Below are positions 1 to 64,000 of a DNA stretch of 64,000 bases, one piece after another; the first letter of the stretch is position 1; the number at the start of each line of letters is the position of its first letter. This DNA comes from Candidatus Krumholzibacteriia bacterium (GTDB lineage Bacteria > Krumholzibacteriota > Krumholzibacteriia > JAJRXK01). Both the position numbers and the translations under genes were made by a program. The notes beneath the pieces were generated by a model, which saw nothing but the letters and a program-made list of their open reading frames with translations, was not told where the DNA came from and did not search any database. The stretch spans positions 12,343-76,342 of the forward strand of contig JAOZPE010000008.1 of the NCBI GenBank assembly GCA_029932915.1, read 5' to 3'.

Positions 1-951
1 GCGACGAAGGCCGAGGTTCGTCTTCGCGACGGCGCGGCGGCGCATGAACTGGTGCGTCACGCCATCCAGGACGCATTGAGCCTGCGGCGGGAACGTCCGG
101 GCGAAGGGCCCACCCTCAGCCAGCTCGCCGATGTGCGGCCCGGAGAGGGGACGCCCGCGCAGGGAGGCGAAGGGGAGAGTGAGGTGCCCGACAGTCTCGA
201 CCGCATCGCCCACGAGGTCTTCCTGCACGGGCCCACCGAAGGCTACAGCAAGTCCTACGGGCCGAAGTGGAGCCGACAGAAGGAGGAGCCGCGTCTCTTT
301 CCTCCATCGGCCCTCGGCGAGGAGAGCGGACACTTCGTGCCCTCCGGCGCGCCGGTGGACCCCGGTCTGGGAGGGGAGGAGAACGGCTCGCCCCAGCTCT
401 TCTGGCAGTTGCACAACACCTTCATCCTCACCCAGATCCGCGGCGCCCTGGTCATCGTCGACCAGCACAACAGCCACGAGCGCATCCTCTACAACGAGGG
501 CAAGAAGGCGCTGGAGGGACGGCCCGTTGCCGTCCAGCAACTCCTCTTCCCGACGACCCTCGAACTCTCGCCCGACGAACTGGCGGCCTATGAGGTGCAC
601 GCCGGAGACCTGGAGAAGATGGGCTTTGCGACCGAACCCTTCGGGGGCAACACCATCCTGGTGCGGGGCATCCCCAGCGACCTGCGCAACTGGAATGACG
701 GCGCGCTGCTGCGGGACATCCTGGTCGACCTGGCCGAGGCGACGGGAGGAAGCGATCCACGCGAGGCCATCCTGGCCTCCTATGCCTGCCATGGTGCGAT
801 CCGCGCCGGCGAGAAGCTCACCCTGCCGGAGATGCAGGCCCTGATGGATCGTCTCTTCGCCACCGATCTTCCCTACTCCTGTCCCCACGGCCGGCCCACC
901 CTCATCCGCATCGGGCTGGCCGAACTCGAGCGGCGCTTCCAGCGCCGCTGA
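1..951 (+). CDS. mutL: DNA mismatch repair protein MutL, 3' part
   Basis: The frame is open from the first base, so this is the C-terminal part (316 residues visible) of MutL, which couples MutS mismatch recognition to strand incision. The first residues (TKAEVRLRD) match the end of the conserved N-terminal ATPase region. A variable linker follows to about base 400, then the C-terminal dimerisation and endonuclease domain. The metal-binding motif at 460-498 reads DQHNSHERILYNE; the usual form is DQHAxxExxxxE, so the last Glu is replaced by Asn with a Glu one position later. ACHGAIRAGE and CPHGRPT, which complete the site in nicking MutLs, are present. miaA starts 8 bases downstream, the common mutL-miaA order. 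Identity is firm; nicking activity is uncertain. Confidence 0.93.
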   Translation, partial: ATKAEVRLRDGAAAHELVRHAIQDALSLRRERPGEGPTLSQLADVRPGEGTPAQGGEGESEVPDSLDRIAHEVFLHGPTEGYSKSYGPKWSRQKEEPRLFPPSALGEESGHFVPSGAPVDPGLGGEENGSPQLFWQLHNTFILTQIRGALVIVDQHNSHERILYNEGKKALEGRPVAVQQLLFPTTLELSPDELAAYEVHAGDLEKMGFATEPFGGNTILVRGIPSDLRNWNDGALLRDILVDLAEATGGSDPREAILASYACHGAIRAGEKLTLPEMQALMDRLFATDLPYSCPHGRPTLIRIGLAELERRFQRR

Positions 952-959
952 GCGCCGTC

Positions 960-1895
960 ATGCGTGCCACCTCACTCGTGGTCCTGGTTGGCGCCACCGG
1001 CTCGGGGAAGACCGCACTGGCCCTGAAGGCGGCCGCCCGTTTCAGCGGACGGCTCGAACTGGTCTCGCTCGATTCACGGCAGATCTACCGGGGACTGGAC
1101 ATCGGTACGGGCAAGCCCACCGCCGAGGAACGGGAGCGCCTGCCCCACCACCTCATCGACCTCATCGATCCTGACGAGAGCTATGACGCCGGCCGCTACC
1201 GGCGCGCGGTCGAGGAGCTGTTGCCGCGGCTGTGGCAGCGGGGGGTGACCCCGATCATCGTCGGCGGCGCCGGCTTCTACCTGAGGGCACTGCAGGAGGG
1301 ATTCTTCGAGTTGCCTGCCGACCCGGAGGGGCTGGAGGGTCTGCGCCGGCAGTGGAAGGAACTCGACAGCGCCGAGCTGCGGCATCGATTGGAGGAGGTC
1401 GATCCGGAGAGCGCAGCGCGCCTGCATCCCAACGATCGCTACCGCATGGAGCGCGCCCTGGAGATCCATGCCCTGAGCGGCCGCAGCATGAGTGAGTGGA
1501 GCCGCTCGTTCACGCCCCGCCCCGTGCTGGACCTCGAGCTGAAGGTCTTCCATCTGCAGTGGCCGCGCTGGACCTTGCATGCCCGCATCGCGCGACGGGC
1601 CGAGACGTGGTTGAGGCAGGGTTGGATCGAGGAGACCCAGCGGCTCCTGGACGAGGGCTGGGCTCCGGACTGCCCGGGGCTGGGGATCCTCGGTTACCGC
1701 GAGATCGTCGCTCACCTGTCCGGAAGCCTGCCGCGCCGGGAACTGGAGGAGAGGGTGGTGGTGGCCACCCGCCGTTACGCGCGGCGACAGGAGACGTGGT
1801 TCCGCAAGCTGGCGGTCGAGCTGCGTGCCACCGGGGAGGATCCGTCCTTCCTGGACAGTCTGCTCCGGGCGCTGGAGGCGGCCACGCCTTCTTGA
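960..1895 (+). CDS. miaA: tRNA dimethylallyltransferase MiaA
   Basis: Transfers a dimethylallyl group from DMAPP to N6 of A37 in tRNAs that read codons starting with U. The 311-residue length is typical. The P-loop GATGSGKT lies at residues 11-18, followed by DSRQIYRG, GTGKP and HHLID, which bind DMAPP and tRNA, and GGAGFYLRAL. The C-terminal tRNA-binding part contains GYREI and RRYARRQ.TWFR. It starts at an ATG 8 bases after mutL and is probably cotranscribed. Its TGA stop lies inside the -35 hexamer of the following tRNA-Gly promoter. hfq, the frequent downstream neighbour, is absent here. Confidence 0.97.
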   Translation: MRATSLVVLVGATGSGKTALALKAAARFSGRLELVSLDSRQIYRGLDIGTGKPTAEERERLPHHLIDLIDPDESYDAGRYRRAVEELLPRLWQRGVTPIIVGGAGFYLRALQEGFFELPADPEGLEGLRRQWKELDSAELRHRLEEVDPESAARLHPNDRYRMERALEIHALSGRSMSEWSRSFTPRPVLDLELKVFHLQWPRWTLHARIARRAETWLRQGWIEETQRLLDEGWAPDCPGLGILGYREIVAHLSGSLPRRELEERVVVATRRYARRQETWFRKLAVELRATGEDPSFLDSLLRALEAATPS

Positions 1896-1920
1896 CAGTA
1901 CCCGGCCGCCTTGGTACGTT
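1892..1920 (+). promoter_or_regulatory. Promoter of tRNA-Gly(CCC)
   Basis: TTGACA at 1892-1897 and TACGTT at 1915-1920 are separated by exactly 17 bases, a sigma70-type arrangement. Expected initiation is near 1927, about 33 bases before the tRNA. The -35 box overlaps the miaA stop codon. Called by pattern only. Confidence 0.7.
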
Positions 1921-1959
1921 GCCGTGCGCCCGAATTGCGCGGTCTTGCCTGACTCAGGA

Positions 1960-2035
1960 GCGGGTGTAACTCAGTTGGTAGAGTATCAGCTTCCCAAGCT
2001 GACGGTCGCGGGTTCGAGTCCCGTCGCCCGCTCCA
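1960..2035 (+). tRNA. tRNA-Gly, anticodon CCC
   Basis: Full cloverleaf: acceptor GCGGGTG pairs with CGCCCGC; the anticodon stem TCAGC/GCTGA encloses loop TTCCCAA, giving anticodon CCC (reads GGG). The T-arm carries GGTTCGAGTCC, and CCA is encoded at 2033-2035. It is close to the E. coli glyU pattern. Confidence 0.95.
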
Positions 2036-2106
2036 TTCCTCCGTCCTCGGTGCCCAATCCCAACCACTCGATGTCTCCCTCCGCCGGCGACGGCTAGAGG
2101 GTCGGC

Positions 2107-2718
2107 TCACATGTAGAGGGTCAGGGAGACGGTGGCGTTCAGCCACCAGGCGGAGAAGCTGAAGGACCGGCCCAGCACCTGGGTGAAGGCCTCCACCTCG
2201 CCGACGTCCAGATAGCCCAGATCGAGCTGTGGACCCACCGCGATGAGGGTCGACAACCTCCACTCGTAACCCACGGCGGCGGCGAAGCCGAAGCCCGACT
2301 CCTGGGTCTTGGCCTTCACCTGTTCGCTGGTCTCCAGGGTGAGATCGAGCCAGCTCCAACCGAGGATGCCCCGCAGGTAGAAGCCCCCGCCTCCGGGGAA
2401 GAAGGCCAAGGACGGACCGAAGGTGCGGAAGGTGACGTCGGCATCGCCCTGGGCTGCGGCATGGAAGTCGGACCACGAGGAGGTCTCCACACCCAGGAAC
2501 CACGTGGGGCTCAGACCGTAGCCCACCCGGAAGTTGGCGGCGAGGCCGGTCTCCCGGCCGCCCTCGTCGGGGACCTCGTCTCCCAGCCAGGCGCTGCCCA
2601 CGCCCAGGTTTCCGCCCATCACCAGATGGCTCTCACGGGAGAGATCGGCGGCCGGCGACGCCGAGGCGAGAAGCAGAAGGCAGAGAGAGAGGATGGACGA
2701 GCGCAGAAGGAAACTCAT
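2107..2718 (-). CDS. Small outer-membrane beta-barrel protein (OmpW/OmpA-barrel like)
   Basis: A 203-residue protein with a clear Sec signal (MSFLLRSS, hydrophobic stretch, ASASPAAD). The rest alternates glycine- and aromatic-rich strands (FRVGYGLSP, GVETSSWSD, GFYLRGILGWSW, AAVGYEWRL) and ends in a short hydrophobic strand (VSLTLYM), as expected of an eight-stranded barrel. I chose ATG 2718 because it begins the signal peptide and has GGAGA about 8 bases upstream; the frame is open further up without a sensible start. It lies downstream of tamB on the same strand. The precise family is not recognised. Confidence 0.8.
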   Translation of the reverse strand: MSFLLRSSILSLCLLLLASASPAADLSRESHLVMGGNLGVGSAWLGDEVPDEGGRETGLAANFRVGYGLSPTWFLGVETSSWSDFHAAAQGDADVTFRTFGPSLAFFPGGGGFYLRGILGWSWLDLTLETSEQVKAKTQESGFGFAAAVGYEWRLSTLIAVGPQLDLGYLDVGEVEAFTQVLGRSFSFSAWWLNATVSLTLYM

Positions 2719-2796
2719 GACGGTCTTCTCCGGTTGGTGTCCATCGGATTCGAACACGAAAGGGGCCTCCAAGGCAATGGTTCCTCGCCGATGGTC

Positions 2797-5700
2797 TCAG
2801 TAGTCCTTCCTCACCCGCAGTTCCACTCCGGACTGCTTCCGTTCGCTGTAGAAGGTCTGCAGGCTCAGGTAGCGGTTGATCCAGTACTCCAGGTGCACGG
2901 TGTGGCTCTGTCCCTCGCTCAGGCTCTGCTCGTACTTGAGCAGCACCTGCGGAGTGATGTACTTGCCGACGACCAGGCTCAGGCCCTGATCCTGGTCCTC
3001 GTCCTGCTTCAGTTGGATCATCGAGATGCCCAGTTGTTCTCCGACCCCGCTCTCGAGCTGGGGGATGGCGAAGGCCTCCACCGCATTGACCGCCTGCTGT
3101 TGGACCAGGTCGACGCCGGCCTGGTCGAGCCGGGCCGAGGGTCCTCCGAAGAGCAGGTACGAGAAGATGTCGGCTTCGTCCATGGCCGGGGACGACTGGA
3201 AGTCGAGCTGGGGATCGGAGGTGCTGCCGGTGATGTGGACGGTGATGTCGGCCTGGCTCACCGTGATGCCCATCTCGATGTCCAGCGAGGGGTCCATGGG
3301 ATCGCCGTAGAAGGCGACCTCGCCGCGGCGCAGGCGGAAGGTCTTGTTCATGAAGGAGAAGCTTCCCTCGGTGGTCTCCAGGTTCCCGTGGGCGTCCAGC
3401 CGCCCGTCGACCTGGCTGAGGATGAGGTGGCCGGTGAGGCGCACGTCCAGGCCACGGCCACGGATCCACAGGTTGCGCGGCACGTCCACGTCGATCTTCA
3501 GGTCGAGACCGGGGGGAAGGGCGATGTCGCCCTCGGGTCTTTCGGGCTCGTCGGGGCTCCGCTGGCGGTCGTCGGGCGCTTGTCCGGCCGGAGGCCGCAG
3601 AGCGACGGAGTCGGCCCGTGCAGCCTCCCAGACGAGCGAGGATCCCTTGGTGGGGTGCAGACGGGTGATGCGCTGGGGAATGCGGATCTGGGCCTGATCG
3701 AGAACGACGCTCCCTCGAAGGGCGGGTTTGTTCAGGCTTCCCTCCATGCGGAGATCGACGTCGCCCTGGGCCCGCGCACGGCGGGGCACTCCGGTCTGGA
3801 GATCCTCGGTGTGCAGCGTTCCCTGCAGGCGCGGATCGTCCCAGGGACCCTCGGCCCGCAGGTCCATCCACAGCCGTCCCTCCAGGAAGGCGTCGATGGG
3901 CAGGAAGGCTTCGAAGCGGGCCAGGTCGAGATCGTCGGTGAGGATCCGCAGACGCAGCTCGCCGTCCGTGCGCGTCACCTCCGTGTCCTTCAGCTCGAGG
4001 GGCAGATGGGCCAGGCCGAAGAAGCGCGACTGCAGGGAATCGCCCACGCTCATCCGCAAATCGAGCGAGCGGTCCTGGTGGGCGCGCCACAGCTCCAGGA
4101 GAAGGGTGTCCGTGCCGACCCAGGAGGGGACGGCGTCCGGGGGGGAAGGAAGGGAACCCCACAAGGCGGCGATGCGTGCCGTTCCCGGACCGGCCGCACC
4201 GTCGGAGGGTACGAGCCGGAGGTCGGCGCGCGCATGGGTCGTGTCCCCCCTTCCGTCGGCGAGCAGCCAGCCGTGCAGATGGAGAACCTCGCGGTCTCCA
4301 CTTCGCGGAAGCTGCAGCGCCCGGTACTCCTTCCATCGGGAGACCGTGGGGAGGGGCAGGTCGTGGACGTCCACCCGCAGGTGGCGCGTTCCCGGGCGCT
4401 CGCGGAAGCCCAGAAGGCTGTCACCCAGGCCCAGCGGAAGGCGCAGGAGACCTTCGAGGAGGGCGGCGGTGGAGTCGGAGAGGGAGATGTGGCCCACCGT
4501 CGAATCCCTGTCGGCATGCACGGCCGCCTCGACGGTGAGATGCGTGCGGCCGGCGAGCGAGAAGCCCGCGGCCGAGGCGTCCACGCGCAGGGAATCGGGG
4601 TCGAGTCGCAGATGGGCGCGGACACGGCCGGGCCAGGGCAGGCTCTGCGGCAGGTCCAGTCGTGCCGCAGTGGGAGGGGTCAGCACGAGGTCGAGCGTGC
4701 CCTGGGCGGCCTGTGGCGTCACGGCGAGAGCGCCTTCGATGTGGCCCAGGCTTCCGTCGAGATCGAGGGCCTCGAGTTCGGCGCGTCGAGCCCGGGTGTC
4801 CACCCGCACGCGCAGGGGGGTGCGGTTGTGCAGTTCCTTGCGTTTCCAGCGCAGGCCCAGGGTGTCGATCTCGGCGACCCAGGTGTCTTCCTCGTGTGAG
4901 AGACGGAGGACCTGGGCCAGGGTGAAGTCCTTCCCCCCGGCCTCCAGCGCGAACCAGCTCGGAAGCGGATCGCGTGCTTCGGGTCGCCATTGCAGGCTGA
5001 GTTTGCGCAGGGCCATCGAACGGTAGCGCAGGGCTCCGCTGGCGATGAGCTCGAGACCGCGGGGGAGTCCCCTGTCGATCTGCAGCGAACCCCGCAGGCG
5101 CGGGATGGCGAGAAGCCGGCTGTGGGCATGGCCTTCGATGCGGGCCTCCACCGAGGGGGCCGATGCGCGGCCCCGCGCCGTCCAGTCGATCTTCAGCTGG
5201 GCGGAGAGGGAATCGCCCAGCGAGGCCATCGACAGCAGGGGAGAGGAGGCGTCGATCTCCACGGTGCCGGCACCCTGGAGTTCGTCCTCGATGCTCTCCA
5301 CCCGCGCAGTGAGGCGGGTGCCGGGCAGGTGTCCCCGCAGCGTCGCTTGCCAGGTGGAGCGGGTGGTGGGGTCGTAGCGCAGGCCCAGATCGGCCTGCGC
5401 CTGCGCTTCGTTCCACGGGCCGCGGCGCAGCGACTCGGCAAGGGAGCGGGGGAGCCGGTCGAGGATGGCCGGAGGCTCCTCCCAGCTCCAGTGCAGCCGG
5501 GCGGTCCAGATCTCCCGGGCGGGAAGGCGGGCGTCCAGTCTTCCACGACCGAAGGCACCTTCCACCGAGAGATCGTGGATGCTCCAGCCGCCCTGGCCAT
5601 CGGCGCCGAGCCGCGCGTCGAAGGTGTCCTCCCCGGAGGTCTCCGCTGCGCCGGGCTGCGCGCTCACCCTCAGCGCGGTGGCCGCGAGCTGCAGCGGAGC

Positions 5701-6771
5701 GCTCTGCAGGAGGCGGTAGTCCTGCTGTACCTGGAGGCCCCGTGTATGGAGTCGCAGGCCCAGCCGTGCACGGGGGGCATGACCCGTCTGCAGGCGGGCG
5801 CGAAGCTTCGTCTGCAGGGAGTCGAGCTCGAGGCTGGGCGCGCGTGCGTCGAGACGCACGCTCAGGAGCAGCGAATCGGGTGCGACCGTTCCCTCCGCCC
5901 GAAGGTGGAGACGTCCATCGGCCGGCATCTTCTCCGCCTCCAGGACGCGCTCGAGGGCGGGCAGCGATGCCCATCCGCCGGGCGGGGGCAAGCGCGATTG
6001 GAGACGGAAGGCCCAGGGCTCGGTGAGCAGACGGCGGGCGTGGTGCGGCATCAGTTCCAGGTGGGTCCACTCCTGGCCCAGGGTGTCGGCGAGGGCGATC
6101 TGGATCGCTCCGCCCGCCTCGGCGGGTGAGCGCACGCGAAGGACGGTCGTCACCCCGTTGGGCTCGGTCACCCGGATGCGCCCGTCCAGGCGTGGATCCC
6201 TTCCCTGGCGCAGTTCGATGGCCAGGTCGAGCGCTCCGGCGAGGGTGTCCTCCGGGGCGAGGACGAGCGAGGAGACGGCGATCCGCAGCCGGGAGACCGC
6301 GATCGAGGGCACAGGAGGCAGCGAACCCCAACGGGGGAGGAAGGGCTCGACCGCTGCCTGTTTCGGCCGTTCCGGTCTGGAGGAAGCGTGTGCGGCGAGC
6401 GTCTGCTTCAGCCGGGGAAGGTCCACGGACAGGCCCACGGCGCGCAGTTCGACCACGTGCACATCGCGGTGGAGCAGCGCGAAGGGCTCGAACTCCAATT
6501 CAAGGGTGTCGACCGAGGCCAGGGTGCGCGCGTCGTCGAGCCAACGGGCCTGGATCAGCTCGAGACGGGAGAACCCGGGCCAGTGGGACGAGCCCAGGGC
6601 GAGCTGCCCGGGGAGCGAGTCCGACAGACGCGCGAGGGTGCGCCGGAGGGCCTCCTCGCGCACCGGCCGAATGGACACGGCGACGAACGGCAGCAGGACG
6701 AGGAGCAGTCCCACCGACGCCACCGCGAGAAGGATGCGGCCGAGCCGCGCGCGTGTCCGCTTCGCCTTCAT
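2797..6771 (-). CDS. tamB: Translocation and assembly module protein TamB (DUF490)
   Basis: A 1324-residue AsmA-like protein thought to bridge inner and outer membranes for lipid transport and barrel assembly. A single N-terminal anchor (about residues 10-32, ILLAVASVGLLLVLLPFVAV) is followed by a very long repetitive beta-rich region. The C-terminal TamB/DUF490 domain is recognisable from FSFMNKTFRLRRGEVAFYGD, the transition DPSLDIEMG, PAMDEADIFSYLLFG and a final barrel-like segment. The ATG at 6771 shares one base with the tamA stop (TGATG), so translation is probably coupled. A large forward reading frame over this gene is a GC-rich shadow. Confidence 0.93.
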   Translation of the reverse strand: MKAKRTRARLGRILLAVASVGLLLVLLPFVAVSIRPVREEALRRTLARLSDSLPGQLALGSSHWPGFSRLELIQARWLDDARTLASVDTLELEFEPFALLHRDVHVVELRAVGLSVDLPRLKQTLAAHASSRPERPKQAAVEPFLPRWGSLPPVPSIAVSRLRIAVSSLVLAPEDTLAGALDLAIELRQGRDPRLDGRIRVTEPNGVTTVLRVRSPAEAGGAIQIALADTLGQEWTHLELMPHHARRLLTEPWAFRLQSRLPPPGGWASLPALERVLEAEKMPADGRLHLRAEGTVAPDSLLLSVRLDARAPSLELDSLQTKLRARLQTGHAPRARLGLRLHTRGLQVQQDYRLLQSAPLQLAATALRVSAQPGAAETSGEDTFDARLGADGQGGWSIHDLSVEGAFGRGRLDARLPAREIWTARLHWSWEEPPAILDRLPRSLAESLRRGPWNEAQAQADLGLRYDPTTRSTWQATLRGHLPGTRLTARVESIEDELQGAGTVEIDASSPLLSMASLGDSLSAQLKIDWTARGRASAPSVEARIEGHAHSRLLAIPRLRGSLQIDRGLPRGLELIASGALRYRSMALRKLSLQWRPEARDPLPSWFALEAGGKDFTLAQVLRLSHEEDTWVAEIDTLGLRWKRKELHNRTPLRVRVDTRARRAELEALDLDGSLGHIEGALAVTPQAAQGTLDLVLTPPTAARLDLPQSLPWPGRVRAHLRLDPDSLRVDASAAGFSLAGRTHLTVEAAVHADRDSTVGHISLSDSTAALLEGLLRLPLGLGDSLLGFRERPGTRHLRVDVHDLPLPTVSRWKEYRALQLPRSGDREVLHLHGWLLADGRGDTTHARADLRLVPSDGAAGPGTARIAALWGSLPSPPDAVPSWVGTDTLLLELWRAHQDRSLDLRMSVGDSLQSRFFGLAHLPLELKDTEVTRTDGELRLRILTDDLDLARFEAFLPIDAFLEGRLWMDLRAEGPWDDPRLQGTLHTEDLQTGVPRRARAQGDVDLRMEGSLNKPALRGSVVLDQAQIRIPQRITRLHPTKGSSLVWEAARADSVALRPPAGQAPDDRQRSPDEPERPEGDIALPPGLDLKIDVDVPRNLWIRGRGLDVRLTGHLILSQVDGRLDAHGNLETTEGSFSFMNKTFRLRRGEVAFYGDPMDPSLDIEMGITVSQADITVHITGSTSDPQLDFQSSPAMDEADIFSYLLFGGPSARLDQAGVDLVQQQAVNAVEAFAIPQLESGVGEQLGISMIQLKQDEDQDQGLSLVVGKYITPQVLLKYEQSLSEGQSHTVHLEYWINRYLSLQTFYSERKQSGVELRVRKDY

Positions 6772-8582
6772 CAGTACGGATGCCCCACCGAGAAATGGAA
6801 GACCCCGTTGGACCGACCGTCGTTCCTCGAGTTCAGCCGGATGCCGTAGTCGATGCGCAGGGGACCGACGGGCGTGTTGACCGCCAGGCCCGGGCCGACG
6901 GCCCACTCGACGCCGCCGGTGAAGACCTGGTCCCAGTGCCTCCACAGCTGGGCGCTGTCCAGGAAGGCCGCTCCCTCCAGCGATCTCCATATGGGAAAGC
7001 GCAATTCAGCGGAGGCTTCATACTTCGCTTCACCACCGAGGGGATGCCCTGCGCTGTCGCGCGGCCCGAGCTCGCGTCGGCGGTAACCCCGCATCGAGCG
7101 GGCACCCCCGCAGAAGAGCCGTTGGCTGATGAGGATCTCGTCGTCGCCGTACAGCGGAACGGCTCCACCCACCAATGCCTTCACCGCCAGGCGCAGCTCC
7201 CCGGAGAGGGTGTGCGTGCTCGACAACTCGACGGCCAGGCGCGCGAGGTGGTCGATGGATGTGCCGCCGGGAGGAGTCAGATCGCCGTGGACGGTGATCA
7301 TCCGGCCCCGGCGGGCATCGAGCCAGTCGTCCCGGCGGTCGCGCGTCCAGTCGGCGAAGAGGCGGAAGATCCAGCCCTGGGTGTCGCCGCTCACGTCGCC
7401 CTGGAGGGTCTTGTCATCGAGGTCGATGTGCGAGGAGCTCAGACCGTAGTTGAGACTGACCCGCCGGTTGGGGCGGTACGAGGAGAAGAGGCTGACGCGG
7501 TTCTCCGTCTGGTGGTAACTCCGTTCGTCCTCGACCCGGTAGCTGAGGCTGAGGACGGCGGTGTTGGGAGTGGAGAAGATCGCCGGCCACCAGATGCTCG
7601 CCGTCAGGTGCGATTCGATCGCCGAGTACAGACCGGAGATCTTGAATCCACGGCCTGCCTTGAAGAGATTGCGATGCTGCCAGGCGGCGGTGATGCGGAA
7701 CTTGTCGTCGGTGAAATAGCCGACGCCCAGCTCGACGGTGCGGTGATCGGACTCCATGAGCTCGTAGTGGAAGTCGAGGGTGCTGCTGTCCGCCTCGACC
7801 AGTCCGAGCTGGATGCGGCGGAAGAGATTGAGTTGGCGCAGTTGCCAGTCGATGTCCTCGACGAGTCCCGTCGAATACCACGTGCCGGCGGGAATCCTCA
7901 CCACCCGCCGGAGCATGGGCACCAGATCGGACGACGGACCGGTCAGTCGCAAGCTGCCCACCTGGAAACGCGGTCCCGCGGTGACGAGGAAGTGCAGCTC
8001 CGCCTGGCGCTCACCGTCGATGTCCAGGCGGGTGGAGACCGAGGCCTTGGCATAGCCCGCATTCCGAAGGTCCATGAGGATGGCCACCCGCTCGCGTTCG
8101 ACCGACTCGTCGTCGAGCGGCTCGTGCAGCCGGCAGAAGCCGTGGTCCCGGTAGCCCTTCTCGAGCAGGGGGGGAGGGAGATCGTCGATGGCGATGGAAT
8201 GCAGCACGACGGGCGCTCCGGGAACGACGTGGAAGACGACGGTGACCCGGTCGTCATTGGAGTGTTCCTCGATGGTCGAAGTCACCTGTGCGTCGGGATA
8301 GCCGTGCCGGGCCAGGAAGAGGCGGATCCGGTGGAGGTCGTCATCGAGGGTACCGGTCTCCAGGGGCGGGCGTCCGAAGATGCCGAGGAATCCGCTGCGC
8401 TGGGCCAGGGCCAGGCCGCCCTTCAGCGAGGACGCGCTGATCGAGGAGGGCAGCCCTTCGATCTCCACCGATTCGACCAGACGGGTCCTCGAGCGCGAGC
8501 CGGTCGATCGGGCCGTCGAATCCGTGGCAGACGCGAGGCTCAGAACGACCAGGAGCGGGAGGATGAAGGGACGCACACGCAC
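6771..8582 (-). CDS. tamA: Omp85-family outer-membrane protein, TamA-like
   Basis: A 603-residue Omp85 protein: signal peptide (PFILPLLVVLSLASA), POTRA-type repeats over roughly residues 35-260 (VESVEIEGLP; RLFLARHGYPDAQV; LMDLRNAGYAKASV), then a 16-strand-type barrel. The family motif appears as SMRGYRRRE (usual form VRGF/Y), and the last residues end in an aromatic (HFSVGHPY). The start is a GTG (8580-8582) with GGTGA four bases upstream; a second GTG lies two codons in. Pairing with tamB in one coupled unit supports TamA rather than BamA, but Omp85 paralogues are hard to separate by eye. Confidence 0.88.
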   Translation of the reverse strand: MRVRPFILPLLVVLSLASATDSTARSTGSRSRTRLVESVEIEGLPSSISASSLKGGLALAQRSGFLGIFGRPPLETGTLDDDLHRIRLFLARHGYPDAQVTSTIEEHSNDDRVTVVFHVVPGAPVVLHSIAIDDLPPPLLEKGYRDHGFCRLHEPLDDESVERERVAILMDLRNAGYAKASVSTRLDIDGERQAELHFLVTAGPRFQVGSLRLTGPSSDLVPMLRRVVRIPAGTWYSTGLVEDIDWQLRQLNLFRRIQLGLVEADSSTLDFHYELMESDHRTVELGVGYFTDDKFRITAAWQHRNLFKAGRGFKISGLYSAIESHLTASIWWPAIFSTPNTAVLSLSYRVEDERSYHQTENRVSLFSSYRPNRRVSLNYGLSSSHIDLDDKTLQGDVSGDTQGWIFRLFADWTRDRRDDWLDARRGRMITVHGDLTPPGGTSIDHLARLAVELSSTHTLSGELRLAVKALVGGAVPLYGDDEILISQRLFCGGARSMRGYRRRELGPRDSAGHPLGGEAKYEASAELRFPIWRSLEGAAFLDSAQLWRHWDQVFTGGVEWAVGPGLAVNTPVGPLRIDYGIRLNSRNDGRSNGVFHFSVGHPY

Positions 8583-8612
8583 TGAATCACCGCGGGTCGA
8601 GAGGATGTGCGG

Positions 8613-8641
8613 AGAGTACCAACCGTCTGCGACCCTTCCAA
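8613..8641 (-). promoter_or_regulatory. Candidate promoter of tamA-tamB
   Basis: On the minus strand TTGGAA (8636-8641) and TACTCT (8613-8618) are 17 bases apart, about 30 bases upstream of the tamA start. A moderate match to the sigma70 consensus, in the divergent spacer between tamA and the DUF512 gene. Confidence 0.45.
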
Positions 8642-8751
8642 CCACGTATTGACCGTCTGCCGGCTTCCTGGGCACGTATCGGCCTTCGCCTCGACCCGCG
8701 CAGGTGTCCTGGCCGCCGGCTCCCGGACGGTGGCCTCGGTGGGGACAGGCG

Positions 8752-8780
8752 TTGCTGTGCACCTGCGGCTCGCCTATCAT
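8752..8780 (+). promoter_or_regulatory. Promoter of the DUF512-der run
   Basis: TTGCTG (8752-8757) and TATCAT (8775-8780) with 17 bases between, about 50 bases upstream of the GTG start. It probably drives the forward run DUF512-der-plsY-gpsA-merR. Confidence 0.6.
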
Positions 8781-8828
8781 CCCGTCCGGTCGAGGTGTCC
8801 TGGCCATCCCCCCGCATCGGAGATCCGG

Positions 8829-10148
8829 GTGATCCTGCTGGAGAAATCCCCCCACGACGGTCTGCTCGCCGGCTATCGCTGGCGCAAGGGCGATCGTCTG
8901 CTCCGCATCGGCCAAAGCGAGATCGAGGACATCATCGACTTCTACTATCTCGGGGAGAACGAGCGCGAACTGCAGATCGTCATCCGCGACGCAGAGGGGA
9001 ACGACACCGTCTACCCGATGGAGGCGTCGAAGCTGGGGGAGTTGGCCGAGGCCTTCGCGCCCATGGAGTTCAAGACCTGTTCGTGTCGTTGCGTGTTCTG
9101 TTTCATCGACCAGAACCCGCCGGGTCTGCGTCCGTCGATCTACGTCAAGGACGAGGACTACCGGCTGAGCTTCCTCTACGGCAACTACATCACCCTGACC
9201 AGTCTCGGAAGCAAGGGTCTGCGCCGCGTGATCGAGCAGCATCTCTCGCCGCTCTACGTGTCCGTGCACGCGACCGACATCGATGTGCGCACACGACTGT
9301 TGGGCATCCGCCGGCGCATCGATGTCCTGGCCATCCTGAGGGAACTCACCGCGCACGGGATCGAAGTGCACGCACAGATCGTCCTGTGCCCGGGATGGAA
9401 CGACGGCGAGATCCTCACTCGCAGTCTCGACGATCTGGGCGCTCTGTATCCCGGGGTGGCGTCGATCGCAGTGGTTCCGGTCGGACTGACCGACCACCGC
9501 GAGGGTCTGCCCCGGCTGAGACGTGTGGAACGCAAGGACGCGATCGAAGCGATCGAGCGGGTGGACCGTTGGGCCGAGCGCTTCAAGAGCGAACACGGAA
9601 CACGTCTGGTCTATCTGAGCGACGAGTTCTACCTGCGGGCCGGCCGTCCTCTTCCGCCGATCGAGTTCTACGAGGACCTTCCCCAGGAGGACAACGGGAT
9701 CGGTCAGGGGCGCGCGCTGATCGAGGAGGTGCGCGAGGCCCTGCCCGATCTGAAGCGGGCCTCGACGCGGCCGCGGCGCGCCACGCTTCTGACCGGCACC
9801 CTGGCCGCCGCTCTCTTCGAGGATGAGCTGCGCCCCCTGCTGGACGAGATCGACTGGCTCGAGCTTCGGATCGAAGCGGTGGAGAACCGGCTCTACGGAA
9901 AGGGGATCACCGTGGCCGGCCTGCTTCCGGGGCGCGACTTCCAGGACGCGATCCGGCAACTGCCGCCGGACAGCGGAAGGGTGCTGTTGCCCGAGCGGCC
10001 GATCAATCACGAGGGCCTCTTCCTCGACGACCTCTCCCTGAGTGAGCTGATCCGCAGCGCGAAGCGAGCGGTGAGCGTGGGCCGGGGTGGCATGGTCGAG
10101 ACCCTGTACCAGCTCGCGGACGACACCTTCCCGCCGGAGGTACACTAG
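8829..10148 (+). CDS. DUF512 family putative radical SAM/FeS protein
   Basis: A 439-residue member of the DUF512 (PDZ plus radical-SAM-like) family, which often sits next to der. The N-terminus is PDZ-like (GYRWRKGDRLLRIG, DIIDFYYL). The cluster motif TCSCRCVFCFIDQNP follows near residue 90: CxxxCxxC with one extra Cys. Conserved segments YVKDEDYRLSFLYGNYITL and VSVHATDIDVR follow, then the C-terminal domain (LLTGTLAA, ENRLYGKGITVAGLL, LPPDSGRVLLPE). The biochemical role is not established. I chose GTG 8829 because GGAG lies 6 bases upstream and the protein then begins like the family; the frame stays open further upstream. Two bases separate its stop from der. Confidence 0.87.
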   Translation: MILLEKSPHDGLLAGYRWRKGDRLLRIGQSEIEDIIDFYYLGENERELQIVIRDAEGNDTVYPMEASKLGELAEAFAPMEFKTCSCRCVFCFIDQNPPGLRPSIYVKDEDYRLSFLYGNYITLTSLGSKGLRRVIEQHLSPLYVSVHATDIDVRTRLLGIRRRIDVLAILRELTAHGIEVHAQIVLCPGWNDGEILTRSLDDLGALYPGVASIAVVPVGLTDHREGLPRLRRVERKDAIEAIERVDRWAERFKSEHGTRLVYLSDEFYLRAGRPLPPIEFYEDLPQEDNGIGQGRALIEEVREALPDLKRASTRPRRATLLTGTLAAALFEDELRPLLDEIDWLELRIEAVENRLYGKGITVAGLLPGRDFQDAIRQLPPDSGRVLLPERPINHEGLFLDDLSLSELIRSAKRAVSVGRGGMVETLYQLADDTFPPEVH

Positions 10149-10150
10149 TC

Positions 10151-11473
10151 ATGGCTCTTCCACTGGTGGCCATCGTGGGCAGGCCCAACGTCGGCAAGTC
10201 GACCCTCTTCAACCGCATCACCCGCAGCCGCAGCGCCGTGGTCCACGAGGACTCGGGCGTCACCCGCGACCGTCACGTGCGGCCGGCCGAATGGAGTGGG
10301 CGCCATTTCACCCTGGCCGACACCGGAGGCATCGTTCCCTACGAGGAGGGCGAGCGTTTCGAGAAGGAGATCACGGAGGTCGCCCTGGCCACCATCGAGA
10401 TGGCCGATGAAGTGGTCATGGTGGTGGACGTGGGCAGCGGGATCACCAGCTACGACGAGGCCCTGGCGCGGCAGCTGCGCAAGTTGGACAAACCCGTCCT
10501 GCTGGTTGTGAACAAGGCGGACAAGGACGGCGACATCCCCCAGAGCGCGGAGTTCTTCCGCCTGGGTCTGGGAGAACCCTACCCGGTGTCCGCGCTCCAC
10601 GGTCGCGGAGTGGGTGATCTGCTCGACGCAGTGATCGCCGGTCTGGGAGAGGGGACGCCGCCACCGGAGAGCGATCTGCGCATCGCCCTCGTCGGGCGTC
10701 CGAACGTGGGCAAGAGCAGTCTGCTGAACACGCTCACCGGTCAGCCTCGGAGTCTGGTGAGCGAGGTCCCCGGAACCACGCGCGACGCGGTGGACAGCCG
10801 TCTGCGCTGGCAGGGCCACGACCTGCTGCTGGTGGACACCGCCGGCATCCGCCGGCGCTTCAAGCACCACAAGGGCATCGAGTACTTCTCGGTGCTGCGC
10901 TCGATCCAGGCCATCGAGCGCTGCGAGGTGGCCATCCTCCTGCTCGACGCCACCGAGGGGATCGTGGCCCAGGACGCCCGCGTCGCCGGCGAGATCCACG
11001 ACGCCGCCAAGGGCGTGGTGATCGCGGTCAACAAGTGGGACGCGATCGAGAAGGATACGATGACCTTCCAGCACTTCGTCCGACGGATCCACGACGAGCT
11101 GGCCTTCCTGCGCTACGCCCCGGTGGTGTCCATCTCGGCGACCGAGCGCACCCGGGCCCCCAAAGTGCTCGAACTGGCCTGGAAGGTGGGGCAGGAACGT
11201 AAGAAAACAGTTGAAACGAGTCGGCTAAACGACATACTGGAAACGGCAAAGCGGAGAAACCCTCCCCCGATGTACAACCGGGGAACGGGCAAGATCTACT
11301 ACGCCACGCAGACGGGAACGGCGCCTCCCACCTTCACCCTGTTCGTCAACCGGGCCGCCTATTTCCCGCGTCATTACCTGCGGTATCTGAACAACCGGAT
11401 CCGGGATGCGGTGGGATTCTCCGGAACGAGGATCCGCATCGTCCTGAGAGAAAAGGAAAGGACGCAATCATGA
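10151..11473 (+). CDS. der: Ribosome-associated GTPase Der (EngA)
   Basis: An essential GTPase for 50S subunit assembly, with two tandem G domains and a C-terminal KH-like domain. G-domain 1: GRPNVGKS at residues 10-17, DTGGI, NKAD. G-domain 2: GRPNVGKSS near 180, DTAGI, NKWD. The KH-like domain holds PPMYNRGTGKIYYATQTG, FVNRAAYFPRHYLRYL and FSGTRIRI. The 440-residue length is standard. The stop overlaps the plsY start (ATGA), so the two are probably translationally coupled. Confidence 0.98.
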   Translation: MALPLVAIVGRPNVGKSTLFNRITRSRSAVVHEDSGVTRDRHVRPAEWSGRHFTLADTGGIVPYEEGERFEKEITEVALATIEMADEVVMVVDVGSGITSYDEALARQLRKLDKPVLLVVNKADKDGDIPQSAEFFRLGLGEPYPVSALHGRGVGDLLDAVIAGLGEGTPPPESDLRIALVGRPNVGKSSLLNTLTGQPRSLVSEVPGTTRDAVDSRLRWQGHDLLLVDTAGIRRRFKHHKGIEYFSVLRSIQAIERCEVAILLLDATEGIVAQDARVAGEIHDAAKGVVIAVNKWDAIEKDTMTFQHFVRRIHDELAFLRYAPVVSISATERTRAPKVLELAWKVGQERKKTVETSRLNDILETAKRRNPPPMYNRGTGKIYYATQTGTAPPTFTLFVNRAAYFPRHYLRYLNNRIRDAVGFSGTRIRIVLREKERTQS

Positions 11474-12099
11474 ATCCCTGGCTGGCGCTGCTGGTGGCTC
11501 TGGTGGTCGGGTATCTCTTCGGCAGTTTTCCCACCGCGTACCTGGTGGCCCGGCGACGGGGCATCGACCTGCGGGTGGAGGGGAGCGGAAACCTGGGGGC
11601 GACGAACACCTTCCGCGTGCTCGGGCCCTGGGCCGGGGGCGCCGTCCTCTTGATCGACCTCTTGAAGGGCGCCATCCCGGTCGAGCTGGCGCTGATCCCC
11701 GTCCTGCCCGCCGGTCCGACGGCCGATGCCAGCGCCCTGGCCTGTGCCATCGGGGCGGTCATCGGACACACCGCGAGCATGTGGACCGGCTTCCGCGGAG
11801 GCAAGGGAGTGGCGACGGCGGCCGGCGCCTTCTTCACCCTCGCTCCGTGGGGAGCGCTGCCCGCACTGGCGGTGTGGTTGCTCCTGCTCCTGACCACGCG
11901 GATCATGAGCATCGCCAGCATCGCCGCCGCCGCGGTGCTCCCGGTCTCGCTCATCGTCTATGCCGCCACCCACCGCGACTCCGATCCGCGATGGGCGACC
12001 CTCATCGCCTCGGTGCTGTTGGGGGCCTTCGTGCTGTGGAAACACCGTGACAACATCCGCCGCCTCCGCCAGGGGGAGGAGAAGGCTCTGTGGTCCTGA
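11470..12099 (+). CDS. plsY: Acyl-phosphate:glycerol-3-phosphate acyltransferase PlsY
   Basis: A membrane enzyme that makes lysophosphatidate from acyl-phosphate and glycerol-3-phosphate, the first step of phospholipid synthesis. Its 209 residues form several TM segments. Family motifs: GSFPTAYLVAR near 19, GSGNLGATNTFR near 38, and the glycine-rich FRGGKGVATAAG near 105. It overlaps der by 4 bases and the gpsA start by 10, coupling it to the enzyme that supplies its glycerol-3-phosphate. Confidence 0.97.
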   Translation: MNPWLALLVALVVGYLFGSFPTAYLVARRRGIDLRVEGSGNLGATNTFRVLGPWAGGAVLLIDLLKGAIPVELALIPVLPAGPTADASALACAIGAVIGHTASMWTGFRGGKGVATAAGAFFTLAPWGALPALAVWLLLLLTTRIMSIASIAAAAVLPVSLIVYAATHRDSDPRWATLIASVLLGAFVLWKHRDNIRRLRQGEEKALWS

Positions 12100-13127
12100 G
12101 CGCTCCGATCGCGGTCATCGGTGCCGGCTCCTGGGGTACGGCGCTGGCGCTGAGCGCAGCGCAGGGCGGGCATGCGGTGCGCCTGTGGGCGCGCCGGGCC
12201 GAGCTGGTCGAGGAGCTGCGGGAGGGACGAAACGAGCACTACCTTCCCGGCATGGCGATCCCGACCGCGATCCGGGCCACCTCCGATCTGCGCGAAGCGA
12301 TCGACGGAGCCTCGCTCATCCTGCTGGCGGTCCCCTCCGCCGCCGTGGCTTCCATGTGCAGGGAACTGAGGAAGGAGGGAGGAATCGGCCGGGCCAGCGT
12401 GGTCTGCGTGGCGAAGGGTCTCGAGCGGGGAAGCGGGCGCCGGATGAGCGAAGTCATGGAGGAGGAGCTGCCGGAAGCCTCCGGCCGGCGCCTGGTCCTG
12501 CTGGGTCCCTCGCATGCCGAGGAGGTCGCCCAGCGCATGCCCACCGCGGTGATCCTCAGTGGGGGAGACCGCGAGCACGCCGAGGAGGTGCAGACCGCGC
12601 TGTCCACCCCCTGGCTGCGGATCTACACCAACGACGACCTGATCGGGGTGGAATACGCCGGCGCGCTGAAGAACATCCTGGCCATCGCCACCGGGATCTG
12701 CGACGGCATCGGACTGGGGGACAACACCAAGGGCGCGCTCCTCACGAGGGGGATGGCCGAGATCGCGCGCCTGGGCGTGGAGATGGGTGGGCAGCGGGAG
12801 ACCTTCTTCGGCCTGGCCGGGATCGGCGACGTCATCACCACCTGCCTGAGCCGTCATTCGCGCAACCGTGCCTTCGGTGAGAGGGTGGGACGGGGGGAGG
12901 GTACCGAGGAGGCGCTGCGCGCGGTCGGACAGGTGGTCGAGGGAGTGCAGACCCTGCGGACCGCGGTGGAACTGGCACGTCGGCACCGTGTGGAGATGCC
13001 GATCAGCGAGCAGGTCCTCGCGGTGGTCGATGGGGGGAAGGACCCCCGCGAGGCGATCGAGGAACTGATGGGCCGGCAGTTGAAGGCCGAAGGCGAGGAA
13101 GGCAACGCAGCGAGGAGGCAGCGATGA
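12090..13127 (+). CDS. gpsA: Glycerol-3-phosphate dehydrogenase [NAD(P)+]
   Basis: Reduces dihydroxyacetone phosphate to sn-glycerol-3-phosphate, the PlsY substrate. Rossmann motif VIGAGSWGTALA near residue 9; then LAVPSAAV, VAKGLE, LLGPSHAEEV, VEYAGALKNILAIATG (catalytic Lys), GDNTKGALLTRG and LAGIGDVITTCLS. Its 345 residues are typical. The start is GTG 12090 with a strong purine-rich AGGGGGAGGAGA upstream inside plsY. Its stop overlaps the next start (ATGA). Confidence 0.98.
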   Translation: MVLSAPIAVIGAGSWGTALALSAAQGGHAVRLWARRAELVEELREGRNEHYLPGMAIPTAIRATSDLREAIDGASLILLAVPSAAVASMCRELRKEGGIGRASVVCVAKGLERGSGRRMSEVMEEELPEASGRRLVLLGPSHAEEVAQRMPTAVILSGGDREHAEEVQTALSTPWLRIYTNDDLIGVEYAGALKNILAIATGICDGIGLGDNTKGALLTRGMAEIARLGVEMGGQRETFFGLAGIGDVITTCLSRHSRNRAFGERVGRGEGTEEALRAVGQVVEGVQTLRTAVELARRHRVEMPISEQVLAVVDGGKDPREAIEELMGRQLKAEGEEGNAARRQR

Positions 13128-13510
13128 ACGCCGAGCTTCCCAAGAAGCTCTACTACAGCATCAGCGAAGTGGCCGAACAGACCGGGGTGAAACCGCATGT
13201 GCTGCGGTACTGGGAGGCCGAGTTCCCCACCCTCCGGCCGAAGAAGAACCGGGCCGGGAACCGCAGCTACCGGCAGAAGGACATCGACGAGATCGAGGCG
13301 ATCAAGCGTCTGCTCTGGGTGGAGGGCTACAAGATCGACGGTGCCCGCCGCCTTCTCTCCGATCGCCGCATGCACCGGAAGATGGTCGGGGAGGTCCGGC
13401 CGGAGGCCGATCCGCAGCAGAAGCTGCTGGAGAAGCTCCGGGCGGGACTGCAGGGGATCCTGGAGTTCCTCGACCGGGAAGAGCAGGAGGAGGGGGGCCG
13501 CAAGCGGTGA
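13124..13510 (+). CDS. MerR-family transcriptional regulator
   Basis: A 128-residue protein with an N-terminal MerR winged helix: YYSISEVAEQTGVKPHVLRYWEAEFP (residues 10-35), then RPKKNRAGNRSYRQKDIDEIEAI, the MlrA/HTH_17-like subgroup often seen next to gpsA or plsY. The C-terminal part (residues 75-128) is short and charged, without cysteines that would suggest metal sensing. The ligand is unknown. The start overlaps the gpsA stop (ATGA). Confidence 0.9.
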   Translation: MNAELPKKLYYSISEVAEQTGVKPHVLRYWEAEFPTLRPKKNRAGNRSYRQKDIDEIEAIKRLLWVEGYKIDGARRLLSDRRMHRKMVGEVRPEADPQQKLLEKLRAGLQGILEFLDREEQEEGGRKR

Positions 13511-13512
13511 GC

Positions 13513-13540
13513 TTGCACTTGGGCCTGGCTATGTTATCTT
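13513..13540 (+). promoter_or_regulatory. Candidate promoter of tRNA-Pro(GGG)
   Basis: TTGCAC (13513-13518) and TATCTT (13535-13540) with a 16-base spacer, 33 bases before the tRNA. Confidence 0.55.
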
Positions 13541-13573
13541 TGCCTTCCCCTGGCGATCGGAATCGTCTCGGGT

Positions 13574-13650
13574 CGGGGCGTGGCGCAGTCCGGTAGCGCA
13601 CTTGCATGGGGGGCAAGTGGTCGCTGGTTCAAATCCAGTCGCCCCGACCA
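13574..13650 (+). tRNA. tRNA-Pro, anticodon GGG
   Basis: Acceptor CGGGGCG/CGCCCCG; anticodon stem CTTGC/GCAAG around loop ATGGGGG gives anticodon GGG. T-loop GGTTCAAATCC; discriminator A and CCA encoded at 13648-13650. Confidence 0.95.
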
Positions 13651-13683
13651 TTCCCATTCCTCCCTCCCTCGACCGGTGATCCG

Positions 13684-14532
13684 GTGCTCGCCTGGATCCT
13701 CTACGAGACGGCTGGTTGGTTGAGCGGGCGCCTCCCGCGCTGGCTCGGTCTGAGGATCACCTCGCTCATCGCCGTCCTCTTCCGCTGGACCCATCCGTCG
13801 ACGGTCCGCATCGTCCACCGCAATCTGCAGGGAATCGAGTCGGCCCTGGGAAGGCCGTTCGACCCCTTGATGGTGGCCGAGGTCTTCCAGTACTTCGCGC
13901 GCAGCGTCTACGAGTTCGTCAGTCTTCCCCATCACAGCACGGCGGAGATCCTCCGGCGCTATCAGGTGGTGCGCGGCGGGGAATACCTGCAACGCAAGCC
14001 CGGACGGGGTATGCTCATCGTGTCGGCGCACCTGGCCGGATGGGAGATGGGTGGAGCGTGGCTGGCCCAGCACATCGGGCCCTTCCACACCGTGGCCATG
14101 CAGCACCCTTCGCGCAGGGTGTCCGAATACTTCAGCGAACGGCGGGCCCGGCGCGGCATCATCGTCCATTCGCTGGGTTCGTCCTACCGTCCGTTGCTGG
14201 AGGCGTTGAAGAAGGGGGAGGTCGTGGTCCTGTTGTGTGACCGCATGTTCTCGGCTGGGGGCCGGAAGGTGGAGTTCTTCGGGCGGCCCGCGTGTTTCCC
14301 CGACGGCTATCTGCGCCTGGCCGCCGAGGCCGGAGCCGAGGTGGTACCGGTCTTCGGACGGCGGGTCGGCAGCGTGACCGAGCTGAGGGTCGAGCCGCCC
14401 TTGACCGTCCGGCGCGGGCAGGAGGAGCAGGCCCTGCGCACGGTGATCGCCCATCTGGAGCATCACGTGGGACGCGCGCCCCAGCAGTGGGCCCGTTTCA
14501 CCCCGATCTGGGAGGATCAGGACTGTGGATGA
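13684..14532 (+). CDS. LpxL/HtrB-type lysophospholipid (lipid A) acyltransferase
   Basis: A 282-residue acyltransferase of the LpxL/LpxM family, which adds secondary acyl chains to lipid A at the inner membrane. The catalytic HX4D/E motif appears as SAHLAGWE near residue 118. Other family segments: VHRNLQGIE, VVLLCDRMF, KVEFFGRPACFPDGYLRLA and QQWARFTPIWE. An N-terminal hydrophobic segment anchors it. I chose GTG 13684 because the longer frame would run into the tRNA; GGTGA lies five bases upstream. It overlaps the next gene by 8 bases. The exact lipid acceptor cannot be read from sequence. Confidence 0.9.
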   Translation: MLAWILYETAGWLSGRLPRWLGLRITSLIAVLFRWTHPSTVRIVHRNLQGIESALGRPFDPLMVAEVFQYFARSVYEFVSLPHHSTAEILRRYQVVRGGEYLQRKPGRGMLIVSAHLAGWEMGGAWLAQHIGPFHTVAMQHPSRRVSEYFSERRARRGIIVHSLGSSYRPLLEALKKGEVVVLLCDRMFSAGGRKVEFFGRPACFPDGYLRLAAEAGAEVVPVFGRRVGSVTELRVEPPLTVRRGQEEQALRTVIAHLEHHVGRAPQQWARFTPIWEDQDCG

Positions 14533-15277
14533 ACGGGAATCACCTGGGCCCGAGGAGAGCAGCCGCCAGCCGGCGAGGACTGCCGCGGGCACCGTTCCGG
14601 TGCTGGCCATCCTGCCCGCCTACAACGTGGCCCGTCATCTGCCCGATCTCCTTCCCCGCCTCCTCACACTGCGCCCGGAGATCGAGACCGTCGTCATCGA
14701 CGACGGATCGGAGGACGGCACGGCCGAGGTGGCCGAGAAGCTGGGCGTCGAGGTGCTTCGCCACCGGCAGAACCAGGGCAAGGGCATGGCCCTGCGGACC
14801 GGATTCGAGCGCACCCTCCAGGGTGGGCACCCGGCGTGCATCACCCTGGATGCGGACGGACAGCATCTGCCCGAGGAGATCCCGCGTTTCCTGGAGGCAT
14901 GGGAAAGGGGTGGAGCCGTGGTGGTGGGCAGCCGCATGGAGCAGAACCAGTCGATGCCCTGGCTGCGCAAGCGCACCAACGAGGTGATGTCGCTCATCGT
15001 GAGCGGTCTGGCCGCGCAGCGGATTCCCGACAGCCAGTCCGGTTTCCGGCTGATCGATGCGCGGGTGCTGCGGGACATCCGCCTCGAATCGAACCGCTAC
15101 GACATGGAATCGGAGATCTTGATCAAAGCCGGGCGTCTCGGCTACCCTGTCGTCTCCGTGCCGATCAGCACCGTGTACCACGACGAAGACAGCTCCATCG
15201 ACCCCGTCGTCGATACCTTGCGATTCTTCAAGCTGCTCTGGCGATCACGCCGGTGGGTCCGCCATCCGGGTCGATGA
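14525..15277 (+). CDS. Family 2 glycosyltransferase (dolichyl/polyprenyl-phosphate mannosyltransferase-like)
   Basis: 250 residues with a GT-A fold: LAILPAYNVARHL near 28, VVIDDGSEDGT (nucleotide-binding Asp), NQGKGMALRTGFE, the DXD-region LDADGQHLPEE, VVGSRM and DSQSGFRLID. It resembles DPM1-type enzymes without the C-terminal membrane domain, so the acceptor is probably a polyprenyl phosphate or an envelope glycan; the sugar is unknown. The start is GTG 14525, overlapping the acyltransferase stop, which suggests linked envelope functions. Confidence 0.9.
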   Translation: MDERESPGPEESSRQPARTAAGTVPVLAILPAYNVARHLPDLLPRLLTLRPEIETVVIDDGSEDGTAEVAEKLGVEVLRHRQNQGKGMALRTGFERTLQGGHPACITLDADGQHLPEEIPRFLEAWERGGAVVVGSRMEQNQSMPWLRKRTNEVMSLIVSGLAAQRIPDSQSGFRLIDARVLRDIRLESNRYDMESEILIKAGRLGYPVVSVPISTVYHDEDSSIDPVVDTLRFFKLLWRSRRWVRHPGR

Positions 15278-15305
15278 GTGCCGTTTCGAAAGCCACAGGT
15301 CTTCC

Positions 15306-16076
15306 ATGCACATTCTCCTGAGCAACGATGACGGAATCCATGCCACCGGGCTGCGCCTGCTCGAGGCGGAACTGCACGCGGGCCTGCCCGAGGCGAAGAT
15401 CTCCGTCTCCGCCCCCGACCGTGAACAGAGCGCCAGCTCGCACGCACTGACCCTGACCGCTCCCCTGCGCATCCGCGACCACGGGGATCGCCGCTTCTCC
15501 GTCACCGGCACGCCGACCGACTGCGTCCTGGTCGCCCTGAAGGCGATCTTCAAGGACGAGCCGGTCGACTTCGTCATCTCCGGCATCAACCACGGACCGA
15601 ACATGGGCGAGGACATCCACTACAGTGGAACGGTGGCTGCGGCCATGGAGGGAACCATCTGTGGCATTCCCAGCATCGCCCTCTCGCTCGGCTCACGGGG
15701 CAGGGAGGAAAGCGAGTTCGACGCGGCCCGTTACTTCGTACGCGAGGTGCTGCCTCGCTGGCTGCGCGCCGGTCTCTCTTCTCGCAGCCTCCTGAACGTG
15801 AACATTCCCGCCGGAGGAGTCGATGCGGTCCGGGGGGTGAAGATGTGCAAGCTGGGCTCGCGCATCTATCAGGACGTCATCACCGAGAAGCTCGATCCGC
15901 GGGGACAGAAGTACTACTGGATCGGCGGTGATCCCGTGGAGACCAGCCACGACGAGACCACCGACTTCGGTCTGCTCGCGGCGGGATGGATCACGGTGAC
16001 CCCCCTGCACCTGGACATGACCGACTACAAGGCGATGGTGCATCGGGAGGATCTGGTGAACGCATGGAGCCGGTGA
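15306..16076 (+). CDS. surE: 5'/3'-nucleotidase SurE
   Basis: A metal-dependent nucleoside monophosphatase. The N-terminus MHILLSNDDG carries the metal-binding Asp pair at residues 8-9; APDREQSASSHALTL supplies the conserved Ser; SGINHGPNMGEDIHYSGTVAAAMEG has the conserved Asn and is the family signature. 256 residues. It overlaps the pcm start by 13 bases; surE-pcm pairing is widespread and linked to stationary-phase survival. Confidence 0.97.
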   Translation: MHILLSNDDGIHATGLRLLEAELHAGLPEAKISVSAPDREQSASSHALTLTAPLRIRDHGDRRFSVTGTPTDCVLVALKAIFKDEPVDFVISGINHGPNMGEDIHYSGTVAAAMEGTICGIPSIALSLGSRGREESEFDAARYFVREVLPRWLRAGLSSRSLLNVNIPAGGVDAVRGVKMCKLGSRIYQDVITEKLDPRGQKYYWIGGDPVETSHDETTDFGLLAAGWITVTPLHLDMTDYKAMVHREDLVNAWSR

Positions 16077-16732
16077 GCCGTTTCGCCGCCGCCCGCTTCA
16101 GTATGGTCCAGCACCAGTTGCGCGGGCAGGGAATCGAGGACGAGCGGGTGCTCGACGCCATGGGCCGCATTCCCCGGCACCGCTTCCTTCCGCCCGAGCG
16201 CCAGGCGGAGGCGTATCTGCCCCGGGCCGTGCCCATCGAGCAGGGCCAGACCCTCAGCCAACCCTTCATGGTGGCCCTGATGAGTCAGGAGCTGCGCCTG
16301 CAGGGCGGTGAGAAAGTCCTCGAAGTGGGAACCGGAACCGGCTATCAGGCTGCGGTCCTGGCCGAGATGGGAGCTCAGGTCTACAGCATCGAGCGCTACG
16401 AGGAGCTGGCCCGCTCGGCGCGTCTGCATCTGGACGAACTCGGTTACCGCCAGGTGCAGCTCAGCGTGGGCGACGGCAGCCGGGGCTGGCCCGCTCATGC
16501 TCCCTTCGACCGCATCCTCGTGACCGCGGCCGCTCCCCGGATTCCCCAGGCCCTGCTCGAAGAGCTCGGGCCGGAGGGTCTGCTGGTGGCTCCGGTCGGT
16601 GATCGCGATCTGCAGACCCTGTGGATCCTCCAGCGCGGCGAGGAGGGGGAGAGGGTCCGGGAGGGCTGCGCGTGCCGTTTCGTGCCTCTGGTCGGCGAGG
16701 AGGGCTTCGTGGAGGAGGATCTGCGGCGATGA
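16064..16732 (+). CDS. pcm: Protein-L-isoaspartate O-methyltransferase
   Basis: Repairs isoaspartyl residues using SAM. 222 residues: RIPRHRFLPP near 30, the family-specific GQTLSQPFMVALM, SAM-binding VLEVGTGTGYQAAVLAEMG, then VYSIERYEELA and DGSRGWPAHAPFDRILVTAAAP. I chose ATG 16064, inside the end of surE; the longer upstream frame has no homologous N-terminus. It overlaps the next start by 4 bases. Confidence 0.97.
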   Translation: MEPVSRFAAARFSMVQHQLRGQGIEDERVLDAMGRIPRHRFLPPERQAEAYLPRAVPIEQGQTLSQPFMVALMSQELRLQGGEKVLEVGTGTGYQAAVLAEMGAQVYSIERYEELARSARLHLDELGYRQVQLSVGDGSRGWPAHAPFDRILVTAAAPRIPQALLEELGPEGLLVAPVGDRDLQTLWILQRGEEGERVREGCACRFVPLVGEEGFVEEDLRR

Positions 16733-17214
16733 AGGAGAGCTTCCTGCAGTGGGCGAGCCATCTGCCCCAGCCGTGGTCGACCGTGGCGATCGCCGCCATG
16801 CCCATCCTCGAACTGCGCGGGTCGATCCCGTGGGCGAGCACGGTGGGGGGCATGTCGCCCATCGAAGCCTACGTCTGGAGCGTCGTGGGCAACATGCTGC
16901 CCATTCCCTTCTTCCTCCTCTTTCTCGGAAGGGTGGAAAAGGCGTTGCGGCGCTATGGACCGTTTGATAGCTTCTTTTCCTGGCTGTTCGCCCGAACGCG
17001 GCGAAGGGCCGAGCTCGTCGAGCGTTACGGCGCCGTGGGCCTGGTCCTCTTCGTGGCGATTCCGCTCCCGGTGACCGGGGCCTGGACGGGTTCGGTGGCG
17101 GCCTATCTCTTCGACGTCCCCTTTCGTCGCGCCGCCCTGGCCATCCTGGTCGGGGTGTTGCTGGCCGGGGTCGTGGTGACGCTGGCGGTCCAGGGGGTCC
17201 TTCGCCTCTGGTAG
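16729..17214 (+). CDS. COG2426 small multidrug-export-type membrane protein
   Basis: 161 residues of the Sm_multidrug_ex/COG2426 family: PILELRGSIPWAS near residue 25 is the signature, followed by GNMLPIPFFLLFLGRVE and AIPLPVTGAWTGSVAAYLF. About four hydrophobic segments. The family annotation rests on weak evidence, so transport of drugs should not be assumed. It overlaps pcm by 4 bases (ATGA). Confidence 0.85.
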   Translation: MKESFLQWASHLPQPWSTVAIAAMPILELRGSIPWASTVGGMSPIEAYVWSVVGNMLPIPFFLLFLGRVEKALRRYGPFDSFFSWLFARTRRRAELVERYGAVGLVLFVAIPLPVTGAWTGSVAAYLFDVPFRRAALAILVGVLLAGVVVTLAVQGVLRLW

Positions 17215-17230
17215 CCCAAGGTTTTCCGGT

Positions 17231-17308
<78 letters not shown>

Positions 17309-17352
17309 GTTCCCCTCGTTTCTCGTTGACCGAGGTCTCCGCAGGTGATCGC

Positions 17353-18009
17353 ATGCGCCCAAGGCTTGTGTCATCGATCACCCTGTTGCTGATCCTCAGC
17401 GTGGGGGCGGGGGAGAGCCTCGCCGATGGGATCTTCGTCAAGGTGCGCCGGGGCGATACGCTGTTCGGGATCGCCCGCTCCTTCGCGACCTCGGTCGACC
17501 GGATCCGTCGGGACAACCATCTGCGCGGCGACCTCATCCATCCCGGTCAGCGCCTGGTCCTGAGCGGCACCCGTGGCGTCCGTCCGAAGTGGAAAGGGAA
17601 GGTCCGGGTCGATCCACCCATCCGGGGACTGCGGCGCCGGGACATCGTGACGGGCTTCGGCAAGCGTCGCAGCGACCGTCATCGCAAGGTCCAGGAGCGC
17701 CACACCGGCATCGACCTGCGGGCCCGGCGCGGCAGCATCATCCGTGCGTGTGCGCGGGGGGTGGTTCGCTTCGTGGGTGACCTGAGCGGTTTCGGCCGGG
17801 TCATCGTCGTCGAACACGATGGGGGCTGGCGCAGTGTCTATTCGCCATGTGAACGCGAACACATCGAGGTCGAGGTGAACGAGGCGGTCCACGCCGGACA
17901 GCCCCTGGCCCGCCTCGACGAGCCGACGGAGACGGAGAAACCGGCCCTTCATTTCGAGTTGCGCAAGGGCGAGAAGGCAGTCGATCCCACGCCCTACATC
18001 CGCTGGTGA
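17353..18009 (+). CDS. LysM plus LytM (M23)-like envelope protein, probably non-catalytic
   Basis: 218 residues: signal peptide (residues 1-25, SSITLLLILSVGAGESLADG), one LysM domain at about 27-70 (VKVRRGDTLFGIARSF, HPGQRLVL) that binds peptidoglycan, and an M23/LytM domain at about 95-215. The zinc ligands His117 and Asp121 (RHTGID) and His200 (LHFEL) are visible, but the catalytic His of the HxH pair is Ala198. This is the pattern of NlpD/EnvC-type amidase activators rather than active endopeptidases. I chose ATG 17353 as the start of the signal peptide. Confidence 0.85.
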   Translation: MRPRLVSSITLLLILSVGAGESLADGIFVKVRRGDTLFGIARSFATSVDRIRRDNHLRGDLIHPGQRLVLSGTRGVRPKWKGKVRVDPPIRGLRRRDIVTGFGKRRSDRHRKVQERHTGIDLRARRGSIIRACARGVVRFVGDLSGFGRVIVVEHDGGWRSVYSPCEREHIEVEVNEAVHAGQPLARLDEPTETEKPALHFELRKGEKAVDPTPYIRW

Positions 18010-18035
18010 GCGGCGTGGAACGAAAGGAAGCGACG

Positions 18036-18584
18036 ATGGGCGAGGTGCGTCTGCAGGATCACATCCGGTCGATTCCCGATTTCCCGCGCGAGGGCATCCT
18101 CTTTCGCGACATCGCCCCCTTGCTGGCCGACCCCGGGGCCTTCTCCGAGAGCATCGAGCGTCTGGTTCGGCGCTACCGGAAGGCGGGCATCGAGCGGGTG
18201 CTCGGCATCGAGAGCCGGGGCTTCCTCTTCGGTGCCCCGCTGGCCCTGCAACTGGGGGTGGGCTTCGTGCCCGTGCGCAAGGCGGGCAAGCTGCCGGGGG
18301 CGACGCTGCGGCGTTCCTATGCCCTCGAGTACGGAGAGGCCGAGCTGGAGATCCAGGTGGACGCGCTTTCGGCCGGACAGAGGGTGTTGATCCTCGATGA
18401 TCTGCTGGCGACGGGGGGGACGGCGGCGGCCGCAGCCGGTCTGGCCGAGGAGGCCGGGGCGAAGGTGGAGGAATTGGTTTTCATTGTCGAGTTGACCGAA
18501 CTCGGCGGGCGGGAGCGCCTGTCGTGGCCGGTCCATAGTTTGCTGCGCTACGGCGCGGCCGGAGAGGTACAGGAGCCCCAGTAG
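18036..18584 (+). CDS. apt: Adenine phosphoribosyltransferase
   Basis: Salvages adenine to AMP with PRPP. 182 residues: IRSIPDFPREGILFRDI near the start, GIESRGFLFGAPLA, PVRKAGKLPG, SYALEYGEAELEIQ, and the PRPP-binding loop VLILDDLLATGGTAAAA. I chose ATG 18036, which has GAAAGGAAG 6-8 bases upstream. The last ten bases, including the TAG stop, lie inside the acceptor and D-stem of tRNA-Arg(CCU). Confidence 0.97.
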   Translation: MGEVRLQDHIRSIPDFPREGILFRDIAPLLADPGAFSESIERLVRRYRKAGIERVLGIESRGFLFGAPLALQLGVGFVPVRKAGKLPGATLRRSYALEYGEAELEIQVDALSAGQRVLILDDLLATGGTAAAAAGLAEEAGAKVEELVFIVELTELGGRERLSWPVHSLLRYGAAGEVQEPQ

Positions 18585-18648
18585 CTCAGGTGGATAGAGC
18601 ACAGGTTTCCTAAACCTGGTGCCGCAGGTTCGAGTCCTGCCTGGGGCA
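18575..18648 (+). tRNA. tRNA-Arg, anticodon CCT
   Basis: Acceptor GCCCCAG/CTGGGGC, anticodon stem CAGGT/ACCTG around TTCCTAA gives anticodon CCT (reads AGG). T-arm GCAGGTTCGAGTCCTGC. Discriminator A at 18648 is followed by GAC, so CCA is not encoded, unlike the other five tRNAs here. Its first ten bases overlap the apt 3' end. Confidence 0.94.
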
Positions 18649-18656
18649 GACTTCGA

Positions 18657-18684
18657 GGGGGGCGGGCGGCTTGACCCGCCCCCC
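18657..18684 (+). terminator. GC-rich hairpin after tRNA-Arg(CCU)
   Basis: A 10-bp inverted repeat GGGGGGCGGG / CCCGCCCCCC with an 8-base loop, starting 9 bases after the tRNA. There is no T-tract, so termination is an inference. It overlaps the -35 box of the next promoter. Confidence 0.45.
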
Positions 18685-18699
18685 CGGAGCGTCTAGGCT
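18671..18699 (+). promoter_or_regulatory. Candidate promoter of the TPR-protein gene
   Basis: TTGACC (18671-18676) and TAGGCT (18694-18699), 17 bases apart, in the 200-base gap between tRNA-Arg and the next GTG start. The -35 box lies within the loop and arm of the preceding hairpin. I see nothing else in this gap. Confidence 0.5.
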
Positions 18700-18849
18700 A
18701 GATCCTCCGCGCCGCACGGCGCCTCCCCCAGGGGAAGGGCGCCGGGGGAGCGGGGAAGTGGTGGTTCGGCCGTCCGATGCCCTGGCGCATCGTTGAAGGC
18801 GGCGAGCCTGTCCATCAACAGCCGGCCCGGAGCCGGGGAGGTCGATCGC

Positions 18850-19533
18850 GTGGCCCGACAGAAATTCACCAAGCAGGAACTCCGTCACGACGCCTTCGCC
18901 GAGGGGCTGGCCAAGTTCTATGGCTTCCTGCAGGAGCGCTTCCTTGCCGTGGTGGCCGGCGTGCTCATCCTGGCCGTTCTCGTGCTCGGCGTGATCTGGG
19001 TGCGGCACAACCAGGAACAGACGCGGCAGGAGGCCTCCCAGAGGATGTACCAGGCCACGCAGCAGTACAACGCGGCCGCCTACAGCCAGGCGCTGATCAG
19101 TTTCGAGGAGCTCAGCGATCGCTACGCGCGCACTCCGGAGGGACGCTCGGCCGTGTACTACGCGGGCGCGTGCCATCTGGCCCTGGGAGAGAACGATGCC
19201 GCGGTGGTGAGCTTCCGCAAGTACCTCGACGCCGAGCCCGACGGTTTCTACGTGAAGAGTGCCCGCTATGGCCTTGGTCTTGCACTGGAGGCATCGGGCA
19301 AGTTCGAGGAGGCGACGACGGTCCTGGCCTCGCTGATCGACGGTCTCGAGCCCGGCGATCCGCTGTATGGGCAGGCCCGCATGGCCCAGTCCCGGGTCCT
19401 GGAGAAGCTCGGGCGCATGGACGAGGCCATCTCCGTCCTCGAGCCGCTGGTCCAGAGCGAGGACTTCCAGGCGCGTCAGGAGGCCGAGAGCCGCATCGCG
19501 GTCCTCCGGGCCCGCCAGAGCGCAGCTTCCTGA
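18850..19533 (+). CDS. Membrane-anchored TPR protein (YfgM/TPR_21-like)
   Basis: 227 residues: a short cytoplasmic N-terminus (ARQKFTKQELRHD), one TM segment near residues 30-55 (AVVAGVLILAVLVLGVIW), then TPR-like repeats to the end (AAYSQALISFEELSDRYA; ENDAAVVSFRKYLDAEPD; GKFEEATTVLASLID; GRMDEAISVLEPLV). The layout matches YfgM, a periplasmic chaperone partner of SecYEG, but no bamB lies next to it. The start GTG 18850 has GGGGAGG about 8 bases upstream. Confidence 0.83.
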   Translation: MARQKFTKQELRHDAFAEGLAKFYGFLQERFLAVVAGVLILAVLVLGVIWVRHNQEQTRQEASQRMYQATQQYNAAAYSQALISFEELSDRYARTPEGRSAVYYAGACHLALGENDAAVVSFRKYLDAEPDGFYVKSARYGLGLALEASGKFEEATTVLASLIDGLEPGDPLYGQARMAQSRVLEKLGRMDEAISVLEPLVQSEDFQARQEAESRIAVLRARQSAAS

Positions 19534-19565
19534 GACGGCGCCCGGTGGGGCGCATCGAGGACGTC

Positions 19566-19976
19566 ATGAGCACACTCGAGTCCGAACACAACGGCGGGGG
19601 AGAAGTGGGCTCGCGTCAGAGGTGGCTGGCGGCCATCGCCTACCTGGGGCCCCTGGCGCTGTACTCGATGACCCGCAAGGGCAAGAGTCCCTTCCTGCGC
19701 AAGCACTGTCAGCAGGGCTTCGCCCTGTTCCTGGCCGAGGCGGCGGTGGTGTGCTTCCTGCTCATCATCAGCAACACGATCGGCCGCATTCCCATCCTCG
19801 GATTCCTCATCGAGATCCTCCTGGAACTGGTGGCCTTCCTGGGCTTCCTCGTGTTGACCCTGCTGGGATTCGTTCGGGGGCTGGCCGGCGAGCCGTTCCG
19901 GCTGCCGGTGATCGATGAATGGGCGGATCGGATCCCCGTGGGGGACGAGGACGAAGATGTGGAGGACGAGGGATAG
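19566..19976 (+). CDS. Small membrane protein, DUF4870/Tic20-like
   Basis: 136 residues: AAIAYLGPLALYSMTRKGKSPFLRKHCQQGFALFL near residues 20-55 is the typical DUF4870/Tic20-like pattern, followed by two to three hydrophobic segments with PILGFLIEI and an acidic tail (VGDEDEDVEDEG). Function unknown. It starts at an ATG 32 bases after the TPR gene and is probably cotranscribed. Confidence 0.8.
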   Translation: MSTLESEHNGGGEVGSRQRWLAAIAYLGPLALYSMTRKGKSPFLRKHCQQGFALFLAEAAVVCFLLIISNTIGRIPILGFLIEILLELVAFLGFLVLTLLGFVRGLAGEPFRLPVIDEWADRIPVGDEDEDVEDEG

Positions 19977-20129
19977 GATTGCGCATAAGATACATTATGT
20001 TAACCTGGCTCCCTTGACCCCCTCTGGCCCCGATCCGCCTCCTCCCTCGACCCTGCGCCTCTCGAGGCTTCCCGATCCCCGTTTCTCCATCCTTCTCACC
20101 AGGCGCTCACGTCCCTTGCGGGCATGAGA
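19977..20129 (+). other. Convergent spacer with an AT-rich palindrome
   Basis: No gene seen. At about 19984-19999 the spacer holds CATAAGATACATTATG, an inverted repeat of CATAA/TTATG followed by TTAAC. This is strikingly AT-rich against the local background. No partner promoter is obvious. Confidence 0.35.
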
Positions 20130-20160
20130 AGGCCCGGTCCCCCTCACGAAGACCGGGCCT
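20130..20160 (-). terminator. Bidirectional terminator between the DUF4870-like gene and trx
   Basis: A perfect 10-bp inverted repeat AGGCCCGGTC/GACCGGGCCT with an 11-base loop, between two convergent genes. On the minus strand it is followed by TCTCAT, a weak U-rich run. Confidence 0.7.
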
Positions 20161-20206
20161 CTGAGTCGATCGACCGGCGGCCGCCCCTGCGGGCGCATAT
20201 CCGCGT

Positions 20207-20530
20207 CTACAGATGCTTCTCCAGCGTCCGCACGATCCGGTCCTTGGGCACCGCCCCGATCATCTGGTCGACGACCCGGCCGCCCTTGAAGAACAACAGC
20301 GTCGGAATGCTCATGATCTGGTATTGGCCGGCGAGCTGCTGGTTCTCGTCGACGTTCACCTTGGCCACCTTGACCTTGCCCGCCTTCTCCTTGGCGAGCT
20401 CTTCCAGGACCGGAGCGATCAGGTGGCAAGGCGCGCACCACGGGGCCCAGAAGTCGACGATGACCAGCTTGTCATCCTGGAGTACGTGCTCGGTGAAGGC
20501 CTTCGTATCGACGTGAACCGGTGCGGACAT
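20207..20530 (-). CDS. trxA: Thioredoxin
   Basis: A 107-residue single-domain thioredoxin, a general disulfide reductant of the cytoplasm. The active site is W31-C-A-P-C35, a variant of the usual WCGPC, within VDFWAPWCAPC. The cis-Pro loop SIPTLLFFKGG and KVNVDENQQLA are typical. The start ATG 20530 has AAGGAGCC upstream; the longer open frame has no thioredoxin sequence. Confidence 0.96.
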   Translation of the reverse strand: MSAPVHVDTKAFTEHVLQDDKLVIVDFWAPWCAPCHLIAPVLEELAKEKAGKVKVAKVNVDENQQLAGQYQIMSIPTLLFFKGGRVVDQMIGAVPKDRIVRTLEKHL

Positions 20531-20600
20531 GAAAAGGCTCCTTGATCGGCAATTGGTACGTATCGGAATGATGGAGGGACGCACAGATCCCGGTCCGTGC

Positions 20601-20628
20601 AAGGTAATGGCAGGCGGTGGTCTGTCAA
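20601..20628 (-). promoter_or_regulatory. Promoter of thioredoxin gene
   Basis: On the minus strand TTGACA (20623-20628) and TACCTT (20601-20606) have a 16-base spacer, about 70 bases upstream of the start. The -35 box overlaps the end of holA. Confidence 0.6.
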
Positions 20629-21677
20629 GGCCGCGTCGGTCCGGCGGCCCCACGTGCCCGGAGACCCTCGATGGCCCAGTCCAGCAGTGCCAGGTCGTAG
20701 GCCAGCTCCGCACCCAGGCGGCTCGATTTCGCCCGCAGATCGGCCTCCCTTAGCCGCTCCAGGGCGCGCTGCAGATCCTCCAGGCGGCTCGACTCGGCTA
20801 CGGGCAGGAGGCGGCGGCTCTGCCAGGGAGCCAGGCCCACCCGACGGGCGGCATCATTCGGGCGGTCGCCCTCCTCCAGGGCCGAGCGCAGGAGGGTGAG
20901 CTGGCGCAGTCTCCAGCCGAGGATGGCCGCGGGCCCGATGACGTCCCCCCTGCCGCTGCGCAGGCGGACCCACGCACGCAGGGCGGGAAGCGGGTCGTCC
21001 GCTCGAAGCAGATCGGCCACGGAGAAGGCGTCGAGGTCGCGCGAGCGCGCCACCAGCGTCCGGACCTCCTCCGGAGAGATCGCTCCACCCCCCTCCTTCA
21101 GCAGCGAGAGCTTGGCCAGCTCGTTGTCGATCTCGCCCAGGTCGTCGCCGACGAGGTCGACCAGGAGCGCCGCGGCCTCCTCCCCCAATTCCATTCCGTG
21201 CGATTTCGCCTGGCGACGGATCTGCCGCAGCAGGCCCGCTCCGCTCAGTGGGGAGAAGTCGACGACATAGCCCCCCTGCGCGCAGGCGGCGGTCAGGCGC
21301 AGCCGCTTGTCCAGCTTCGAGGAGGTCAGGACGAGGACACTGCTCTCCGAAGGCGAGGCGAGGTAGCGCAGCAGCGGCTCGACGGCCGGGCCGGCGGGCA
21401 GGGCCTCGGCGTGGCGCACCCACACGAAGCGTCGGCCGCCGAACATCGGATAGGCGGCGGCCGCTTCGGCGATGGCCGCCGGTGTCGTCTCGTCCGCATA
21501 GAGGACCTGGGCGTTGAAGTCCCGGGTGTTCTCATCGACGACCTTGCGGCGCAGCCACAAGGCGGTGCGCTCGGCCCGGTATCCATCCGGTCCGGCGAGG
21601 AGGTACACCGCCCGCGGTTCCTCGTGTCCGAGGGTCTGCCGCAGTTCCTCCGGATCGAGAATCGACAGCGAGGCCAT
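20625..21677 (-). CDS. holA: DNA polymerase III subunit delta
   Basis: 350-residue clamp-loader delta subunit, which opens the beta clamp. N-terminal VYLLAGPDGYRAERTALWLRRKV, then FGGRRFVWVRHAE, VLVLTSSKLDKRLRL and the delta-specific GDDLGEIDNELAKLSLL near 195 and FSVADLLRADDPLPALRAW. The C-terminal collar helices include AILGWRLRQLTLLRSALEEG. The ATG 21677 shares one base with the lptE stop (TGATG). lptE-holA is a conserved neighbour pair. Confidence 0.93.
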   Translation of the reverse strand: MASLSILDPEELRQTLGHEEPRAVYLLAGPDGYRAERTALWLRRKVVDENTRDFNAQVLYADETTPAAIAEAAAAYPMFGGRRFVWVRHAEALPAGPAVEPLLRYLASPSESSVLVLTSSKLDKRLRLTAACAQGGYVVDFSPLSGAGLLRQIRRQAKSHGMELGEEAAALLVDLVGDDLGEIDNELAKLSLLKEGGGAISPEEVRTLVARSRDLDAFSVADLLRADDPLPALRAWVRLRSGRGDVIGPAAILGWRLRQLTLLRSALEEGDRPNDAARRVGLAPWQSRRLLPVAESSRLEDLQRALERLREADLRAKSSRLGAELAYDLALLDWAIEGLRARGAAGPTRP

Positions 21678-22231
21678 CACCACTCCTCGATGACCAGGCT
21701 GAGGATCGCGCGTACCAGTTCGTCGGCCGCCGCCAGGCGCGCCTTCTGCTCGCCCTCGGGTCCCTCGTCCGTGTAGTAGCTGCCCTTGCCCCGGATGGTC
21801 GTCGGTTTGACGAGAACGTCCCCGGTGGCCCGATCGACCAGGCTCACCTTGCAGGCGACCCGCACCTCGTACTCCTGCGCCTGCCGGTCCTCGCCGAAGA
21901 ACACCTCCTGGATCTTGAAGAAGGTGATCTTGCCAAGGATCAGCGCGTCGGCATCCTGTCCGTCGGTGTAACGAAGGGTGCGATCCTTGATGATGCCGGC
22001 GATGATCGCATCGGTGATGGCGATCTCCAGCTCGGGCTCGGTGGTCTCGTTCTCGAAGTACGGAATGGCCACGCTCTCCAGACCGGGTTTCACCCGGCCC
22101 GGAGTCAGGCCATACCCGCAGCCACCCAGGCCCGCGAGCAGCGCCGCCAACAAGAGCACCGTCCACAGTCCTTTCGATTCCATCGTGCGGTGACGCAGGT
22201 AGCGGGGTGGAGACGATGGAGTCGTGGTCAT
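21677..22231 (-). CDS. lptE: LPS-assembly lipoprotein LptE family
   Basis: 184 residues (168 if it starts at ATG 22183). A lipoprotein signal ends in LAGLGGC, with Cys as the lipidation site; then GYGLTPGRVKPGLESVAIPYFENET, the usual opening of the LptE/DUF799-like family, and AITDAIIAGIIKDRTLRY. LptE plugs the LptD barrel that inserts LPS. The ATG at 22231 leaves only 2 bases after the regulator stop and suggests coupling; ATG 22183 gives a more usual signal n-region. Both have weak ribosome-binding sites. Confidence 0.83.
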   Translation of the reverse strand: MTTTPSSPPRYLRHRTMESKGLWTVLLLAALLAGLGGCGYGLTPGRVKPGLESVAIPYFENETTEPELEIAITDAIIAGIIKDRTLRYTDGQDADALILGKITFFKIQEVFFGEDRQAQEYEVRVACKVSLVDRATGDVLVKPTTIRGKGSYYTDEGPEGEQKARLAAADELVRAILSLVIEEW

Positions 22232-22233
22232 GG

Positions 22234-23627
<1,394 letters not shown>

Positions 23628-23631
<4 letters not shown>

Positions 23632-25661
23632 GAACGACTCCCGATGAGCGCGGGGACCAGGGGAAGGGACATCCGGAAGACCGTGTGTCGACCGGGCTGG
23701 CTCTCCACCTGCAGGTTCCCGCCGTGGCGCTGAACGATATTGTGGGACACGAAGAGACCCAGGCCGGTGCCCTTGGCCTTCCGGGTGAAGAATGGCTCGA
23801 AGATCCGGCCGAGGTCGTCGGCCTCGATTCCCGCTCCGCGGTCGATGATCTCGAAGACCACCCGGTCGCCTTCCGCGGAATCCTCTTCCACATGGAGTTT
23901 GACGGTGACGGTCGCGCCCTCCCCACTGGCTTCGACCGCATTCTTGATGAGGTTCAACAGGACCTGATGGATCTGGTCACGATCGAGGTGGCATGCGGGA
24001 AGTTCCCCCTCCCCTTCCCGCTCGAGTTCGAGCCGGACGCCTCGCTGGCGGGCCCATTCCTCGAGCGCGCGCAGCGCCCGTCGGGCGGTCTGCACCGGAT
24101 CGCTCTCGATGGGCTCGAGCTTCACCGGACGGGTCACCTCGAAGAGACGACGGATGATGCCGTCCAGCCGGGCGATCTCCGAACGGATCATCGCGAGACT
24201 CTCGGCCTGATCGCCTTCGATGGACACGTGCCGCTGGAGGTAGTCCATGCCGGCGCTGATGCCCCCCAGCGGATTGCGGATCTCGTGGGCCATGCTGCTG
24301 GCGAAACGCCCGATGGCAGCGAGGGTGTCCAGGTGACGGATCTCCTCCTGCATGGCATGCACCGCCGAGAGGTCCTCGACCACGACGATCACCCCGCGTG
24401 CACCCCCGTCCTCGCGCTGGTAGGGCGCGGCGTTCACCAGGACCGGAATGGGACGATCCTCGGCGTCGCGCAGGATGCCCTCGTTGCGCAGCAGGGGCTG
24501 GCGGCGTTCCACCACCGAGGTGACCAGGGAGCGGACCCCGGTGACGCTCAGGTGCTTGTCCAGACGGCTCCCCACCAGTTCCTGCGCACTTCGGCCGAGC
24601 AGGTGCTGGGCGCGGCGGTTGGTGAAGATGATCCGGCCACGGTGGTCGGCGGTGAAGAGCCCATTGGTCATGCCGTCGAGGATCTGTTTGCGGAAGCGCT
24701 CCTCGCGTTGGACCTCCGTATACAGGCTGGCGTTCTGCAGGACCGCGCTCACCGCATAGCTCAACGATTCGAGGGTGAGTTGGTCGCCCTTGTGGATCCC
24801 TTCCGGTCGGCCCTCGTCGGTCACGATCATCAGACCGTAGAGCGGATAGTGGCGACAACACAGACAGGGTCCCAGGTCGAGTCCGCCCTCGGCCTGGGGA
24901 ATGCAGTTCTCCCGGCGATCCTCCGGGCGGGCCGGCTCGAAGGACGGGCAGTCGTCGTGGTACAGCCAGCCCTCCTGGATGCACTCGCGGCGGGGCAGCG
25001 GGGTCAACAGCGGCACGACCAGGTACGAGCGCGGGCGGGAGAAATTCGCGGGCGCCTCGCCGTTCACCTTCAAGAGCGGCTCGCTGGCGTCGCGTTCGGC
25101 CAGGATGCTGCGGGGCTGTCGCAGAGCCCGGGCCACCGCACCGGAGATACCTCCGATCGACCAGCGCACACTCTCCATGACCGGCCCTTCCCGTCCGGGG
25201 TGCAGCCAGCGTCCGATGAGTTCACGGCGAGGCGTCTCCAGGCGAAGGATCATGACCTCCTGGAAACCGCTGGCCCGGTGGCAGTAGCTCAGGGCCCGGT
25301 CGACGGTGTGTTCCAGGCGGCCCGGCTGGGCCAGGGCCTGCCACAACTCCCGGACGCTCAAAAGCTGGATGTTCGTGTGGACCAGACGCAGAACGGTCTC
25401 GTCGTGACGGCGTCGCAGACGCAGGGCCGCCCTCTCCAGGGGATCGTGCGGGTGGTCCGTGGCGAGCTGTTCGGGGTCGGGTTGGTCCCCGGCGTCGAGC
25501 AGGGCGATCACCGCCCGGCGCCGGCGCCGCTGCAGGACGAAGAGGAGCAGGACCGGGGGAAGGAGAACGAGCAGGACGACCCATCCGGGCAGCCGCGTGT
25601 GCAGCAGCAACGCCACGGGAGGCAGCAGGAAGTACGCGGCAGGTGCGAGCCGGTTCATCAT
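23628..25661 (-). CDS. Hybrid-sensing histidine kinase with GAF-like, PAS and HisKA domains
   Basis: 677 residues: two N-terminal TM helices (about 6-22 and 26-44) with a very short loop between, a coiled linker, a GAF-like domain (about 110-315), PAS (about 325-435), HisKA with H459 in SSMAHEIRNPLGG, and HATPase_c with N-box LIKNAVEA (571-578), DRGAGI and GTGLGLFVSHNIV. The GAF-like region carries six cysteines between 227 and 269, ending CLCC, which could bind a metal or Fe-S cluster. The kinase lies upstream of its regulator with a 4-base overlap. NtrB-like; some XrtA/PEP-CTERM loci use a kinase/sigma54 pair (PrsK/PrsR), but I cannot establish equivalence. Confidence 0.92.
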
Positions 25662-25856
25662 GATCGTCGGTTCCCGGGTTCCTGGATGGGTGTCTGCCTG
25701 GCCGCCCTTACAAGGATCGTGCCCGGCTGCGCGAAAATCCCCAATGAGCGGATGGGCGACTCCGGCGCGGCCTGGCAGGATGGATGGAAAGAGCGGAATC
25801 GGTGGCGGTGTGGAGGCGATTCCCGGCCGAAGTGGGCTCTCTTCGGCGTCAGGAGG

Positions 25857-25879
25857 GAAAAGAGGCGCTCAGAGCGCTC
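25857..25879 (-). terminator. Likely terminator of the sugar transferase gene
   Basis: Minus-strand sequence GAGCGC-TCTGA-GCGCCTC forms a stem with one bulge, followed by TTTTCCC; it overlaps the stop codon. A second inverted repeat GCCGAAG/CTTCGGC lies at 25826-25847. Otherwise nothing is seen in the 200-base gap before the kinase gene. Confidence 0.45.
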
Positions 25880-26699
25880 CCCGGCCGGTGAACACCACTC
25901 CGATGGTGCGAAGCAGGATCTTCAGGTCGCGCAGCAGGCCGAAATGGGTGATGTACTCCAGATCGAGTTCGACCTTGCGATGGACTCCCTCGAGGCTCTC
26001 GTCGTAGCCGCTCTCGACCTGCGCCAGGCCGGTGATGCCCGGCTTGAAGCGAAGGCGCTCGAGGTAGCCCGGCACTTCCTCGCTCAACAGCGAGATGAAC
26101 GGAGGACGCTCCGGACGGGGTCCGACGACGCTCATCGAGCCCCTGAGGACGTTGTAGAACTGGGGGAACTCGTCCAGGCGGGTCTTGCGCAGGAAGCGTC
26201 CCACCCGGGTGATCCGTGGATCGTCCTTGCTGGCCCAGCGCACCCCTTCCGATTCGGAATGGATGTACATGGTCCTCAGCTTCCAGATCCTGAAGGGCTT
26301 GCCCTCGGCCACGAGCTTGCGCACGTCCTCCGAGCGGCCCTCTCCCCGCCTCCGCTCACCGATGTTCAGGGTGGTTTCCTTGCCCCGGCGGTCGCCCCGG
26401 CGGCGATTGATCCCCACCCGGGTCTGACCGTAGAACACCGGTCCCCGCGAATCGACTTTGATGGCCAGGGCGATCCACGGCAGCAGCAGGCCGAAGGCGA
26501 GCAGGGCGACGGTGGAGATGACGATGTCCATGCCCCGTTTGACCGTCCGCTTCCACTGCGGAACCTGGCCGTACAGAGGAATGGGCTTGCCCAGATACTT
26601 GAGCTGAGGCCGGTCGTAGGTCCGTGAGGAGCCCACGCGTTCCAACATGGAAGGGTCGAGCTGCATGGCTCCGCCTCTGGGCATCACGATTCCCGTCAC
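25869..26699 (-). CDS. Undecaprenyl-phosphate sugar phosphotransferase (initiating glycosyltransferase)
   Basis: 276 residues of the bacterial sugar transferase (WcaJ/WbaP C-terminal) family: one TM/reentrant helix at about 55-80 (RGMDIVISTVALLAFGLLLPWIALAIKVDSRGPVFYGQTRVG), then FRIWKLRTM, ITRVGRFLRKTRLDEFPQFYNVLRG and MSVVGPRPERP, the catalytic core. An unusual Arg/Glu-rich insert (GINRRRGDRRGKETT to GRSED, about residues 96-125) splits the usual sequence. It loads the first sugar-phosphate onto undecaprenyl phosphate and so starts the polysaccharide made by the locus upstream. Start could be GTG 26699 or ATG 26666. Confidence 0.93.
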   Translation of the reverse strand: MTGIVMPRGGAMQLDPSMLERVGSSRTYDRPQLKYLGKPIPLYGQVPQWKRTVKRGMDIVISTVALLAFGLLLPWIALAIKVDSRGPVFYGQTRVGINRRRGDRRGKETTLNIGERRRGEGRSEDVRKLVAEGKPFRIWKLRTMYIHSESEGVRWASKDDPRITRVGRFLRKTRLDEFPQFYNVLRGSMSVVGPRPERPPFISLLSEEVPGYLERLRFKPGITGLAQVESGYDESLEGVHRKVELDLEYITHFGLLRDLKILLRTIGVVFTGRGAL

Positions 26700-26851
26700 C
26701 CCATCAGGGGGGTCGCAAGAGAAATCCTGTCCTCATGACCGCATCGCTCCGGCCGGGACGGGGACCAGTTCCGGGGAGGACACGTTCAGGGGCCGGTGGC
26801 GTGCGCGCCGGGCCCGGTGGTTCGAACATGACCGCTACATCGTCAAGGACG

Positions 26852-26880
26852 AGATTACTCTTCTTTTCCCCCCTCCGCAA
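26852..26880 (-). promoter_or_regulatory. Candidate promoter of the sugar transferase gene
   Basis: Minus strand TTGCGG (26875-26880) and TAATCT (26852-26857), 17 bases apart, giving a leader of about 145 bases before the start. Confidence 0.5.
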
Positions 26881-26915
26881 GAATGTCGCCCAAACGGGTC
26901 ATGCCGACCCATTCC

Positions 26916-28025
26916 TCACCACTGACGGTGCAACACCACGCCCGGTCCGGCGCCCACCCAGGCGACGTCGACACCGACGCCGAGCAGACTGATCCGGCCG
27001 TTCTCCAGTTCCATCGGTTCGCGATTGGCCTTGAACATGGCATCGGCGACATTGAGCACCCAGAAGCCGGCCACGGCCAAGAGGACGCCGTTGCGCTGGG
27101 TGCGGGCGCTCTCCACATCTCCCTGGGCCGTGGCCCAGTTCGCCCGTGTCTGCGGAGAGGCGCCTCCCTGCGACTCCTCCAACTGGACACGACGTGCCCA
27201 GTCCTGCTCGGAAACCTTCCGTTGGTCGTAGAAGCGTTGGCTCTCCACCAGGGCCACGCCACCGATGAAGCCCAGCGTCGACCAGATCAGGCCCTGGGTC
27301 TCGTGGCCCAGGCGGGTCTGGCCCAGGCCCGGGTAGAGCAGCGAGAGCAGCCCCACATGCACCGCTCCCGGCGGGCGGTAGCGGGCGGCCACGCTCCGGG
27401 TTCCCGACAGTTCGAAACGATAGGGGCTGCGGCGCACGCCCGAGTGCAGGATGTTGCCGAAGTGGGCGTAGGCGGCCAGCCAGTAGTAGTGGTTCCGGGT
27501 CTGTTCCTCCAGCCAGATGTTGTCCTGCAGGTGGGTCTCCACCACATCGTATTCGACACTGCCCGGGGTGGCCTGCTCGTAGAAGGAGTCCAGGACCTGC
27601 CTCGCGTCGCGGACCTTGCTCTGGTAACGGATGCCCATCCCCACGGCCGTCCCCACCTGGGCCAACGGAATCAGTCCGGAGAAGGCGCCGATGTCGCGGA
27701 ACTGTCCCAGGCCGGGGAAGAAGAGGGACAAGAGGGCCCGGGTTCCCCGGCGGTCGGAGAGTTCCAGCCGCGTCCCCGCATCGACCTGGACGGCGTGCTG
27801 GTACACACCGTCCCGGTAGAAGAGCAGTTGGTAGCGGCCCGGGTCGAGGTGTTCGAGGGCCAGCGGTGCGGGCGAGGCGAGGTGGAGACTGCGTCCGTTG
27901 AGCACGAACTCGGCGTCGGTGATCTCCGAGGTGGCGCGGAACGACAGCGGATCGGCCGCCAGGGCCACATGGGCCACGAGCACCACGAAGGTGCCGACGA
28001 GCAGGATCACGGGAATTCGGCGCAT
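26916..28025 (-). CDS. PEGA-like / DUF5683-like envelope protein
   Basis: 369 residues with a signal peptide (MRRIPVILLVGTFVVLVAHVALA). Residues 30-85 look like a PEGA-type beta domain (FVLNGRSLHL, LEHLDPGRYQLLFYRDG). Two repeats of a short glycine motif, LFFPGLGQ near 103 and LLYPGLGQ near 240, mark DUF5683-type membrane units, each followed by hydrophobic helices. The gene follows the TPR lipoprotein of the exosortase run by about 60 bases. No function is known; it may act in polymer or protein secretion by association only. Confidence 0.72.
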   Translation of the reverse strand: MRRIPVILLVGTFVVLVAHVALAADPLSFRATSEITDAEFVLNGRSLHLASPAPLALEHLDPGRYQLLFYRDGVYQHAVQVDAGTRLELSDRRGTRALLSLFFPGLGQFRDIGAFSGLIPLAQVGTAVGMGIRYQSKVRDARQVLDSFYEQATPGSVEYDVVETHLQDNIWLEEQTRNHYYWLAAYAHFGNILHSGVRRSPYRFELSGTRSVAARYRPPGAVHVGLLSLLYPGLGQTRLGHETQGLIWSTLGFIGGVALVESQRFYDQRKVSEQDWARRVQLEESQGGASPQTRANWATAQGDVESARTQRNGVLLAVAGFWVLNVADAMFKANREPMELENGRISLLGVGVDVAWVGAGPGVVLHRQW

Positions 28026-28087
28026 GAGAACCTCTCGGTTGGGGGCAGCGGCGCGAGTCTAGAGGCAGACGGGCCGGGAATCAATCG

Positions 28088-29602
28088 TCAGGACCCCTTC
28101 CCCTTCGACGGCTCCAGTTCCCTCAGCATTTCCCGGGCCCGCTCCCCCACCCGGTTCGCCGGCATCTCCCGCTCCACCCAGACCAGATAGCGGCGCGCCA
28201 GGCGGGGATCGTGGAGACGCTCGTGGGCGATCCTCGCGGCCTCGAGCAGGGCCTCCCCACCCTCCAGACTGGATCCGAGAACGTGATACAGCTGTTCGAG
28301 TTCATAGAGGGCTTCCTGGATCTTGTCCTGCTGCAGGAAGCAGTCGATCAGGTTCTTGCGCGCCTGTACCGCCACCGGTGAATCGCTGGAGTGACCGGCC
28401 ACCAGACGTTGATACTGTTCCTCGGCCCGCACCAGGGCGCCGTGAACGGAGCGCTCATCCCCCCGGCGACGGTGCAGGGCGATCAAACGCAGGGGGGCCT
28501 CGATGCCCAGGGTGCTGTCGGGATAGCGCAGGACGACCCGGCGGTACAGCTTCTGGGCCTCGGCCCAGTCCCCCGCTTCCTCCTGCAGCTCGGCCCGCCG
28601 GAACAGAGCCGCTGCGACGATCTCGTCCTGATCGGCGAAGTCCTTCTGGACGGCCCGAAGGCCCGCCTCGGCGTCCTCGACCCGTCCTTCCAGGACCGCG
28701 ATCTCGCAGCGCCGGAGCGCGGCCAGGCCCTGGAGCGCGGGGTCGTCGGCCTGGCTCTGGACCCTGAGATAGAGCGAGTCGGCCTGGGCCAGACGTCCCA
28801 GTCCCTGGGAGAGGATCTCCGCGCGGTCGAAGTCTGCGTTGAGCCGGTCGCTCTCGCGGAGGTCGCGGCGCAGGTAGGCGTCGAGCGAACGCAGGGCGGC
28901 CTCCCAGTCGGCCGCGGCCAGATCGAGGCGGTGGTCGAGGAAGGCCGCCCGTTCGGCGCAGGCCTGCCCCTTCCAGTTCTCTTGCACCCAGTCGTAGAAG
29001 GCGTGTCCCTCGGTGCGTGCCTCTTCCACCAGCGAGTCCAGGCCAGCGGCGCGAAGATCGGTGACGAAGAGGATGGGTGTGTTCAACACTCCCTCGTCCA
29101 GTCCCCCCGCAGGAGGATCGGCCCTCAGGATGGCGTGGAATTCCCGGTAGCGTTGGAAGGCCTCGGGCCAGCGCTCCCGCGAACGCTCGGCCTCCGCCCG
29201 CAAGAGGGCGGCCTGCGCGCGCGTATGGGGGAAACCCTCTCTCTGTGCCAGGGCCAGCTCCTTGTCCGCCAGCTCGAAGTGGGCGGCCCGGAGGAAGGCG
29301 TCACCGGCCCGCACCAGACCCCATCCCCGCAGCTCGATCAGGTCGTGCCGCACCTGCGGATCGATGGATACCCCCAGGCCGGTCGTGTCCGCCCTGTCCG
29401 CCACTCTCAGATAGGACATCCCCGTACGGTAGTAGCGCAGTCGAACCCGCGGATCGGCCTCCAGCGAGTAACGCAGGGCCGAGCGCTCGGCCCAGTATCG
29501 AGCCTTCTCCGCCTGGAAGCGGCGGTCCAGTCCCTCGTGGGAACAGCCGGCGGCGAGCACGAGCACGAGCGGCAGCAGAAGGAGATCGACCCGGCGCATC
29601 AT
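28088..29602 (-). CDS. TPR-repeat lipoprotein in the exosortase locus
   Basis: 504 residues. Lipoprotein signal MMRRVDLLLLPLVLVLAAGC, with Cys20 as the lipidation site, then helical TPR-like repeats to the end (AHFELADKELALAQREG; DLAAADWEAALRSLDAYLRR; AGDWAEAQKLYRRVVLRYPDST; QQDKIQEALYELEQLY). The ATG overlaps the stop of the preceding TM gene (ATGA); a second ATG follows immediately. TPR proteins commonly accompany PEP-CTERM/exosortase EPS loci (PrsT-like), but this one is too divergent to name. Confidence 0.8.
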   Translation of the reverse strand: MMRRVDLLLLPLVLVLAAGCSHEGLDRRFQAEKARYWAERSALRYSLEADPRVRLRYYRTGMSYLRVADRADTTGLGVSIDPQVRHDLIELRGWGLVRAGDAFLRAAHFELADKELALAQREGFPHTRAQAALLRAEAERSRERWPEAFQRYREFHAILRADPPAGGLDEGVLNTPILFVTDLRAAGLDSLVEEARTEGHAFYDWVQENWKGQACAERAAFLDHRLDLAAADWEAALRSLDAYLRRDLRESDRLNADFDRAEILSQGLGRLAQADSLYLRVQSQADDPALQGLAALRRCEIAVLEGRVEDAEAGLRAVQKDFADQDEIVAAALFRRAELQEEAGDWAEAQKLYRRVVLRYPDSTLGIEAPLRLIALHRRRGDERSVHGALVRAEEQYQRLVAGHSSDSPVAVQARKNLIDCFLQQDKIQEALYELEQLYHVLGSSLEGGEALLEAARIAHERLHDPRLARRYLVWVEREMPANRVGERAREMLRELEPSKGKGS

Positions 29603-30441
29603 CCATCCCTCCCACCCTGCCGCAGGAACAGGCGCACCGAGGCGTCGATGGTGATGAACTCCACCATCAACGCGACCGCCGCCGCCGTGGCCATGATCAC
29701 CAGCACCACCTCCGGACGTAGACTCGCCGCCAGAAGGGCGGAACGCTGCAACAGGAACACGAAGGGCAAGGCGGTGGCCCACGGCAAGGTGCTCAACAGC
29801 AGAGGAAGCAGGGGATCGTCTCGGAAGATGCGCCAGCTGGCCCGGATGGCGGCCATCAGGCCTCGGCCCTCCCGCAGCAGATGGGGCAGGGCGAAGAACA
29901 GGGGGGCCATCACCACGACCGGGAGCAGGCTGGCCACGAGGCTGAAGACGACGTGGGGGCGATAGGACAGATGGAGACGGGGCAGGATGACGATCTGCGG
30001 GATCGCGTACAGCACGAACCAGCTCAGCGCCACGAGGACGGTCAGGGCCAGCACGCTCGGGTACGCCGAGCCGCTCGCCCGAGCCAGCGACTGCTCGTGG
30101 CGTCGACGCGTGTCTGCCAGGCGCAGGACCGCCCAACCCAACCAGGCGGCCACGAAGGGGCCGACGAACAGTTCGATCACCAGGCGAGCCGCTGACCCGG
30201 TACTGGGCAGACCGATGAACGACTGCGGATAGTGGAGATAGTAGTCGCCGAAGGCGGTACGCAGAACGGGAACCATCCAGCCCGACCAGAGAGGATGGGT
30301 GGGATGTGCACACATCCACATCACCAACACTTCCAGCAGGAGGATCGCAGCGAGCACCCGGCGCACGCCTGCCCTCTTGAGATCGAGGAGACCCAGGGCC
30401 ACCAGACGGATCGTCTGTTCGATGATCCTCAACAGGGTCAC
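29599..30441 (-). CDS. Multi-spanning membrane protein of unknown function in the exosortase run
   Basis: 280 residues with about six hydrophobic segments (VLAAILLLEVLVMWM; LVIELFVGPFVAAWLGWAVL; VLALTVLVALSWFVLYAIP; VVFSLVASLLPVVVMAPLFFALP; LLPLLLSTLPWATALPFVFLL; VVLVIMATAAAVALMVEFITI). No catalytic motif recognised. The start is GTG 30441, overlapping the EpsI stop (GTGA) with AGGAGGG about 8 bases upstream. Coupling on both sides implies a role tied to the exosortase module. Confidence 0.78.
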   Translation of the reverse strand: MTLLRIIEQTIRLVALGLLDLKRAGVRRVLAAILLLEVLVMWMCAHPTHPLWSGWMVPVLRTAFGDYYLHYPQSFIGLPSTGSAARLVIELFVGPFVAAWLGWAVLRLADTRRRHEQSLARASGSAYPSVLALTVLVALSWFVLYAIPQIVILPRLHLSYRPHVVFSLVASLLPVVVMAPLFFALPHLLREGRGLMAAIRASWRIFRDDPLLPLLLSTLPWATALPFVFLLQRSALLAASLRPEVVLVIMATAAAVALMVEFITIDASVRLFLRQGGRDG

Positions 30442-31073
30442 GACCCACCCTCCTGCTCGAACCAGTCGAGAACGGCCAGGGCGTGGCGTTCCCAGGTGCG
30501 TTGCAATCGGGCGCGCGCACCGTCCAGGCCATCGACCTCCAGGATGGGGGTGCTCATCCGCAGGAGAACCGCATCCCGCGGCCGGCCGGTCAGGACCGCC
30601 CGCATCTGATCGAGCTTCAGGCCGAAGGGCGTCAGACGGCGGCCCAGCCGCGTCTGATACGCATACCACACCAGGCGCCGTCGGCCGTTGTGCGCGATCG
30701 TCAGCTCCCTCAGCCGAGACGCGTGCAGGACACGGCTCTCACTGCGGACGATCTTCCAGCCCGATCCCGGATAGCAGTGTTCGGGGGGATGCACCTGCGC
30801 ATTGCTCCGTTGGCCGGCCCAGTAGCCTGCATAGATCCACACCGGTGCCCAGCCGTCTTCCCGCAACTCCACGAAACGGTAGCGGTCCATGCCGAGCATC
30901 GACATGGTCGCGTCGGAGATCTCCACGTCCCTGAAGCCATCCCCCTGCAGCACCGACTCCTCGAAGTCCTCGCTCCAGGAAGGCGCGACCACCGGCGAGC
31001 GTATGAACTGGGCGAGCGCCGCCAACACGACGAGGCCCGCCAGGACGAGCCACAGCCTCCCGGTGTCCTTCAC
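30438..31073 (-). CDS. EpsI family protein (DUF3485), exosortase-associated
   Basis: 211 residues: one N-terminal TM segment (LWLVLAGLVVLAALAQF), then the DUF3485 domain with YAGYWAGQRSNAQVHPPEHCYPGSGWKI; the PPEHCYPGSGW core is the family hallmark. EpsI proteins partner exosortases and are fused to them in some lineages. GTG start overlapping the exosortase stop (GTGA). Confidence 0.92.
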   Translation of the reverse strand: MKDTGRLWLVLAGLVVLAALAQFIRSPVVAPSWSEDFEESVLQGDGFRDVEISDATMSMLGMDRYRFVELREDGWAPVWIYAGYWAGQRSNAQVHPPEHCYPGSGWKIVRSESRVLHASRLRELTIAHNGRRRLVWYAYQTRLGRRLTPFGLKLDQMRAVLTGRPRDAVLLRMSTPILEVDGLDGARARLQRTWERHALAVLDWFEQEGGS

Positions 31074-31903
31074 GAGAGCTCTCCCTTCGAACGGCCGCTG
31101 AAGGCGACCCAGCCCAGCACGATCGCACCGAGACCGAAGGTGAAGAGACCCTCGGCCATGTGGAAGACGCCCTCGGCCTGGGCCGGTCCTCCCAACTGCG
31201 CGGCATAGCCGGTGACCACCAGCCGGAGGAGGTTCGCCACCAGGGCCAGGGGAACGGCCAGCAACAGCAACAGGAGGGTCCGTCGCGCAGAGACCCGTGC
31301 GAGCACGGCCACCAGGGCGGCCAGGGCAGTCATGGCCAGGAGACTGCGGAGCCCACTGCACGCCTCCACCACCTCCAGCCGATACCCCGGGAAGGTCAGG
31401 AGGTTCCCACTGCGCACCAGGGGAACGCCGCTGAGTTGGAGGACCGCGGCCGCAGCCCACGAGGAGAAGCTCTGCAGACGCGCCGTCACCGCGTAGTAGA
31501 CCACGTACGGCCAGGGGACCAGGGTCACCAGGGCCAGGAGCGGACCACGCCACGCCGAGCGGATCGGCGCAGTGGCCTGAAGTTCCAGCAACAGGAGCGC
31601 GATCGCCACCGCTCCCCAGCGCTGGAGGCTGTCGTTGGACGACAGCAGACCGGCTGCGCTGAGAACGAAGGCGATGGCTCCCCACCCCCACCATGGAAGC
31701 AGGTATCGTTCGTCCACCTGCGAGGGACGCCGCCAGCTCCTCCACAGGCCCACGGCCAGCAGCAGACCGGCCATCGCCAGACCGTGGCTGTAGTTCGGAT
31801 CGTGCGTGAGGTCGACGAACCAACCCGCCAGCACGGGCCCTTCGAGCCACAGGGCGACGGCCACCGCCAGGAGGCCCGGCAAGCACTTTCCAGGATACCT
31901 CAC
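31070..31903 (-). CDS. Exosortase (EpsH/XrtA-type membrane transpeptidase)
   Basis: 277 residues, about eight TM helices. Catalytic residues: Cys182 in VVEACSGLRSLLAM, Arg227 in ANLLRLVVTGY, and His248 in FHMAEGLFTF. Exosortases cleave PEP-CTERM signals in the inner membrane; one such substrate is encoded at 38983-39564. I chose GTG 31903 because GGAGGAGGG lies just upstream and it overlaps the flippase stop (GTGA); an upstream GTG at 31918 is less well placed. The subtype cannot be set without alignment. Confidence 0.95.
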   Translation of the reverse strand: MRYPGKCLPGLLAVAVALWLEGPVLAGWFVDLTHDPNYSHGLAMAGLLLAVGLWRSWRRPSQVDERYLLPWWGWGAIAFVLSAAGLLSSNDSLQRWGAVAIALLLLELQATAPIRSAWRGPLLALVTLVPWPYVVYYAVTARLQSFSSWAAAAVLQLSGVPLVRSGNLLTFPGYRLEVVEACSGLRSLLAMTALAALVAVLARVSARRTLLLLLLAVPLALVANLLRLVVTGYAAQLGGPAQAEGVFHMAEGLFTFGLGAIVLGWVAFSGRSKGELS

Positions 31904-33372
31904 TGCGCCCTCCTCCACCGCCAGGGAAGCAACCAGCGCAGTTCGTCGGGCTGCAGGGCCCGGCTCATCAACAACGCCGACAACACGACGGCCATGTACA
32001 CCACACCACCGCCGACGAGAGCCCGCAACGGCAGCTCGATGGTGCAGGATACACCCCAGGCCACGAGGCCGCCCACCGCTGATGCGCCCCCGAAGCGCAG
32101 GAGGTCACCGAGGCGGTAGAAAGCCCTTCTCCGCACGCCGGTACGGCGCCCGATCTGCCAGATGTAGAAGCCCACCACCATCAGGCCCGCCAACTCGGTC
32201 GCGATCGCCGGGCCGAGGAATCCGATCCATCGCAGCAGCAGCCAGTTGCCGATGATGTTGGCCACCATGAATCCGAGCTCGCCCAGCAGCATCATCCTCG
32301 TCAGACCGAGCGCCTGCAGCAGGATGCCGAAGAAGAAGAGACGGTTGAGCTGGATGAGTCCGTAGATGCGGAAGACGTTCGCACTGGCGGCGAAGGAATC
32401 GCCATAGAGGAAGACCAGGAAGGGTTTGGCCAGTGCGATGAAGGCCACGGTGATCGGGATGCACAGGAGGCTGACCTTGCGCTGGGTGGCCGAGAACAGC
32501 GAGGTGAACGCCTCGTCGTCGTGACGGCCCCAACTGGCCGACAATTGCGGCAGGACGACGCTTCCCGCGCTCCGCACCAGCAGCATCACGATGGGGATCT
32601 CCGTGGCACCGATGCTGTACAGGGCGAAGCGCTGGGGATCCATGTACATGGAGATCATGATCTGGTCGACCTGACGGCTCAACAGACCCACCATGCCCGA
32701 CACCGCCAGGGGCAGCGCATAGGCCATCTGCGCCTTCAGGAGGCCGCGCTGCAGGTGCAGCCGGAGGGGAAGGATACGGTGCTGAAGGAAGAGGGCCACC
32801 GCGATGCTCGCGCCCTCGGCGATGGCCATCCCCAGCAACGCGAGGTGAAGGGGTTGACCCATCCACACGAGGACGACCAGCACGAGACCCACGCCGAAGG
32901 CCTGGGCGATGCGAAACAGGCCGGCCAGGCGCGCCCGGTCGAGGGAGAGGAAGAGGGGCGCGATGTAACGGATCAACAGCCCGGTCAGGAAGAGCGGCGA
33001 GGCCACCGGCAGGAGGGGACCGAGGGTCTCGTTGTGGAAGCGCAGGGCGATCACACCGCTGAAGAGGGTCGCCCCCAACGAGGCGACGGCACCCATGATG
33101 GTCAATCCCAAGAGGGTCTGGCCCGCGAAGCGCGCCTTCTCGGTGTCGTCCTCCATGCGGGGCAGGAAGTAGAGCAGGGACAGGGGCAAGCCCAGCGAGA
33201 AGATCCCCGACACCATGTTCACCAGGAGGATGACCTGCCGGTAGGTTCCCAGGTCCTCCAGGGAAAGCGTGCGCGCCAGGAAGATGCCGACCAGGGTCGT
33301 GGCGACCTGGGCGGAGATGTTCGCCGCGGTGAAGGAGAGGACCTTGTTGGCCAGATCGCTGCGGGCCATCAC
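31900..33372 (-). CDS. Polysaccharide flippase, Wzx/MOP superfamily
   Basis: 490 residues with about 12-14 TM segments. Opening LANKVLSFTAANISAQVATTLVGIFLARTLSLEDLGTYRQ is typical of polysaccharide_synt/Wzx proteins, as is LLSRQVDQIMISMYMDPQRFALYSIGA near 235. It probably moves undecaprenyl-linked repeat units across the inner membrane. It heads the run flippase-exosortase-EpsI-multiTM-TPR, in which each stop overlaps the next start by 4 bases. Start MM at 33372/33369. Confidence 0.92.
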   Translation of the reverse strand: MMARSDLANKVLSFTAANISAQVATTLVGIFLARTLSLEDLGTYRQVILLVNMVSGIFSLGLPLSLLYFLPRMEDDTEKARFAGQTLLGLTIMGAVASLGATLFSGVIALRFHNETLGPLLPVASPLFLTGLLIRYIAPLFLSLDRARLAGLFRIAQAFGVGLVLVVLVWMGQPLHLALLGMAIAEGASIAVALFLQHRILPLRLHLQRGLLKAQMAYALPLAVSGMVGLLSRQVDQIMISMYMDPQRFALYSIGATEIPIVMLLVRSAGSVVLPQLSASWGRHDDEAFTSLFSATQRKVSLLCIPITVAFIALAKPFLVFLYGDSFAASANVFRIYGLIQLNRLFFFGILLQALGLTRMMLLGELGFMVANIIGNWLLLRWIGFLGPAIATELAGLMVVGFYIWQIGRRTGVRRRAFYRLGDLLRFGGASAVGGLVAWGVSCTIELPLRALVGGGVVYMAVVLSALLMSRALQPDELRWLLPWRWRRAQ

Positions 33373-33435
33373 TCACCTTCCCACTGCTGGCCCGGGTGGG
33401 CCGTCGGCCAGGGAAGATGGCCGGCCCTGGACGCC

Positions 33436-34365
33436 TCAGCGGCCCGTCCAGCGCAGGGCGAAGAAGTGCATCTGGCCCAGTTGCTCGTGCGGGATGTAGG
33501 CGTAGTCCAGGGCGATGCCGGAATGGCCAACGCTGAAACCGAAACGGTAGGGCGAGAATGCAGCGTCCGTGGAGGAGTCGAGCGTGGAGACATATCCACC
33601 CCGAAGGGTGAGGATCTCCTGGAAGAGCGACCACTGGAGACCGAATGCCAACTCTTCACTGTCCTCACGCCGATCGTTGTAGGCCACCGCAAGTTCCAGA
33701 TGCGCCGGCCGAATGGTCCAGGCGCCACCCGCGGAGAACTTCTCGGGAAGGTCGAAGCGCTCCCCGTCGTAGTCCAGCGAACCGAAGAGATTCGTCCCGG
33801 CCGCGCCCAGGCGCACCGGGCCCAATTGCAGCACGCCCCCGAGATCGTAGGCGAAGCCGCTTCCCTTGGCGACGTCAAGATTCTCCTGGATGTAATGGAC
33901 GCCTCCTCCCAGGGATAGCCCGCCGATCCGGTAGCCTCCGGCCATCCCCAGACTCATGTCCTGGGGCTCGAGCGAGCTCAGGCGCTCTCCGCCGACGTCG
34001 AAGCGCGGGACGCTGGCATGGTTGACCAGACGGCCCATCAGCGCCAGACCACCACGTCCCCCACCGAGGGGGAATTGGAGGGACAGGGCACTGAGGTTCT
34101 GGTCGGCGAGCAAGAGCCCGTGGGTCAGGGACACCGAAGCGCGCCGCACCACCGAACCGGCCGGGTTGGCGAATGGCGAGATATCCTCTCCCCACCGTGC
34201 AACATCGATACCCCCCATTCCCTCGCCGACCACATCGACCGGCACAGCAAGGAAAGTACCGACCTCTTCCCGCGCCCATGATGCGGTAAGGGGAAGAACG
34301 AGCAACAGGAGGGCTGTACCAAGCCCAGCAAGGAAGGACGGGACTCGTCGGGATTGACGCTTCAT
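33436..34365 (-). CDS. PorV/PorQ family outer-membrane barrel protein
   Basis: 309 residues: signal peptide (LAGLGTALLLLVLPLTASWA), then the PorV/PorQ pattern GTFLAVPVDVVGEGMGGIDVARWGEDISPFANPAGSV, close to the FadL-like family signature (...ALGGAY.A...D..A...NPAGL). Repeated strands follow, ending HFFALRWTGR. PorV proteins accompany type 9 secretion in Bacteroidetes, but similar proteins occur in many FCB lineages without T9SS; no T9SS gene is visible here. The start ATG 34365 begins the signal peptide. Divergent from the COG0392 gene. Confidence 0.85.
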   Translation of the reverse strand: MKRQSRRVPSFLAGLGTALLLLVLPLTASWAREEVGTFLAVPVDVVGEGMGGIDVARWGEDISPFANPAGSVVRRASVSLTHGLLLADQNLSALSLQFPLGGGRGGLALMGRLVNHASVPRFDVGGERLSSLEPQDMSLGMAGGYRIGGLSLGGGVHYIQENLDVAKGSGFAYDLGGVLQLGPVRLGAAGTNLFGSLDYDGERFDLPEKFSAGGAWTIRPAHLELAVAYNDRREDSEELAFGLQWSLFQEILTLRGGYVSTLDSSTDAAFSPYRFGFSVGHSGIALDYAYIPHEQLGQMHFFALRWTGR

Positions 34366-34437
34366 CTTCAAGACCTTACGCTGCACGCTCCGTCGTCCTC
34401 CGTCCCTCCATCGGGCAGGATCCAAGCCAAATCGCCC

Positions 34438-35430
34438 ATGCTTGACGCCTCTTCGCGCACCCGACGCTTCCTCGGCCGGCACCTCTTCGCCTATCTGGCG
34501 GCACTGGCGGTGGTGGTCATCGCGTTGGCGATCCTCCTGGCCCGGCAGCCCCTGGCCGAAGCGTGGAGGGACTTCGATCGCCGTCTCGTCCTTCCCGTTC
34601 TCCTGCTCAGTCTCAGCAACTACCTGCTCCGATTCGGCAAGTGGGACTACATGCTCCGCGCCCTCGGAGAGCGCGTTCCCCTCGGTCTGAATCTGCGGGT
34701 GTACTTCTCCTGCCTGACCATGGTCGTGACCCCCTTCCGTCTGGGCGAACTCTACAAACTGGTCTTCTTGAAGCGCCTTCATGCCGTCCCTCTCCAGCGC
34801 TCCGGTGCCGTGCTCCTCGCCGATCGCTTGACCGACACCATCGCCATCCTCGCTCTGGCGAGTCTGGGAGTGGGTTCCACGGGCGGGGCATTCGTGACCA
34901 AGCTCGTCGTTCTCCTTCTTCTCACCCTGGCCGGCGGCGTTCTCCTGAGCCGGCCGATGGTCCAGGACTTCCTTCTACGGGGGCTCGAACGGATACCTCT
35001 GACGCGCTCCCGGGCCGAGGCATGGGCCGAAGCCTTCTCGGGCGGGGCACGCCTTTTCTCGCTTCGCATCCTCCTGCCGACCCTCGCCGTGAGCGTGGCG
35101 GCATGGTTCGCCGAATGCGTGGGGCTCTATCTGATTCTCGTGGGGCTGGGAACGTCGATCAGTCTTCAACAAGCAAGCGGGATCTACGCTGCTGCCACTC
35201 TTGCCGGGAACCTGACCTTCCTTCCCGGCGGCCTCATTGGAACCGAAGCCGTTCTGTTGGGAATGCTCCGGCAGGCCAGCGTCGCAGCAGGGCCGGCGGC
35301 CGCCGCGACCCTCCTCATCCGGGGCGCCACGCTCTGGTTCGCCGTGAGCCTGGGACTCGTGGTCAGTCTGGGCTCACGCAAAGCGCTGCGCTGGAATGAG
35401 GTGTCGCGGGAAGCAGCCGACTACTCGTAG
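34438..35430 (+). CDS. Lysylphosphatidylglycerol-synthase TM-region / COG0392 (AglD-like) membrane protein
   Basis: 330 residues with about eight TM helices. Family segments: SNYLLRFGKWDYMLRALG, TPFRLGELYKLVFLKR, LLADRLTDTIAILALA and NLTFLPGGLIGTEAVLLGMLRQ. Members are thought to flip or modify lipid-linked glycans. The only forward gene within the EPS locus. Its last ten bases overlap the 3' end of the converging BY-kinase gene. I chose ATG 34438; the open frame above it runs into the opposite promoter region. Confidence 0.87.
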   Translation: MLDASSRTRRFLGRHLFAYLAALAVVVIALAILLARQPLAEAWRDFDRRLVLPVLLLSLSNYLLRFGKWDYMLRALGERVPLGLNLRVYFSCLTMVVTPFRLGELYKLVFLKRLHAVPLQRSGAVLLADRLTDTIAILALASLGVGSTGGAFVTKLVVLLLLTLAGGVLLSRPMVQDFLLRGLERIPLTRSRAEAWAEAFSGGARLFSLRILLPTLAVSVAAWFAECVGLYLILVGLGTSISLQQASGIYAAATLAGNLTFLPGGLIGTEAVLLGMLRQASVAAGPAAAATLLIRGATLWFAVSLGLVVSLGSRKALRWNEVSREAADYS

Positions 35431-36119
35431 CCGTAATAACTGTATTCGTAGTAGTAGGGCAAGACCTCCGTCGCATTGTTCAGAACCACTCCCAGCAGGT
35501 TCGCATTGGAATCGAGCAGGACCTGCTTGGCTCGCTGGGCCACCTCCCGGGGAGTCAGCCCCCCCAGGATGACCATGAGGACGCCGTCCATCTCTCCGGC
35601 CAGCAGCGTGGTATCCGCCACCGGAAGGACGGGAGGCGCGTCGAAGATCAGGATTTCGAAGCGCTGACGCAAGAGGGCGATGGTATCGCTGAGGAGCCGG
35701 GTCTCGAAGAGCGCGCCCGGGTGCTCGACCATGGTACCGCTGGGGATCACCTGAAGGTGCGAATGCGGGGTGGGCCGAAGGGCCTGCTCCAGCGAACAAT
35801 GGCCCCTCAACAGGTCACTCAGCCCCGGTTCACGCGGCATCTGGAAGAGACGATGGATGCTGGGCCGCCTCAGGTCGGCGTCCACCAGGACGGTGCGCGT
35901 GCGCTTGTGGTGGGCGATGGTCACCGCCAGATTCGAGGAGGTGGTGCTCTTGCCCTCACCCCGCTCGGCCGAAGTCACCATGAGGACTTTGTAGCCGTTG
36001 TCGTGAAGGACCGGCCGGAGCTTCGTGTACAGACGGCGCATCTCGATGGCCAGAGGCGTCTCGAAGTCCTCGGCCTTGGTCGACAGCAGAGGCGACCGGG
36101 GAAGGGTCTTCTCGCTCAT
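35421..36119 (-). CDS. CpsD/CapB-family tyrosine autokinase (BY-kinase cytoplasmic part)
   Basis: 232 residues with Walker A SAERGEGKSTTSSN, Walker A' VLVDADLRRP and Walker B ILIFDAPP, the three-motif set of bacterial tyrosine kinases. The C-terminal tail holds seven Tyr residues (YYYEYSYYGYE), the autophosphorylation cluster. It overlaps the chain-length gene by 4 bases, so this is a split Wzc: transmembrane and kinase parts are separate. Phosphorylation cycling usually controls polymer length. Confidence 0.93.
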   Translation of the reverse strand: MSEKTLPRSPLLSTKAEDFETPLAIEMRRLYTKLRPVLHDNGYKVLMVTSAERGEGKSTTSSNLAVTIAHHKRTRTVLVDADLRRPSIHRLFQMPREPGLSDLLRGHCSLEQALRPTPHSHLQVIPSGTMVEHPGALFETRLLSDTIALLRQRFEILIFDAPPVLPVADTTLLAGEMDGVLMVILGGLTPREVAQRAKQVLLDSNANLLGVVLNNATEVLPYYYEYSYYGYE

Positions 36120-43943: not shown

Positions 43944-45659
43944 TCACACCTGCTGCGTCCCGCCCGCTTCGGCCAGGAGCGATTGGGCCAGTATCTCCGC
44001 TTCCCTGCGGGCTCCGCCGATCATGCGGGTCAACTCGGCCAGGCGTTCCTTCCCGAAGACGGGCTCGACCCGGCTCAACGTGCGTTCGCCGCGCTGATCC
44101 TTGGTGGCGAGCAGGTGCTGGCGGGCCACCGCCGCCACCGCCGGCAGATGGGTGATGGCCAGGATCTGGACACTGGTGGACAGGGCGGCGAGCCGCCGGG
44201 CGATCGCCGGCCCCAGATCGGCCCCCACCCCGGCGTCCACCTCGTCGAGCACCAGCAGGGCCGGCTGACGTCCCTGGACGGCGAGGCTGCGGAGGATGAG
44301 ACCGATCCGGCTGAGCTCGCCTCCGCTGGCCGCCTTCTCCAGCGGGGCCAGGCTCTCCCCGGGGTTGGCCCGCACCAGGAGCTGGACCCTCTCCGGACCG
44401 TCCCGATGGGCATGGACCCGGCTGCCACCAACCCGCAGCTCTCCCTCCGGGTCGCTCCGGGGGGTGAGCGCGAAGCTCAGCTCGGCCTGGGGCATGCCCA
44501 GCTCCCCCAGCAGGACAGCAGCCTGACGCGCCACGCTCCGGGCGACCTTCCGCCGGGCCTTGCTCAATGCGCTCGCCGCCGACTGCAGACGCTCGGTCGC
44601 CTGCTGCAGGGCCTTCGCCAGCTCGGCCGGGGGCTCACCGGAAGCTGCGTTCTCCGCCAGCCGCTCCTGCAGCTCCTGGAGGTAGGCGATCAACTCGTGT
44701 TCGCTGCGTCCGTACTTGCGGGTGAGTTCCTCCAGACGGGCCAGGCGCGCCTGGTCGGCATCGAGCTGGGCCGGGTCGAAATGGGCCGCGTCCAGGAAGC
44801 GTTCGAGCTGGCGTGCCGCGTCGAGCACCAGCTCCTCCGCCTGCATCAAGAGCTCGCCGCTCTCGCTGAAGACCTCGATGTCCGGGGGAAGCCCGGCCAG
44901 GCGGGCCGCCGCCGCTGTGATCTGCCCCAGCGCTCCGCTCTCCTCCCCATCGAGGAGCTGGTTCGCCTCCTGGGCGGCCTCCAGCAGTCGTGCGCCTCCC
45001 GCTGCCAGGGCGACGCGCTCGCGCAGGGCTTCCATCTCGCCTTCGACCAGGGCGGCCTCCTCGAGCTCCCGGCGTTGGTACTCGTAGATCTCACGCTGGG
45101 CCTGGAAGGCCTCATTGCGGCGGCGCCACGTCTCCATCTCCTCCCGTCGCATCCGCCACTCCTTCCATGCCTGCCTCCACTCCTCGCGCAGGCCGGGATC
45201 GACCCCGCAGTCGTCGAGGAGGCGGACATGGGCCGAAGGATCCAGCAGCTTGGTCTGCTGGTGCTGGCTCTGCAACTGCAGGAGCTGCGAACAGATGCGG
45301 GAGAGGTGGGCGGCCGAGGTGCGGCGCCCGTCCACGAAGGCAGCCGACTTCCCGTTGCGCCGCAGCTCACGGCGAAGGGTGAGCAGTCCGTCCTCGCCCG
45401 GCTCCAGACCCAGCTCGGTCAGCACCCGCAGGAGGTCGTCCCGGCCGGAGAGGTCGAAGACCGCCTCGGCCGAGGACTTCTCCTCGCCGCGGCGGATGAG
45501 GGTCTCGTCGGTCTTCTCGCCGCGCAGCCAGCGGACGGCCTGCACCACCAGCGACTTTCCCGCCCCGGTGCTTCCGGTGAGGACGTTGAGCCCGCCGCTG
45601 AGCGGAACGGTGACGTCGCGGGCGATGGCCAGATTCTTCAAGCGGATTTCACGGAGCAA
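43944..45659 (-). CDS. recN: DNA repair protein RecN
   Basis: 571-residue SMC-like ATPase of double-strand break repair. Walker A GSTGAGKSLV near residue 29 (the usual GETGAGKS has Glu; here Ser), then QLLQLQSQHQQTKLLDP, a long coiled coil, the signature motif ASGGELSRIGLILR, Walker B LLVLDEVDAGVG and AITHLPAVAAVA. I chose TTG 45659 because GAGGGGA lies 6 bases upstream and the protein begins MLREIRLKNLAIA as the family does; it overlaps nadK by 11 bases. An in-frame ATG at 45689 is the alternative. Confidence 0.94.
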   Translation of the reverse strand: MLREIRLKNLAIARDVTVPLSGGLNVLTGSTGAGKSLVVQAVRWLRGEKTDETLIRRGEEKSSAEAVFDLSGRDDLLRVLTELGLEPGEDGLLTLRRELRRNGKSAAFVDGRRTSAAHLSRICSQLLQLQSQHQQTKLLDPSAHVRLLDDCGVDPGLREEWRQAWKEWRMRREEMETWRRRNEAFQAQREIYEYQRRELEEAALVEGEMEALRERVALAAGGARLLEAAQEANQLLDGEESGALGQITAAAARLAGLPPDIEVFSESGELLMQAEELVLDAARQLERFLDAAHFDPAQLDADQARLARLEELTRKYGRSEHELIAYLQELQERLAENAASGEPPAELAKALQQATERLQSAASALSKARRKVARSVARQAAVLLGELGMPQAELSFALTPRSDPEGELRVGGSRVHAHRDGPERVQLLVRANPGESLAPLEKAASGGELSRIGLILRSLAVQGRQPALLVLDEVDAGVGADLGPAIARRLAALSTSVQILAITHLPAVAAVARQHLLATKDQRGERTLSRVEPVFGKERLAELTRMIGGARREAEILAQSLLAEAGGTQQV

Positions 45660-46569
45660 GGTCGTTCCCCTCGCCGAGATCGCCTCCATCGCGTCCTTCG
45701 TTGAAGGAGCGCGGCGTGCCGCCCCACCGCAGCTTCTCCTGGACGATCTGGAAGAAATCGCGTTTGGGGAGGCGGATGATGTAGGCGGGATCGTGCGCCC
45801 GGCGGTAGACGATGCGATCGCCGGTCTCCACGTGGTGGGACACCTGACCGTCGGCCGACAGCAGGCCGTCGGGACAATCGTGCAGACGGATCTCCAGGAG
45901 GTGGTGATGATCGATGAGGAGAGGACGGACCGCCAGACTGTGCGGGCAGATGGGTGTGACCACCAGGGCATCCACCGACGGATCCACGATGGGACCGCCG
46001 GCGGAGAGGGAATAGGCGGTACTGCCGGTCGGGGTGGCCACGATCAGGCCGTCGGCGAGGTACCGCCCCACGGAGGTCTCCCCGACGGTCACCTCCAGAT
46101 CGAGGACCCTCGGGGTCGAGCCCATGTTCAGCACTGCGTCGTTCAGCGCGGTCACCTCGCAGACGGTCTCTCCATCGCGGATGACCGAGGCGGTGACGCG
46201 CCTTCGTTTCTCCAGGTGGTAGTTCCCCTCGGCGAGCATGTCGATCGCCTCGCCGATCTCCTCGTAGCGTACCTCCGCCAGGAAGCCCAGACTGCCCAGG
46301 TTGATCCCCAGGAGCGGAACCCCGTATCCGGCCACCAGGCGCGCGCCCCGCAGGAAGGTTCCGTCCCCACCGAGGGTGATGACCGCATCGACGTTCTCCC
46401 CCATCTCCTCGACCTTGACCGTCGGTCCCTCCAGCGAGAGTTCACGGGCCAGACCCTCTCCCAGGAGCGGCTGGATACCGCGGGAGAGAAGTTCGCGGCG
46501 GCAGACATGCACGCCCTCGCGCACGATGGCTTTGCTGAGATTGGCGATGAGACCGATGCGAGAGAACAA
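45649..46569 (-). CDS. nadK: NAD kinase
   Basis: Phosphorylates NAD to NADP. 306 residues: IGLIANLSKA at the N-terminus, the catalytic GGDGTFLRGAR motif near residue 75, LGINLGSLGFLAEV, the NE/D-type motif ALNDAVLN, GLIVATPTGSTAYSLSAGGPIV and PICPHSLAVRPLL. The start is TTG 46569, preceded by GAGGAG 7 bases upstream; no ATG fits the family N-terminus. It follows dxs by 17 bases and overlaps recN; nadK-recN is a widespread pair. Confidence 0.95.
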   Translation of the reverse strand: MFSRIGLIANLSKAIVREGVHVCRRELLSRGIQPLLGEGLARELSLEGPTVKVEEMGENVDAVITLGGDGTFLRGARLVAGYGVPLLGINLGSLGFLAEVRYEEIGEAIDMLAEGNYHLEKRRRVTASVIRDGETVCEVTALNDAVLNMGSTPRVLDLEVTVGETSVGRYLADGLIVATPTGSTAYSLSAGGPIVDPSVDALVVTPICPHSLAVRPLLIDHHHLLEIRLHDCPDGLLSADGQVSHHVETGDRIVYRRAHDPAYIIRLPKRDFFQIVQEKLRWGGTPRSFNEGRDGGDLGEGNDLAP

Positions 46570-46586
46570 GGCGCGGCTCCTCGGCT

Positions 46587-48527
46587 TCAGAGGCTTTCCC
46601 GGCCCTTGCGCCGGTGGTGGGCGAGATCGATCCGCCGTCCCTCGCGGTCGAGGACGGCGAGGATGTCGGCGGCGATGTCCTCGGGAACCAGCCCCACCTC
46701 CTGGCGGAGGATCGCCGGGTCGCCGTGCTGGACGAAGTGGTCGGGAATGCCCAGACGCAGCACGCGCGGCGGCCGCTCCAGGCCCTCGTGCAGGCACTCG
46801 AGAACCGCCGAACCGAATCCTCCCTGCAGGGCGTTCTCCTCGATCGTCACCACGAGCCGGTGCCGGACCGACGACTGCAGGATGAGTTCGGTGTCCAGCG
46901 GCTTGATGAAGCGGGCGTTGACCACCGTCGAGCCGATGTCACGCTCGTCCAGGAGGCGGGCCGCCTGCCGGGCGGCCTCCACCATGTTGCCCACGGCGAG
47001 CAGGAGGACATCGTCACCCTGGCGAAGGACCTCGGCCTTGCCGATCGGAAGGGGTTCGACCTCCTCCTCCATCGGCACACCCAGGCCCTTGCCCCGCGGA
47101 AAGCGCAGGGCGATCGGGCCCTCGTCGTAGGCGAGCCCGGTGGCCACCATCTGCCGCAGTTCCATCTCGTCCTTGGGCGTCATGATCACCATGCCCGGAA
47201 CGGCCCGCAGATAACTCAGATCGAAGACGCCGTGGTGGGTGGCACCGTCCGCTCCGACCAACCCGCCCCGGTCGAGCACGAAGAAGACATTGAGCTTCTG
47301 CAGGGCCACATCGTGGATCACCTGGTCGTAGGCGCGCTGGAGGAAGGTGGAATAGATCGCGCACACCGGCTTCATTCCGCGGCAGGCCAGGCCCGCCGCG
47401 AAGGTGACGGCGTGTTGCTCGGCGATGCCGACGTCGAAGAAGCGGTCGGGCAGAGCCGCGGCGAAGTGGTTCAGGCCGGTTCCGTCGGGCATGGCCGCGG
47501 TGATCGCCACGATCCGCCGGTCCGAGCGGGCCATCTCGGTGAGGGTCTTCCCGAAGACCGAGGTGAAACTTGGAGGTGAAGAGCTGTCCGTGTTGCCCTT
47601 GACCCCCTCCTTGGGATCGAAGCTGGCCACCCCGTGGTACCGGGCCGCGTCCTTCTCGGCGAAGCTGTAGCCCTTGCCCTTGCGGGTGATGAGATGGATG
47701 AGGATGGGACCCTTCATCTTCTTGACGTGCTCGAAGGTGTCCACGAGAAGGTCGATGTCGTGCCCGTCGAGCGGCCCGAAGTAGCGGAAGCCCATCGCTT
47801 CGAAGAGCTGACCGGGGACCATGAAGTTCTTCAGGGCCTCCTTGATGCGCCCGGCCAGGTTCTGCGCCTTCTCCCCAGCCGGCAGTTTGCCCAGCAGCCG
47901 GAAGATCTCCGCCTCCATGCGCGTGTACACGCCGCCGGTGGTGATCTGCGTGAGATAGCGGCTCATCGCCCCCACGTTCGGGGAGATGGACATCTCGTTG
48001 TCGTTGAGGATGACGATGAGATCGGTCTCCAGCTGGCCCACGTTGTTCATGCCCTCGTAGGCGATGCCCCCACTGAGGGCGCCGTCGCCGATGACCGCGA
48101 TCACATGGTGACGCTCCCGCCTCAGGTCGCGGGCCTTGCAGAAGCCCAAGGCCGCCGAGATGGAAGTCGAGGCGTGACCCACCCCGAAGGCGTCGTGCGG
48201 ACTCTCCTCCCGGTGCGGGAAGCCGGAGATACCGCCCCATTGCCGGATGGTCGAGAACTGCTCGCGCCGGCCCGTCAAGAGCTTGTGGCCGTAGGCCTGA
48301 TGACCGACATCCCAGACGATCTTGTCCTTCGGTGAATCGAAGCAGTGGTGCAGGGCCACGGTGAGTTCGGCCACTCCGAGACTGGCCCCCAGATGTCCAC
48401 CCACCTGGCTGACCACCCGCAGGATCTCCGCCCGCAGCTCCTGGGCGAGCTGGCGCAGCTCGGCCGGACTGAGCCCGGACACCTGATCGGGTGATTCGAT
48501 GGTGGGCAGGATTTCAGGGCGATCCAT
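46587..48527 (-). CDS. dxs: 1-deoxy-D-xylulose-5-phosphate synthase
   Basis: Thiamine-dependent first enzyme of the MEP isoprenoid pathway. 646 residues: GGHLGASLGVAELTVALHH, VWDVGHQAYGHKLLTGR, TPP motif GDGALSGGIAYEGMNN, NDNEMSISPNVGA, FFDVGIAEQHAVTFAAGLA (catalytic Glu), HDVALQKLNVFFVLDRGGLVGADGATHHGVFDL. Near ispA and upstream of nadK, so isoprenoid supply and NADPH are grouped. Confidence 0.98.
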   Translation of the reverse strand: MDRPEILPTIESPDQVSGLSPAELRQLAQELRAEILRVVSQVGGHLGASLGVAELTVALHHCFDSPKDKIVWDVGHQAYGHKLLTGRREQFSTIRQWGGISGFPHREESPHDAFGVGHASTSISAALGFCKARDLRRERHHVIAVIGDGALSGGIAYEGMNNVGQLETDLIVILNDNEMSISPNVGAMSRYLTQITTGGVYTRMEAEIFRLLGKLPAGEKAQNLAGRIKEALKNFMVPGQLFEAMGFRYFGPLDGHDIDLLVDTFEHVKKMKGPILIHLITRKGKGYSFAEKDAARYHGVASFDPKEGVKGNTDSSSPPSFTSVFGKTLTEMARSDRRIVAITAAMPDGTGLNHFAAALPDRFFDVGIAEQHAVTFAAGLACRGMKPVCAIYSTFLQRAYDQVIHDVALQKLNVFFVLDRGGLVGADGATHHGVFDLSYLRAVPGMVIMTPKDEMELRQMVATGLAYDEGPIALRFPRGKGLGVPMEEEVEPLPIGKAEVLRQGDDVLLLAVGNMVEAARQAARLLDERDIGSTVVNARFIKPLDTELILQSSVRHRLVVTIEENALQGGFGSAVLECLHEGLERPPRVLRLGIPDHFVQHGDPAILRQEVGLVPEDIAADILAVLDREGRRIDLAHHRRKGRESL

Positions 48528-48550
48528 GGTACTCCTTCAACTCTCGAACC

Positions 48551-48579
48551 AGTCTATCGCAGCGGGGCCCTCCCGCCAA
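48551..48579 (-). promoter_or_regulatory. Promoter of dxs-nadK-recN
   Basis: Minus strand TTGGCG (48574-48579) and TAGACT (48551-48556), 17 bases apart; expected start near 48544, 17 bases before the dxs ATG. Confidence 0.6.
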
Positions 48580-48588
48580 GCGCACGGC

Positions 48589-49056
48589 TCAGCCGTGAAG
48601 GAGTCCCAGGGACACCCCCACCACCAGCCCGATGAGGACATGCACGGGCCGGTGGCTGCGCCGCGAACTGAGGGGAAGCAACCATTCCCTCCAGCGGACC
48701 GAGCGGAAGTGGTGCGCGGCCCAGCCGTCGGCCACCAGCAAGGCCATGCGGTTTCCCTGCTCCACCCGCCCCTTCACCTTCATCGCGTCGTGCAGGATGA
48801 TGCCCGAATAGATGAGCACCGCGTTGTAGGCCGGATCCTCCGGTCCGCCCACCCGCCAGGTCAGGGTCACCAGGCAGCCCAACACCACCGCGTACAGGCT
48901 GGGCAGCCCATTGGAGGAGAAGAGCGCCCGGAAGTCGGGACGCCGGCGCAGCGTCGAATACACGATGAACTTGATGAACTGCACCAGGGCGGCCACGGCG
49001 AAGACGTACAGCCACGGGGGCCACTTCAGCGGTTGGGTCCAGTTCTCAGCGTTCAC
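48589..49056 (-). CDS. Divergent PAP2 family protein (DUF212, YuiD-like)
   Basis: 155 residues, about four TM helices. ALVQFIKFIVY, SSNGLPSLYAVVLGCLVT, YNAVLIYSGIILHDAMKVKGRVEQ and the C-terminal SHRPVHVLIGLVVGVSLG match the DUF212 family (usual form GHTPxEVxxGxxLG). A phosphatase acting on prenyl diphosphates has been proposed for the family; here it overlaps a prenyl diphosphate synthase gene by 11 bases, which fits but does not prove it. Confidence 0.88.
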   Translation of the reverse strand: MNAENWTQPLKWPPWLYVFAVAALVQFIKFIVYSTLRRRPDFRALFSSNGLPSLYAVVLGCLVTLTWRVGGPEDPAYNAVLIYSGIILHDAMKVKGRVEQGNRMALLVADGWAAHHFRSVRWREWLLPLSSRRSHRPVHVLIGLVVGVSLGLLHG

Positions 49057-49978
49057 GATCGATCAGCCTGCGACACAGGCCCTCCAGCTCCTCCGAGTGG
49101 CTCAACACGGGTTCGAGGATCGCCATCGCCTCTTCCTGCAGGGCATGGGCACGTCCCCGGCTCTTCTCCCGTCCGAGCACCCGTGGCGCCGTGAGCTTTC
49201 CCTGCTCGCGGTCCTTGCCCGCGCTCTTGCCCAGCTCCTCGGTGCTGGAGGTCTCGTCGAGCAGATCGTCGACGATCTGGAAGACCTCCCCGAGCAGGCG
49301 CCCGCCTTCCTCCACCCGGTCGACCTCCGATGGCTCCAGGCCGGCGCAGGCCGCTCCCAGCGCCATGCTCACCCCGATGAGGGCGCCCGTCTTGAGCCGG
49401 TGAATCAACTTGAAGATCTGCTCGTAGGATAGTGTCAGGTCTAGAGCTCCGCCGGTCGTATCGATGTCCCACTGCTGCCCGGCCACCATGCCCCAGCGTC
49501 CCGAGGCGCGGGCCAGACGGCGTGTGCACTCCCGTGACAGCCGCGGGTCGTCGATCTGCGAGAGCAGATCGAAGGCCTCCGTCTGCAGGGCGTCGCCGGC
49601 GAGGATGGCGGTGGCCTCGTCGAAACGGCGGTGGCAGGAGGGCTGGCCACGCCGCAGATCGTCGTCGTCCATGGCGGGCAGGTCGTCGTGGATGAGGCTG
49701 TAGGTGTGCAGCATCTCCAGCGCCAGGGCCGCCTTCCAGACCGCCTCGCTCCGCTCCGGCGCGTCCCCGTTCCCCCTTCCCCGCATCGCCGCGTCGCAGG
49801 TCCACAGGCACAGGATGGGCCGGAGCCGTTTGCCCCCCGCCAGGAGACTGTAGCGCATGGCCTCCTCCAGGCGGCCGGAGGGCCCGGGCTGTCCGCGGAA
49901 GTGCGCCTCGATGCGCTGCTCGAACGCCTCGGCTTCGCGCTTGAGCGAAGCGGAGAGGGTGGCCTCATCCATCACCAT
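49046..49978 (-). CDS. ispA: Polyprenyl (farnesyl/geranylgeranyl) diphosphate synthase
   Basis: 310 residues, short-chain trans-prenyltransferase: LLAGGKRLRPILCLW near 50, first Asp-rich motif SLIHDDLPAMDDDDLRRG, GDALQTEAF, KTGALIGVSMALGA, and the second motif QIVDDLLDETSSTEELGKSAGKD. The two-residue insert in the first motif is the bacterial FPP/GGPP type. Product length is not certain. Starts (ATG 49978 or 49972) lie inside the end of folD, and the 3' end overlaps the DUF212 gene. Confidence 0.93.
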   Translation of the reverse strand: MVMDEATLSASLKREAEAFEQRIEAHFRGQPGPSGRLEEAMRYSLLAGGKRLRPILCLWTCDAAMRGRGNGDAPERSEAVWKAALALEMLHTYSLIHDDLPAMDDDDLRRGQPSCHRRFDEATAILAGDALQTEAFDLLSQIDDPRLSRECTRRLARASGRWGMVAGQQWDIDTTGGALDLTLSYEQIFKLIHRLKTGALIGVSMALGAACAGLEPSEVDRVEEGGRLLGEVFQIVDDLLDETSSTEELGKSAGKDREQGKLTAPRVLGREKSRGRAHALQEEAMAILEPVLSHSEELEGLCRRLIDRER

Positions 49979-50858
49979 CGACCCCCATCCTGCGTCCGTG
50001 CGCATCGACGGTGTTCTTCAGCAACATGGCGATGGTCATCGGTCCGACGCCGCCGGGAACCGGGGAGATCCACGATGCCTTCTCCCGCACCTCCGGATGC
50101 ACGTCGCCGGTGAGGCGGTAACCCTTGGGTGCAGCGGGATCGTCCACCCGGTGGATCCCCACGTCGACGACCACGGCTCCTTCGGCCACGTGCTCGGCCC
50201 GCAGGAATTCGGCCTGTCCGGCGGCGGCCACGATGATCTCCGCCTGCGGCCCGAGCCTTTCCAGATCGCGGCTGCGCGAGTGATAGATGGTGACCGTCGC
50301 GTCGACGCCCTTCATCGACAGCAGGTTCGCCAGGGGTCGTCCGACGATGAGGGAACGGCCGATGATGAGCACCCTGCGGCCGGAGACCTCGATGCCGTTG
50401 GCCTGCAGCAGGGCCAGACAACCCGCCGGGGTACAGGGAACGAAGCGCGGCTCGCCGCTGGCCAGCAGACCGACGTTCTCGGGATGAAGGCCATCGACGT
50501 CCTTCTCCGGGTCGATCCACGAGCGCACCTGGGCCGGGTCGATCTGCTCGGGCAGCGGAAGCTGCACCAACAGGCCGTCGACCCCCGGATCGGCGTTGGC
50601 CGCCTCCACCCTCTGCCGCAGCTCTTCGGCCGAGCTGTCCGCAGCGAGGCTCTCGACATCTCCGGTGATGCCCACCTTGGCCGCGGCCTTCTCCTTGTTG
50701 CGCACGTAGATCGCACTGGCCGGATCGTCCCCGACCAGGATGACGCGCAGGGAGGGCGGGCGCAGACCGGCCTCCACACGCCGGGCCACGGTCTCCGTCA
50801 GACGCCGCCGGATGTCCGCCGCAAGGGCCTTCCCGTCCAGAATCGATGCACTCATCAA
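49965..50858 (-). CDS. folD: Methylenetetrahydrofolate dehydrogenase/cyclohydrolase
   Basis: 297 residues. YVRNKEKAAAKVGI carries the catalytic Tyr and Lys, followed by GLLVQLPLPEQI, DPEKDVDGLHPENVGLL, PCTPAGCLALL, the Rossmann segment VLIIGRSLIVGRPLANLL and PVPGGVGPMTIAMLL. It interconverts one-carbon folates. Starts with two ATGs; the first overlaps the stop of the ymdB-like gene by 4 bases. Confidence 0.98.
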   Translation of the reverse strand: MMSASILDGKALAADIRRRLTETVARRVEAGLRPPSLRVILVGDDPASAIYVRNKEKAAAKVGITGDVESLAADSSAEELRQRVEAANADPGVDGLLVQLPLPEQIDPAQVRSWIDPEKDVDGLHPENVGLLASGEPRFVPCTPAGCLALLQANGIEVSGRRVLIIGRSLIVGRPLANLLSMKGVDATVTIYHSRSRDLERLGPQAEIIVAAAGQAEFLRAEHVAEGAVVVDVGIHRVDDPAAPKGYRLTGDVHPEVREKASWISPVPGGVGPMTIAMLLKNTVDAHGRRMGVDGDG

Positions 50859-51646
50859 TCGTTCCTTTCGGACACCCTCTCGTGGACACGCTGGACGAAA
50901 CGCGCGCGTCCATCGTTCTCGTCGAAGTCGACGATCAGTCCGCTCAGACGCAGGTCGCCCCGGGCGACCTCGAAACGCCGGGGCATGCCGGTGAGGAAGC
51001 GCTCCATCACCCCTTCGCGGTCCATGCCGATGACCGAGTCGTAGGGACCGGTCATGCCCAGGTCACTCACGAAGGCCGTCCCTCCGGGAAGGATGCATTC
51101 GTCTGCGGTGGGCACATGGGTATGGGTACCCACGACCGCGGTCGCCCGGCCGTCGCAGTACAGGGCCATCGCCTTCTTCTCACTGGTGGCCTCGCCGTGG
51201 AAATCGAGCAGGATGATGTCGCACGAATCGCGGAGCTCCTCGTACAGCACATCGAAGGCGCGGAAGGGGCAGTCGATGGGAGGCATGAAGACACGGCCCT
51301 GCAGGTTCAGCAGGGCCACGCGCACGCCCTTCAGATCGTGGATGAGATAGCGATTCCCCGGAACCTGGTCCGGGTAGTTGGCCGGCCGCACCAGCCGGCT
51401 CTCCCCGGCGATGTATTCCTCGCTGCCCCGGCGGTCCCACAGGTGATTGCCGCCGGTCATCAGGTCGACTCCGGCCTCGAGGATCTCCTGCGCCACCGAA
51501 GGGGTCAGGCCGAAGCCCGAGGCGGCGTTCTCCACGTTCGCCACCACCAGATCGGGCGCATAGGCGGCCCGCACCTCCGGCAACAGGGCACGTACCGCCT
51601 CCCGACCGGGCCGCCCCACGATGTCGCCGATGAAGAAAACCCGCAT
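50855..51646 (-). CDS. YmdB-family metallophosphoesterase (TIGR00282)
   Basis: 263 residues. Metal-site residues: D8 in FIGDIVGRPG, NVENAASGFGL, GGNHLWD, FHGEATSEKKA, and GTHTHVPTADECILP. YmdB of Bacillus hydrolyses 2',3'-cyclic nucleotides and affects biofilm decisions; the substrate here is unknown. Linked to folD by a 4-base overlap. Upstream is a gene-free stretch with a candidate 6S RNA. Confidence 0.94.
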   Translation of the reverse strand: MRVFFIGDIVGRPGREAVRALLPEVRAAYAPDLVVANVENAASGFGLTPSVAQEILEAGVDLMTGGNHLWDRRGSEEYIAGESRLVRPANYPDQVPGNRYLIHDLKGVRVALLNLQGRVFMPPIDCPFRAFDVLYEELRDSCDIILLDFHGEATSEKKAMALYCDGRATAVVGTHTHVPTADECILPGGTAFVSDLGMTGPYDSVIGMDREGVMERFLTGMPRRFEVARGDLRLSGLIVDFDENDGRARFVQRVHERVSERND

Positions 51647-51669
51647 GCCATCCCTTCCAGCAAGAGGAG

Positions 51670-51800
51670 ACGGCCCCGCCGGGCCGTGTGCACGAGACCT
51701 TTTGAACCATTCGGTTCAAGGGGAAGCCCCGTCGTGATCTTCAGCCTTTCCTTTCGCAGGACTTGGCCTACCCGTTCACGAAGTGGAACCTCCGAGGTCA
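51670..51800 (-). ncRNA. ssrS: Candidate 6S RNA (SsrS-like)
   Basis: The only gap over 300 bases near zapA (51647-51965). On the minus strand CCTTGAACC-GAAT-GGTTCAA (hairpin 51702-51719) matches the conserved 3' hairpin of 6S RNA; GGCC-AAG-TCC...GGA-AA-GGCT upstream forms a second hairpin; GGCCC/GGGCC at 51670-51687 could be the terminator. zapA followed by ssrS is the classic order. The outer closing stem is not convincing, so ends are approximate. The rest of the gap, 51801-51965, shows nothing. Confidence 0.45.
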
Positions 51801-51965
51801 ACTTGTTGGCTCAAAAACGTCGGTGCATCACCAACGCGGCAGGGCATCTCCATTCACTGGAAGCGGGGCCGCCGACGCCGGCCGGTGCGATCTTCGTCCC
51901 CACCTCTTCAGCACCTGTCCCTCGCGGCCATCGGATCCGGCCCGGCCGCACGGGATGGAACGCTC

Positions 51966-52250
51966 TCAGACCGACCCCTTCTCCAGGGTCTTCAAGAGCT
52001 TCAGGGTCCTCGATCTCACTTCCTTGCGCGTCCGCTGAAGCCCCTCCCTCTGCTGGAAAAGCTCGTCGGTGATGTTCAAGGCCGCAAGGATCGCCACCCT
52101 GAGCGAGGTGATCTGTCCGCTCGCCGAAGAGATCTCCCGCATGCGTTCATCCACGTAGGCGGCGATCTCGCGCACGTACTGTGGATCCTCTCCCCCGCGT
52201 ACGCTGTATTCCTGGCCGTAAATGGTGACGGTGGTCACTCCCGGCTCCAT
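51966..52250 (-). CDS. zapA: Cell division protein ZapA
   Basis: 94 residues: TVTIYGQEYSVRGGEDPQYVREIAAYVDERMREI is the ZapA N-terminal domain, then SLRVAILAALNITDELFQ and a C-terminal coiled coil. ZapA crosslinks FtsZ filaments at midcell. It follows pheT by 121 bases, a common arrangement. Confidence 0.92.
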   Translation of the reverse strand: MEPGVTTVTIYGQEYSVRGGEDPQYVREIAAYVDERMREISSASGQITSLRVAILAALNITDELFQQREGLQRTRKEVRSRTLKLLKTLEKGSV

Positions 52251-52295
52251 GCGATCCTCCCGGTCGGAATGGGCACTCCACGGATTCGAGCTTAA

Positions 52296-52316
52296 GCCCG
52301 CGCGGCGGCCGCGGGC
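52296..52316 (-). terminator. GC-rich hairpin between pheT and zapA
   Basis: GCCCGCG / CGCGGGC with a 7-base loop, followed on the minus strand by TTAAGC. No T-tract; a weak terminator or attenuator at best. Confidence 0.35.
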
Positions 52317-52371
52317 AAGTCCGCTCGTGCTGCGTCCGCCGCCGCTGCCGGGATTTGGCTCCGCCCCGTCC

Positions 52372-54843
52372 TCAGCCCGCGCGCAGCTTCACCCCCAGAG
52401 CGGCGTCCAGCCGCTCGAGCATCGAAGCGATGATCAGATCGACCCGCCGGTCCTTCAAGGTGCCCTTCGCACTTCGCAGCACCAGGCGAACGCCGACGGC
52501 CCGGCTGCCCTTCTCGATCCCCTTGCCCTCATACACGTCGAAGACCTCATGGCTCTCGAGGATCTCCCCGCCGGCCTCTTCGAGGACGGCGGCCACCTGG
52601 GCGTAGTCGACGCCCGCGGGCACCACCAGGCTCAGGTCACGGCGCACGGGTGGATACACCGGGATGGGACGATAGCGGAGCTGGGCGGGAAGAAGCTCGA
52701 TGAGCGTCGCCAGCGGGAACTCCGCCCAGAAGACCGGTCCCTCGAGTTCGAAACGGCGCAGGACGGCCGGGTGGACCAGGCCGAGACGTCCCACTTCCCT
52801 TCCGTCGGCGAGGAAGCGCGCCGACACCTGCTCGGCCAGGAACGCCTCACCGGCGCCGGCCTCGACGCGGGCATCGATGGCAAGCCTCTCCAGGAGGACG
52901 CCCACGTCACCGAGCGCGTCGTAGGGATCGAGTTTGCGCGTCGTGCGCGAGAAGTGCATCTCTTCGGGCGGTCCCGCCCACAACAGCACCAGCGACTCGG
53001 GCTCATCGGGGAGAAGCTCCCCCTCACGGGCCAGGAAACAGCGGTCGATCTGGAAGAGGCGGATGGGCCGTGTCCATCCCCGCCGGCGGTTGCGGTCGAC
53101 GGTGCGCAACATCTCCGGCAGGGAGATCGATTTCAGGTATCCCTCACCCGCCACCAGGGGATTCAACACCTGCAGACGATCACGCCGCCGGTCGTCCTCG
53201 GCCAGACCCAGGCGGTCGGGGTCGGCCGCTTCCATGAAGGACGAGCCCATCACCTCGTGGAATCCCGAGGAGGCCAGGTGCTCGCGCAGCCGGTCCATGA
53301 GCGATTCCTTCGCCGTCCGCTCGGCCGGACGCAGCATCGGAGCCCGCTCGTGGATGGGGATGCGGTCGTAGCCGTACAGGCGCGCCACCTCTTCGATGGC
53401 GTCGATCTCCTCGAGCAGGTCCTTGCGGAAGGAAGGCTGTTCGACCTCGAGCACCGCCCCGTCGCCCTCCAGGGGCGACGCCGAGCCCTCTCCGGAGGCA
53501 ACGGCCGCACCGGAACGGTCGAGGATGCGGGCCGGGATCTCCAGCCGCTGCAGGAGACCGGCGGTCTCCTCGTCGCCGATCTCGATCCCCAGCACGCGCC
53601 GGATCTGGGTGATCCTCAACTGGAAGCGCCGTGGCGCAGGCGGGGGCGTCCCCCGCCCCTCGAAGGCCACCGGCCGCCCCTCTCCCCCACATACCTCGGT
53701 GATCAGGTCCGTCAGCCGCTGCTGCGCCCAGGGGACGATCTCGAAATCGCAGCCGCGCTCGAAGCGGTAGGAAGCATCGGTGCTCATGACCAGATCGCGC
53801 CGCATGGTGCGGATGGTCCCCGGATCGAAGGAGGCCACCTCCAGGAGCAGATCGATGGTCTCCTCGGAGACCTGGGTGCCCTCGCCCCCCATCAGCCCGG
53901 CCAGGGCGACGGCCTTCTTCTCGTCGGCGATGACCAGGTGCCGGGGTGTGAGCTCGCGCTCCTCCCCGTCCAGGGTCACCAGACGCTCGCCCTCGGCGGC
54001 GCGCCGCACGTGGATCGTCCTGCCCTCCAGGCGTGAGAGATCGAAGGCGTGGTTGGGCTGTCCACACTCGTAGAGCACGTAGTTGCTGCAGTCGACCACC
54101 GGGTGGATCGGGCGCTGGCCGATCGCCAGCAGGCGGCGGCGCATCCACTCCGGGGTCTCCGAAGGCCCGATGCCATGGATGATGCGTCCGGTGTAACGGG
54201 GACAGCCGTCGGCGTCGTCGCACACCGCGCGCCAGCCCTCGTCCTCATCGGCCACCTCGACCGCGCCCTTCAATGCCGGCACCCGCAGCTCGGTCTGGTA
54301 GTAGGCGGCCAGCTCGCGCGCCACGCCGATATGGCTGAGCCAGTCGGGACGGTTGGGCGTGACCTCGATCTCGATACAGGTGTCCTTCCAGCCGAAGAGC
54401 TCGTCGGCCGACGCTCCCAGGGGAGCGTCGTCGTCCAGCTCGAGGATGCCCTCGTGGCCCTCGCCCAGGCCCAGCTCCTTCTCGCTGCAGATCATCCCCT
54501 CGGAGGTCTCTCCGCGGATGCGGCTCTTCTTGATCCGGAAATCGCCGGGCAGGACCGCTCCGACCTTCGCGAAGGCGACCTTCAAGCCCTTGCGGACGTT
54601 GGGCGCCCCGCACACCACCGGAACTTCGCCGTCGCCGGTGTCGACGCGGCACACACTCAGACGGTCGGCGTTGGGATGCGGCCCGCTCTCGACCACATAG
54701 CCCACCACCACACCGGGGAAACTCTCTCCCACTTCATCCACCCGTTCGACTTCGAGGCCCAGCAGGGTGAGATCCTCGCACAGGGTATCGATGGACTCGG
54801 GAAGATCCACCAGTTCACGCAACCACTCGACGGAGAGCTTCAC
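52372..54843 (-). CDS. pheT: Phenylalanine-tRNA ligase beta subunit
   Basis: 823 residues: EMAP/tRNA-binding domain with HPNADRLSVCRVDTGDG and CGAPNVRKGLKVAFA, B3/B4 editing domain, B5 domains, the catalytic-like core with SVGFHEV-type GFHEVMGSSFMEA, and the C-terminal anticodon-binding B8 domain (YPPVRRDLSLVVP). Starts with MKLSVEWLRELVDLP. It follows pheS by 15 bases. Confidence 0.98.
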   Translation of the reverse strand: MKLSVEWLRELVDLPESIDTLCEDLTLLGLEVERVDEVGESFPGVVVGYVVESGPHPNADRLSVCRVDTGDGEVPVVCGAPNVRKGLKVAFAKVGAVLPGDFRIKKSRIRGETSEGMICSEKELGLGEGHEGILELDDDAPLGASADELFGWKDTCIEIEVTPNRPDWLSHIGVARELAAYYQTELRVPALKGAVEVADEDEGWRAVCDDADGCPRYTGRIIHGIGPSETPEWMRRRLLAIGQRPIHPVVDCSNYVLYECGQPNHAFDLSRLEGRTIHVRRAAEGERLVTLDGEERELTPRHLVIADEKKAVALAGLMGGEGTQVSEETIDLLLEVASFDPGTIRTMRRDLVMSTDASYRFERGCDFEIVPWAQQRLTDLITEVCGGEGRPVAFEGRGTPPPAPRRFQLRITQIRRVLGIEIGDEETAGLLQRLEIPARILDRSGAAVASGEGSASPLEGDGAVLEVEQPSFRKDLLEEIDAIEEVARLYGYDRIPIHERAPMLRPAERTAKESLMDRLREHLASSGFHEVMGSSFMEAADPDRLGLAEDDRRRDRLQVLNPLVAGEGYLKSISLPEMLRTVDRNRRRGWTRPIRLFQIDRCFLAREGELLPDEPESLVLLWAGPPEEMHFSRTTRKLDPYDALGDVGVLLERLAIDARVEAGAGEAFLAEQVSARFLADGREVGRLGLVHPAVLRRFELEGPVFWAEFPLATLIELLPAQLRYRPIPVYPPVRRDLSLVVPAGVDYAQVAAVLEEAGGEILESHEVFDVYEGKGIEKGSRAVGVRLVLRSAKGTLKDRRVDLIIASMLERLDAALGVKLRAG

Positions 54844-54858
54844 GATGACCCCCTCGAC

Positions 54859-55857
54859 TCAACCCGGGAACTGGCGATGGAAACGGATATCGTTGTCGTA
54901 GAGCAGGCGGATGTCGGGAATGGCCGCGGCCACCATCGCCAGCCGGTCGATCCCCATCCCGAAGGCGAATCCGGTGTAGGCATCCTCCGGATAGCCGCAG
55001 TTGGCGAAGACGTGGGGATGGACCATGCCGGCCCCCATGATCTCCAGCCAGGCGCCCTTTCCATCCTTGCCCTGCCACCACAGATCGACCTCGACGCTCG
55101 GTTCGGTGAAGGGGAAGAAGTGCGGACGGAAACGCAGTCGCGGCTCGTCCTCTCCGCTGAACTCACGCACGAAGGCCAGGACCGTGGCCTTCAGGTCGGC
55201 CATCGACACGGCGCGGTCGACGAAGAGCCCCTCGATCTGGAAGAACTCGGCCGCGTGGCTGGCGTCCGGCTGCTCCTGGCGGTACACCCTTCCGGGCGCG
55301 ACGATGGCGATGGGCGGCGTGTGCTCCCGCATGTACCGCACCTGCACCGGCGAGGTCTGCGTCCGCAGGACGACCTCGTCGTTGATGTAGAAGGTGTCCT
55401 GCAGATCGCGGCTGGGATGGTCGTCGGGGAAGTTCAACGCGGTGAAGTTCAGGGCATCGAGTTCGACATCGGGCCCGTCGGCGCGCGTGTAGCCCATGCC
55501 GTGGAAGATGTCGCAGATGCGCTCGATGGTCTGGTGGATGAGGTGGCGCGAACCCGAATGCGGACGGCGTCCCGGAAGGGTCAGGTCCCAGCGGCCGTCG
55601 ACCTCCAGGCTTCCCTCCTCCAGTTCCTCGCGGCGGGCCTGGATGAGGCCCTCCACTTCGTTCTTGGCCCGGTTGAGCGCCTGCCCCGCCGCCGGCCGTT
55701 CCTCGGCCGGGAGTTCCTTGAGACCGCGCAGCAGGAGGGTGAGTTCCCCCTTGCGTCCGAGGAAGCGCACCCGCACGCGCTCGAGGGCATCGAGCTCGCC
55801 GGCCGAGGCGATCTCGCTTCGTGCGCTACTGACGATCGCTTCGATCTCCCCTTGCAT
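54859..55857 (-). CDS. pheS: Phenylalanine-tRNA ligase alpha subunit
   Basis: 332 residues: coiled coil then class II core: HPLGSRHLI-type GSRHLIHQTIERICDIFHGMGY, FTALNFPDDHPSRDLQDTFYI (motif 1/2), LRTQTSPVQVRYM, FRPHFFPFTEPSVEVDLWW (phenylalanine binding) and FGMGIDRLAMV (motif 3). The start ATG is preceded by AAGGAGGGGGAAGG. Confidence 0.98.
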   Translation of the reverse strand: MQGEIEAIVSSARSEIASAGELDALERVRVRFLGRKGELTLLLRGLKELPAEERPAAGQALNRAKNEVEGLIQARREELEEGSLEVDGRWDLTLPGRRPHSGSRHLIHQTIERICDIFHGMGYTRADGPDVELDALNFTALNFPDDHPSRDLQDTFYINDEVVLRTQTSPVQVRYMREHTPPIAIVAPGRVYRQEQPDASHAAEFFQIEGLFVDRAVSMADLKATVLAFVREFSGEDEPRLRFRPHFFPFTEPSVEVDLWWQGKDGKGAWLEIMGAGMVHPHVFANCGYPEDAYTGFAFGMGIDRLAMVAAAIPDIRLLYDNDIRFHRQFPG

Positions 55858-55881
55858 CCTTCCCCCTCCTTCAGGAACGAC

Positions 55882-55908
55882 CGCCCCGAGAGCCGATGGC
55901 CCGGGGCG
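55882..55908 (-). terminator. Hairpin between rplT and pheS
   Basis: CGCCCCG / CGGGGCG with an inner GCC/GGC stem, 26 bases before the pheS start codon on the minus strand. It could be the terminator of infC-rpmI-rplT or part of a pheST attenuator. No leader peptide rich in Phe codons is visible. Confidence 0.4.
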
Positions 55909-55945
55909 TTGTCGCCGAGATCATCCTCCCCCACCGGAGATCCGC

Positions 55946-56299
55946 TCAGAGATGCGCCTTCGCCGTCTCGGCGATCTTGGCGAAGCTCTGCTCGTCGCGG
56001 ACGGCCAGGTCGGCCAGGATCTTCCGGTCGATCTCGATATGGGCGGCCTTCAGACCGCGGATGAGACGACTGTAGCTGAGGCCGTGCAGACGGGCCGCCG
56101 CGTTGATGCGGGTGATCCACAGTCTGCGGAAGTCACGCTTCTTCGTCCGGCGGTCACGGTAGGCGTAGGCCAGGGCCCGGTCGACGGTTTCCTGAGCGGT
56201 GCGGTTCAGTTTGCTGCGGCCGCCATAGTATCCGCGGGCCCGATCGAGAACCTTCTTGCGTCGGGCGCGACTGGCCGGGTTGTTCGTTGCACGAGACAT
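55946..56299 (-). CDS. rplT: 50S ribosomal protein L20
   Basis: 117 residues, full length: [26 protein letters not shown] and [38 protein letters not shown]20 is also the autogenous repressor of this operon in studied bacteria. Confidence 0.98.
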
Positions 56300-56328
56300 G
56301 GTCGAACCTTCCTCCTTACGCGGGGCGA

Positions 56329-56526
56329 TCAGCCGCCCGCGAGCATCTTCTTGACACGGCTCTCGTCGACGGAAGCCACCAAGGTGAGCTGGCGCAGGTT
56401 TCTCTTCCGCTTCGTGGTCTTCTTCGTGAAGATATGTCCGTGATAGGCTTTCTGGCGGCGGATCTTGCCGCTGCCCGTCTTCCGGAACCGCTTCGCGGCG
56501 GCTCGGTTCGACTTCATTTTCGGCAT
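56329..56526 (-). CDS. rpmI: 50S ribosomal protein L35
   Basis: 65 residues: [20 protein letters not shown] and [23 protein letters not shown]. Start ATG 56526; the longer frame adds five non-conserved residues. Gap of 29 bases to rplT. Confidence 0.98.
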
Positions 56527-56576
56527 GGTGCCTCTCCTCATGAGCGGGAACGCGCCAGGCGCCCTCCCGCGGGGTT

Positions 56577-57110
56577 CTACTTCTTCCGAGTGGGGGGCAT
56601 CAGCATCAGGCTGAGCGTGTTGCCCTCCATCTTGGGCGGGTCGGCCACGAGGGCCGCCTCGTCCAGATCTTCCAACAGGCGCGTGATGACCATCATGCCC
56701 CTCTCCTGGTGCGCCATCTCACGGCCCCGGAACTGGACGATCACCTTCACCTTGTCGCCGGCCTCGAGAAACTCGAGGATGTGCCGCTTCTTGAACTGGT
56801 AGTCGTGATCCTCCGTCTTGGGACGGAACTTGATCACCTTGACCCTCTGCTGGTGCTGCTTCGACTTGGCCTTCTTCTGCTTCTTGCTCTCCTCGTAGCG
56901 GAAGCGGCCGTAGTCCATGATGCGGCACACCGGGGGCCGGGCGGTGGGAGCGACCTCCACCAGGTCCAGGCCCCGCTCCTGAGCCAACTCGAGGGCGTCG
57001 CGGGTATCCATGATCCCGAGCTGTTCACCCTCCTCGTCGATCACCCGGATCTGCGGAATGCGGATCTGGAAGTTCACCCGAGTCTGTGGCGTCGATGACG
57101 GTTTCGCGAT
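56577..57110 (-). CDS. infC: Translation initiation factor IF-3, apparent AUC start
   Basis: 177 residues: [47 protein letters not shown] (N domain), a Lys-rich linker ([17 protein letters not shown]) and the C domain ([44 protein letters not shown]). No ATG, GTG or TTG precedes a sensible N-terminus, but AAGGAGG is followed 7 bases later by ATC (57108-57110). infC uses AUU or AUC starts in many bacteria as part of IF-3 self-regulation. GTG at the VNF codon is the alternative. Confidence 0.93.
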
Positions 57111-57189
57111 GTCGAGACCTCCTTCGTCTCCATTTCTGCCCGCTTCCGCCGCGTCTCCGCGCGCTTGTGGTACGCACCGGAGGGCACGG

Positions 57190-57216
57190 AAAAAGAGCAG
57201 ACATCCCGGTCTGCTC
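57190..57216 (-). terminator. Intrinsic terminator in the infC leader (attenuator)
   Basis: Minus-strand hairpin GAGCAGAC-CGGGAT-GTCTGCTC directly followed by TTTTT, 80 bases before infC. An upstream element can pair with its 5' arm, so it looks like a regulated terminator. Confidence 0.75.
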
Positions 57217-57299
57217 ATGTCACGTGGAACACCTGCTCCGCCTGGAGAGTGTCCGGAACCCGGCTGGATGACCCCCATCCGGGGCGCCTCCGCAGGGTG

Positions 57300-57316
57300 A
57301 GAAGCAGACCGCTTCT
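57300..57316 (-). promoter_or_regulatory. Antiterminator element of the infC leader
   Basis: On the minus strand CGGTCTGCT (57303-57311) is perfectly complementary, over 9 bases, to AGCAGACCG of the terminator hairpin. The same site also sits in a small hairpin AGAAGC-GGTCT-GCTTCT. The rest of 57111-57385 shows no gene; it includes a short overlapping frame without support. Confidence 0.6.
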
Positions 57317-57385
57317 TCTTCTTCGAATGTCCGGGCCGGCCCGATCGAAGCCTGGGAACCCCAGGGGATGGGCCGAGCAGCCAAT

Positions 57386-59311
57386 CTAGCTTCGAGCGGC
57401 CACCTCGTCAAGCAGGCTGCTGCGCAGCTCGTCGACGGCGACGGCGCCCTGGTCACCCCGTCCGTGCCGGCGAACCGCCACGGTGCCCGCATCCCGCTCT
57501 TTGGCCCCGATCACGAGCATATAGGGGATCTTCTCCATCTCCGCCTCGCGGATCTTCCGGCCGATCTTCTCCCCTCGGGCATCGGTCTCCACCCGGAGCC
57601 CGGCCGCCTGCAGACGCTCCTCGACCTGCCGGGCATAGTCGTTGAACTCCTCGCCCACGGTGAGGATCCGGGCCTGGATGGGGGCCAGCCACAGCGGGAA
57701 ATCGCCGGCGTACTGCTCGGTGAGCATCCCGATGAAGCGCTCGAGCGAGCCGAAGATGGCCCGGTGCACCATGAAGACGTTCTTGCGCTCGCCGTTCTCG
57801 TCCACGTAGTCCACCCCGAAACGCCGGGGCAGATTGAAGTCGAACTGGCAGGTGGAGGTCTGCCATTTCCGGCCCAGGGCGTCCACCAGCTTCACATCGA
57901 TCTTCGGACCGTAGAATACCGCCTCCCCTTCCATCCGCTTGTAGGGGAAGCCCTCGGCCTCGATCGCGCGCACCAGCGAGCGTTCGGCCATCTCCCATTC
58001 CTCATCCGATCCGGCGTACTTGTCCTTCTTCTTCGGGTCGCGTACGGACAACTCCACCTGGAACTCGTTGAAGCCGAAGGTGGTGAGGATGTGGCGGGTC
58101 AGTTTCAGGACCCCGAGGATCTCGTCCTCGAGCTGATCGGGGGTGCAGAAGATGTGCGCGTCGTCCTGGGTGAAGCCGCGCACCCGCAGCATGCCGTGCA
58201 GGGTACCGCTGCGCTCGTAGCGGTAGACGGTCCCCATCTCCGCGTAACGCACGGGCAGTTCGCGGTAGCTCCACAGCTTCCTCTTGTAGATGAGGATGTG
58301 CAGAGGGCAGTTCATCGGCTTGACCACGTACTCCTGCCCCTCGATCTCGAAGATGTACATGTTCTCCTTGTAGAAGTCCATGTGCCCGGAGGTGTGCCAC
58401 AGGTGCCCCCGGCTGATGTGAGGGGTGTCGACCATGGCGTAGCCGTGGGCGACGTGCTCCTTCTCCCAGAAGTCGATGAGGGCGCGCCGCAGGATGGAAC
58501 CCTTGGGGTGGTAGAACGCCAGCCCCCCACCGGCCTCGTCCTGGATGGAGAACAGATCGAGTTCGCGGCCGAGCTTGCGATGATCCCGCCGGCTGGCCTC
58601 TTCCAGACGTTGCAGATAGGCCTTCAGGTCCTTCTTGGAGAACCATGCGGTGCCGTAGATGCGTTGCAACTGTTCGCGCTTCTCGTCGCCGCGCCAGTAG
58701 GCGCCCGCCACGCTCATCAGCTTGAATGCCTTGATCTGTTCGGTGTTCTCCAGGTGGGGGCCTTCGCACAGGTCGGTGAAATCGCCCATGGTGTAGGCGT
58801 AGAGCTGGGCGTCACCGAGCTCCTCGATCTGCTCCACCTTGAAGGGCTGGTCGCCGAAGCGTTGGAGCGCCTCCTCCCGGCTGAGGCGTTCACGGGTGAT
58901 GGGCAGTTTGCGGGCGGCCAGTTCGCGCATCTTCTCTTCGATCCGCGCCAGATCGTCCTCGGTGAAGGGGCGGTCGACCTCGATGTCGTAGTAGAAACCG
59001 TCCTCCACCGGCGGACCGAAGGCGAAACGGGCGCCGGGAAAGAGTTCCTGCACGGCATAGGCCATCAGATGGGCGGTGCTGTGGCGCAGGACGTAGAGGC
59101 CGTCCTCGCTGTCGCGGGTCACCACTTCGAGAGTGGCATCCTTCTGGAGTGGCTCGTCCATGGGCTCGTAACGGCCGTCGACGCGCGCGGCCACGGCGGC
59201 CCGGGCCAGACCCGCGCCGATCGACGCGATGGCCTCGCGCACGCTGATGCCCTTGGGCACTTCGATGGCCTGGCCATCGGGAAGGGTCAGTTGAAGGGTT
59301 CCCTCTGCCAT
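57386..59311 (-). CDS. thrS: Threonine-tRNA ligase
   Basis: 641 residues, full length: TGS domain (LTLPDGQAIEVPKGISVREA), SAD editing domain (HSTAHLMAYAVQELFPGARFAFGPPVEDGFYYDIEV), class II core with HPKGSILRRALIDFWEKEH, zinc Cys in KPMNCPLHILIYK, GTVYRYERSGTLHGMLRVRGFTQDDAHIFC, and the anticodon-binding domain. I chose ATG 59311; the longer frame has no conserved sequence. Confidence 0.98.
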   Translation of the reverse strand: MAEGTLQLTLPDGQAIEVPKGISVREAIASIGAGLARAAVAARVDGRYEPMDEPLQKDATLEVVTRDSEDGLYVLRHSTAHLMAYAVQELFPGARFAFGPPVEDGFYYDIEVDRPFTEDDLARIEEKMRELAARKLPITRERLSREEALQRFGDQPFKVEQIEELGDAQLYAYTMGDFTDLCEGPHLENTEQIKAFKLMSVAGAYWRGDEKREQLQRIYGTAWFSKKDLKAYLQRLEEASRRDHRKLGRELDLFSIQDEAGGGLAFYHPKGSILRRALIDFWEKEHVAHGYAMVDTPHISRGHLWHTSGHMDFYKENMYIFEIEGQEYVVKPMNCPLHILIYKRKLWSYRELPVRYAEMGTVYRYERSGTLHGMLRVRGFTQDDAHIFCTPDQLEDEILGVLKLTRHILTTFGFNEFQVELSVRDPKKKDKYAGSDEEWEMAERSLVRAIEAEGFPYKRMEGEAVFYGPKIDVKLVDALGRKWQTSTCQFDFNLPRRFGVDYVDENGERKNVFMVHRAIFGSLERFIGMLTEQYAGDFPLWLAPIQARILTVGEEFNDYARQVEERLQAAGLRVETDARGEKIGRKIREAEMEKIPYMLVIGAKERDAGTVAVRRHGRGDQGAVAVDELRSSLLDEVAARS

Positions 59312-59346
59312 GCTCCAGGTCCTTTCCCACGGGGGGCAGAAACGAC

Positions 59347-59372
59347 AAAGGCGAACCCGGAGGTTCACCCTT
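59347..59372 (-). terminator. Hairpin between tRNA-Val and thrS
   Basis: Minus strand AAGGGTGAACC / GGTTCGCCTTT, 11 pairs including two G-T, with a 4-base loop, followed by GTCGTTTCT. Probably the tRNA-Val terminator or a thrS leader structure. Confidence 0.55.
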
Positions 59373-59426
59373 GCCTCGACCAGGCCCACTGGCGTCCCCG
59401 GTGGGAACGCGGTTTCGGAAAGTCGG

Positions 59427-59504
59427 TGGTGGGCGATACTGGACTTGAACCAGTGACCTCTTACATGTCAAGCAAGCGCTCTGACCAAGCTGAGCTAATC
59501 GCCC
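59427..59504 (-). tRNA. tRNA-Val, anticodon GAC
   Basis: Minus strand: acceptor GGGCGAT/ATCGCCC, anticodon stem CTTGC/GTAAG around TTGACAT gives GAC. T-arm CACTGGTTCAAGTCCAGT; CCA encoded at 59427-59429. Confidence 0.95.
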
Positions 59505-59518
59505 ACCGGAGAAGAAAA

Positions 59519-59547
59519 TAGATATCCCCCCGCCTGGGCCGTGTCAA
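59519..59547 (-). promoter_or_regulatory. Promoter of tRNA-Val(GAC)
   Basis: Minus strand TTGACA (59542-59547) and TATCTA (59519-59524) with a 17-base spacer; a near-consensus promoter whose -35 overlaps the end of moaE. It may also serve thrS. Confidence 0.75.
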
Positions 59548-59954
59548 GTCCCGCCGAGCGGATCGGCGGGCAGAAACTCCCGTTTCCAGACGGGCGCCCG
59601 CTGCTTCAGCTCGTCGATGAGCCAACGGCACACCTGGAAGGCCCGCTCGCGGTGAACGCTCGAGACGGCGATGTAGACCGCACACGCCCCCACCTCGACC
59701 ACGCCGTTGCGATGGGCCACGACCGCATCGAACTCGCCCCAGCGGCGATGGGCCTCCTCCAGGAGCCCATGGAGCGTCCCCTCGGCCATCTCCTCGTAGA
59801 TCTCGTAGTCGATGGCCCGCAGCCGTCGTCCCTCCTCGCTGCGCCGGACGATGCCGCTGAACTCGACGACGGCCCCGCGTTCCTCCCCCATCACCCAGGC
59901 CCTCAGGCGACCTGGATCGAGCGGCTTCGCTGTCAGCAGCACATGGTCACCCAT
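59544..59954 (-). CDS. moaE: Molybdopterin synthase catalytic subunit MoaE
   Basis: 136 residues: GAVVEFSGIVRRSEEGRRLRAIDYEIYEEMAE, VVAHRNGVVEVGACAVYIAVSSVHRERAFQVCRWLIDELKQRAPVWKREF with the conserved lysines. Together with MoaD it inserts dithiolene sulfur into precursor Z. It follows moaD by 3 bases; other molybdenum-cofactor genes are not in the window. Confidence 0.95.
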   Translation of the reverse strand: MGDHVLLTAKPLDPGRLRAWVMGEERGAVVEFSGIVRRSEEGRRLRAIDYEIYEEMAEGTLHGLLEEAHRRWGEFDAVVAHRNGVVEVGACAVYIAVSSVHRERAFQVCRWLIDELKQRAPVWKREFLPADPLGGT

Positions 59955-59957
59955 CGC

Positions 59958-60197
59958 TCAACCCCCGCTGAACGGCGGCAGGACCGCCACCCGCCGAGCT
60001 CCAGCCATGGGGGTCGAAGGATCCGCCAGCTCGTCGTCCACCGCCCACGCCAGGTGGGCGGCCATCTCCTGCAGGCGGCGATGCCGCCGGAAGAGCTCGT
60101 CCTGGAGCTCACCGAGGGTGGTGAAGGCGTGGGCCGGCAGTTCTTCCCGCGGCGTGCCCGCGCGGCGAGCCGCCTCGGCGAAATAGAGGATCTCCAC
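59958..60197 (-). CDS. moaD: Molybdopterin synthase sulfur-carrier subunit MoaD
   Basis: 79 residues with a ubiquitin fold (VEILYFAEAARRAGTPREEL, LGELQDELFRRH) and the essential C-terminal di-glycine VAVLPPFSGG. The GTG start (60197) gives the family's usual length; a longer frame from 60287 would cross the sigma-factor terminator. Confidence 0.9.
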   Translation of the reverse strand: MEILYFAEAARRAGTPREELPAHAFTTLGELQDELFRRHRRLQEMAAHLAWAVDDELADPSTPMAGARRVAVLPPFSGG

Positions 60198-60230
60198 CCG
60201 CGTTCCGTCCAACTGCGAACCCTCCCGTGG

Positions 60231-60270
60231 AAAAGCAAGAGGCGCACGCCCGATGGGAGCGTGCGCCTCT
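60231..60270 (-). terminator. Intrinsic terminator of the sigma-factor gene
   Basis: A perfect 12-bp inverted repeat AGAGGCGCACGC / GCGTGCGCCTCT with a 9-base loop, followed on the minus strand by TGCTTTTCC. It sits 17 bases after the stop codon. Confidence 0.8.
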
Positions 60271-60286
60271 GGTGGATGGATCCCCA

Positions 60287-61144
60287 TCAGCTCAGGAAGT
60301 CGGTGAGGTTCGTTCCGGCCACCGCGTGACGCATCTTCCGCAGGGCGTCGTTGCGGATCTGGCGGACCCTCTCACGAGAGAGATGGATATCCTCGCCGAT
60401 GGCCTCCAGCGAGGTACTCTCCTCGCCGCTGAGACCGTAGTACCGCACCACGATGTCCCGCTCGCGGCTGGTGAGTTTCTCCATGGCTCCCTCGAGCTGA
60501 CTGCGCAGTTCATCCTGCGCGAACTTGTCCTCCGGAGTGGGATCGTCCGGATCGAAGAGGATCTCCTGCAGGGGCTGGGAATCCTCGTCGTGCAGGCTCT
60601 CGTCGATGGACAAGAGGGGACGCAGGACGGCGTTGATCTCGTTGAGTTTGCTCTCGGAGATCTCCAGTTGTTTGGCCAGCTCCTCCTGGTGGATCGCCCC
60701 GCCGCGCTCCTGCTCCATGCGGTTGTTGATCTTGCGCAGACGCTGTGCCTGTTGTGCGCGGTTGATGGGCAGACGGACGGTGTGCGTCTGTTCGGCCAGG
60801 GCCTTCTGGATGGCCTGACGGATCCACCACACTGCATAGGAGATGAAACGGAAGTTCCGACGTTCGTCGAAGCGATGGGCCGCGGTGATCAATCCCATGT
60901 TGCCTTCGGCGATGAGATCGAGGAAGGACAGACCGTGCCCCACATAGCGCTTGGCCACGCTCACCACGAACCGCAGGTTCGAGTACACGAGCTTTTCCAG
61001 TGCGGCCTCGTCCCCCTCGCGGATACGCCGCGCGAGCTCGAACTCCTGCTCCTTGGTCAGCAGGGGGTAGCGGCCGATGACCTTGAGATAGTGTTGCAAC
61101 GCCTGATCCTGTCGTCGATCAGGGCTGCGCTCGACTTCGTACAT
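60287..61144 (-). CDS. rpoD: Sigma70-family primary-type sigma factor (RpoD/SigA)
   Basis: 285 residues without region 1.1, as in Bacteroidetes-type SigA. Region 1.2/2: [55 protein letters not shown], region 2.4 [19 protein letters not shown], region 3, and region 4.2 [22 protein letters not shown]. The -35/-10 boxes found here (TTGACA, TA---T) fit recognition by it. ATG 61144 has GGAGGATGGA just upstream. Whether it is the sole housekeeping factor is not shown. Confidence 0.93.
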
Positions 61145-61407
61145 TCCATCCTCCACCTGGGCGCGGCCACGCCGCGCCGCCACCGCCGCTCTTCCCGGAG
61201 CCTCCACCGGGGTGCGACGCACGTTGTGGGGTCCGCCGAAACGGCGCCCACGTGACCCCCTCGTGACGGGAGTCGGTATCTTCTCCTACGTCAAGCACGG
61301 GAAGCGGTTCCCGACGGAGTTGCCGTGATCCATCGGGAATGGGCGCGAAGATCGACTCTCCTCCTCGATCGGGGGGAGAAGGCCCCTCCAACGCTGATTC
61401 TGGACCA
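61145..61407 (-). other. Upstream region of the sigma-factor gene
   Basis: Part of a 322-base gap after dnaK. No gene seen. One possible -35 (TTGACG, minus strand, near 61292) has no good -10 partner. Contains the reading-frame extension of the sigma gene without conserved residues. Confidence 0.4.
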
Positions 61408-61437
61408 CGGCCCGCCGGCTGTCAAGCCGACGGGCCG
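61408..61437 (-). terminator. Hairpin after dnaK
   Basis: Minus-strand stem CGGCCCGTCGGC / GCCGGCGGGCCG, 12 pairs with one G-T and a 6-base loop, about 30 bases past the dnaK stop. No T-tract follows, so strength is uncertain. Confidence 0.6.
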
Positions 61438-61466
61438 CCGGGAGCGCCTTCCGCTGAGAACACTGT

Positions 61467-63407
61467 TTACTTGTTCTCGTCGTCCACGACCTCGAAATCG
61501 GCGTCCACCGGCCCCGAATCGTCGCCGGGGGCCTCGCCCGCGGTCCCGGATCCTCCCGCCGCAGCCGCCTCGCCCTCGCCGGCCCCGGCCGCTCCGGCCG
61601 CCGGACCCTGCTGGTAGGCCGCGGTGCCGGCCTTCTGCAGCTCCTGGGCGAGCGCTTCGGTCAGGCTCTTGATCCGTGCGGTATCCTCGCCCTCCTTGAC
61701 CGCCTCGAGCTCGGTGATCGCCTGGTTGATGGACTCCTTCGTCCCACCGTCGATCTTGTCGCCGAGGTCGCTCAAGAGCTTGCGCGCCTGGTAGAGCATG
61801 GCGTCCGCCTGGTTGCGGGCCTCCACGCGCTCCTTGCGCTCGCGGTCCTCCCGCTCGTGGGCCTTGGCGTCCTCGACCATCCGCTCGATCTCCGACTCGT
61901 CCAGCCCGCTGGAGGCCTGGATGACGATGCTCTGCTCCTTGCCGGTGGCCTTGTCCTTCGCGCTCACGTTCAGGATGCCGTTGGCGTCGATGTCGAAGGT
62001 CACCTCGATCTGGGGCACACCCCGCGGAGCCGGCGGGATACCGGTGAGCTGGAAACGCCCGATCGACTTGTTCCCCGAAGCCATCTCCCGCTCACCCTGG
62101 AGCACGTGGATCTCCACCGTGCTCTGGTTGTCGTCGGCCGTCGAGAAGATCTGCGACTTCTTCGTCGGAATGGTCGTGTTCCGCTCGATGAGCTTGGTCA
62201 TCACCCCGCCGAGGGTCTCGATGCCCAGGCTCAGGGGCGTCACGTCCAGGAGCACCACGTCACTCAGGTGGGACTCGCCGGAGAGCACGCCACCCTGGAT
62301 CGCCGCACCCATCGCCACACACTCGTCCGGGTTGACCGAGTGGTTGGGCTCCTTGCCGAAGATCTCCTTCACCTTGGCCTGGACCACCGGCATCCGGGTC
62401 GATCCACCGACGAGGATCACCTCGTCGATGTCCTTCGCCGACAGGCCCGCATCGCGCAGGGCACTCCGGCAGGGCTCGACCGTGCGCTCGACCAGAGCGT
62501 CGACGAGCTGCTCGAAGCGCGCCCGCGTCAGGGTCTGCACCAGGTGCTTCGGACCGGACGCATCGGCGGTGATGAAGGGCAGGTTGATCTCCGTCTGCGT
62601 CGAGCTGGAGAGTTCGCACTTCGCCCGCTCGGCCGCTTCCTTCAGCCGCTGCATGGCCATCGCATCGAGCGAGAGGTCGATGCCCTCGGCCGCCTTGAAC
62701 TCGCTCACGAGCCAGTTGATGATCTCCTGGTCGAAGTCGTCACCGCCGAGGTGGGTGTCACCGTTGGTCGACTTCACCTCGAAGACCCCATCGCCCAGCT
62801 CGAGGATGGAGATGTCGAAGGTACCGCCACCGAGGTCGAAGACCGCGACCGTCTCGTTCTTCTTGCGGTCGAGTCCGTAGGCGAGCGCGGCCGCCGTCGG
62901 CTCGTTGATGATGCGCTTGACGTCGAGGCCGGCGATACGACCTGCATCCTTGGTGGCCGGGCGCTGGGAGTCGTTGAAGTAGGCCGGAACGGTGATCACC
63001 GCTTCGGTCACCGGTTCTCCGAGATAGTTCTCCGCGGTCTCCTTCATCTTCTGCAGGATCACCGCGGAGATCTCCGGAGGAGTGAACTCACCGGCCGGGA
63101 CCTTCACCACGACCTGGCCGTTCTTGCCCTCGATGACCTCGTAGGGCACCTCCTTGATCTCCTCGGCCACCTCCGAATACTGGCGGCCCATGAAACGCTT
63201 GATCGAATAGATGGTCTGGTTGGGCTGGGTGACGGCCTGTCGCTTGGCCACGACGCCGACGAGGCGTTCTCCGTCCTTGTTCCATCCCACCACCGAGGGC
63301 GTGGTCTTCTGTCCCTCGGCGTTGGTGATGACCTTCACCTCCGAACCCTCGACGACCGCGACGCAACTGTTGGTCGTCCCCAGGTCGATGCCGATGATCT
63401 TGCTCAT
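61467..63407 (-). CDS. dnaK: Molecular chaperone DnaK (Hsp70)
   Basis: 646 residues, full length: [13 protein letters not shown] at the start, [33 protein letters not shown], the inter-domain linker [21 protein letters not shown], substrate domain, lid helices and a C-terminal tail ending [15 protein letters not shown]. No grpE, dnaJ or hrcA nearby; the flanking spacers show no CIRCE repeat. The start ATG has GGAAAGGAATGG upstream. Confidence 0.98.
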
Positions 63408-63612
63408 GTCTCCATTCCTTTCCGTGATCTGAAATCGCTGTTCTGTCGTTTTCGTGATTCTGGGGCTTCGCCCTCGCTCATCAAGGCGCGTGCCGGAAGG
63501 CTGTGAATCGATAAGTCATGGAATGGCTTGGAGTTGGCCGATTGGAGCGGAGAACGGATCTGCCACGGTACTGCCATTATGTCCTGACAGCTCCAGGCAG
63601 TCACGCCATCGC
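63408..63612 (-). other. dnaK upstream region
   Basis: A 205-base gap without a gene. On the minus strand CATAAT (63576-63581) may be a -10 box, but its -35 is poor (TGACTG, 16 bases). No CIRCE or sigma32-type element seen. The same spot holds a loose dyad CTGTCA...TGGCAG. Confidence 0.3.
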
Positions 63613-64000
63613 CTACCCCCGGAGCGGGGCGGTCGATCCAGGCCCCTGGACGTCCTTCGCCCCCTGGGCCTCCTGCAGGCCCTGGAAGTAGGCCTGGAGC
63701 ACCCGGTAGTCGTAGAGACGATGCTCCACCGCCGGGCCCAGGAGCGCCCCACAGAGCCTCTGGACAGCTCCGGCCACCCGGCACCCACCCATCCGGAAGC
63801 TGACGCGCAGCGCCCGGGCCAGACAGCGCCGTCTCCCCTTCAACTCGTCCAGGGGCGACACGACCAGGTCGAGCTGCATCTCGGCCAGGCGATGGGGATG
63901 CAGGCGGGCGATCCGGGGCAGGGTGAAGCGGCCGCACTCGCGTTTCTTGGCGAAGTATTCCACTTCACTGTGGTGGTGCACGTGCGCACCCCGTGCTCCG
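63613..64000 (-). CDS. Unrecognised protein, C-terminal part (runs off the window)
   Basis: The minus-strand frame is open from the window end to the stop at 63613, 128 residues visible. Codons end mostly in G or C, as in neighbouring real genes, which supports coding. Visible stretches: HHHSEVEYFAKKRECGRF, LVVSPLDELKGRRRC, VEHRLYDYRVLQAYFQGLQ. A GTG at 63981 is a possible internal start but the frame extends past the edge. No family recognised. Confidence 0.5.
   Translation of the reverse strand, partial: GARGAHVHHHSEVEYFAKKRECGRFTLPRIARLHPHRLAEMQLDLVVSPLDELKGRRRCLARALRVSFRMGGCRVAGAVQRLCGALLGPAVEHRLYDYRVLQAYFQGLQEAQGAKDVQGPGSTAPLRG

Follow-up and report, generated by a model that had tools for sequence, protein, structure and literature searches.

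Among environmental bacteria, exosortases and PEP-CTERM proteins are widespread. In the 64,000-nucleotide stretch of Krumholzibacteriia DNA analysed here (the window), five minus-strand genes read from the sequence run from 33372 to 28088, with a flippase first and a TPR lipoprotein last. The locus raises the question of whether an exosortase and its immediate neighbours constitute an undescribed system, as the initial annotation had proposed. The genes are as follows:

31900..33372, minus strand: MOP-type, Wzx-like flippase (490 aa; Polysacc_synt_3, 78 bits)
31070..31903, minus strand: exosortase (277 aa; Exosortase_EpsH, PF09721, 160 bits)
30438..31073, minus strand: EpsI/DUF3485 (211 aa; PF11984, 96 bits)
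29599..30441, minus strand: unnamed multi-TM membrane protein, here called TM280 (280 aa; conserved HYP motif)
28088..29602, minus strand: TPR lipoprotein (504 aa; TPR_6)

Coordinates, junctions and family matches all agreed that these are five genes with overlapping ends, each of the four junctions sharing four bases (GTGA, GTGA, GTGA and ATGA in gene order). Because such overlaps are common elsewhere in the window (11470/11473, 13124/13127, 18006/18009, 23628/23631, 36116/36119, 50855/50858 and 63404/63407), those of the run represent ordinary operon packing. Among relatives, a start was available at exactly −4 in 9/25 exosortase/EpsI, 6/24 EpsI/TM280 and 8/24 TM280/TPR junctions, and within −20 to +40 bp in 24/25, 21/24 and 21/24, respectively; the conserved feature of these junctions is adjacency, and the exact overlap is not conserved. 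Neighbourhood comparison across Krumholzibacteriota delineated a conserved block of exosortase-EpsI-TM280-TPR-PrsK-PrsR. The suggestion that the genes form an operon was supported, and the order exosortase-EpsI-TM280-TPR is kept across the phylum; conservation of order did not extend to the flippase. No flippase homologue was present in the corresponding loci of Krumholzibacteriota relatives, and two glycosyltransferases occupy its place in the sister genus. On these grounds the flippase was rejected as a member of the conserved module; it is a local member of the run.

The exosortase exceeded the TIGR02602 cut-off (115.9 bits against 105.6), and its Cys182, Arg227 and His248 fall in invariant columns of the exosortase alignment, as in EpsH-type enzymes. 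It is the sole PF09721 match in its genome, and its score for XrtA (TIGR03109), 123.1 bits, fell under the curated cut-off of 208. The adjacent EpsI passed TIGR02914 (81.8 bits; cut-off 42.8), and alignment revealed an N-terminal membrane anchor and a globular domain bearing an invariant Q-x-H-x-P-x-x-CYPG-x-G motif. Its predicted model (pLDDT 84) was weakly similar to the PsbP/DcrB/EagT6 fold (prob up to 0.99, TM 0.3-0.46), a likeness kept as a lead only.

Beyond the run, the following features of the window bear on its interpretation:

38983..39564, minus strand: candidate PEP-CTERM substrate (193 aa; signal peptide, C-terminus ...APEPAGVILLAMGLGVVGAMRLLRARFVRVSI)
37868..38839, minus strand: Wza-type polysaccharide export protein (Poly_export, 72.9 bits)
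36116..37843, minus strand: Wzz-type chain length determinant (top NCBIfam model XrtA-type TIGR03007, 149.9 bits, under cut-off)
35421..36119, minus strand: BY-kinase, partner of Wzz (TIGR01007, 141 bits, over cut-off)
33436..34227, minus strand: PorV/PorQ-like outer-membrane protein (NF033709, 73.6 bits, under cut-off 90)
26916..28025, minus strand: DUF5683 protein (369 aa; PF18935, 38.9 bits)
25869..26699, minus strand: initiating sugar-phosphate transferase of the exopolysaccharide (EPS), EpsB_2-like (PF02397, 205 bits)
23628..25661, minus strand: histidine kinase (PAS, HisKA) in the PrsK position (TIGR02916, 85.5 bits, kinase domain only)
22234..23631, minus strand: NtrC-like response regulator in the PrsR position (TIGR02915, 402.8 bits, cut-off 502.6)

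The product of 38983..39564, which ends ...APEPAGVILLAMGLGVVGAMRLLRAR, is the likely substrate and had been overlooked in the initial annotation. Its scores for PF07589 (16.0 bits; cut-off 20.7) and TIGR02595 (15.0 bits; cut-off 16) both lie below threshold. The PEP-CTERM gene at the equivalent position in the sister genus passes PF07589 with 23.4 bits, and the C-termini of the two proteins align. A PF07589 scan of the whole window genome yielded nothing above cut-off, and the candidate was not among its results. The empty scan had suggested an orphan exosortase without a substrate, a reading set aside once gene calling within the window brought up this protein, the one PEP-CTERM candidate found for the system. 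Most other Krumholzibacteriota carry one to three PEP-CTERM genes immediately upstream of the exosortase, and PEP-CTERM proteins with a signal peptide were found among them.

The sugar transferase, Wza, Wzz and BY-kinase link EPS genes to the exosortase. The transferase scored 214.8 bits for TIGR03013, under the cut-off of 393; the top NCBIfam model for the Wza-type protein was the XrtA-type TIGR03027, under cut-off, and the BY-kinase reached 132.6 bits for the XrtA-associated TIGR03018, also under cut-off. The PorV/PorQ-like protein recurs in the cluster and is present in Zixibacteria clusters too, and the DUF5683 protein is a conserved TM280 neighbour across phyla, found near TM280 again in KSB1/Zixibacteria.

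In the conserved blocks of relatives, PrsR scored above cut-off (561-582 bits for TIGR02915) and PrsK at or near cut-off, with TIGR02916 matches above it in genomes G005, G012 and G026; G085 and G105 also have matches above it. In the window genome no protein passed TIGR02916, the highest score being about 109 bits and confined to the kinase domain, and the kinase in the PrsK position was rejected as PrsK by its score. The regulator was likewise rejected as PrsR, being under the TIGR02915 cut-off and scoring higher with the NtrC model; its sigma-54 loop reads GAFTDA, whereas that of relatives reads G[AS]FTGA. In 477 kb, each of the 29 TGGCAYN5TTGC sites was positioned at the start of PEP, exosortase or sugar-transferase genes, and in other Krumholzibacteriota sigma-54 sites mostly precede both the PEP-CTERM gene and the exosortase. 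Near the PEP-CTERM/exosortase genes of the window, no TGGCAC-N5-TTGC site with at most one mismatch was found. The window lineage is derived, with a GAFTDA regulator and without PrsK or sigma-54 sites.

Profile searches with the TM280 of the window returned no Pfam or NCBIfam match. Three of the 24 members in the family alignment weakly matched GPDPase_memb (PF10110; best E 0.004); however, the window protein was unmatched, and TM280 is without a phosphodiesterase domain. A Wzy polymerase was disfavoured by the small size and the absence of a Wzy_C match. Because Foldseek comparison of the AF2 model (pLDDT 88) with the PDB gave no significant match (best leads CTL1, prob 0.96, TMq 0.45, and CysZ, prob 0.77), we made no functional call by fold. 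TM280 was present in 34/80 Krumholzibacteriota genomes and in 96/133 genomes of a Zixibacteria-centred phylum. It does co-occur with the exosortase: in Krumholzibacteriota it was found in 27/27 genomes with a full-length exosortase versus 7/53 without (Fisher p 3e-15), and in the Zixibacteria-centred phylum in 83/90 versus 13/43 (Fisher p 3e-13), tests that overstate independence because the genomes counted are kin. In sampled genomes of Zixibacteria, KSB1 and Calditrichota, TM280 is surrounded by EPS genes and the exosortase is usually elsewhere. Moreover, TM280 was missing from 26/26 exosortase genomes of Acidobacteriota, Desulfobacterota and others. Genomes G015 (a single contig, 91% completeness) and G003 keep TM280-TPR beside EPS genes with no exosortase detected; G003 is a draft, so its exosortase could be lost in an assembly gap.

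The TPR lipoprotein carries an LAAGC lipobox with Ser at +2, is predicted to reside in the outer membrane, and has an invariant Cys20 in 18 members. Its gene occupies the genomic slot of PrsT, an identity ruled out by the lack of a TIGR02917 match over cut-off; PrsT passed that cut-off in 0/10 genomes. In 17/19 loci, the TPR and kinase genes are connected by a −4 start.

The locus is not an undescribed system, because a PEP-CTERM substrate, exosortase, EpsI, PrsK, PrsR, a TPR lipoprotein and EPS export genes already make up the PEP-CTERM/exosortase (EpsH) system described in 2006 (Haft et al. 2006, PMC1569441). The window shares with it the exosortase, EpsI, EPS cluster and TPR lipoprotein, together with a candidate PEP-CTERM protein, and the window's relatives share PrsK, PrsR and sigma-54 sites upstream of the PEP gene. 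Unlike that system, the present one includes TM280 as an additional conserved membrane protein and a TPR lipoprotein that is not PrsT; the PEP gene and exosortase module of Krumholzibacteriota each have their own sigma-54 site, and the window lineage has neither PrsK nor such sites. The run is the exosortase end of an EPS cluster and represents the PEP-CTERM/exosortase system in diverged form. Portions of an account of Aquincola report pepA-prsT and epsB2-prsK-prsR loci needed for floc formation, with a PEP-CTERM gene under RpoN control close to the gene of a TPR lipoprotein, and a sugar transferase adjoining a two-component system; however, Aquincola belongs to another phylum, its TPR protein to another family, and TM280 goes unmentioned in those portions (PMC9850573). 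No literature treating exosortase and Krumholzibacteri together was found.

Collectively, our findings make it probable that the run constitutes the sorting end of an EPS cluster of Wza/Wzz type and represents the PEP-CTERM/exosortase system as found in Krumholzibacteriota, with TM280-TPR as parts of the EPS/PrsK-PrsR apparatus. The Sec-exported 38983..39564 protein, which bears a C-terminal PEP, helix and Arg tag, would be retained in the inner membrane; the exosortase, through Cys/Arg/His, would cut at the tag and hand the protein on with the assistance of EpsI, and sorting would proceed in step with polymer export through Wzz, BY-kinase and Wza. Within the EPS/PrsK-PrsR apparatus, TM280 in the inner membrane would pair with the TPR lipoprotein, whose predicted place is the outer membrane; most likely the two span the envelope, or stage it, so that polymer can be assembled or exported. 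The analysis established gene identities, catalytic residues, conserved neighbourhoods, co-occurrence and the sigma-54 sites of relatives; we infer cleavage and transfer from the literature, and the putative TM280-TPR role from the present analysis. The window has neither PrsK nor sigma-54 sites, and its regulator is no bona fide PrsR, so parts of this explanation are carried over from relatives.

TM280 and TPR would best be read as EPS/PrsK-PrsR components rather than dedicated sorting factors, because in Zixibacteria, KSB1 and Calditrichota TM280 lies amid EPS genes, usually away from the exosortase, and some genomes keep TM280-TPR with EPS genes but without a detected exosortase. That they serve the exosortase itself, by delivering its substrate or transferring the protein once cleaved, would agree with the tight exosortase-EpsI-TM280-TPR order within the phylum and the strong genome-level co-occurrence; we nevertheless consider it unlikely, given G015 and G003, the separate exosortases of most sampled sister-phylum genomes, where TM280 stays among EPS genes, and the 26 exosortase genomes without TM280. 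The persistence of the pair where no exosortase was detected points to a primary tie to EPS genes. It is similarly doubtful that TM280 and the TPR lipoprotein act as a sensory arm of PrsK-PrsR, relaying the state of the envelope or of the EPS to the sigma-54 control that governs exosortase and substrate: the −4 coupling of TPR and kinase genes and the sharing of one module with PrsK, PrsR and sigma-54 sites favour such an arm, but the window lineage retains TM280-TPR despite the loss of PrsK and sigma-54 sites, and G015 retains the pair without PrsK.

The initial annotation had also envisaged that flippase and exosortase are functionally coupled, the flipped glycan supplying sorted proteins with polymer or a lipid anchor. 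The two genes overlap in the window genome, and Haft et al. likewise speculated that an EPS-linked nucleophile might be the recipient in the transfer (PMC1569441); with glycosyltransferases in the sister genus and no flippase in relatives' loci, the flippase lies outside the conserved unit, and the argument for coupling therefore falls, leaving it very unlikely. A more speculative proposal, which we regard as distinctly unlikely in its entirety, holds that in FCB-group bacteria TM280-TPR makes up a trans-envelope unit, so far undescribed, through which EPS export is coupled with the PrsK-PrsR/sigma-54 control exerted on the exosortase and its dedicated PEP-CTERM substrate, and that EpsI, with its weak predicted likeness in fold to PsbP, DcrB and the transmembrane-helix-cradling Eag chaperones, presents the sorting helix to the exosortase.

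The machinery is of a known bacterial kind that produces a slimy surface polymer and, alongside, processes surface proteins bearing a tag; TM280 and the TPR lipoprotein emerge as conserved parts of it in several little-studied bacterial phyla. As a compact module in which one to three PEP-CTERM genes stand directly upstream of the exosortase, sigma-54 sites come in pairs and TM280 is conserved, the system offers a small, testable set of parts. What is new here is TM280, a conserved component so far unnamed, whose family merits a name.

The five genes and four 4-base overlaps described in the initial annotation were matched exactly on reading the window sequence, and the five-gene run is a real operon. 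At least seven further junctions within the window also overlap by four bases, and the same junctions in relatives are closely spaced, at exactly -4 in a minority; the 4-base overlap is thus nothing unusual. We assigned families to the five products using Pfam and NCBIfam, which identified a MOP flippase, an exosortase (TIGR02602 above cut-off, with no specific Xrt subfamily over cut-off in NCBIfam) and EpsI (TIGR02914 above cut-off). TPR repeats were the sole family match of the 504-aa TPR lipoprotein, and the 280-aa multi-TM protein, TM280, matched no family. The exosortase is the genome's sole PF09721 match; it retains the Cys, Arg and His residues invariant across relatives and shares a long branch in the tree with the exosortase of the closest named relative, Candidatus Krumholzibacteriota OFTM315 (L106, contig JAJDAC010000014.1). 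The EpsI model (pLDDT 84) combines a helix at the N-terminus with a globular domain that weakly resembles PsbP, DcrB and Eag chaperones, with low TM-scores; its invariant Q-x-H-x-P-x-x-CYPG-x-G loop is a candidate functional site, offered as a lead only.

The proposal that TM280 co-occurs with exosortases was borne out. Within Krumholzibacteriota, TM280 was found in 27/27 genomes with a full-length exosortase versus 7/53 without (Fisher p = 3e-15), two of the seven (G019 and G023) being contig-edge cases in which EpsI is still present. In the Zixibacteria-centred phylum, where an exosortase match below E 1e-30 was taken as full-length, the counts were 83/90 versus 13/43 (p = 3e-13); both p values ignore kinship. 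Short exosortase-family matches (~150 residues) confined to the C-terminal half of PF09721 were also seen (G218, G219, G220 and others), frequently as the genome's sole match, and several TM280 hits in this phylum carry at least one in-frame stop (G185, G116, G084, G207 and others), which may reflect pseudogenes, sequencing errors or recoding. Among 44 genomes, picked for having an exosortase, TM280 occurred in all 18 from Zixibacteria, KSB1, Calditrichota and one FCB-group bacterium, and in 0/26 from Acidobacteriota, Desulfobacterota and others.

HMM mapping of relatives showed that most loci of the phylum follow the order exosortase-EpsI-TM280-TPR-kinase-regulator; in one family (G006, G010, G017), TM280 is not adjacent to the exosortase. 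The kinases of G005, G012 and G026 exceed the PrsK cut-off and that of G009 falls slightly short of it; the regulator of L056 scores above the PrsR cut-off. The flippase, which the initial annotation had coupled to the exosortase, does not belong to the conserved unit: no homologue was found in the relatives' loci, and two glycosyltransferases occupy its position in the sister genus.

In sister phyla, TM280 is accompanied by a sugar transferase and usually also DUF5683, the KSB1 order being TM280-TPR-kinase-regulator-Wza-Wzz, and the exosortase is not close to TM280 in most of 18 regions; PrsK and PrsR, both over cut-off, adjoin TM280 in L202 and L206. Moreover, G015 (a single contig) and G003 retain TM280-TPR amid exopolysaccharide (EPS) genes, with no exosortase detected. 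This sister-phylum context and these two genomes suggest that the TM280-TPR pair belongs primarily to the EPS apparatus. The lipobox Cys of the TPR lipoprotein is invariant and followed by Ser at +2, for which the E. coli +2 rule predicts the outer membrane. TM280 yields a confident helical model lacking a significant structural match, and 3/24 members weakly match GPDPase_memb. In the KSB1 and Zixibacteria clusters, an Fn3-rich lipoprotein encoded between DUF5683 and TM280 (L206:6869-10000; L202:8478-10016, +) is a further unnamed cluster member.

Two further genes were noted in the window's EPS cluster:
38983-39564, - strand, candidate PEP-CTERM substrate carrying a signal peptide and a C-terminal tail, APEPAGVILLAMGLGVVGAMRLLRARFVRVSI, found by gene calling
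41966-43066, - strand, GAF-GGDEF diguanylate cyclase at the cluster edge, occurring in the sister genus as well

The candidate substrate, overlooked by the initial annotation and by a genome-wide PF07589 scan, is slightly sub-threshold (PF07589, 16.0 bits, cut-off 20.7; TIGR02595, 15.0, cut-off 16). In the sister genus, the same position, flanked by the epimerase and Wza, is occupied by a gene exceeding the PF07589 cut-off (23.4 bits), whose C-terminus aligns with that of the candidate. Most other Krumholzibacteriota loci carry one to three PEP-CTERM genes immediately upstream of the exosortase; those of the scanned representatives pass PF07589. The sugar transferase, Wza, Wzz and BY-kinase gave top or near-top scores with XrtA/PEP-CTERM-type models, all under equivalog cut-offs.

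The sigma-54 motif TGGCAY-N5-TTGC occurs 29 times in 477 kb of sequence from relatives, versus ~1.8 expected under even base composition. Fifteen sites lie 36-93 bp upstream of a PEP gene and two fall within the opening codons of PEP ORFs for which the start was probably called too early. By the coordinates of mapped loci, 11 lie immediately upstream of the exosortase or at the start of its ORF, and one lies 101 bp upstream of the G015 sugar transferase. Near-perfect sites upstream of both the PEP-CTERM gene and the exosortase were noted in Krumholzibacteriota loci L048, L053, L054, L059, L062, L063, L067, L069, L070 and others. The relatives' regulators contain G[AS]FTGA, except that of L046, which yielded no such motif; the window's NtrC-like regulator (22234-23631, -) reads GAFTDA at this position. 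No sigma-54 site of this kind was found near these window genes, although the window's genome encodes RpoN, and PrsK is absent. The window's lineage carries a derived form of the module.

A literature search for exosortase together with Krumholzibacteri matched none of the papers searched. EpsH, EpsI, PEP-CTERM, PrsK, PrsR, the TPR lipoprotein PrsT and sigma-54 sites were described by Haft et al. 2006 (PMC1569441), and a study on Aquincola floc formation (PMC9850573) indicates that PrsT and an RpoN-dependent PEP-CTERM gene matter there. Rather than the undescribed system initially proposed, the present module is of the same kind as that of Haft et al.; new relative to it are the conservation of TM280 as a component in FCB-group phyla, a TPR lipoprotein other than PrsT filling the PrsT slot, the pairing of sigma-54 sites and a derived lineage that lacks PrsK. 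The module is ordinary in kind, with one conserved component that has no name.
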